33,779 nucleotides of DNA from a virus, in the IMG/VR virus record IMGVR_UViG_3300034198_002789, positions 1-33,779 of that record. One strand, given 5' to 3'. The notes beneath the pieces are model-generated. The model ran no database searches, was not told the DNA's origin, and saw nothing but the letters and a program-made list of their open reading frames with translations. Shown here piece by piece: positions 1 to 33,779 of the stretch. The translations under genes were made by a program, and so were the position numbers. The stretch's first letter is position 1. Every line of letters begins with the position of its first letter.

Positions 1-39
1 AAGGATAGGCTATTTTATATTTAAATTTTCTTATAAGGA

Positions 40-624
40 TTAATAATTGAAGTAATCCATAAAATCAAATCTGAAGTCTACATCAATAGTTGCAAAATCT
101 CCGGTAGAATAATTCTTTTCAGAGAATCTGACAGTCTTTGGATAGACACCGTAGAACTCCATGGCAGCATGAGGAGTTCTAGTATTATCTAATTCTACAA
201 CTCTAAGTTTTGCTGCCTTGAATGAAAGGTTGCCGGAGCCACCAGGAGCAGCTAGCTTGGTCATATCTCCAGTTATTGGATCATAAATAGTTTTGAACCA
301 GTTCCAAAGAACAGAGCAGGTTTTCTTTAAATAAAGATTATCAAAACTAATTGACAGCGTATCAAATAATGGTAGACCTGGGTAGTATACTACATCATTA
401 ACTCTGTTAACCTTGATATCATCAACACCATAGCTTATGGCATTAACTACCTTGGCCCCTAGAGTAAGATCTATTTGCTGTTGGCTAGAAATATTTGAAG
501 GCAATCCATAAAATTGAATTTCAAATTGATATGATCTTACTGAATCAAGTGAGGTGGAAATCTTAGGAAGACTTTCACCTTTCTTAAAGGGACGATAATT
601 ATCTTTATAATAACTTTGAACCAT
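40..624 (-). CDS. gp19: Tail tube protein (T4 gp19 family)
   Basis: This 194-aa protein is the likely building block of the inner tail tube through which DNA passes. The call rests on its place directly after the sheath gene and on gp19-like sequence. The N-terminal part has a strand reading SYQFEIQFYGLP. The middle has hydrophobic stretches around VVYYPGLPLFDTLSISFDN. The C-terminal half includes AAMEFYGVYPKTVRFSE and ends with alternating hydrophobic residues (DVDFRFDFMDYFNY). T4 gp19 is 163 aa, so this copy is slightly long. The ATG lies 5 bases after the sheath stop, so translation is probably coupled to the sheath gene. It is the last complete gene before the left edge. The start is the only reasonable ATG. 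Confidence is high because order and sequence character agree. Confidence 0.88.
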   Translation of the reverse strand: MVQSYYKDNYRPFKKGESLPKISTSLDSVRSYQFEIQFYGLPSNISSQQQIDLTLGAKVVNAISYGVDDIKVNRVNDVVYYPGLPLFDTLSISFDNLYLKKTCSVLWNWFKTIYDPITGDMTKLAAPGGSGNLSFKAAKLRVVELDNTRTPHAAMEFYGVYPKTVRFSEKNYSTGDFATIDVDFRFDFMDYFNY

Positions 625-629
625 TTTTA

Positions 630-2720
630 TTATCCACTAAATTTAGCTGACTGATTAGTCAGATTAACTTCAAAGACGATCCATTCCGCAGTCTTGGTAG
701 GCTTCAGAAGAATCTTGCACCAAAGTTCGTTACGATCAACTCTTACAGGGGTATTTACAGTGTCATCGCAAATAACCTTGAAGTCCGTTATACCTCTTCT
801 AGCTTGAATATCGCTTAGGACACCTTCAGCTTTATCCTTTACTAGATCCCAAGTGTAAGCATCGTTTGGCTCAAACAGATCAATACGACCAGTTTGCAAC
901 AATACCTTTCTTAAGTATATCATCAATCTTCTAACATTAATTCTATCCAATGAGGTCGCGGCTCTCTGAGCGGTCTTCTGTCCGAAGATCGTTATACCTT
1001 CAGGTATAAAGTTTACTATTGGATTTAAGTTAGTGACATAGAGGTTATCTCTATCTCCTTGATTTAATGATACCTCAGTTGCAGTTGGCTTGGTTAATCT
1101 TCCACGACGGAAACCGGCAGGAGCGAACCAAGGTTCGGCAACATTGTCCGTGAATACCATTTGTCTTACAGCGAAGATAGCTGGATCATACCACATATCC
1201 TTATAGCTGAAGACATTGTATATCTGCACCCATGGCCAGAATACGGCAGCCCAGGAGCTATTTATCGCAGCCGTTCTACCATTGCTACCCTTACCATTCA
1301 TCCAATCTGAGGCTTTCTGAACGGTTGAGAGACCCATTGGAGGTGATACGACGGCGACGAAGTTTTGAGTTTTTTCTGCCAGGGTAACAAGTTCATTTTG
1401 AACATTTTGAGAACTGATACCTGGAACTATAGCTATTGAAATATTTAATGAATCATCATCTAGAACTTTCATTCCTGTTTTTGGAGATGCAGTTCCAATT
1501 AAATCAGCATCAACACCAGTTCCATCAGTTCCGCCTAATACAGAGACTGAAGCTGATTCAATAAATTTATTAAATCTTGGAGTTGCTGAAGTAGTTATAC
1601 TTGCTCCATTAGGATCTACTATAGTTCCACTTGATATTAATGAAGTTACCTTATCATAGAAGTTAGTTATTGGAGTTGGGGTGAGAGAAGTGCTATTGAC
1701 AGCGGCAATTTCACCCTTGATATAATCAGAGGTTGTATTAGTGCTTCCAATATTAATTATACTTTCTACAAAGTTTGTTGAATTAATTAATGAAACATTA
1801 AATGTCTCAGCAGTAACTCCATCATTATTAACTGAAATGTTTACGTTAGGTCCAGCTACAGTATCAACTTCTAAGCTTATGCCGCTGGTTTGTCCAGTAA
1901 CTAGGTTGGTTCCTAAATTATATCCTGATCCTTTGTAAAGGGTAGTGGCAAGATAATTTAATGAAGTATTTGCCCAAGTGAATCCGCTTGCAGTTACGCT
2001 TGATGCAGCAGTGAGGACATCACCTGAAGCATTTAAAGCTTGTAATGCATTTATACCACTATAAGTTCCAACTCCATATACACCTGAGAAAGAACTTACC
2101 GATAGTCTAGCATTAGTTCCGGCCCATGATCCAACTAAAATTCCATTGTTTCTTCCAACGGTTGCATCAGTTGAACTTGAATCCCAATAAACTGAAAGTG
2201 CATCTTTTGGATTAGATCCAACTCCAATTACTCTGCCTAAAGCAGATGCTTGTCCATAACTAGTAGGGACATCTAAACTTGAGTAAATAACATAAGTAGT
2301 TGGATCTACTACTTGAACACCGTCTGAATCTTTAACTGAAACTACTAAAGAAATTGCACTGTAAGTAGCAGTTGACATACCGGCATTTAATCCGTTAACA
2401 ACTACAGCGGGACAAGCTCCAATTTTTAATGTAGCAGAAGCGTTTAAAGCATCAGTTGGAACTGCTCTAACATATCTTACTTGGTTAGTAGCTTCAAGAA
2501 TTTCTAAAGCACCTTCCAACCCTTGCCCAGGAAGACTTTCCACAGGATTACCAAAAATTCTTATTAAATTTTCTTGACTGGTAACTAAGGTAGCTTCATT
2601 TTCAGGTCCTTTAGTAGCATATCCAACAATACCAACTATAGATGAATCTATATTTGGTGGATAAGCTGAATTATCTTTTTCAACAAATACAACAGCGGGA
2701 CTAGTAGGTATTGCAGCCAT
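630..2720 (-). CDS. gp18: Contractile tail sheath protein (T4 gp18 family)
   Basis: This 696-aa protein is the outer sheath subunit that contracts during infection. The N-terminus (SPAVVFVEKDNS, then SSIVGIVGYATKGPENEATLV) and the segment NLIRIFGNP are typical of sheath proteins. The C-terminal third carries the conserved core: PWFAPAGFRRGRL, NPIVNFIPEGITIFGQKTA and the long helix NVRRLMIYLRKVLLQTGR, then a final strand TAEWIVFEVNLTNQ. Residues about 95-430 are rich in Ser, Thr, Asn and Gly and look like the variable, surface-exposed insertion domains of sheath proteins; their DNA is visibly more AT-rich than the C-terminal core. T4 gp18 is 659 aa. A good ribosome binding site (AAAGGAT) lies about 8 bases before the ATG. 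The tube gene follows 5 bases after the stop, the usual sheath-tube pair. Confidence 0.95.
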   Translation of the reverse strand: MAAIPTSPAVVFVEKDNSAYPPNIDSSIVGIVGYATKGPENEATLVTSQENLIRIFGNPVESLPGQGLEGALEILEATNQVRYVRAVPTDALNASATLKIGACPAVVVNGLNAGMSTATYSAISLVVSVKDSDGVQVVDPTTYVIYSSLDVPTSYGQASALGRVIGVGSNPKDALSVYWDSSSTDATVGRNNGILVGSWAGTNARLSVSSFSGVYGVGTYSGINALQALNASGDVLTAASSVTASGFTWANTSLNYLATTLYKGSGYNLGTNLVTGQTSGISLEVDTVAGPNVNISVNNDGVTAETFNVSLINSTNFVESIINIGSTNTTSDYIKGEIAAVNSTSLTPTPITNFYDKVTSLISSGTIVDPNGASITTSATPRFNKFIESASVSVLGGTDGTGVDADLIGTASPKTGMKVLDDDSLNISIAIVPGISSQNVQNELVTLAEKTQNFVAVVSPPMGLSTVQKASDWMNGKGSNGRTAAINSSWAAVFWPWVQIYNVFSYKDMWYDPAIFAVRQMVFTDNVAEPWFAPAGFRRGRLTKPTATEVSLNQGDRDNLYVTNLNPIVNFIPEGITIFGQKTAQRAATSLDRINVRRLMIYLRKVLLQTGRIDLFEPNDAYTWDLVKDKAEGVLSDIQARRGITDFKVICDDTVNTPVRVDRNELWCKILLKPTKTAEWIVFEVNLTNQSAKFSG

Positions 2721-2731
2721 TTAAATATCCT

Positions 2732-2959
2732 TTAGTTACTAATTACAATTAATCTTCTCTGATGAAGAGTTATGGCTTGTTCACTGATTTGATGCTCAGG
2801 AACAGTTATTACTTGCTTAGGTTGCAACCAAATAAATTCAGGACCATCCTCAGTATTAATTAATACATGTAGTCCCTGCAAAGAATAATTTTTAATATTT
2901 TTCATATTAACCGGTATAGAGGTGGCTTCCAAAGCCTTTAAAGTTTTTAATGTAGCCAT
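2732..2959 (-). CDS. Small protein of unknown function between gp15 and sheath
   Basis: A 75-aa product that I do not recognise. The start is placed at the ATG ending at 2959 (MATLKTLKAL), because the in-frame codon six bases upstream is TTG, while an AGAG-type ribosome binding site lies about 9 bases before the ATG. The protein alternates short strands (LHVLINT, EFIWLQPKQVITVP, RRLIVISN) and looks like a small all-beta domain, with no signal peptide, membrane segment or cysteine. It sits between the tail terminator-like gene and the sheath gene, with 11 bp to the sheath ATG, so it is probably expressed with the tail genes. A minor tail or head-tail joining component is plausible, but that is inference from position only. 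It is real by spacing, coupling and amino-acid composition. Confidence 0.7.
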   Translation of the reverse strand: MATLKTLKALEATSIPVNMKNIKNYSLQGLHVLINTEDGPEFIWLQPKQVITVPEHQISEQAITLHQRRLIVISN

Positions 2960-3002
2960 ATACAAAGTCTCTTAATAGTATTTACCCTCAATCAAACCAA
3001 TT

Positions 3003-3029
3003 TTAATTTAAATTTTTTAATTAAATTAA
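3003..3029. repeat. AT-only inverted repeat after gp15
   Basis: Two perfect 9-bp arms, TTAATTTAA (3003-3011) and TTAAATTAA (3021-3029), flank a 9-base A/T spacer. The element ends one base before the gp15 stop codon (3031-3033, minus strand). It contains no G or C in the stem, so it would be a weak terminator. It resembles in position the other AT-only repeats at the ends of gp21, gp23 and the 720-aa fibre gene. Chance pairing in AT-rich DNA cannot be excluded for an element this short. Confidence 0.4.
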
Positions 3030-3030
3030 G

Positions 3031-3708
3031 TTATTCCTCAGTTACATCTATTTCATAATTAAATGTTTCTATTCTTCCGGTTGAAGTATACAGGAATTTA
3101 GGATTAGGGATGTAAGTTTCAACTTTAATAGTTATTGATTTTTGTAATATTCTGTCATCCCCATCGTCAGCTTCTGGATTTTTAATGTCAGTTTCAGATC
3201 TTATAAATGCCTTGGTTATATCAGAATACTTAGTTTTAATTTCGTAATCTGGATTAAATAAGATAAATATGGATTCCCTTATTTGATCCATGTCCTCTTT
3301 ATATTTGGTCCATATATTAATATCATAAGATATATTAATAGCTCTGGGGGACATACTTAATATCCTAACTGCCCTTTGTTTATCCTTGTCCCAATAAGTT
3401 TCGTGAATTAAAATAGGTTTATATTTATTACGTTTTTCGTCATTTTCGCTAGATTTTTCTACTATGGTAATTACTGGTAAAGTTATGTTATCGCCGGTTG
3501 TGCTTTTAGCTATAGCTCTTTCCTGATTACCATGGAAACATCTTATTTTAATTGGCTGGTTATTACGATCTACGTAATAGATATTACCAAACAAACCGAT
3601 CAAAGATCTTAATGTTTCTTTGTATACTTTTTGAGTATACATTCCAGTAGAGATATTAGTTTTTTCTAATATCTCATTTAAAACTTTTGTATTGATTGGT
3701 ATTGTCAT
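3031..3708 (-). CDS. gp15: Tail terminator / sheath stabiliser (T4 gp15-like)
   Basis: A 225-aa protein matching the character of T4 gp15 (272 aa), which caps the tail tube and sheath and connects the tail to the neck. The early segment LIGLFGNIYYVDRNNQPIKI resembles the gp15 opening, where a short helix leads into a strand with R/K-I-R residues. The strongest resemblance is in the middle: SPRAINISYDINIWTKYKED followed by MDQIRESIFILFNPDYEIK, equivalent to the gp15 segment with I-F-T-R-Y-E-D-D and a run ending in P-Y-F-Q-P. The C-terminal part (SITIKVETYIPNP) fits the gp15 pattern of a strand ending in a proline-rich turn. The gene lies after gp14 with a one-base gap and upstream of the sheath, as in T4. 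The match is by remembered family pattern, not by alignment. Confidence 0.8.
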   Translation of the reverse strand: MTIPINTKVLNEILEKTNISTGMYTQKVYKETLRSLIGLFGNIYYVDRNNQPIKIRCFHGNQERAIAKSTTGDNITLPVITIVEKSSENDEKRNKYKPILIHETYWDKDKQRAVRILSMSPRAINISYDINIWTKYKEDMDQIRESIFILFNPDYEIKTKYSDITKAFIRSETDIKNPEADDGDDRILQKSITIKVETYIPNPKFLYTSTGRIETFNYEIDVTEE

Positions 3709-3709
3709 A

Positions 3710-4450
3710 TTAATTTTGAGTTACATTAACTGGAAGTTGATCAATGTTACCGTCAATATCTTGTAGTTCAAATGTCGCAGTAACTTCTTTACATACAGCA
3801 GGTTTACAAGCAAATGCATCACCTGTGGCTGATTGAACCATCATATCCACGTTAACAACCTCTTGGGTAGCTTCAATTGTTTCTGGCTTAGAATCAAACA
3901 AGTATTCTTTTTCTCTGATTTGATCTGAGGTTGGAACTATCTGGCGATGAATGTCATCAGAATCTCTTAGTAACTTGGCTCCACAAACTAAATGGTATAC
4001 ACCATAAGTTTCAAAGCTATCTTCTTGAACTTCAAATACTTCATACTTTAAATTTTGAAACTCTGGTTTGATTATGTCGCCTGCGATCAAAGGTCGTCCC
4101 AATCTTCTTTCAACATAATTTTTATTGAAAGTAAATTGTTGATTGTTTTTTAATTCAACACCAAACTGAGTTAAGTCTTCTTCTATTGGTCTAGGCTCGT
4201 AGTGTCCGTATACCCTTATAGGGTGTTGTGAAATTGATTTGCTTCGTTGTTCACCATATACGTCATCTATTTCTCTATTTTGAAAATACTTATAAACTAA
4301 CAAAGGAGATCCACCTAATCTAATTTGTTCTTCATCAATGATGTTGAATAAATTTTGATCGTTAATTTTATTAAAAAGTTTAAACGGACTTTCGTATTCG
4401 TCCGCTGATGGAACACTTATATTAGATTTGTATTTTCCAAAATTAGACAT
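3710..4450 (-). CDS. gp14: Neck protein, head closure (T4 gp14-like)
   Basis: A 246-aa protein, close to T4 gp14 (256 aa), which forms part of the neck that closes the filled head and receives the tail. The N-terminal third contains an INDQNLFNIIDEEQIRLGG segment and LLVYKYFQNREIDDVYGEQ, then a strand (IRVYGHYEP). The centre has RLGRPLIAGDIIKPEFQNL followed by YEVFEVQED and GVYHLVCGAKLL, the G-D-x-I ... F-E-(V/I) ... Y-x-L pattern expected of a small barrel in this family. The C-terminal tail is acidic and less ordered. It sits between the gp13-like and gp15-like genes with one-base gaps, the T4 order 13-14-15. Assignment relies on pattern plus gene order. Confidence 0.75.
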   Translation of the reverse strand: MSNFGKYKSNISVPSADEYESPFKLFNKINDQNLFNIIDEEQIRLGGSPLLVYKYFQNREIDDVYGEQRSKSISQHPIRVYGHYEPRPIEEDLTQFGVELKNNQQFTFNKNYVERRLGRPLIAGDIIKPEFQNLKYEVFEVQEDSFETYGVYHLVCGAKLLRDSDDIHRQIVPTSDQIREKEYLFDSKPETIEATQEVVNVDMMVQSATGDAFACKPAVCKEVTATFELQDIDGNIDQLPVNVTQN

Positions 4451-4451
4451 A

Positions 4452-5318
4452 TTAACCTAATGAGAAGAGTGGTCTTTCTTCAATCTCCGACATCAATTCC
4501 TCCATAAGCTCCTTTTTTTCCTGTGAAGCCTCTTGCACCAGGACGCCGCCATCCATTTGTGCGCCACCGCCAGGACCAGGAACCGATTTATACTTACCCC
4601 TGATTCTACCGAGGATTCCCTTAGAACAAGCTAAGGCGTATCTTTGAATCCAATTTAAATAAGCATGATGTATAGTGGCGGAATCTAAAGCCCTATACTC
4701 TAATATTACAGGTGCGGGAGTTTCCTGTGGTTCTGGATATAATTGAATGTATTTATTATTTACTATATTCCAACCACCTTCATTTGATAATACTTTTCGC
4801 ATTATTTTTAAATACTGTTGAGTAAGGAAGAAGTCTCCTATTCCACCACCTTGAAAGAATCTATTAGTATTGAAAAATGCTAATGTCATATCAAATGCTA
4901 GAGAGCCTGGAGTATAATTTAAACCAAGTATATCTTTTTTGTACCCAACATAAACCAAGTTATTCATTATAAATCTTGGAAGCTCATATAAATTTTGTCC
5001 TGCCGAAGCATCAAACACTGCAAATTGATTAGCCCATTGAGGGGCATGGTAATCTAATTTAGATATAGCCTCATCTATACAAGTTTTAATTTGAAATGGA
5101 GTTAATTCAACTGATACGATTGGATGCCCCAACTGAGCTAGGATATAATCATTAACAGTTTGTTCAAATAAATTAAATTGACTAGAATCTGTTTCTAGAT
5201 TTCTGTTTAATTTATCAGAATTAATATCTCCACTAGGTGTATAAGTGGTTAATTTTAAACCACCATACTTACCATAAGTTGATCCATAACTGGCTACAAA
5301 GGGTGTAATTGCTACCAT
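4452..5318 (-). CDS. gp13: Neck protein (T4 gp13-like)
   Basis: A 288-aa protein proposed as the gp13-type head completion/neck protein (T4 gp13 is 309 aa). Its most family-like segment is the run around residues 58-90, ILAQLGHPIVSVELTPFQI followed by CIDEAISKLDYHAPQ: a helix, a Gly-x-Pro, a strand and then a D-E-A helix. The following NLYELPRFIMNN and VGYKKDILG also fit. The C-terminus has a Gly/Pro-rich linker (KSVPGPGGGAQMDGG) and an acidic helix (EKKELMEELMSEIEE). It is the first gene after the terminator that follows the capsid gene. No Shine-Dalgarno sequence precedes the ATG; the leader is an A/T-rich stretch containing TATAAT only three bases before the start. The following gene starts one base after its stop. 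Confidence 0.7.
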   Translation of the reverse strand: MVAITPFVASYGSTYGKYGGLKLTTYTPSGDINSDKLNRNLETDSSQFNLFEQTVNDYILAQLGHPIVSVELTPFQIKTCIDEAISKLDYHAPQWANQFAVFDASAGQNLYELPRFIMNNLVYVGYKKDILGLNYTPGSLAFDMTLAFFNTNRFFQGGGIGDFFLTQQYLKIMRKVLSNEGGWNIVNNKYIQLYPEPQETPAPVILEYRALDSATIHHAYLNWIQRYALACSKGILGRIRGKYKSVPGPGGGAQMDGGVLVQEASQEKKELMEELMSEIEERPLFSLG

Positions 5319-5340
5319 ACAATTATATTTAGGGGTTCAC

Positions 5341-5374
5341 ATAAAAGAAAAAGGCGGGCTTTTTACAGCCCGCC
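5341..5374 (-). terminator. Rho-independent terminator after major capsid gene
   Basis: On the minus strand an 8-bp stem with seven G/C pairs (GGCGGGCT at 5374-5367 and AGCCCGCC at 5360-5353) encloses the six-base loop GTAAAA and is followed at once by TTTTTCTTTT (5352-5343). It begins about 25 bases beyond the gp23 stop codon and ends 24 bases before the gp13 start. This is the only GC-rich hairpin with a T tract that I found between genes in the window. It should end or attenuate the highly expressed capsid transcript. Confidence 0.92.
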
Positions 5375-5378
5375 CCTT

Positions 5379-5401
5379 AATTTAACTTAATAAGTTAAAT
5401 T
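5379..5401. repeat. 23-bp palindrome overlapping the gp23 stop
   Basis: AATTTAACTTA (5379-5389) and TAAGTTAAATT (5391-5401) are exact reverse complements around a single central A. The palindrome overlaps the gp23 stop codon (5400-5402) and lies just upstream, in transcript sense, of the GC-rich terminator. It contains only one G/C pair per half. It could add a second fold before the terminator or be a protein-binding dyad; nothing in the sequence decides between these. Confidence 0.6.
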
Positions 5402-6974
5402 ATGATTCTCTAATCGTTAGGTTACCAGCAGCGTTACTGTAGATGTATGGTCTCAAGTAATCTGAACTAGCACCAATTAAACGAATGACACGGTAGAATC
5501 TGCTGGAAGGCTGAATAGCAGCCTTAGCATATCGAGTCATGATACCCTTTCTTGGCTGGAACGTGCCAGGATCAGTTACCATTGGCAATGGCATGAGTGG
5601 AATATATGGGCAGTATACGAATCCCGCATCCATGGGGCTTCCACCATTGTAGCCGAGGATAATCTCGTCTTCTGGGAATAGAGGATCTACAATTAGATCA
5701 TATTTACCAGCAAACTTACCCTTATACTCAATCTTGCTACCCATGTTCGTTGGGCCATCCTTCTCTGGGAGACCACCCTCTAGTTTAGCGGCTGACTCCA
5801 AGAGTGAAGCAATGAGTGGTGAGGTTATAATGACCGTACCAGGACCTCTCATCGTGGTCTTGTAAATATCCTGACTTGCTACATTTAGGACTGCAAGCAA
5901 GTTAGAATACATTTGACCTACGTGCTGTGGTGCAAAAGTGCTTCCACCAAACGCTTTAAGGTCAGCTACAAAAACGTTTCTAGCTACGCCGTTCGTAGTT
6001 GGCGTTATAGTGTTACCCCAATCAAAGTTTCCTGGGTTAACACTAGTAACAGAACCGAGAGTGCCTAGATTGGCCCCAGTAACTCCATAATAGTTTTGGA
6101 AGTTATTGCTATTAGCCAATGGATCTAATGATTGAGCATTCCAACCACCTAGTGAAGCATTAGTTCCACCTAGTCCGTAAGCAATCATACGAACGTCTTC
6201 AATCAACTCACGGTCGATTTCAAGTGAAAGTTCCTTGCTGAGTAGCTCGGTAAGTTCACGCTCTAGATCAAGATTGTGGTAAGCCTTTAGATCCTGGGAA
6301 GCCTCAATCGTCCAAAGTGCTCTCATCTTACGAGTTTGAGCAACAACTGGCTGTTGTTCAATGTGGAATTGAACTTCTGGGATACCCGTTCCATCAAGAC
6401 GTTCACCGGCTGATACAACCCAACCCATGGTCGTGGTTGATGCAGGCCATGAAGCAATTTTACCACCATACGTGGTTGAGGGTGATCCTAGATTACCTCT
6501 CAATACCGTTGATAGATCAAATCCTGAAGTAGCAGAAACAATTGCTTGGGTTAGCGTGCTGCTAAGTCCTGAGGTGACATTCGTTCCATCAGCAGTACGA
6601 TAAGTAAGATTAAACTTGCTATAAACCGTGTTACCTACAGAACCACTCCAACGGCTGTTACCTAGATAGAAAATCTGTGAAACAGGAGCATCCATTGGTT
6701 GAGTAGCACCAATGTAGTTGAACACTAGATTGGGGTATACTCTACGAACTAGAGGGAAAGCAAACTTTTGGAAAGTTCCAATGTTACCAACAGTGGTTCC
6801 TCCGGTGCTTATTTGCTCTTCATTTATTCTCTGAGTCTCAGCTAAGACCGCCTTAGCTTGATTCTCAAGTAACTGCGCAGTGACCCGAGCGGTATATTCA
6901 CTTTTGATACCGTCAAGGGCTTTTGACCACTTCTGAACGAGTTCAGGTGATCCTCCAACTTTTGAAGCTTCCAT
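5400..6974 (-). CDS. gp23: Major capsid protein precursor (T4 gp23 family)
   Basis: A 524-aa precursor of the major head protein, nearly the T4 gp23 length (521 aa), with the HK97-type capsid fold expected of the family. Residues 1 to about 52 form a helical, cleavable N-terminal region rich in Ala, Gln, Glu and Lys. Possible gp21 protease sites of the form (I/L)xE are L44-A-E46 and I50-N-E52; cleavage after E52 is my best guess because the conserved body starts soon after. The body begins with FAFPLVRRVYPNLVFNYIGA and TQPMDAPVSQIFYL, a gp23 hallmark. Later hallmarks are RKMRALWTIEASQDLKAYHN, LDLERELTELLSKELSLEI and the C-terminal RYAKAAIQPSSRFYRVIRL. It has the strongest ribosome binding site in the window, higher G+C than the tail genes and its own terminator, all consistent with very high expression. 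Prohead scaffold and protease genes lie just upstream. Confidence 0.97.
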   Translation of the reverse strand: MEASKVGGSPELVQKWSKALDGIKSEYTARVTAQLLENQAKAVLAETQRINEEQISTGGTTVGNIGTFQKFAFPLVRRVYPNLVFNYIGATQPMDAPVSQIFYLGNSRWSGSVGNTVYSKFNLTYRTADGTNVTSGLSSTLTQAIVSATSGFDLSTVLRGNLGSPSTTYGGKIASWPASTTTMGWVVSAGERLDGTGIPEVQFHIEQQPVVAQTRKMRALWTIEASQDLKAYHNLDLERELTELLSKELSLEIDRELIEDVRMIAYGLGGTNASLGGWNAQSLDPLANSNNFQNYYGVTGANLGTLGSVTSVNPGNFDWGNTITPTTNGVARNVFVADLKAFGGSTFAPQHVGQMYSNLLAVLNVASQDIYKTTMRGPGTVIITSPLIASLLESAAKLEGGLPEKDGPTNMGSKIEYKGKFAGKYDLIVDPLFPEDEIILGYNGGSPMDAGFVYCPYIPLMPLPMVTDPGTFQPRKGIMTRYAKAAIQPSSRFYRVIRLIGASSDYLRPYIYSNAAGNLTIRES

Positions 6975-6982
6975 AATATATT

Positions 6983-6990
6983 TCTCCTTA
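6983..6990 (-). promoter_or_regulatory. Strong Shine-Dalgarno of gp23
   Basis: The minus strand reads TAAGGAGA followed by about 8 A/T bases and then the gp23 ATG (6974-6972). It is the most complete ribosome binding site in the window; most neighbouring genes have only weak sites or stop/start overlaps. It supports the chosen gp23 start and high translation of the capsid protein. Confidence 0.85.
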
Positions 6991-6992
6991 AA

Positions 6993-7631
6993 TTATGACA
7001 TCAATTTCATGACCTCATCGGTCAAATAGCGATTACCAGTCGTCTCAGGCTTAACGCTATCCTTGCGTTCTTCTAATTTCTTCCCTTGACGTTGGAAATT
7101 TTCCTTAGAAACAACTTCAGCAGTATCGGAAAGCTTCATCGACGAGATGGCTTTTGATTCTGCTAAATTTCTCTTAGCTTGCTTAACGGACTCCTCAAGC
7201 ATCTGATTGCGGTCAGATACTACTTTGAGTAAGTTCTTAAGCTCGATATTCTCTCGGAGTGACTTGTCTAACTCCCCAGCAAGAACATCAACTTTATTAG
7301 TTAAATTGTTTTGCTCAATTGCCATAGCATTCAGGGTGTTAGCCTCATCATCTGGGGTTATCTCAGTTAGGAACAAAGACTTTACTGACTCATATAATTG
7401 AGAGTTTCTATAGACTTCATTCTCTAATTCAAGTTCCTTAATAGCTTGTTCTTTAAGACTATCAATCTGGCCTCTTAGATAGGCTTTAACCTTAATCGTT
7501 AAATCCTCCGTCTTAGCATTAACCTCTTCCTGGATTTTGGTATGAACTAAGACAGCAATCTTTTCGATTACTTCCTCAGTTAAACCCTCAGGTAGGAGGT
7601 TCGCTATTTGTTCCAATGAATTTTTGCTCAT
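6993..7631 (-). CDS. gp22: Prohead scaffold / core protein (T4 gp22-like)
   Basis: A 212-aa, strongly helical and charged protein proposed as the assembly scaffold of the prohead (T4 gp22 is 269 aa). It has almost no aromatic residues and no cysteine. A first helical region spans about residues 1-85 (LPEGLTEEVIEKIAVLVHTK, then a Lys/Glu-rich stretch). A clear coiled coil covers about 105-160, with heptad-like Leu/Val spacing in NNLTNKVDVLAGELDKSL and ENIELKNLLKVVSDRNQML. The C-terminus is basic and ends RYLTDEVMKLMS. Sites of the (I/L)xE type cut by the gp21 protease, such as LPE and LTE, are present, as expected for a core that is degraded during maturation. It sits between protease and capsid genes, exactly as T4 21-22-23. 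The ATG is preceded by AAAGGGA about 12 bases upstream. Confidence 0.88.
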   Translation of the reverse strand: MSKNSLEQIANLLPEGLTEEVIEKIAVLVHTKIQEEVNAKTEDLTIKVKAYLRGQIDSLKEQAIKELELENEVYRNSQLYESVKSLFLTEITPDDEANTLNAMAIEQNNLTNKVDVLAGELDKSLRENIELKNLLKVVSDRNQMLEESVKQAKRNLAESKAISSMKLSDTAEVVSKENFQRQGKKLEERKDSVKPETTGNRYLTDEVMKLMS

Positions 7632-7649
7632 ATAACTATCTATCCCTTT

Positions 7650-7691
7650 AATTAAAAATTTAACAAAAATTTATTATTTTTGTTTTTAATT
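7650..7691. repeat. Nested AT-rich hairpin overlapping the gp21 stop
   Basis: Outer arms AATTAAAA (7650-7657) and TTTTAATT (7684-7691) enclose inner arms ACAAAAAT (7663-7670) and ATTTTTGT (7676-7683) around a five-base loop TTATT, with five unpaired bases on one side. The 3' arm covers the gp21 stop codon (7686-7688). Only one G/C pair is present. It occupies most of the 54-bp gap between gp21 and gp22. It may be a weak processing or attenuation structure, or only a consequence of AT-rich composition. Confidence 0.5.
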
Positions 7692-8309
7692 TATTCTATT
7701 TAACTTTTCATCAATCTTCTTCTCAAGAAGCTTGAGGAACAATCTTTCACCAACTACATTACGAATAGTTGATTCAATAATCTTCTTATCCTTAGTATAC
7801 TGCTTAGATTCAGTTAAAGCTGGGTATGCGCCTCGGGTTGAAGGATCAGCTACAATATCGAAGGTAAGAAGTTTAAAGTCCTCATTAACAGTTTTAGCCC
7901 CAGTTCTACTTTCACTTAGGGTTCCCATTCCACGGCTAGAAATGCCGATCTTTACTCCCCCTTGAATCAGACCCTCAACAACCTTTCCGGCTGGCGTAGG
8001 GAGGATTTCAGCCTCTCCAATGACCTCTTTACCCTCCATCCAAAGTCCCGTTATGAGGTGGGAAGCATTAGATAGCTTAACCATATCGTAGGTTGGGTGG
8101 TCTAACTCACCTACAAGACGACGCTCTTTAATAGCTTCATTTAAAGACTTGATAGCTCCTTCAAGAACCCTCTGAGGATAAATTCTGTTATTGTTATTCG
8201 CCTCATCCGCTCTTTGGAATGTGCCTCTAACCTTTATTGGTCCCTTACGATTATTTTCGTTTAAGACACGCATGTTTTGTATAATAAATACGTCTTGAAG
8301 TTGTTGCAT
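7686..8309 (-). CDS. gp21: Prohead core serine protease (T4 gp21 family)
   Basis: A 207-aa maturation protease (T4 gp21 is 212 aa) that cuts head precursor proteins after (I/L)xE motifs and then itself. The fold is the herpesvirus-assemblin-like prohead protease group (peptidase family U9/S80). The catalytic histidine is visible as H71 in RRLVGELDHP, matching G-E-L-N-H-P of T4. The catalytic serine is S124 or S125 in IGISSRGMGTL, matching V-S-S-R-G-L-G-S-L. A conserved acidic part follows in EDFKLLTFDIVADPSTRGAY, equivalent to the T4 segment ending in G-P-S. An N-terminal RIYPQRVLEGAIK matches the R-L-Y-P-K-R-I-L-E helix of the family. The C-terminal 40 residues are helical and charged. All key residues are intact, so the enzyme should be active. 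It precedes the scaffold and capsid genes. Confidence 0.96.
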   Translation of the reverse strand: MQQLQDVFIIQNMRVLNENNRKGPIKVRGTFQRADEANNNNRIYPQRVLEGAIKSLNEAIKERRLVGELDHPTYDMVKLSNASHLITGLWMEGKEVIGEAEILPTPAGKVVEGLIQGGVKIGISSRGMGTLSESRTGAKTVNEDFKLLTFDIVADPSTRGAYPALTESKQYTKDKKIIESTIRNVVGERLFLKLLEKKIDEKLNRIN

Positions 8310-8310
8310 G

Positions 8311-8745
8311 TTATTTCTTACCTTTAGCCTTAGCTCTTTCTCTGTCTAGTTGTGAGTTCTTTCTAGAACTAGCTCCAGCATGTCTCCGCATTGTGTCTAC
8401 AGAGTATTTCTTAATTCTTTTAAATGATGCTGGTATACTGCCAGGAGTGAATCCCTTTGCAGTTCTTCCGGCTACATTTTGTTGTCCACTATTACCCCAC
8501 TTATGTTTGGTGACTACATATAGTCTATCTGAATTTTTAGTGGAAAACATCTGACCCATGTATCCATGATGAAGTGCATCATCTATGGAATTATAAACTC
8601 TTACTCTAGTTTTAGTTGGATTTGAGTGAGTCTTAGAGGAATAATTTTGAATAGCCTGCCTACCCTCTTTAGAACCCTTCCCCCGCTCTGTCTTACTCTC
8701 TAATATATCATTAGATTCTTTTAGTAATTTAACGAGATCTTCCAT
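8311..8745 (-). CDS. Small basic protein in head operon, function unknown
   Basis: A 144-aa, very basic protein that I do not recognise. A short acidic helix (MEDLVKLLKESNDILESK) is followed by Gly/Lys/Ser-rich sequence, a central ordered-looking part (TRVRVYNSIDDALHHGYMGQ, then SDRLYVVTKHKWG) and a disordered basic tail (RRHAGASSRKNSQLDRERAK, ending AKGKK). Its start overlaps the previous gene by 17 bases in another frame, and the gp21 ATG follows its stop by one base, so the three genes are almost certainly co-translated. Position next to the protease suggests a prohead internal or core component, perhaps one that contacts DNA or the acidic core protein through its basic tail; this is inference. 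No catalytic motif, membrane segment or cysteine is seen. Confidence 0.72.
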   Translation of the reverse strand: MEDLVKLLKESNDILESKTERGKGSKEGRQAIQNYSSKTHSNPTKTRVRVYNSIDDALHHGYMGQMFSTKNSDRLYVVTKHKWGNSGQQNVAGRTAKGFTPGSIPASFKRIKKYSVDTMRRHAGASSRKNSQLDRERAKAKGKK

Positions 8746-9154
8746 TTAATGCTCTTTTTAATTGAGTTTGTAAATCACTTGAACCCGTTATCTTCCTAAC
8801 TTTTGAAGTTCTACCGACAGATAGATTACCAACTTCGGTCATTTCCTTAATTAAAACTTTAGCTTCCCTAAGAAGTTTAGAAAGTTCTAATACTAGGTTC
8901 TGCATTCTATCTTCTTTATGCTCATTAACCTTAGCTACTTTCTTAGGCTTATGTGAAACCTTCTTACCTTCAGTTACTAATGATACATAATCATCTGGGA
9001 CGGCAATATGGCTAATGTCAGGAGCATTCGCCGATTGGGTAGTAGCCTCTTTTAAAGTTGGTCTAAGGGACTGGGAAGGGTTTTTTGCCATGGAGTTTAA
9101 TATATCCATGGCAAAGTCACCTACTGAAATATTTGGAAGTTGTTTATCACTCAT
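8729..9154 (-). CDS. Small head-operon protein, possible prohead core (gp68-like position)
   Basis: A 141-aa protein with no clear sequence family. It begins LPNISVGDFAMDILNSMAKN, has a short conserved-looking stretch (PDDYVSLVTEGKKV), a helical charged part (RMQNLVLELSKLLREAKV) and a basic C-terminus. Where T4 has genes 67 and 68 upstream of 21, this window has three small charged genes, and this is the middle one; the prohead-core idea is therefore positional. The presence of LKE and other (I/L)xE triplets would suit a protease-processed core protein, but such triplets are common in helical proteins. The ATG has no Shine-Dalgarno sequence; instead a small hairpin (9155-9171) ends directly before it. 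Its 3' end overlaps the next gene by 17 bases. Confidence 0.68.
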   Translation of the reverse strand: MSDKQLPNISVGDFAMDILNSMAKNPSQSLRPTLKEATTQSANAPDISHIAVPDDYVSLVTEGKKVSHKPKKVAKVNEHKEDRMQNLVLELSKLLREAKVLIKEMTEVGNLSVGRTSKVRKITGSSDLQTQLKRALNGRSR

Positions 9155-9171
9155 ACAGTTAAACTAACTGT
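9155..9171. repeat. Small hairpin directly before a start codon
   Basis: ACAGTT (9155-9160) and AACTGT (9166-9171) form a perfect 6-bp stem with a five-base loop. On the minus strand the stem ends one base pair before the ATG at 9154, in place of a ribosome binding site. It lies between the stop of the acidic core protein gene and this start. A role in translational control is possible but unproven, and a 6-bp stem can occur by chance. Confidence 0.35.
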
Positions 9172-9183
9172 AAATTAACTATC

Positions 9184-9618
9184 TCAGCCCTTCTTAGCCT
9201 TCATAGAAACCTTAGGGTAACCTTTCCCAGCACCCTTCATTTTTCCCTTTGGCCCATCGCACATTTCATCCAAGTCCTCACCGTCATTCTCATCCTCTTC
9301 ATCTGATTCGATATCCTCGGCAAGGGTATCAAGGTCCTCGTCGGTGACATCGTTCATCTCGCTAATGATTTCAACCATTAGATTGACATGCTCCATTAGC
9401 TGTTCATCTGAAATATCTTCCTCTAGCTTGGATTCGCAAAGTGGGCAAACATGGGCAGACTCCTCTAGTTGTTCGGAATCATCCTGAGTGACCTCTTCCT
9501 GGGTCTGTGGCTCCTGGGTTACTTCCTCAGTATTCTCAGTGAGTCTAACCCCACCCTTACCCCAGAATGCTTGATTGATTAGTTGATCAACCTCTTCTTT
9601 TAAAATCTCTCTTTTCAT
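9184..9618 (-). CDS. Acidic protein, probable prohead core component (gp67-like)
   Basis: A 144-aa highly acidic protein. Residues 28-55 and 64-120 are dominated by Glu and Asp (for example EDIESDEEDENDGEDLDEM), and the last 20 residues switch to Lys/Gly (GKMKGAGKGYPKVSMKAKKG). A Cys-x-x-Cys pair sits in HVCPLCESKL (C58, C61); with H56 nearby and one more Cys at 120 it is at most half of a zinc-binding site. LTE (26-28) fits the (I/L)xE rule of the gp21 protease. Highly acidic internal core proteins such as T4 gp67 lie just upstream of gene 21 and help assemble the prohead, so a core role is likely; sequence identity to gp67 is not claimed. The ATG is preceded by CGAGG at about 9 bases. This is the first gene after the largest gap in the window. 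Confidence 0.6.
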   Translation of the reverse strand: MKREILKEEVDQLINQAFWGKGGVRLTENTEEVTQEPQTQEEVTQDDSEQLEESAHVCPLCESKLEEDISDEQLMEHVNLMVEIISEMNDVTDEDLDTLAEDIESDEEDENDGEDLDEMCDGPKGKMKGAGKGYPKVSMKAKKG

Positions 9619-9677
9619 AATTTATAAACCTCGATAAATGTAATTAATTACCTACTAGTATCTATGGGAGAACTTAA

Positions 9678-9720
9678 AATATTTTAATTAATTTTTATTA
9701 ATTGTTTTAATTAAAATATT
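9678..9720. repeat. 14-bp AT-only inverted repeat between tail fibre and head genes
   Basis: AATATTTTAATTAA (9678-9691) and TTAATTAAAATATT (9707-9720) are perfect reverse complements around a 15-base A/T-rich spacer. The right arm overlaps the stop codon of the 720-aa gene (9719-9721). On the minus strand the fold is followed by TTTTAAGTTCTCCC, not by a long T tract. It sits in the largest intergenic gap (9619-9718), at the change from tail fibre to head genes. It could be a weak terminator, an RNA-processing structure or a binding dyad. Confidence 0.6.
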
Positions 9721-11881
9721 AAGTTATAGGAACCGCACTGAATCTTGATCTTTCCATAATTTTAAATCCAGTTAAATATAACTTAAAGATAATATTTTGT
9801 GAACTATAACCTGGGCTTGCTGTAACCGAATTACTTAGCCAAAGTTGTTGTCTTCCGGCATAAGTTCTCAATCTTAATGGAAGCACTGGAGCTTTTAAGC
9901 CAGCACCGTCAGAAGATCCATTTCCTGGGACATAATATGAAAAATTATTTATAGCCCCATTTCCACCATAATTATCACCATTTTGTATATCTCCACCATC
10001 TATCCAAGTTCCCAAAGTTATAACTTTTCTAAATATGCCTTGATCAAATGCATCAGCATTTCTATCTACAATACTAACAAATAAGGAGTGTGGAGCAACA
10101 TCACCCCCAGTATGAACCCCCTCTACTTTAAACATAACTTCTAGTAAATATTTTCTATATTGCGGAGCAGGATCTAATCTAGTATTAGCTGCAAACATCT
10201 CACTATCTGGACTGTAGTAAGTATTTCCTAATACCCCCGATAAAGCACTTGCAGGTATTATTATTTCCTTACTGTCACTTATATTACCCCAATCAGTGTA
10301 AGCATTTCCAGAAGCTAGTAAAAGTTCATTTTGTAAATAAATTGTTTTTGAAGAATCAACATATATTGTTTGAAAATTTGTTGGAATTGAATTATATAAT
10401 TTTTTAAGTTCATAATCCATCTCAGCTTGAGTTACTATTGGATTAGCTAAAGATGGAGCAGGAACAGCAGCAGCAATACCTGCACGTTCATTGTAAGACA
10501 ATTCAGTTGTTCTAAAGAATGGTCTAATGTCGATAACATCTGTATTATTTAGAATAGGTATATCAGCTTCATTTAATGAAGCAGTTTTCTTAACAACAAT
10601 ATAGGCTATTGGAAGGATTGATTGACCGACCAAAGCAAAATTATCTGTAGTTAATTCTTCATCTAATAATGGAGTTAGATTCATTAAATCATCAGGTGAT
10701 GGGAAAGACCCAGCAATTTGAACTCCAGATATAGTAAATCCAGTATTTACAGATGCTTGATCATTTACGTTTGGTAATATTTTTAAATCACCATTTGAAG
10801 TGAATCCATCTTGTAGTAATTTTATTGAGCCGGTTGTATAGGTATAATCTAAACCAATACCTGCACCTCTTACAATACCTAATGCAGGTCTAGTAAGTGT
10901 GGTAGGAAGTCCATTACTATCAAATTTTGCTACTGTAGTTGAACTAGTATCTATTGCTTTTGAGTATATGAATAGTAAATCTATTCTTTGAATTGCATTG
11001 GTTAAAAGTCTAGTAACACCATACTCATCTTTGTAATAAAAATCATTAGCATCAAAAGCAGGTATTTCTATGTTTAATTGTTCTGATACATCAACTATAG
11101 CAGTTCTCGCTATACCTCTCCATCTCTTTATAAATTCAGGTTCTGCTGTTTGTAAAGATGCAAATCCTAATGCTACGTTATCAGAAGCATATTGCTTTAT
11201 AATAAAATCTGCTCTACCTTGAACTGCTATTGTTTGGTCACCAGTTGGATTTTCAAAAGAGTTAGGTCTTCTTTGGAAGTTGGTAAATACTTGAGCTTTT
11301 AATAATGGAAATATAGGCTGATCTATATTATTTGGATTTAAATTACCCGTAGATAAGTTTGGTGGAGTTGAACTTAAGAATGTAGCATTTCCTTTATCAG
11401 GTAGCCAAGCTGGGTAGGAGAAAGCTCTTTCCGCCAAGCCGTTCATCCCTAATCCACCAGTTAGTATATTTTGTTTAAATTTATAAATAACTGATGATAG
11501 GGTAGAATCACTTAATGTCTTTGCATACCAAGTATTATATTCATTAATACCTGATCCGGTAATACTGGTTAATATCTGTAATGGAGTTAGATTATAAGCA
11601 TCATTTATTCTAGCAGTAAATCTACCTGGCTTTACGTATACAACATTATCAGTTCCATTAACATAGGGCTTTAGTTCAGAAAAAGAATTTCTATCTAAGT
11701 CTTTTGCTGATAAAATATCTAAATTTACATTTACATTTTTTACTTGATCTCGTAACCACAAATTATTTTCTTGAAGTTGCTTTAATGGTATATTTTCAAC
11801 TTCATAATAAATAGGATCATTAGATTTAAAATATCTAATAGGATCAGTAAATCTATATTGACTCTCTGTATATTGTGGCAT
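9719..11881 (-). CDS. Large tail fibre/baseplate structural protein
   Basis: A 720-aa virion protein. Residues 25-47 carry YYEVENIPLKQLQENNLWL, resembling the motif at residues 32-48 of the next-upstream beta-helix protein; I infer a shared docking element. A second recognisable stretch around the middle is VIDIRPFFRTTELSYNERAG, a pattern I associate with structural proteins of T4-like phages. The C-terminal 180 residues look like a beta-sandwich (YLLEVMFKVEGVHTGG, SLFVSIVDRNADAFDQG, NIIFKLYLTGFKIM). There is no signal peptide or membrane segment. Its ATG overlaps the stop of the beta-helix gene as TAATG. A role as fibre, fibre connector or baseplate decoration is inferred; an enzyme role is not suggested by any motif. 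The gene is clearly real from its length and coupling. Confidence 0.75.
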   Translation of the reverse strand: MPQYTESQYRFTDPIRYFKSNDPIYYEVENIPLKQLQENNLWLRDQVKNVNVNLDILSAKDLDRNSFSELKPYVNGTDNVVYVKPGRFTARINDAYNLTPLQILTSITGSGINEYNTWYAKTLSDSTLSSVIYKFKQNILTGGLGMNGLAERAFSYPAWLPDKGNATFLSSTPPNLSTGNLNPNNIDQPIFPLLKAQVFTNFQRRPNSFENPTGDQTIAVQGRADFIIKQYASDNVALGFASLQTAEPEFIKRWRGIARTAIVDVSEQLNIEIPAFDANDFYYKDEYGVTRLLTNAIQRIDLLFIYSKAIDTSSTTVAKFDSNGLPTTLTRPALGIVRGAGIGLDYTYTTGSIKLLQDGFTSNGDLKILPNVNDQASVNTGFTISGVQIAGSFPSPDDLMNLTPLLDEELTTDNFALVGQSILPIAYIVVKKTASLNEADIPILNNTDVIDIRPFFRTTELSYNERAGIAAAVPAPSLANPIVTQAEMDYELKKLYNSIPTNFQTIYVDSSKTIYLQNELLLASGNAYTDWGNISDSKEIIIPASALSGVLGNTYYSPDSEMFAANTRLDPAPQYRKYLLEVMFKVEGVHTGGDVAPHSLFVSIVDRNADAFDQGIFRKVITLGTWIDGGDIQNGDNYGGNGAINNFSYYVPGNGSSDGAGLKAPVLPLRLRTYAGRQQLWLSNSVTASPGYSSQNIIFKLYLTGFKIMERSRFSAVPIT

Positions 11882-14800
11882 TAGTTATCCCTCTCTATAT
11901 CAAACACGTTGACCGATTTTAAACCTCTGTTATTATATGAACTTCCGTAATTAGAATCTTTGTATGGGTATTGAATAGATACCAATTTTGCATTTCCAGA
12001 TTTACCAACTGAACAATGTTTAGCATTTGCAAAAGTTTCGGCAGCAGATTGATCTAATACAATTCTACCCCTAGTTGGGTCTACCACACCAGATCCATAT
12101 AAATATCCAGAAGTTAAAAGTGTAGTTGATGGTTTATTCCATATTGAAACATATGTTGCACTTACACCAGAGAATACGCCAACATTTCCTGATGGTTGAT
12201 ATCCTTGAGAATAAATTTGTGGAAGTATACCATAAGAAGAATTTGCAGTTTGGCTATTATTTACATCAAATAGTGAATAAGTAATAGGGTCAACTGAGAA
12301 ATATAATCTAAATGGTCCATAATTTTCAGCAGAAGTTTTTGCAAAAGGATGAGTAACTCCTGATCCAAAATAATCTAGAATTGATATTGAACTGGTATCA
12401 GGAGTTGTCATTGGAAGACCGCTAGCTGGGATTCCAGCGCCACTTGTCCAAAGTCCTAGTGGGCCTTGATATTTAGTAGCACTCGGATATGAACCGGAAA
12501 CTGATATGTGCGACGCTTTAAGTTGTGAATTATCAGCAATATTCCAAATAAATAATTTTGAATTAATACTAGCTAAATTAGCATCAAAATAAGCTGCTGA
12601 TGGCTGCCACCCATATCCGCAGGGGAAAGTAACATTATGAATATCAACTAAGCTACCATTCAAAGCTCTTACACAATAACCTCCACCAGTCACAGTGCTT
12701 AAATCATTTGAAGTTGCAGTTCCTGTTAAAGCAAGTATAAAGTGTAATCTACCTGCACCAGCATTAGGATTAGTATTAGCGATAAATTTATCTGTACCAG
12801 CAGTGGTAGCTGGGAAAGCAACTCCATAGATACCAGTTCCGGGAGTAGCCACATAGCTATCAGCAATTGGATTTGGATAAAATTGAATACTTCCAGATGA
12901 AGTAAAATTCTCATCAACTACATCTTTATAATCTGTATTATTTGTAGTAAGTAATGAAGTATTTCCAGATCTAATCCAACTAGCAGAGGTTGATCCTAGG
13001 TCTCGCATACTTAGAGTGGATTTATTATCTACTACGATGCAAGCTCTAGTAGAGTGTAACTCAACAGCAGTGTGATTTGCTCCATTAGAAAGATTAAAAG
13101 AACTTACATCAATAGATCCATCATAATTTGATTTATGAGGATTTATATTTATTTTAGAATTATTATCTGCAAGTAAGTCAACACCAAACCCATATATCAC
13201 TGTTGGACCATTAATTTCTATTTGAGATGAATCCCCAGCGTATACTGCTGCTAGCTTGCTATTATTAGATTTAATTGGAGGACCTTTGATAATTGTTGCA
13301 TAATTTTTAGCTCCAATTAATCTAACTTTAGAATTATTATTACACTGTATCTGGCTACCCTTTAAAGAGTATGAAGAATTTGAATGTAAATCAGATCTAT
13401 TTGATTTTACAGATATTAATATAGCTTCTGAGTTATTATTAATTTCAATAGCAGGTATTGGAATATCCGTAGTACTATTATTATTTTTTGTTCCCATACT
13501 TTCATCAAAAATTATTTGAGTAAATATGGAATCCATACCTGAAGTAAATATTGGAGTTATTTTTGAATTATTTAATTTTAAATGTTGTCCATTAAAATTA
13601 AACTTTAATGCCTGATCTAGACCAGTCACTAAATTTTTATTATAAATAATTTGAGAACCATAACCATCAATACCAAATTTTTGATTATATTGTAGTAATA
13701 ACTTATGTGCTTCTAAAACAGAGGATTCTAATGTAATACCTTTTAAATTTTCATAAACATTTAATGAAACATCTAAAGAAACTTTTGAATTACTACATTT
13801 AATCCCATTTCCAACATTTTGACAAACATTAAAATTAATTAATCTAGTGTTTAAATCACCACCAATTAAATTTGAATTATTTAATATAATTCCATTAGTA
13901 TTTTTACTAATTTCAAATACGCAGTTCTCATTTATGAATGGTAGATATTTAGTAAAATAATTACCAGTTCCTCCAGGACCACCATTTGTATAATAAGACG
14001 ATACCGTATTATTTTGTAAAATTTCCTCAATAACTCTTGTTGAACTAAGTTCAATATTACTATTATTTGCTAAAATTCCTGCTGCCGGATCATCATATGT
14101 GATAGTTGCTGGGGATGTTCCAACATTAGTAGAATTAAATAATACTCCTTTTCTTCTAGTATTCCAAGGATTAGTTAATCTTGTATTAGTTCCATCAAAA
14201 TTATAAATTCTAGTTGCTACAAACCCTCTAAGAAGTTTTACATTAGAGTTATTTACATATAGTCCAGCTTTTCTATAACGGCAAACTACATTATTTTCTA
14301 AATAAATATTATTACTATCACTTATTTCTATACCATAATAATTGTCTGTTCTATTTGCACCATTACCATCAAGGAAAAAGTTTCTTATAAAAATAGGTCC
14401 ATCACAATTAGTAACAACAATTTTATCTAATTTATTCCCATAAAATAAACCTTTTGATTTTGCATTAAGTGCATAGTAAGTTTGAAAATCCGCTGCCGTT
14501 AAATTATCTGACAATAATGAACCATCAAATTCATCTATGGTGCTCACATCATAAGTTGATATTGAATCGTATGTATTTTTAGTTGTATCAAGATCAAATA
14601 CTTTAAAGTCGATAGTTCCTGAAGCAGCATTAAATGGACTTTGTATAGATTCACTGATTAAATTAGATTTACCAAATTTTGTATAAGGACTCACAAATCC
14701 ATTAAAATTAGACGTAAACCTTGAATCTGTAATTGAACTAAAAACATTAGTTCCTATACTTATACAAGAACTATCTAAAAAGTGCCCTCTAACTGAAAAT

Positions 14801-15372
14801 AATTTATTATTATTAAAAGACGTAAATTGACAAATAACTGATGAAGCATATCCTAAAGTATTATTAGTTGTTGCACCATATAGTATATTAAGTAATATTG
14901 AATTAATAATTGGATTTCCGTTAGATGTATATTGAGCAGAAGCATCTCCTTCGGATTTAGCAAAGTTTCTATTAATAATTTCTAATGATCCTCTTGGACC
15001 AAACTTAAAATTATCTAATACTAAATCTCCAAGGGAACCAAAGCTACCAACCTCAATAATTACTGGGAAATTAATAGTTTGTGGTAATGCTGCAATAGCT
15101 GCACTAACTGATTTGAATACATTTTTATTGCAGCCTGTTACTGAGTCTGGCGCATCTGCTGAGACAGCTAAGGCCACGCCACCTATACTTGAAGTTGGGA
15201 ATCCTAGTTTTTCCCAGACTTGTATAGTTCTATCCTCTAAATCATACAATGGTAAGTTATCTTGTTCCCAATTGTAAAAAGAACTAGTATCAAATTTAGA
15301 TACTTTTTCAGTCCAACAATTGAACAGTTTAGTAGAACCAAAACTAGTATAGATATCGTCTTTTAAGAACAT
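11881..15372 (-). CDS. Right-handed beta-helix tail protein (tailspike-like)
   Basis: A 1163-aa virion protein. N-terminal residues 32-48 contain FYNWEQDNLPLYDLEDR, the likely docking motif shared with the 720-aa protein. Residues about 80-125 (VFKSVSAAIAALPQTINFPV then IIEVGSFG) are the lead-in usual for pectate-lyase-like helices. Residues about 310-790 are short strands with recurring Asn-Asn-Ser-(Lys/Asn)-(Val/Ile/Leu) turns at about 374, 436, 498, 601, 646, 679, 703 and 737, an asparagine ladder of a parallel beta-helix. The C-terminal 350 residues are Ser/Thr/Gly-rich and probably form the host-contacting tip. Such helices in tailspikes bind or cut surface polysaccharide; no catalytic acid cluster can be assigned by eye, so binding is safer than hydrolysis. 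The DNA is among the most AT-rich here. The 720-aa gene is translationally coupled downstream. Confidence 0.82.
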   Translation of the reverse strand: MFLKDDIYTSFGSTKLFNCWTEKVSKFDTSSFYNWEQDNLPLYDLEDRTIQVWEKLGFPTSSIGGVALAVSADAPDSVTGCNKNVFKSVSAAIAALPQTINFPVIIEVGSFGSLGDLVLDNFKFGPRGSLEIINRNFAKSEGDASAQYTSNGNPIINSILLNILYGATTNNTLGYASSVICQFTSFNNNKLFSVRGHFLDSSCISIGTNVFSSITDSRFTSNFNGFVSPYTKFGKSNLISESIQSPFNAASGTIDFKVFDLDTTKNTYDSISTYDVSTIDEFDGSLLSDNLTAADFQTYYALNAKSKGLFYGNKLDKIVVTNCDGPIFIRNFFLDGNGANRTDNYYGIEISDSNNIYLENNVVCRYRKAGLYVNNSNVKLLRGFVATRIYNFDGTNTRLTNPWNTRRKGVLFNSTNVGTSPATITYDDPAAGILANNSNIELSSTRVIEEILQNNTVSSYYTNGGPGGTGNYFTKYLPFINENCVFEISKNTNGIILNNSNLIGGDLNTRLINFNVCQNVGNGIKCSNSKVSLDVSLNVYENLKGITLESSVLEAHKLLLQYNQKFGIDGYGSQIIYNKNLVTGLDQALKFNFNGQHLKLNNSKITPIFTSGMDSIFTQIIFDESMGTKNNNSTTDIPIPAIEINNNSEAILISVKSNRSDLHSNSSYSLKGSQIQCNNNSKVRLIGAKNYATIIKGPPIKSNNSKLAAVYAGDSSQIEINGPTVIYGFGVDLLADNNSKININPHKSNYDGSIDVSSFNLSNGANHTAVELHSTRACIVVDNKSTLSMRDLGSTSASWIRSGNTSLLTTNNTDYKDVVDENFTSSGSIQFYPNPIADSYVATPGTGIYGVAFPATTAGTDKFIANTNPNAGAGRLHFILALTGTATSNDLSTVTGGGYCVRALNGSLVDIHNVTFPCGYGWQPSAAYFDANLASINSKLFIWNIADNSQLKASHISVSGSYPSATKYQGPLGLWTSGAGIPASGLPMTTPDTSSISILDYFGSGVTHPFAKTSAENYGPFRLYFSVDPITYSLFDVNNSQTANSSYGILPQIYSQGYQPSGNVGVFSGVSATYVSIWNKPSTTLLTSGYLYGSGVVDPTRGRIVLDQSAAETFANAKHCSVGKSGNAKLVSIQYPYKDSNYGSSYNNRGLKSVNVFDIERDN

Positions 15373-15373
15373 G

Positions 15374-15970
15374 TTAGAAGTTTAAACTCCATCTAAAAAC
15401 TAATCCAAAATAAGAAGTTTTTATTATTGGACTAAAGTATCTGTAAGCTACAAGTATTGAAGCTATAGGGTTATTATTTTTTATATTTTTTATGAATAAG
15501 CCAATTTCATTTATTGCTGATGGTAAATTATTACAAGAATTTTGATCTATGAAAATTGTGTATCTAACAGTATTATCATCAATTCTTGTAATGTTTTGTT
15601 GTGGAATTACCCCATACCATACAGCATTATTTTGAACAGAGTTATTCTTAATTTGATACCCTGAAGTTGAAAGGACATTACCACTATCCCCAGTGTATTG
15701 GGGACTGGTCGTCAAAGGTCCACTCAATGAATTGGTAGAGCTAGTTTCAAGAGAAGTATTTCCTGAAGTTCCTAATTGAAATCTATCAATCTGGTAATCT
15801 AAAATTGAATTAGATCCAGATAGGGCAAATAAATGTGCTAAAGCCACACCCATGCCTGAGACAATTATATTATGATCATCAAAAACAACTTCTTCACTAC
15901 CGTCACCATGTAGTTTAGAAATAGTTAAATGACCTTTAATATCCAGTTCTTCAATTAAATTTAACATCAT
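15374..15970 (-). CDS. Small fibre-like virion protein
   Basis: A 198-aa protein whose start is set at the ATG ending at 15970 because that ATG overlaps the stop of the Kelch gene as ATGA; a second ATG follows at once. The codon further upstream at 15988 is TTG and inside the Kelch gene. Recognisable stretches are VVFDDHNIIVSGMGVALAHL and DYQIDRFQLGTSG near the N-terminus and the C-terminal AINEIGLFIKNIKNN, then YRYFSPIIKTSYF with a final FRWSLNF. The I-N-E-I-G-L-F type strand is common in phage tail fibre and collar proteins, where it sits in the distal beta-domain. No enzyme motif is present. A fibre segment, fibre tip or fibre connector is likely; partner proteins would be the neighbouring Kelch and beta-helix products. 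Confidence 0.72.
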   Translation of the reverse strand: MMLNLIEELDIKGHLTISKLHGDGSEEVVFDDHNIIVSGMGVALAHLFALSGSNSILDYQIDRFQLGTSGNTSLETSSTNSLSGPLTTSPQYTGDSGNVLSTSGYQIKNNSVQNNAVWYGVIPQQNITRIDDNTVRYTIFIDQNSCNNLPSAINEIGLFIKNIKNNNPIASILVAYRYFSPIIKTSYFGLVFRWSLNF

Positions 15971-17958
15971 ACCATTAATAATTCCCAAGTAAAATAAATA
16001 TAATTAATCCCATCAGCACAGTAATAATTAAAAGCTGAAATTCCACCTGTTGCATCCTTCATATATAGTAGATCTTTATTAAATGTCTTTTTTGCAAATA
16101 ATTTATGTTTTCTTACATTATTTAGAGTTTTAAAGTCATATGGTGGGGAATAACCTTGTTTTAACATTTCTTTTAAATCTAAATACCAAAGTCCTAATTG
16201 GTATATACCCCCGAATAAAAGTAAACCACCGGCATCCCCAGGAGGTAAAGCCCATTTTATTGAAACTTTATTAGGGAATGATAAAGATGCTAGAGCGGGC
16301 CTAATTGCTCCATATAAATAAGGTGCTGGGGGAGTGTTATTATAAAGTGTATTATGTGTTGCAGCATATCCTTCAGCAAACTTTAAGAATCCAGAAGAAT
16401 CCATAACAGATAATTGATTATAGAGACTACTTAAAGTTCCTGAAGCTGCCGTTAGGGAGTAGTCAGCAGATGACACCAACCAATACTTTGTGCCCCCAGA
16501 AGCGGGGAAGCATCCTATAAAGTTAGCATATGCTGATAAATTTGGATCTATAATTGAGTTTAAACAATGTCCAACGTCTGGGACCCCAGAATAATAATTT
16601 GGAACAGTAGAATTTAATTCTAGTCTTCTATCTAATGGGGTTGGGGATGTGGGTAGTAAATTATAAATTTCTGCTAATGCAGATGCAGTGGCGGACGTAT
16701 GGTAACTTTTTACATTATTTTCATATGATAATGTTTTTATAATTTTATCATTTGATATGTAAGTATTGGATAAAGTAGTATCTTTATAGTAACATGCTGC
16801 ATGACCAAATAATCCTGAACCAGTTATATTGTCTGTGGTGTAGTTAGTAAAAGTACTAAAAATATCATCAATTTTATATACAGAATTTCTTGTTGAACTA
16901 GTTTCTAGAGAGCTTGCGCCACCATAAATAATAGAATAATTTTGATTAGGATTATAAACTAAAGTATGACCATATAATTTTGGACCAGCAGTTAAAGTAT
17001 ACCAATCATTCTCATAAAACCATAATTGATCATTAACTGGATTTGTTACGCTGGATGTAAGGCCACCATACATCAGGGTACCATATCGTAAAGTACCATC
17101 TACAGTTCCAGAACAATATGTCATTCCAAATAATCGTCTACCTGAGGGTCTTTGAAAATATCCATTCCCAGTTTGAATCTGTTCTCCGTTATCTATTTTT
17201 AATTCCCAATTAATCCCATCATACTCCCAAAGATCATTCATTACTGTTTGGGTATTACTAGTTCCACCAAATAAAATAATTTTTTGTTTATTAGGGTTAT
17301 AAACTATTCTATGATCTGCTCTTGCTTGTGGGTTAGTGGGTAAAATTAATTGAGTCCAACTAGTCCCATCCCATTTCCAAGTTTCATTAGTATAAGTATT
17401 ATTAACAGTTCTACCACCAAATAATAAGGTATATCCACCTTTTTCAAAATAAGCCATGGAATGGCCAGACCTTGGCCCAGGGCCTGAGGTAGTTTTTAAT
17501 TCCCAAACATAAGATGATGGTGTAGTTACAGTTGCACTAGCTTCCCAAGTATCAGAGCAGTATGTTACTCCACCTGAAGTTCCACCAAATAAAACTAGCT
17601 TACCCCTAGTTGAATCATATACGATATCATGAAATTTTCTAGCTACAGGCTTTGTAATACTGGCACTAGTGGAACTTACATATACAGTAGATATATCATA
17701 AAATTTATTTTGAAGTTCAAGACTAGATGTATCTCCTCCAAAAATTACTACCTGCTGTTTTGTTACTGAGAATCCTGAGGTATCATATCTTAATATATGA
17801 GCATGTTGTTTAAAACCAGCAGCATCTTTCCCATAAGTTATAGCATGGAAAGTATAATTAGATGTATCTAATATCGCAGACGCAGATGGAATACTAGATA
17901 AACTGCGATTTGCAGTTAGCACATCAACAATTAATTCTCCTGCTCCATCTAATATCAT
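15967..17958 (-). CDS. Kelch-repeat beta-propeller tail protein
   Basis: A 663-aa protein with clear Kelch repeats. Gly-Gly blade motifs occur at residues 73-75 (VVIFGG), 124-126 (LVLFGG), 180-182 (TLLFGG), 230-232 (IILFGG), 297-299 (TLMYGG) and 345-347 (SIIYGG). They are followed by the expected D-x-W-x-(Y/W)-D-G strand, as in NETWKWDGTSW and NDLWEYDGINW. A further LLLFGG at 579-584 with LWYLDLKE behind it lies after about 230 residues without repeats. The spacing of about 50 residues suits a six- or seven-bladed propeller. Kelch propellers bind proteins or carbohydrates; galactose oxidase has the fold, but its copper ligands are not evident, so a binding role is favoured. Gene position after the wedge genes and before other fibre-type genes marks it as a virion adhesin. 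The ATG follows the gp7-like stop with no Shine-Dalgarno sequence. Confidence 0.88.
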   Translation of the reverse strand: MILDGAGELIVDVLTANRSLSSIPSASAILDTSNYTFHAITYGKDAAGFKQHAHILRYDTSGFSVTKQQVVIFGGDTSSLELQNKFYDISTVYVSSTSASITKPVARKFHDIVYDSTRGKLVLFGGTSGGVTYCSDTWEASATVTTPSSYVWELKTTSGPGPRSGHSMAYFEKGGYTLLFGGRTVNNTYTNETWKWDGTSWTQLILPTNPQARADHRIVYNPNKQKIILFGGTSNTQTVMNDLWEYDGINWELKIDNGEQIQTGNGYFQRPSGRRLFGMTYCSGTVDGTLRYGTLMYGGLTSSVTNPVNDQLWFYENDWYTLTAGPKLYGHTLVYNPNQNYSIIYGGASSLETSSTRNSVYKIDDIFSTFTNYTTDNITGSGLFGHAACYYKDTTLSNTYISNDKIIKTLSYENNVKSYHTSATASALAEIYNLLPTSPTPLDRRLELNSTVPNYYSGVPDVGHCLNSIIDPNLSAYANFIGCFPASGGTKYWLVSSADYSLTAASGTLSSLYNQLSVMDSSGFLKFAEGYAATHNTLYNNTPPAPYLYGAIRPALASLSFPNKVSIKWALPPGDAGGLLLFGGIYQLGLWYLDLKEMLKQGYSPPYDFKTLNNVRKHKLFAKKTFNKDLLYMKDATGGISAFNYYCADGINYIYFTWELLMV

Positions 17959-17959
17959 T

Positions 17960-20900
17960 TTAATTTTTTAATGTTATAGAACTTACTATATAAGAACCAT
18001 TTAAAGTTTGTGTTCCTGGGGATGACCAATCAGGGGATTCAGCATAACTTATTCTACTACCACCACTTGTTTCATAATAGGAACTTGTATTAGCTGCTAC
18101 TCTACTTGCATAAGTATTAGCTATATTATTTAGATAGCGTATTATAGTTAATAGTTGTTCCTTAGAAAGATTTATTCTAAAGTCTTCATTGTTTATAACT
18201 CCCACTAATGGTTTAGCCCATTTACTTAAAGTTAAATCAATTAAATTAAATTTATACATTAAGCTAAACTTTGAGTTCTGTGTTGGTAGTGTGAAAATTT
18301 CAATTATGTAATTTTGATCTAGCCTATGAACTTCATTTAAATAATCACTTGGTAAGATTATATCTTTATTATTTGTATTAAATGATAACTCATTAGTTAT
18401 AAATTCTGATTCAGATAGAGAAGCAATGACATCAGATTTTCTTAGAGGATTATCTATAGTGACGAATCTTGAACATCTTATTACTTCTAAATCTCTAGCT
18501 GTAAATGGATGGCTATAAAGATTTGAATACTGCGATAATATTAAATCAGAAGTTATATCTGATACTGAATGTTGCTTCCAACACTTATCCTTGCAATAAG
18601 ACCACACCTTACCATTCTCTTCTTTAGTATGAATCCACACCCCAAATGTTCCACCACCGGTATTTCTACCATCTTCATCACAAATTATACTATTAAAACT
18701 TAACTTATATTCGTGATTTGGTGTCAGGAAATTATTTGAGACATCAAACCCTAAGTTCTGATCCGTTTGATATTTCTTAATATCAAATAAGATTCTACCA
18801 AGCTTGTCATAAGACTGTTGTCTTATCAGAATGTTATCATGTATCAATGGGTTATATCTTGATTCAGGACCACTGGGTTTAGGTATACTTAATATAGCAA
18901 ATGTATTTCTTGGGCTGGAGCCTGAAACTTGGCACAATTCAACATATTTTAGAACACCAGAGTTTCTGTAGTCAGCATAGTTTATTGGGATAGACGACGT
19001 TGAACTGGCTACAAAAGTCCCAGAAGTTAAATTAGAGTTAATATTTATTTCAATTAAATTTTCTAAACTTGTAGTAGTTACATTACTTCCAAATGAACCC
19101 AGATCCTTTAATTTTGAGTTCATCAAAATAGATCCGTAAGCATGAGCAAATACTGTAGGACCATCTAAATCTAGAACACCTAGTGTTACCCTGTGCCTTT
19201 GAAAGTTGTGAGTATAATCGTAATATAATTTATGAAACTCTCTACCTAATTTAAAGTTATAATAATCATCTATTGAATTTGGAAATCCACCACTAAATTG
19301 AGTTAAGTTATTGACGTAGTTAATTAATAGATTATCATATATTCCCGAAGCTATTAACTCATCTTGTCTAGTAGAATAATATGATGAAGCTTGGAATAGT
19401 TTAGCATTTTCATTTATGTAATGAATAGTAGCTATCAAAGGATCTAGCTGACCATAATCCAAGTAATAATCAGGTCTTACACCTTTAGATGTAATTTTAG
19501 CATTCGACTCTATACCTCTCCAGCCCCTAACTGGGAATGTATTACTGACAGCTACACCATAATAAGTTTTAGTAGAATTTAAATTTTCACACTTATTGTA
19601 TATGTCAGGAAGATTAACGTGATCTGTTACTGGAACATAAGTTTGTGAAGATGGAATTAGGCCGAGTGGCATAAAGCTACCACTGTAGGATTCAAAAGGT
19701 GATGGCATATTGAATCCAGACTTATTGTAGAATCCTTCTGTTGGTAACAGGAACTTGTGATTACGTCTTCTATGGGTTTTCCTAGGTAATAAACCAATAG
19801 TTCCACTTGGAACCATCAAAGGATCAGATATACTATCAGAATTTCTTCTGGATAAATTTACTCCGTTGTTATTCAATCCTTTCTTATATGTTGACATGAG
19901 CAAAGCAGAAGACCCATACCCACCCAAAAACATATTACTAGCTACATTCAATCTGGCAGTATCTTTTATATTTGAGTTTATATATTGGAAATGAACATTA
20001 CTCATGCTATAGTCACTGCTAGATAAGGATGCCCTAGCAATTAACTCACCTATGCTTTTTGCAGGAGTAAAATCTTCAACTGCTTGGGCAATCATGGTCA
20101 ACGCAACTTTAGAATCTGCTTCCAAAGTTGTCTTTGAAAAATCAAAAGAAGAAATGTCTAATATTAATTTAAAGTGAGATGATTTACCATTCCATAATGG
20201 AAGGTATTCACTCTTTGAATTAGTTACATCCTTTATTACATCGTCCCAATTTGGTGGGAACTGCATTGATGATGTAAACATCAACCAACTATTTCTCATG
20301 GAGAAATCGTCATCTGCTAATAGAGTTCTTGATTTAATATAATCAGAAACTTTTCTTGCAAACTCTATTGGGACTTGGAAGCAAAGCAATCTATCTTCGA
20401 TGTAATCAATCATTTGGGTATTCATGATTACTTTACTATAGTATGGGATCTCCTCAAATGGTGGGACTTTTAAATCTCTACCTCTATAATTAAAGACGAA
20501 ATTAAGTGAATTGAGATTGAATGGAGCGCCAGCTAGGATAAAATTATTCTTAAATTGGTATACGGTATCAGTAATAATTTTATCCACACACATCCTTATA
20601 TTCTCATCCATACTACTGAAGCTATAACCAACAACATTTAGATCGTGTTGTAGTCTTGGAGTCCAAGTGCTAAAATCTTTTAGTAATGGTGACTCTGTGG
20701 CTAATGCATAGTAAATTAGGAATGGAACATAGGATTCCCAACATTCACTGATAGAGGAACTAACGTCTTTTACACCGGGACCTAATACAGAGTTTATAAC
20801 GAATTGAATTGATTTTTTAGTTCCTACAGTTTTATAAATATCGACAGCATTGGCTAGTTGTAGTCTCCATCTTACTGGGTCAGATCCATATAGTTTCCAA

Positions 20901-21901
20901 CCTATCAACTCAGCTAGCATTGGGATATACTCATCTGGGCACTCGTCAAGGTCGTTCAATACTTCTATCCTATCGACCATGTTAGAGTAATCAGCAAATG
21001 CAAATGAAAATGCTTTAAGTAATTTTAGGAATGGACCTTGTAATGATTTTGTAGTTAGGAGGAAAGAGTTATCTAGGTAATCTCTTATTGCAGTTTTTAC
21101 TCTAACATCTCCTTGATCCATGTAGGATGGAGAGTATACAACATCCATCAGAGTTAGTAGCTTATCTAGTTGTTGAGTTCCACTAGTAAAAGCATTTGAT
21201 GTTGATAGATATTGCTCAGGAGTAAAATCAATGGGTAGTATTTGGTTATTTCTCCATATGCTACATACGGAGTAATTTTTCCAAATATACTCTGTTAAAC
21301 CTTTTATACCATCATTTAATGTTACGTCTTCTGATCTATAAGTTTTATTTATTAATGTGTTATAAACAAATGAAGATGGGTTGTAAGATAAATTTGGATT
21401 TGAAAAATTTAAAAAGTATAGCCAAGATAGATTCTTTATTAAGTAATCATGATTAGCACTCACACTAGTTCCAACGAACTGTAGTGAGGGGGTATTAACA
21501 GTTATTCCAGGTAATAGGGTATTTAATAAGAAATCTGAAAATGCTTCAGATGTAGTAAAGTTTCTAAAAGAATAATTTAATGGTATTAAAATTTTATTTT
21601 CAAAGTCTTGAATACTTATATTAGTTAAATTATTTTGTTTTATAAAAAATCTTGATATACCTACTGGTTTATTAATTGCACTAAATTCAGAATTTAACCC
21701 TGCACTAACTGTTAATACCGAAGATATAATTCCTATTGTTTTTAAATTGCTATTTATAATTTGATCTATTATATCAATTTTTTCATCTTTTAATGCATAG
21801 TCCTGCTCAAAATACATTGATGGTAATAAATATTTCATTACACCATCGTAGTTTGATTTATGGTATTGTCTGTTATCTATAAATTGAACTGGACTAGACA
21901 T
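17960..21901 (-). CDS. Large baseplate wedge protein (gp7-like, P2 gpI-type segment)
   Basis: A 1313-aa protein proposed as the gp7-type core of the baseplate wedge. The key segment is about residues 315-375: LNDLDECPDEYIPMLAELIG, then WRLQLANAVDIYKTVGTKKS and IQFVINSVLG. This is the pattern of phage tail protein I (P2 gpI family), which forms the wedge together with the gp6/J-type protein; T4 gp7 (1032 aa) contains the same core. The first 300 residues are helical and Asn/Ser-rich. The later 900 residues include a basic stretch (PRKTHRRRNHKFLLP) and several beta-rich parts, and look like added outer domains. It overlaps the gp6 stop by 8 bases, so the pair is co-translated, and gp25-gp6-gp7 adjacency matches baseplate wedge composition. 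It is longer than T4 gp7 by almost 300 residues. Confidence 0.78.
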   Translation of the reverse strand: MSSPVQFIDNRQYHKSNYDGVMKYLLPSMYFEQDYALKDEKIDIIDQIINSNLKTIGIISSVLTVSAGLNSEFSAINKPVGISRFFIKQNNLTNISIQDFENKILIPLNYSFRNFTTSEAFSDFLLNTLLPGITVNTPSLQFVGTSVSANHDYLIKNLSWLYFLNFSNPNLSYNPSSFVYNTLINKTYRSEDVTLNDGIKGLTEYIWKNYSVCSIWRNNQILPIDFTPEQYLSTSNAFTSGTQQLDKLLTLMDVVYSPSYMDQGDVRVKTAIRDYLDNSFLLTTKSLQGPFLKLLKAFSFAFADYSNMVDRIEVLNDLDECPDEYIPMLAELIGWKLYGSDPVRWRLQLANAVDIYKTVGTKKSIQFVINSVLGPGVKDVSSSISECWESYVPFLIYYALATESPLLKDFSTWTPRLQHDLNVVGYSFSSMDENIRMCVDKIITDTVYQFKNNFILAGAPFNLNSLNFVFNYRGRDLKVPPFEEIPYYSKVIMNTQMIDYIEDRLLCFQVPIEFARKVSDYIKSRTLLADDDFSMRNSWLMFTSSMQFPPNWDDVIKDVTNSKSEYLPLWNGKSSHFKLILDISSFDFSKTTLEADSKVALTMIAQAVEDFTPAKSIGELIARASLSSSDYSMSNVHFQYINSNIKDTARLNVASNMFLGGYGSSALLMSTYKKGLNNNGVNLSRRNSDSISDPLMVPSGTIGLLPRKTHRRRNHKFLLPTEGFYNKSGFNMPSPFESYSGSFMPLGLIPSSQTYVPVTDHVNLPDIYNKCENLNSTKTYYGVAVSNTFPVRGWRGIESNAKITSKGVRPDYYLDYGQLDPLIATIHYINENAKLFQASSYYSTRQDELIASGIYDNLLINYVNNLTQFSGGFPNSIDDYYNFKLGREFHKLYYDYTHNFQRHRVTLGVLDLDGPTVFAHAYGSILMNSKLKDLGSFGSNVTTTSLENLIEININSNLTSGTFVASSTSSIPINYADYRNSGVLKYVELCQVSGSSPRNTFAILSIPKPSGPESRYNPLIHDNILIRQQSYDKLGRILFDIKKYQTDQNLGFDVSNNFLTPNHEYKLSFNSIICDEDGRNTGGGTFGVWIHTKEENGKVWSYCKDKCWKQHSVSDITSDLILSQYSNLYSHPFTARDLEVIRCSRFVTIDNPLRKSDVIASLSESEFITNELSFNTNNKDIILPSDYLNEVHRLDQNYIIEIFTLPTQNSKFSLMYKFNLIDLTLSKWAKPLVGVINNEDFRINLSKEQLLTIIRYLNNIANTYASRVAANTSSYYETSGGSRISYAESPDWSSPGTQTLNGSYIVSSITLKN

Positions 21902-23492
21902 ATTCTACGTTTAGTGTATAGTTATTTAATTGTATAATTTCGTTGAAATTAATTTTGATTGATTCAGGGACATTATCAATAGTAGCAAATCGAACTTCCT
22001 GAATTTCAAAAATTGAATGCATTAAGTCTTGTGGATTGAATTCTTTTCCAAAGTCTGTGTTATCAACATTGAAGAAATCAAGTATTGCAGTATTTACCTT
22101 AGCCTTTATCATGCTCTCCATATTTTCATACTTCTTATCTAATCTAAGTGATATGATTAAATCTAGAGTTCTTATTAGGCCATCGACTACAATTACTTCA
22201 TCAGTTAACATCTTCTTATCTTCAATCGCCTGTAATAATTGTCTCTTGAATTCAGGAGTTGATTTTCTTAATTGTAGATTATTAGCCTTCTCTAAAACAT
22301 AGAGGTCAATGATATTCGCTGAGGAATAAGCCCTTCTGGTGACTGCCATAGCCTTTCCAACAGAGCCATATGAGGAGATGTGGCCGTTGACGAAAGCCTT
22401 GTAATCTGATAAAGTTACCAGTCTATTTTGTGATTTAAATATTTGAGGACCATATTTCTTTGCATGGAATATTGTCTCTGCGTCAGATCCCCCAGTCCCT
22501 TGTGACGTATTTTCAATAGTAGCAGTTTTAGTTGTGGGTGTTCCATTGGTAAACGTTACAGAAGTTTTTGAATTAATTAAACCATTAATTATATTACCTC
22601 TGGTTCCACCACCTACACGGTAAATTATTCTATATTGATCACCGACTGCTGGGGACTTGCCAGTTACATTGTCTCCAAATACTAACGTTCCTCCGTAATT
22701 ATCATTAGATATTAATTGGAATACTTTATCATTAATGCCAGAAGCAAAGAATAGGTTGTTAACTTGGCGATATAGACCGCTGGTTGATGAATCTCCAATC
22801 ACGTAAGCCTGAATGCTACCCTCAATGATTGGAGTCTGTTGTAAGGTAACGGTCTTTAGAGTATCACTATTGGTAAAGGTTCCCGAATCTATAACCAAAG
22901 AACCTTCAAGTAAAACCAAATTAGATATTACTGTATTTGATGCTTTTTCAGAATCGTAAATAATTACATTACCCTCTGTATTTACGGTATCAATATCTCC
23001 GTTAGGTGTAACTTTATAGATTGAATAAGTTAGGGGTCTTCCATCCTCAGGTGAAGTTACTGTTACAGTTCTATTCGCTGGTGGTATAGTGATGTAGGCA
23101 TTCGTTGACCACCCAGGATTCGTATCCAAGGTCAGCCTAGCATTAGCTGCGGCTGCTATTGGACCTTTCATTCTGATGCCAATCAACTGCATCAGGTCCT
23201 TTACGTTATCTCTCACTCTGGCAGTTCTTAGATAATTTTCATTAGCTAAGTAGTCGGCCTTGTATGAAAGAACGTGCCCCATGTATGCAACCAGTTCAAT
23301 TAATACCATCCCAAAGTCTGACTCAGAGAAGTAATTATAATCTAATGGATATACAGCTTGTATATATTTTAATAGAGATTGTCTCAACGAGATGAAGTCG
23401 GTAGATGCAAAGTCTATTAAATTTTGCTTATCCACATCCTCAACTTTTGCTAGTTTGAGAAAATCAGAAGTTACATTTCCTTTGAATGACAT
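21894..23492 (-). CDS. gp6: Baseplate wedge protein (T4 gp6 / baseplate J-like)
   Basis: A 532-aa wedge subunit (T4 gp6 is 660 aa), which forms the ring around the hub and transmits the trigger for sheath contraction. The N-terminal part is typical: DFISLRQSLLKYIQAVYPLD, YFSESDFGMVLIELVAYMGH, then VLSYKADYLANENYLRTARV and LMQLIGIRM. The central part has QFGD-type beta sequence around YGGTLVFGDNVTGKSPAVGD followed by RIIYRVGGGTRGN, a hallmark of baseplate J-like domains. The C-terminal part is DLIISLRLDKKYENM followed by a short helix and DLMHSIFEIQEVRFATI. The start overlaps the gp25 stop as TAATG. It lacks part of the T4 length, mostly in the middle, but no core motif appears missing. Confidence 0.93.
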   Translation of the reverse strand: MSFKGNVTSDFLKLAKVEDVDKQNLIDFASTDFISLRQSLLKYIQAVYPLDYNYFSESDFGMVLIELVAYMGHVLSYKADYLANENYLRTARVRDNVKDLMQLIGIRMKGPIAAAANARLTLDTNPGWSTNAYITIPPANRTVTVTSPEDGRPLTYSIYKVTPNGDIDTVNTEGNVIIYDSEKASNTVISNLVLLEGSLVIDSGTFTNSDTLKTVTLQQTPIIEGSIQAYVIGDSSTSGLYRQVNNLFFASGINDKVFQLISNDNYGGTLVFGDNVTGKSPAVGDQYRIIYRVGGGTRGNIINGLINSKTSVTFTNGTPTTKTATIENTSQGTGGSDAETIFHAKKYGPQIFKSQNRLVTLSDYKAFVNGHISSYGSVGKAMAVTRRAYSSANIIDLYVLEKANNLQLRKSTPEFKRQLLQAIEDKKMLTDEVIVVDGLIRTLDLIISLRLDKKYENMESMIKAKVNTAILDFFNVDNTDFGKEFNPQDLMHSIFEIQEVRFATIDNVPESIKINFNEIIQLNNYTLNVEYV

Positions 23493-23941
23493 TAAACTAT
23501 ATTAACTCCTAATTCAAATTGATCATTATTCTGCATCATAACGCAGAATAATTTAATATATAGACTATGCCCGCCTGATAAAGTTTTATTACCATATGGG
23601 AATATTTGAATCTTAACTAACTGAACATCCCTTGCATACCTAGCAAATGAATCCTGGATATCTCTTCTGATTCCGGTAAAAGTAACTTGATCTATTGGCT
23701 CCATTAGATAGTTTTTAAGGTTAGTTCCATAGTTTGGCAACATTAATCTCTCACCTTTTGTGGTAAGCAATAGTTGAACTAAAGCACTTTTAACTACTTC
23801 AAGATCGGAGCTTTTCTTAAGGAATCCACCCTTTTTTAATTCCCCAAATGGGTATTTAATTCCATAGAGTTTAAAATTCTTGCTTGTAGAAGAATTTGAA
23901 ACTGCTTTGGAAATAGGTGCTCCGTATAGGTTACTATTCAT
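23492..23941 (-). CDS. gp25: Baseplate wedge protein (T4 gp25 family)
   Basis: A 149-aa protein of the GPW/gp25 family (T4 gp25 is 132 aa), the wedge component that nucleates sheath polymerisation and has a lysozyme-like but structural fold. The conserved core is VVKSALVQLLLTTKGERLML followed by PNYGTNLKNYLMEP, including the E-R-x-x-x-P-x-Y-G-T pattern, then IRRDIQDSFARYARDVQLVK and a strand reading IQIFPYG. The N-terminal 25 residues are less conserved. The gene is immediately upstream of gp6 and overlaps its start, an arrangement seen in many contractile injection systems. No strong ribosome binding site precedes the ATG (a weak ACGG lies about 7 bases before it). Confidence 0.95.
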   Translation of the reverse strand: MNSNLYGAPISKAVSNSSTSKNFKLYGIKYPFGELKKGGFLKKSSDLEVVKSALVQLLLTTKGERLMLPNYGTNLKNYLMEPIDQVTFTGIRRDIQDSFARYARDVQLVKIQIFPYGNKTLSGGHSLYIKLFCVMMQNNDQFELGVNIV

Positions 23942-23972
23942 TTTATACCGTTAATTATATATAGATATTAAA

Positions 23973-26900
23973 TTAAATTACCCCACTTAAATTAGGTAAC
24001 GTCGGATTAGGGTTATTTGTGGATTCACTATTGGCAAAAGCTGAACTTATAATACCATTTAAAGTAGTAAGATATGCTGGATATTCTGAAGTAATTAACG
24101 CCCAACAATTTTTAATCTGAGCATACCAGTTAAAAATTGCAGTATCATATTTAGCCCAATCTATTTTATCTAATACGTTTTGAGTTGAACTTACTTCAGG
24201 GTCTACAGAAGCACCAGCTTTGTAATAACAGGAACCACTTAAGAATCCTGGTCCCCTTAAGTAATAACAAGCTGGTTTCTGGCAAGAAGATAGATCTGCT
24301 AAGAATGGCCTAATATATTGTGAAGCAACACTGTAAGGTTGTGTATACCCATAATATTGAGTTCCTGATAAGTATTTTGGAGTTCCTATAATTGGGTTTA
24401 CACTTGATACAGAAGATTTTATATTTGATTGTGGAGCAAAAGGTTCGTAAGATTTTAATAAATTTTGTAAATTTATTCCCGATACTATTGTGGGATATGT
24501 AACTGGATTTATAGAATCATTAAAAGATGATATAGGTAATGCTCTTTGTAATTCTTCTAGTAAGTTTATTTTAAAATAACAAAGTTTATCTCTTAAATAA
24601 TCCCCAGGTCTTGCTGATAAGTAAACTGAATTTAAAAAACTAAAAACAGTATTATCTAATGCATAGTTTGAGAAAGATGCATGTCCTGTATTAAAATACT
24701 TATCTATTGAAATTAAAAATTCTGAAGAATTATTTTTTGTAATATCATTTTTATCTATGTAATAATTTTTATTTGATATGTCATACCCTAACGACTTTGC
24801 GTAATCAGAGTTACCAAAAGGAGCATATTTAGTTCCAATAGGTAATGGGGTACCAGGATAGGGATTAAATGAAGTGTCTATACTATTTAAATGCGGCAAA
24901 GCATAAAACATAGTTTGCATATACTCAAAAAAGTCTTCCCCTTCAGTTCCCCATTGAGAAAGTCTGGTCATCGAAGAAGCTGAATATGTCGCATTAGCTA
25001 GTGTATTTAATTCATAATTAGTTTTTTCAGTAATGGTATTTGGGAATAATACACTTTGTATCTTTTTTCTTCCATAAGTATTAGGATCTAAACTCTTCAG
25101 ATCGGATAATGCTTTTAGTTGTAAAGCAGATACATATCGTGCATCACGGGCAGTTCCGTCTGCATAAAAGATACCCCTACTTAAATTATTTGGTTTGATA
25201 CTTATATTTCTATCAATCATTGAATCAGTTATAAATCCAACCTGAAGAGAACTAAATGAAGATACTTCAGTATGCAAATGATTTAACTTTGATGCTAACG
25301 TTGCATCAATTACCATTAGTGGTTTATTTACAGAAACACAAGCTGATAATGCATCTAAATAATTTACTAGCCTATCAATAAATCCACCATTAGATCCTTT
25401 ATAACAAATATAATCTAATTGATTGTATATTGAAGATATTGGATAAGTAGAAATTCCTTGCACTGGTAAAGCTTTAATTAAGTTTGCAGTGCTACTTGCA
25501 ATATACATTAAAGAGCTAGATGAATAATTAATATTATCTCCACCACCTTTAAAAGTTACAATAGATGATGGCGGGTCGTAAGTAAGGATATTAGGATCTG
25601 GGTCTCCTAGGGTTGACACGCTAGGAACATAGCTACCTAAAGCAGATATGTAATTTCTAATTCCTGAATAGTAATTACCCGCATAACGACTATCAGGTAA
25701 TACTGTTATCATCCTTGAATTTTCAGATCCTATTTTTCTTACTTTAAAATAATTTCTTATACCTTCAATTAATCTTCTATAATTTTTTCCAACTCTTTCA
25801 CAAATTTGAGGAACTGATTCTCCCCCTGTATCAGGATTATTTGTTCCTAAGAAAATTAAACCAGCCCTAAAAACTATTCTATTTTTTCCATATTGTTTTT
25901 CTAAAACATCAATACTACTTCCTAACCAATTTATAAATTTGTAATAAATTTTGTCATTGTAAGTATCCCAGTCATTTATAGAAGTTGCGTAAATATAAGG
26001 ATCTGCAACACTAGCATACGTTAAAGGAGTAGAAGCGGGAGCTGCCCCATCTTTCCCCATCTTTACAATAAATGCTGGCCGTCCATGGAACGTTTTTAAA
26101 TCTTTTCCAAATAATATTTCAGTTCCAAATCCTACACCACGTATTCCTAATACTGGACTAGTATTTTCTTCTACAATTAATTGCTCAAACTTAGGCACAG
26201 TTAAAGTAGTTCTATCTCCAATTACAGATATATTTTGAAATTGCCCTGTGGCATCTCTTGACCAAAATGATGCGCTGGGTTGGAATATATAGACATCCTC
26301 TACTGCACCAGCCGTGTAGCCCATACCTGTAACTTGAAGTATGTTACCTCCACCTCTAGCATGTTCATCGCCAATAATAAAATACAAATCTATTGGACTA
26401 AGTGTTGCAGTTACAGGCACTGATACTTTCTTAAATGATGTTGTCACATTTTGATGTGCTGGTATCAAAGAATTTGTCTTTGATATTGCAGAGGCCAAGA
26501 AATTATATGCACTAACATCGGCAGGATTCAATACGGAATCGAATCCAACGTTAGCCATTACTTCCCAAGTTAAAGTAGACTTATATCCCGATAATGCCTC
26601 TACAACATCTTCAATATATGTATTGCCACTAACAACCATTGACGATGGGTGTCTAGTTAAGAAGTGGTCATTGTAAACTGTTGGACATCTTTGATAGTGA
26701 TGCAAACCATTAATCATTGCATCTTCTAAGTTCTGAGGATCATATCCACCTATCTCATGGTATCTACCTTTGGTATCTTTTCCTGGGAAGTCATCTGGGG
26801 TATCTGCTTCAAATAAAACCCACTGCACATACATCTTATTATCCTGTGCGAGCCTTCCCATGGTCTTAATTCTTTGAATAAACTTATCACCCATGGAAGC

Positions 26901-27176
26901 CCAGCAGTATAAATCAAGATGAATTCTTAGTAAGTTAATCCCGGCAGACTTCAATAGTCTAATTTGATCCGACACTTCCTTTTCGTTAAAGTGAACCCAA
27001 GTAGAAATTCTGGTTGATCCATTAAACATCAAAGCAGCAGAATCCATACTAGAAGTTAATCCCTGAAATAGGTTTCTTACAGTCGTTGGAATATGTCCAG
27101 ACTTTTCCCAAGTGCTTTCATAGGTTGGGAAGAAGTCTGCCCCTCTACAATTTATAAAGTAATGTCGGTCACTCAT
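23973..27176 (-). CDS. Glycoside-hydrolase-like (GH5-type TIM barrel) virion protein, probably inactive
   Basis: A 1067-aa virion protein. Its first 690 residues read like a GH5-type (clan GH-A) barrel with insertions. Residues 70-92 (QIRLLKSAGINLLRIHLDLY) match the N-(V/L)-(V/L)-R-(I/L) strand. Residues 113-125 (NKMYVQWVLFEAD) match the next strand. TLTWEVMANVGF (201-212) aligns with the W-E-I-M-N-E-P motif, with Ala-Asn in place of Asn-Glu, so the acid/base Glu is missing. QLDYICYKGS (586-595) resembles the D-(V/F)-(V/I)-x-(H/F)-x-Y strand, and VNKPLMVIDATL (616-627) aligns with K-P-(V/L)-x-(I/V)-x-E, with Asp624 for the nucleophile Glu. Residues about 690-1067 are Asn/Ser/Tyr-rich with five Cys near 965-990. 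I infer a sugar-binding baseplate protein derived from a glycosidase. The fold needs structural confirmation. It precedes gp25. Confidence 0.68.
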   Translation of the reverse strand: MSDRHYFINCRGADFFPTYESTWEKSGHIPTTVRNLFQGLTSSMDSAALMFNGSTRISTWVHFNEKEVSDQIRLLKSAGINLLRIHLDLYCWASMGDKFIQRIKTMGRLAQDNKMYVQWVLFEADTPDDFPGKDTKGRYHEIGGYDPQNLEDAMINGLHHYQRCPTVYNDHFLTRHPSSMVVSGNTYIEDVVEALSGYKSTLTWEVMANVGFDSVLNPADVSAYNFLASAISKTNSLIPAHQNVTTSFKKVSVPVTATLSPIDLYFIIGDEHARGGGNILQVTGMGYTAGAVEDVYIFQPSASFWSRDATGQFQNISVIGDRTTLTVPKFEQLIVEENTSPVLGIRGVGFGTEILFGKDLKTFHGRPAFIVKMGKDGAAPASTPLTYASVADPYIYATSINDWDTYNDKIYYKFINWLGSSIDVLEKQYGKNRIVFRAGLIFLGTNNPDTGGESVPQICERVGKNYRRLIEGIRNYFKVRKIGSENSRMITVLPDSRYAGNYYSGIRNYISALGSYVPSVSTLGDPDPNILTYDPPSSIVTFKGGGDNINYSSSSLMYIASSTANLIKALPVQGISTYPISSIYNQLDYICYKGSNGGFIDRLVNYLDALSACVSVNKPLMVIDATLASKLNHLHTEVSSFSSLQVGFITDSMIDRNISIKPNNLSRGIFYADGTARDARYVSALQLKALSDLKSLDPNTYGRKKIQSVLFPNTITEKTNYELNTLANATYSASSMTRLSQWGTEGEDFFEYMQTMFYALPHLNSIDTSFNPYPGTPLPIGTKYAPFGNSDYAKSLGYDISNKNYYIDKNDITKNNSSEFLISIDKYFNTGHASFSNYALDNTVFSFLNSVYLSARPGDYLRDKLCYFKINLLEELQRALPISSFNDSINPVTYPTIVSGINLQNLLKSYEPFAPQSNIKSSVSSVNPIIGTPKYLSGTQYYGYTQPYSVASQYIRPFLADLSSCQKPACYYLRGPGFLSGSCYYKAGASVDPEVSSTQNVLDKIDWAKYDTAIFNWYAQIKNCWALITSEYPAYLTTLNGIISSAFANSESTNNPNPTLPNLSGVI

Positions 27177-27177
27177 T

Positions 27178-29247
27178 TTAGATCCCTATCGGATGAACAG
27201 CCTTTACAATAGATTCTGGAACATCAAACACCGGCTTAGTCTTAGCTGCTCCAGATTCTATTAGAATTTTAATTTTCTCTTTAACTTCTAAAGCATTTGC
27301 TCCAAGCACTATCCAATATTGCCAGCCACCCCAACCTGGAATTTTCTTTTGATGATCTCTATTACCCATAGTGATAACTGTTCCAAAGCCGCTGTGCCAA
27401 ATTAAACAATTACCATCAGCACTTGTGTCATAAGCAGAAATACTATTTTTACGACTTGTTAATACTGCTTTAGAGTGTCTCCAATTAAATTCATTAAAAT
27501 CACCTTGAAGTCCATTACCTTTATATATGATATGTCTTTGCCCTTGTCCATATTGTGGTTGAGCATCTTCATCAATATAATAATTATTTAAATCAGTATC
27601 CCCTTTAGCAAGAACACCAAATGCAAATGGGCCTGAGGCAACATATGGTTTATGTTTGCCACCTGGATTTGAAAAACTTGTAGCCCCAGTAGTTTTTTCT
27701 AATATTAAAGCATAATAACAAGCTTTATCTGCTAATTCTTGATTTCCTGTATTAAAGCCATTAATAAATGGCTCCCAATTAAAAAACATTAATCCTGATC
27801 CATTAAAAACATCAGTAGCATTATTTCTAAGCCAAATTCTTCGTCTACCATTTACGGGATCGTCTGCTGGGTTATTAGCTGTCCCATTATCTCCCCAAAT
27901 AGTATCATTATAACCTAAATCATTTCTAAATATATTAGTTGACCATTGCGTAAAAGTGGAATTACTTAAACCTCTCGCTGGGGGTAAGCTATTATTTTCA
28001 GTAAATTCAGAGTAAGTACAATTTCTAAAACAAGAACTAACTGTCGCGCTAAGGTATGGCGCAGCGCCAACAATGGCTGGTCTCCCACCAGAAATTTCTA
28101 AATCAAGATCTAAAAATTCATCTCTGTAATAATTATACAAATAACCTTTATCAAAAATATTAGGAACAATTGGCCCTACATCTCTTTGATATCTAGTTTG
28201 ACCATACTCACCTGATGGGACTACTCGTGGAACATGATGCCACATTTTATGATGTATAACACCCTCTATTCCACTAAAGTTTACAGTAATTTTTTCAAAA
28301 TATCTTTCATGCCTATAAAGGGCTGGATGTGCAAGGTCACCCCCGTGATCTCCTGCATTTATAGTTCCATCTTCTCCACCTTTGTATGATATAAAATCAA
28401 ATGGTATTATACACGATTCAAATGCAGCAGATGCTACATTATTTGGAGCTAATCCTTGAGTATAATTCCTATAAATTGTTGGCGATTGAGACCAACTAGC
28501 ATCTGGATACCATTTTATACCCTTGTAAGGCGCATCAGTAGATTCCGGTCTAAATGATCCAGCTACACCACCTCTAGTTTGGTTTGATCTAAAGTTTTTA
28601 ATTTTTTCTGCTGGATCATCAAGAATTTCTCCTCTAAAATTAATAGTATATTTTGTTACACTAGAAAATGCTGATACATCTTGAGGATTTCCTGGGCGAT
28701 ATATATTTACCCCTTTAATTGGTGCATTACTAAATTCCATACACCATTCGGCAACGTTGGTACCCATACCTGTGTCAGCGCCACCTTTACCTAAGATATA
28801 ACAAGAAGTATCTAAGCTTGGTATCTTATAAATAAATTGCTGAACATATCCGGGGCGTTTACTAAATAATGCTACAATAGTGCTACTGGCCCCTGTGGAA
28901 GACACATGCTCCACATTCTCTATAATCTCATAATTAATTTGACTTGCGCCTAACCCACTCGTTCCGCTGACTGGCCTGTAAGCGCCCATTTCCGTATTTA
29001 ATTGGCTAAATCTACTTTTATCCCAGTTATAATTTGCCCAATAATCAGGTCTTTCAAATAATGGATTTTTTGCGGGTATAATTTTATTATTTTTTACACT
29101 TAAATTTTTCTGTAAGTCTTGAGCACTTAAACAAAATCCCTCAGGAATAGAACTAAAATTATCTACTTTACCTTGATCAATAATATTAACAATTACAAAT
29201 GATCCTGTATTATTAATTCCAGAAAAAACAGTAGGTTGAATTGCCAT
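27178..29247 (-). CDS. Large virion protein, unrecognised family
   Basis: A 689-aa protein that I cannot place in a known family. It is rich in Asn, Gly, Asp, Tyr and Trp, the composition of extracellular beta-rich or lectin-like proteins, and has no signal peptide or membrane segment. Residues 300-338 contain a striking cluster of acids and histidines: D300, H301, D304, H307, H313, then IHHKMWHHVP with H332, H333, H337 and H338, a candidate metal site. A second notable part is near the C-terminus: DGNCLIWHSGFGTVITMG then GWGGWQYWIVLG. Cysteines are scattered (about ten) and could be structural. It is flanked by one-base gaps to the LamG-type and glycosidase-like genes, so it belongs to the same transcript and probably to the same baseplate or fibre assembly. 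A glycan-binding or fibre role is inference. Confidence 0.65.
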   Translation of the reverse strand: MAIQPTVFSGINNTGSFVIVNIIDQGKVDNFSSIPEGFCLSAQDLQKNLSVKNNKIIPAKNPLFERPDYWANYNWDKSRFSQLNTEMGAYRPVSGTSGLGASQINYEIIENVEHVSSTGASSTIVALFSKRPGYVQQFIYKIPSLDTSCYILGKGGADTGMGTNVAEWCMEFSNAPIKGVNIYRPGNPQDVSAFSSVTKYTINFRGEILDDPAEKIKNFRSNQTRGGVAGSFRPESTDAPYKGIKWYPDASWSQSPTIYRNYTQGLAPNNVASAAFESCIIPFDFISYKGGEDGTINAGDHGGDLAHPALYRHERYFEKITVNFSGIEGVIHHKMWHHVPRVVPSGEYGQTRYQRDVGPIVPNIFDKGYLYNYYRDEFLDLDLEISGGRPAIVGAAPYLSATVSSCFRNCTYSEFTENNSLPPARGLSNSTFTQWSTNIFRNDLGYNDTIWGDNGTANNPADDPVNGRRRIWLRNNATDVFNGSGLMFFNWEPFINGFNTGNQELADKACYYALILEKTTGATSFSNPGGKHKPYVASGPFAFGVLAKGDTDLNNYYIDEDAQPQYGQGQRHIIYKGNGLQGDFNEFNWRHSKAVLTSRKNSISAYDTSADGNCLIWHSGFGTVITMGNRDHQKKIPGWGGWQYWIVLGANALEVKEKIKILIESGAAKTKPVFDVPESIVKAVHPIGI

Positions 29248-29248
29248 A

Positions 29249-31945
29249 TTATAAACTCACTATATCTTCCCATCCAAGGGTTAAAGTATCTATGTTCTTG
29301 AAGAAGTTTTTCTGAGTTTTATAATTGCTTAACACTTGTGATGGTGTAAGTGGTTTAGAATAGAATTTTAAACTACCTAAATAACCCTTCAAGCCACTAA
29401 TCAAACCTCCATAAGTTCCACCCATGAAGTTCCCTTTATTGTAAAGTCCATCTGTATATCCTCCACCAACTACCCAAGGAGTAAAGAAGGTGTCGAGTTT
29501 TGGACCATACTTCAATGAGTTTGGAGCTAATGGACCGACAGAAGTAGTATTATATTCAAAACTATTGCCTACCTTAAAGGTGGGTAGCTCAGGCATCCTG
29601 TATTTAGGTATTCCAAATACGTAGGATATACTTGACGTAGCTATCTTATTCCCATCCAAATAGAAATTAATTTCATCCATCTTTGGATCAAATGTAACAG
29701 CCACATGACAGAAATCATATTGACATGCTGACAATGAAGCTCCATTTATCACTTGATTTATAGGGACAATCATTGAGTGGTAGCTTGTGTTGGTGGTGCA
29801 CCCATCACTATCAAAATATGATCTATTTATTAATCCAGCAGATGAAGCCGTAATTGATTGCGTTGGGGCTAAGAAAAATACCGTTTCCGTAGCTGGATTA
29901 TCATCATTATTATTAGATGCTGGTAATGAACTTACAATTCTTCTATCTCTGGTGAAGCCCATCATAAATCCGCGGACGTTTGTTCCGTTAGTATTTACAG
30001 GTGCATACTCAGTGTCTGTGTTTGTTCCAGTTCCAATGTATCCAACATTTTCATTCGATAGTATAAGTCTGTATAATCCTGATACGCTACCAATGTCATA
30101 CCCCGTAGATATTGAATCTAAGTTTGGAACGTGAGTCCAGAAATCAATCGTAGCTCCGTCTGGGTTATATAGAAGATCGTTGAATTCTTTTGAACTTGGT
30201 AATCTTAAGAAACTTCCTAAAGCAGATGGCGCTGTAGGATTGGTTTGTGAGTGTTTAGTAATGCCCTCAAAGTATGGGATGCCAAGGCCCCTAGAGAATA
30301 CTGACCCTGAATCTTTGGTTACTAGCTGCGCATACAAAGCATCTGTAATTGATGCTGAATTTCTAGTTGTAAATAAAGTTGATGATGGGTCTTGGTAGTC
30401 AGTCTCTAAGAAATTATACATGGCAAACAAGCCATCAGTTGTTAGAGAGTTTTCAGTCTGTAAAATTACTGCATCCGTAGACGATACGCTGCTACCATCA
30501 AATATGATTGCACCGGCACCATCCTCTGCAATGATAAGATGCTCTAGGGTTGAATTCTTATTATGAACTTTAAAGTTGGTCGTTGTTAGTTTAGTTTGAA
30601 TTGGAGATACTACCCCTGAAATATCAACCTGGCTAAATAACAATGCTTTTTGCTTCTGAACATCTAGGCTTATATTCAAACCACCCAGGTATGAGAAGTC
30701 GTTGATTGGAACTTCACCTGGATTATATCTTATTCTAGTTCCATAGAGGACAGGCAACACAACTGCAAGTTCAATCTGCTTCTTTCTCTTATTTATCTTA
30801 TCAGTAAACTGAGCATTCTCAGATATCATTGATTGCTTGAAATTCAATATAATTGAGGTTGGTGCTGAGTCTAATTCAAGGTCACTAAGTTGACCAGACA
30901 GATCATACATTCTCTTATTTCTATTCCCAATCAGATCTTGTAGGAATCCATCCTTATCGTAGTAATTTTGAATAGAAACTGTATCATTAATTATCTTAGG
31001 ATCTAATGTAGTATTTATGTAATCCTTTAGATCATTAATTGAAACACCTTTACCTCTTCCACCTACGTTTGGATTCTGTATAAACTTCCATCTCTCAGAA
31101 GCTGCAATTTCATTTTGTTTAGCTTTTACGTAGGTTAGTGCAGGAGAGATACCACTTGATTGTGAATCAAAATACAATCCGTCATTCGATAGTATGAACT
31201 GGCCTTGCGTTGATTTTGGAGGTCCATAAACCAGTCTGAATATCTCCTTCTCTGCCTCTTGAGCCGCAACACAATACTGCTCAAAGATCGTTCCCTGGAG
31301 GTATTGGCAGGCTTCAGAGTTGAACTGTGGGACACTAGTGGGGTTCCTTTGTCTTTCGGCTATGATACCCGTAATAGCATTAATTTGATCTGTAGCATCA
31401 CTTATAAAATTAGTAGCAGCCTCAACCTGTAATTTCTGCACAGCAAAGTTTTCATCTATAAAGTTTTGGAATGCTTCAGGATCAGTTGGTATGTTATCTG
31501 AAATTGAATGCTTGCTCTTTAAAAAGTTTTTAAAGTTATCTATACATTCTTTAATAGATTCAATTTCAGCAACCAAAGCTTGGTAATTAGCGTAAATATT
31601 ACCTAAAGCATTTGCAGCTTCCGTTAATGCTCCAATAGCCGCAATGATAGCCCCTAACGCACCACCTAAGCCATATTTAAAAAAGCCTGATACAAACGAA
31701 AATAGACCTTCAGTTGTAAGCCATTCAATTAATCCAAATAGATTTCTTAACTCTTGAAATACTGCTTTTATAATTGAATCTGCTAATTCAATACCTGCTT
31801 CCAACATGGATAGCATCAATGCCAATACTGGGGTTGGAAGCAGTGATAACACTCTGAGTCCAAGGTTCATGATACAGCTAGGGACACCGAATGCCGCTCC
31901 GGTGGAGGTTCCCATGCTCATAAATGTGTCTATATTAAATACCAT
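29249..31945 (-). CDS. Virion protein with hydrophobic N-terminus and LamG-like C-terminal domain
   Basis: An 898-aa virion protein with a two-part layout. The N-terminus has two long hydrophobic segments, residues 29-48 (RVLSLLPTPVLALMLSML) and 81-115 (GLGGALGAIIAAIGAL inside), joined by an amphipathic part and followed by a probable coiled coil at about 118-145 (YQALVAEIESIKECIDNFKN). Residues about 500-890 look like a laminin-G/concanavalin-type beta-sandwich: ATIDFWTHVPN, then FCHVAVTFDPKMDEINFYLD with GNKIA, and GYLGSLKFYSKPLTPSQVLS, the usual end of such domains. LamG folds bind sugars or proteins. The gene starts two bases after the spike gene stop, which suggests a place near the spike. 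Proteins of this type with N-terminal M-G-T-x-T-G-A-x-F-G-x-P-S-C occur, as far as I recall, in marine T4-like phages; that memory is unverified. Confidence 0.72.
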   Translation of the reverse strand: MVFNIDTFMSMGTSTGAAFGVPSCIMNLGLRVLSLLPTPVLALMLSMLEAGIELADSIIKAVFQELRNLFGLIEWLTTEGLFSFVSGFFKYGLGGALGAIIAAIGALTEAANALGNIYANYQALVAEIESIKECIDNFKNFLKSKHSISDNIPTDPEAFQNFIDENFAVQKLQVEAATNFISDATDQINAITGIIAERQRNPTSVPQFNSEACQYLQGTIFEQYCVAAQEAEKEIFRLVYGPPKSTQGQFILSNDGLYFDSQSSGISPALTYVKAKQNEIAASERWKFIQNPNVGGRGKGVSINDLKDYINTTLDPKIINDTVSIQNYYDKDGFLQDLIGNRNKRMYDLSGQLSDLELDSAPTSIILNFKQSMISENAQFTDKINKRKKQIELAVVLPVLYGTRIRYNPGEVPINDFSYLGGLNISLDVQKQKALLFSQVDISGVVSPIQTKLTTTNFKVHNKNSTLEHLIIAEDGAGAIIFDGSSVSSTDAVILQTENSLTTDGLFAMYNFLETDYQDPSSTLFTTRNSASITDALYAQLVTKDSGSVFSRGLGIPYFEGITKHSQTNPTAPSALGSFLRLPSSKEFNDLLYNPDGATIDFWTHVPNLDSISTGYDIGSVSGLYRLILSNENVGYIGTGTNTDTEYAPVNTNGTNVRGFMMGFTRDRRIVSSLPASNNNDDNPATETVFFLAPTQSITASSAGLINRSYFDSDGCTTNTSYHSMIVPINQVINGASLSACQYDFCHVAVTFDPKMDEINFYLDGNKIATSSISYVFGIPKYRMPELPTFKVGNSFEYNTTSVGPLAPNSLKYGPKLDTFFTPWVVGGGYTDGLYNKGNFMGGTYGGLISGLKGYLGSLKFYSKPLTPSQVLSNYKTQKNFFKNIDTLTLGWEDIVSL

Positions 31946-31947
31946 GA

Positions 31948-33297
31948 TTATTTACCGTATACATTAAATCCTTGTTCTAACACAGTTTTGGGCTGTTGAA
32001 TTGGGGTGCTTACATTTACTATAGTAGCATTGATAGCTGAGTTAAATCCAGGATTTATATAAGTTTTACCAAATGGTGAAACAGCACCTATAGCATCTTG
32101 GCTGGTTGGAGCGTACTGTGTTGGGTTTGTATTTGGTATGAGAGTATAGGTAGTAGTGCTAATTCCAATATTAGTTTCATTAGTTCCAGCGGCATTAAAA
32201 TTATTTGCAGCATGAATATTAATATCTGTATTAGAGCTATTATTCATGCTAACCCCTGCAAATGAGTTTATATTTAGGAGAGCTTTCATATTTATATTAC
32301 CCGCTGAATTAATATTTATGTCCCCAAGCAAAGAAGTTAAATTTAATCCAGATGCCCCTTGTATATTTACTGCCCCTGTGTTGGCGTAAATCATAATATC
32401 TCCATTAGCTTTTAATTGTATCATACCCCGGTCAGTAGACACATAAATGTTACTATTTCCAGGTGCAGTAAAGAATGGATTATCGGTATATATGTTAATG
32501 TCCCGGTATTTACTGACCAAATTAACATTACCGAACTGAAGTAATGGGTTTGGGATGTAAGGTGGGACGGCCTGCCTTGGATATGGGAGGGTGGGTGGTA
32601 TAGGGGCTGGTAGCATACCATACGTCCCAAGAGAGTTATTTTTAAAAGTCATATCGCGCCCATCAACAATACTAACTTTATAATCACCATGCTTCACTAT
32701 ACAGGATTGCGTACTTTCTGATTCCGTTGTAATCGTTCGGGCTGCATACCCTTTATATGAAGATGAACTTATTACTATCCCATCTCTATGTTTATTTTGG
32801 ATTATAATTCCTTGAGCGTCGGGGCTGTTACTAACAACAACCATATTTCCACCTTCGCTCTCTAGTTTAGTTTCTGATACAATCGGCTTTTGAGTTCCTG
32901 CTGCATCTTTTCCATGGAATGAAGTTATGGATAATCCAGCCCCCTGACCATTCTTGAATGTCATTTTTTGAGGCCGGTATGCATCATTGTATAGATTAGG
33001 TTCCATTACTAGAGGTAATGGCTGCCCCATCTTATTTATAGGGACTGCACCATGATCCACTGTATGCTCTACTACAGTAGACATGTAGTAGTATTTATTT
33101 TTAATTTCATCGTGGCATAGTAAAACTTTTGAGTGCAGTGATGGGGGTGAGAACTGACCTTGAAAATAAGGAGAATGATAAGGTGTTGTATAGATTACAC
33201 CTTCTATAGATAAGTCTTCACCTTCTAGTTTAGCATTGAATCTACCTGACTTAGTATCGTCTCTATTACTAGTAACTACTGCTTCAAAAATTCTCAT
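31948..33297 (-). CDS. Baseplate central spike (gp5-like OB-fold plus beta-helix, no lysozyme)
   Basis: A 449-aa spike protein. The start is placed at the ATG ending at 33297 (MRIFEAVVTSN), two bases after the previous stop; a longer frame from TTG at 33354 would overlap the upstream gene and is less likely. Residues 1 to about 85 resemble the OB-fold of T4 gp5: GRFNAKLEGEDLSIEGVIYT, PYFQGQFSPPSLHSKVLLCH and KYYYMSTVVE. Residues about 255-385 have an eight-residue repeat, seen as GDININSA, GNINMKAL, LNINSFAG, VSMNNSSN and TDINIHAA, the octad register of the triple-stranded beta-helix needle in gp5 C-terminal and VgrG spikes. No lysozyme domain lies between the two (T4 gp5 is 575 aa with one). 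It should pierce the outer membrane; a separate tip protein or lysin would be needed elsewhere. Confidence 0.85.
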   Translation of the reverse strand: MRIFEAVVTSNRDDTKSGRFNAKLEGEDLSIEGVIYTTPYHSPYFQGQFSPPSLHSKVLLCHDEIKNKYYYMSTVVEHTVDHGAVPINKMGQPLPLVMEPNLYNDAYRPQKMTFKNGQGAGLSITSFHGKDAAGTQKPIVSETKLESEGGNMVVVSNSPDAQGIIIQNKHRDGIVISSSSYKGYAARTITTESESTQSCIVKHGDYKVSIVDGRDMTFKNNSLGTYGMLPAPIPPTLPYPRQAVPPYIPNPLLQFGNVNLVSKYRDINIYTDNPFFTAPGNSNIYVSTDRGMIQLKANGDIMIYANTGAVNIQGASGLNLTSLLGDININSAGNINMKALLNINSFAGVSMNNSSNTDINIHAANNFNAAGTNETNIGISTTTYTLIPNTNPTQYAPTSQDAIGAVSPFGKTYINPGFNSAINATIVNVSTPIQQPKTVLEQGFNVYGK

Positions 33298-33299
33298 GA

Positions 33300-33779
33300 T
33301 TATAACCCTATGGTAGCTCCTACCTTCTTGGTTAAAGCAAATAATGAATAGCAATCATTTGGAGTTATTACATGCTTAAATCCATAAATATTATATGCAC
33401 CAGTGAAAAAATCAAACTGAGAAATATTTGGATTTGAATTTATTCCCATACCTTTTAATCTTTTTGAAATAACAAGGCATGGTTTAAATAAATAACTTCT
33501 TGCAGAATCAATATGAAAGAATGGTAATGTTTTTAAAGTTAATTTATAAGTTTGATTAGCTGTGTATTTTGCTATTTCAGCTAAAATTGCATCTTGTGAT
33601 AAATCAAAATTTCTAGGTGTAAAATTAAAATAAAGACGACGTAATTCTGTTGAATAAGATTTTATATTACTTGATCTTTTAGTTGATAATTCAGGTTTAT
33701 AAAGAGCAAACATAATATTAGCATATTCAAAATTAGCTTGTTGTCTTTCTAATGATGCTCTATCTATATACCAATCGTA
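33300..33779 (-). CDS. Partial gene, C-terminal part of a possible baseplate hub protein
   Basis: Only the last 159 codons are in the window. The frame is open from the right edge to the stop at 33300-33302; a Met at 33713 is internal because the 22 codons upstream of it (starting YDWYIDRASLERQQANFEYA) are open and coding-like, so the true start is outside. The C-terminal 70 residues show YKLTLKTLPFFHIDSARSYL, a strand FKPCLVISKRL and FFTGAYNIYGFKHVITPNDC. This fits the end of hub proteins (gp27/gpD type), where a G-x-Y-x-(I/V)-x-G-x-x-H-x-I pattern precedes a final strand. The gene lies just before the spike gene, the usual hub-spike order. The hub call is inference from this pattern and position; gp27 itself was not recognised. 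Confidence 0.6.
   Translation of the reverse strand, partial: YDWYIDRASLERQQANFEYANIMFALYKPELSTKRSSNIKSYSTELRRLYFNFTPRNFDLSQDAILAEIAKYTANQTYKLTLKTLPFFHIDSARSYLFKPCLVISKRLKGMGINSNPNISQFDFFTGAYNIYGFKHVITPNDCYSLFALTKKVGATIGL

Follow-up and report, generated by a model that had tools for sequence, protein, structure and literature searches.

The window analyzed here is an entire IMG/VR record (33,779 bases), and its minus strand carries a 1067-aa ORF within a baseplate operon. Genes for gp25-like and gp6-like wedge proteins lie downstream of this ORF, and those for a 689-aa protein and a LamG-domain protein lie upstream (Table 1). The first-pass annotation had assigned the gene to such an operon and had pointed to two motifs in its product, and on both counts we agree: the wedge proteins are recognized by profile searches, WEVMANV occupies residues 204-210 (nt 26567-26547), and KPLMVID occupies residues 618-624 (nt 25325-25305). 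Encoded inside a tail/baseplate gene cluster, the protein sits where a receptor-binding protein is expected. The LamG core protein had no tblastn match among 50,697 named phage records and is present in many IMG/VR records, so that this phage group apparently has no sequenced isolate in the named-phage collection. The same tail operon also encodes a Kelch-repeat protein at 15967-17958 (Pfam PF24681, E 4.4e-29).

Table 1. Features of the 1067-aa gene and its neighbors in the window.
Feature	Position	Strand	Basis or comparison
gp6-like baseplate wedge protein	21894..23492	-	phrog_219, E 2.1e-43
gp25-like baseplate wedge protein, one flank of the cargo slot	23492..23941	-	Pfam GPW_gp25 PF04965, E 5.7e-11
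1067-aa GH-A-barrel protein, pseudoglycosidase candidate	23973..27176	-	ORF, 24-member family, fold
C-terminal part, residues 691-1067	23976..25106	-	common to relatives (phmmer); low pLDDT
Barrel, second part, residues 587-690 (β6-β8)	25107..25418	-	model strands
Asp624, nucleophile position of β7	25305..25307	-	Glu in 8/8 intact relatives
Lys593-x-Ser595, β6	25392..25400	-	His-x-Tyr in intact relatives
Insertion of ~320 aa, residues ~265-586, between β5 and β6	25419..26384	-	window only; blastp vs L002
DNINYS 547-552, putative SGNH block V remnant (..IHF)	25521..25538	-	MAFFT alignment by eye
GTNNPD 444-449, putative SGNH block III remnant (QGES)	25830..25847	-	MAFFT alignment by eye
GDEH 269-272, putative SGNH block I remnant (GQSN)	26361..26372	-	MAFFT alignment by eye; register shifts with trimming
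Barrel, first part, residues 1-250 (β1-β5)	26427..27176	-	model strands
Ala208-Asn209-Val210, acid/base site at end of β4	26547..26555	-	Asn-Glu in 8/8 intact relatives
Arg84 at β2, GH-A arginine	26925..26927	-	kept in 24/24 members
689-aa neighbor protein	27178..29247	-	related to L002 5879-7765
LamG-domain core protein, other flank of the cargo slot	29249..31945	-	Laminin_G_3 E 1.6e-5, slightly short of curated cut-off; synteny

Database searches with the 1067-aa protein returned little. It belongs to no PHROG or NCBIfam family, reaches no Pfam family above its cut-off, has no credible sequence homolog in the PDB and finds no relative by tblastn among the 50,697 named phage records. The GH5 model PF00150 scored 14.8 bits (E 0.021), under its cut-off of 23.5, and was likewise under cut-off for a relative, L083 (E 0.0036). 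Scans with the window protein as the sole query recovered no relatives. Instead, the family was recovered through scans with the conserved gp6 and with an alignment of the N-terminal region, followed by HMM searches of the resulting ORFs. This yielded 24 full-length members, the window's included, all of them from uncultured phages. One, a 718-aa homolog at a locus reached through its gp6 neighbor (L002), aligns collinearly with the window protein by blastp, with 52% identity over residues 1-264 and 32% over residues 587-1040; the stretch between is absent from it. A gp6 relative is present in the 595-kb phage LR756511, where the ORFs next to the gp25-position gene include no detectable homolog of the 1067-aa protein.

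The predicted fold is a (β/α)8 barrel of clan GH-A. We modeled the window protein with AlphaFold2 and 21 family rows and, as the check set beforehand required, found eight alternating β/α units, with strands at residues 11-14, 82-86, 116-123, 201-208 (β4), 243-245, 590-593, 620-625 (β7) and 647-650. Mean pLDDT was 44.7, with low confidence outside the barrel core; within the barrel, much of the first half was well predicted, with block means reaching 95, and pLDDT was ~54-80 over most of the second. A Foldseek search of this model against the PDB gave 11 matches below 1e-3. The 50 matches listed are GH-A clan enzymes judged by title, led by the GH5 mannanase 3wh9 (1.2e-4, over ~217 columns only). 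Residues 1-429 of L002, which form a full barrel free of the insertion, were predicted with a pLDDT of 70.4 and a pTM of 0.79. The best match of this barrel was the GH5_18 enzyme 9y4v (E 1.8e-7, 396 columns), with many further GH5, GH1, GH2 and GH10 matches and a target-normalized TM of up to 0.60. The matches listed for L002 are also GH-A by title.

In GH-A enzymes, a glutamate on β4 protonates the leaving group, a second on β7 attacks the anomeric carbon, and a conserved arginine on β2 contacts the nucleophile. In the 24-member alignment, eight members (L056, L067, L068, L071 and L108-L111) have Asn-Glu at β4, His-x-Tyr at β6 and Glu at β7 in every case; we call these intact, meaning that the residues are present by sequence. 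The other 16 members, the window's among them, have lost the full set. The window protein and L002 have A-N at β4, K-x-S at β6 and D at β7; a sub-clade of five (L007, L008, L011, L012 and L021) has H-D at β4 and D at β7; and a clade of nine, which we term K/A, has N/S-K at β4 and A at β7. Since all eight intact relatives have N-E and E in these columns, and the model places β4 and β7 there, the motif matches in the window are not chance. The first-pass annotation had proposed a barrel that began as a glycosidase and then lost both catalytic glutamates, which the model, the structure matches and the intact relatives support. Both glutamates are indeed replaced, but the loss is wider than it described, because His-x-Tyr of β6 and the β8 aromatic (T650 in the window) are gone too. 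Homology to a glycosidase combined with loss of its catalytic residues is one mark of a pseudoglycosidase, and the window protein has both. We also looked for substitute carboxylates at the usual GH-A positions of the barrel. None was positively found, and every one of these positions except the β2 arginine has changed. The aspartates that remain there are Asp624, found in all seven members of the window clade, and the acid/base aspartate of the H-D sub-clade, making some unusual Asp-based chemistry possible in this clade.

Loss of the residue set is a clade trait. When the catalytic columns are left out of the tree, the window protein, L002 and the H-D members form one group (support 99/99), and the K/A members form another (100/100). 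Two independent losses were considered and the claim dropped: a one-clade arrangement is rejected (p-AU 0.029) with L056 included, and a single loss stays compatible once this long-branch member is removed. Close pairs within the lost lineages have dN/dS values of 0.143, 0.103, 0.084 and 0.131, with a fifth pair at 0.43 on few changes, and these are therefore maintained rather than decaying proteins. The window-L002 pair is too distant (dS 1.5) for a firm estimate. Among the intact members, the near-identical L109 (8968-11112) and L111 (8968-11118) differ by ~27 nonsynonymous and 4 synonymous changes (dN/dS 1.9), perhaps reflecting recent diversifying selection, given the small numbers. Members of the K/A clade with ~1300 aa (L083, L074, L088, L091, L112, L117 and L119) carry an extra C-terminal domain of ~650 aa. 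Its NxDG and GDD motifs give it, by eye, the look of a polysaccharide-degrading β-helix, and it has no credible Pfam match or PDB sequence match.

To place the gene in its genomic setting, we surveyed 55 loci in which both flanks, the LamG protein and gp25, are visible, counting ORFs of at least 250 aa. The space between the flanks holds a member of the barrel family in 19 loci and is empty in 36; no locus has another gene there without the barrel family. Because this sample was drawn partly from scans with the barrel family itself, it is biased. Most plausibly, the barrel gene is optional cargo carried by the baseplate operon. In the window clade a second gene accompanies it in the slot, and the 689-aa neighbor is the probable second cargo or adhesin gene of the window. 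This second gene is co-directional in the window (27178-29247) and in L002, whereas several relatives encode it on the other strand; second-gene loci include L007 12049-14115(-), L008 12049-14115(-), L011 9106-11484(-), L021 9309-11732(-) and L003 3-1169(-). The window and L002 also differ in which of the two genes, barrel or second gene, comes first. These differences in strand and order suggest an invertible or independently exchanged adhesin gene.

The first-pass annotation had treated residues 1-690 as one domain, which does not hold: no other family member has residues ~265-586, which form an insertion, and a search for homologs of this segment detected none. The structural model is uninformative on it (pLDDT ~20-45). 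By eye, the insertion resembles an SGNH/SASA esterase with altered catalytic blocks. In one alignment, it follows the block order of SASA-type SGNH esterases from other tail proteins of this phage group, and the positions of the block I Ser and block V His fall on GDEH and DNIN, so that both residues would be lost, with a block I register that varies with trimming. The insertion has no Pfam match, and we probed its SGNH identity by hhalign, phmmer and PSSMs, using shuffled sequences and other proteins as controls. Equally good scores came from 5 of 60 shuffles with hhalign and from 20 of 400 with the best PSSM set, neither of which is significant, and we treat an SGNH/SASA-type domain here as a lead only. 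Intact domains of this type, with GQSN, QGE and IH, do occur in other tail proteins of the group; those bearing GQSN lie in the gp7-position protein (L035, L036, L064, L072 and L092) and at the C-terminus of the LamG protein (L054, L060-L062, L065, L066, L075 and L076). More tentatively, and on balance doubtful, a single tail protein might combine two defunct sugar-acting enzymes, one nested in the other: a GH-A pseudoglycosidase as the barrel and, in its substrate-face loop, a pseudo-esterase of SGNH/SASA type (with Ser replaced by Glu and His by Asn). Both would now serve as glycan-binding surfaces.

Loss of the canonical retaining mechanism in the window protein is well supported by its residue changes. 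An alanine mutant at the conserved His position of the GH5 enzyme CpMan5B is inactive (PMC3835425), and, without this His and both glutamates, the canonical double-displacement reaction should therefore not run. We consider it probable that the 1067-aa protein is a GH-A-derived accessory protein of the baseplate operon that has had its catalytic set replaced and now binds a host glycan on the tail without hydrolyzing it. Under this model, the N-terminal barrel would descend from a GH5-like retaining glycosidase of clan GH-A, and forms ancestral to the protein presumably cleaved a surface polysaccharide. In the window lineage, the acid/base Glu would have become Asn and the nucleophile Glu become Asp, along with replacement of the supporting Asn, His, Tyr and β8 aromatic. 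The β2 Arg and the barrel would have been kept, with selection acting to keep the protein in close relatives. Carried on the tail, the reshaped pocket, together with the insertion, whose loop is expected to lie on the barrel's substrate face, would bind the host glycan uncut and act as a receptor-binding or co-receptor module. A conserved family and a location in a tail operon make non-cleaving recognition of host glycans the most likely role, modeled on known pseudoglycosidases.

Three other explanations bear on these data. A barrel dead both as enzyme and as lectin might be a structural scaffold whose sole role, as a spacer or adaptor, is to keep the C-terminal part or the insertion in place on the baseplate. 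The β6 His and Tyr and the β8 aromatic, which contact substrate in GH5 enzymes, were lost along with the catalytic pair, and with the His and Tyr gone, which touch substrate or the catalytic pair there, the pocket may have ceased to bind sugar altogether. The extra C-terminal domain that accompanies the dead barrel in the K/A clade could have assumed the function. However, the window clade shows no variation at R84, W204-E205-V206-M207 or D624, which lie at or close to the mouth of the barrel; this is more than a spacer would require, even if part of this conservation may be structural, and we regard a scaffold as rather unlikely. We also think it unlikely, and a little more so, that the protein is a divergent glycosidase still acting on sugar through other residues, for example with Asp624 as nucleophile or with a lone carboxylate and substrate assistance.

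The main enzymatic alternative to non-cleaving binding is that Asp624 still supports some chemistry: the β7 Asp is invariant in the window clade, five of its seven members have Asp at the acid/base position as well, and Arg84 is kept. Against this, Asn209 of the window protein and L002 cannot serve as an acid, the β6 His and Tyr are gone and the conserved His position is the one that CpMan5B needs for activity (PMC3835425), and Asp624 may merely preserve a salt bridge with Arg84, the two forming a remnant charge pair. That the fold is a generic TIM barrel with no glycosidase ancestry is consistent with the failure of any glycosidase family to reach its cut-off, PF00150 included. Yet the structure matches listed are led by GH-A clan enzymes rather than by other TIM-barrel superfamilies, and intact relatives from the same slot have every residue of the GH-A set on the expected strands, which leaves this explanation highly improbable.

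Known systems offer partial parallels to the barrel of the window protein. The enzymes of GH5 and clan GH-A (ManBK 3wh9, GH5_18 9y4v and the T. petrophila mannanase 3pz9) share its (β/α)8 fold, strand order, β2 Arg and β4 and β7 positions, and eight phage relatives keep their whole catalytic set. The window protein differs from them in sequence (~10-16% identity), in lacking both glutamates, the NEP Asn, the β6 His and Tyr and the β8 aromatic, and in its 320-aa insertion. Among viral models (BFVD), the best structural matches are phage proteins annotated as GH5 (A0A6J5RDT7 and A0A6J5RA53 of uncultured Caudovirales, and A0A1Y0T2M7 of Pseudomonas phage Skulduggery); these have a phage-encoded GH5-like barrel in common with it, at ~8-9% identity. 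Pseudoglycosidases such as klotho (GH1-like) and YKL-39 (a GH18 homolog) can retain glycan binding after catalysis is lost, and these two kept the glycosidase fold as binding proteins (PMC7828330). By analogy, the window protein probably grips host sugars instead of cutting them. Klotho and YKL-39 are animal receptors or secreted lectins, whereas the window protein appears to be cargo of a phage baseplate operon with same-slot relatives that keep the catalytic set. For the insertion, the nearest precedents are tail proteins with SGNH domains, namely gp63.1 of E. coli phage G7C and Klebsiella prophage RBPs, in which sugar-modifying domains serve as receptor-binding enzymes (PMC13123978). Intact SASA-type domains also occur elsewhere in the phage group. 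Those SGNH-domain tail proteins that were tested are active esterases, whereas the insertion, if it is an SGNH domain by a homology that is statistically unsupported, lacks the Ser and His.

Searches of open-licence full texts turned up no description of a GH-A pseudoglycosidase in a phage, which is weak evidence given that scope. Arguments about how a phage cutting enzyme becomes a binding protein usually draw on isolated examples. In this phage group, a single slot contains both states, with 8 members that have a complete GH-A set and 16 in which it is replaced yet the protein is under purifying selection, and the step from enzyme to adhesin is thus testable by expressing paired relatives. 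If the nested reading of the insertion is true, a single slot would preserve a series in which an intact glycosidase is followed by a dead barrel and then by a dead barrel joined to another carbohydrate-active domain, and the window protein would stand at one end of it. If only their fold were considered, such proteins would be mislabeled as depolymerases.
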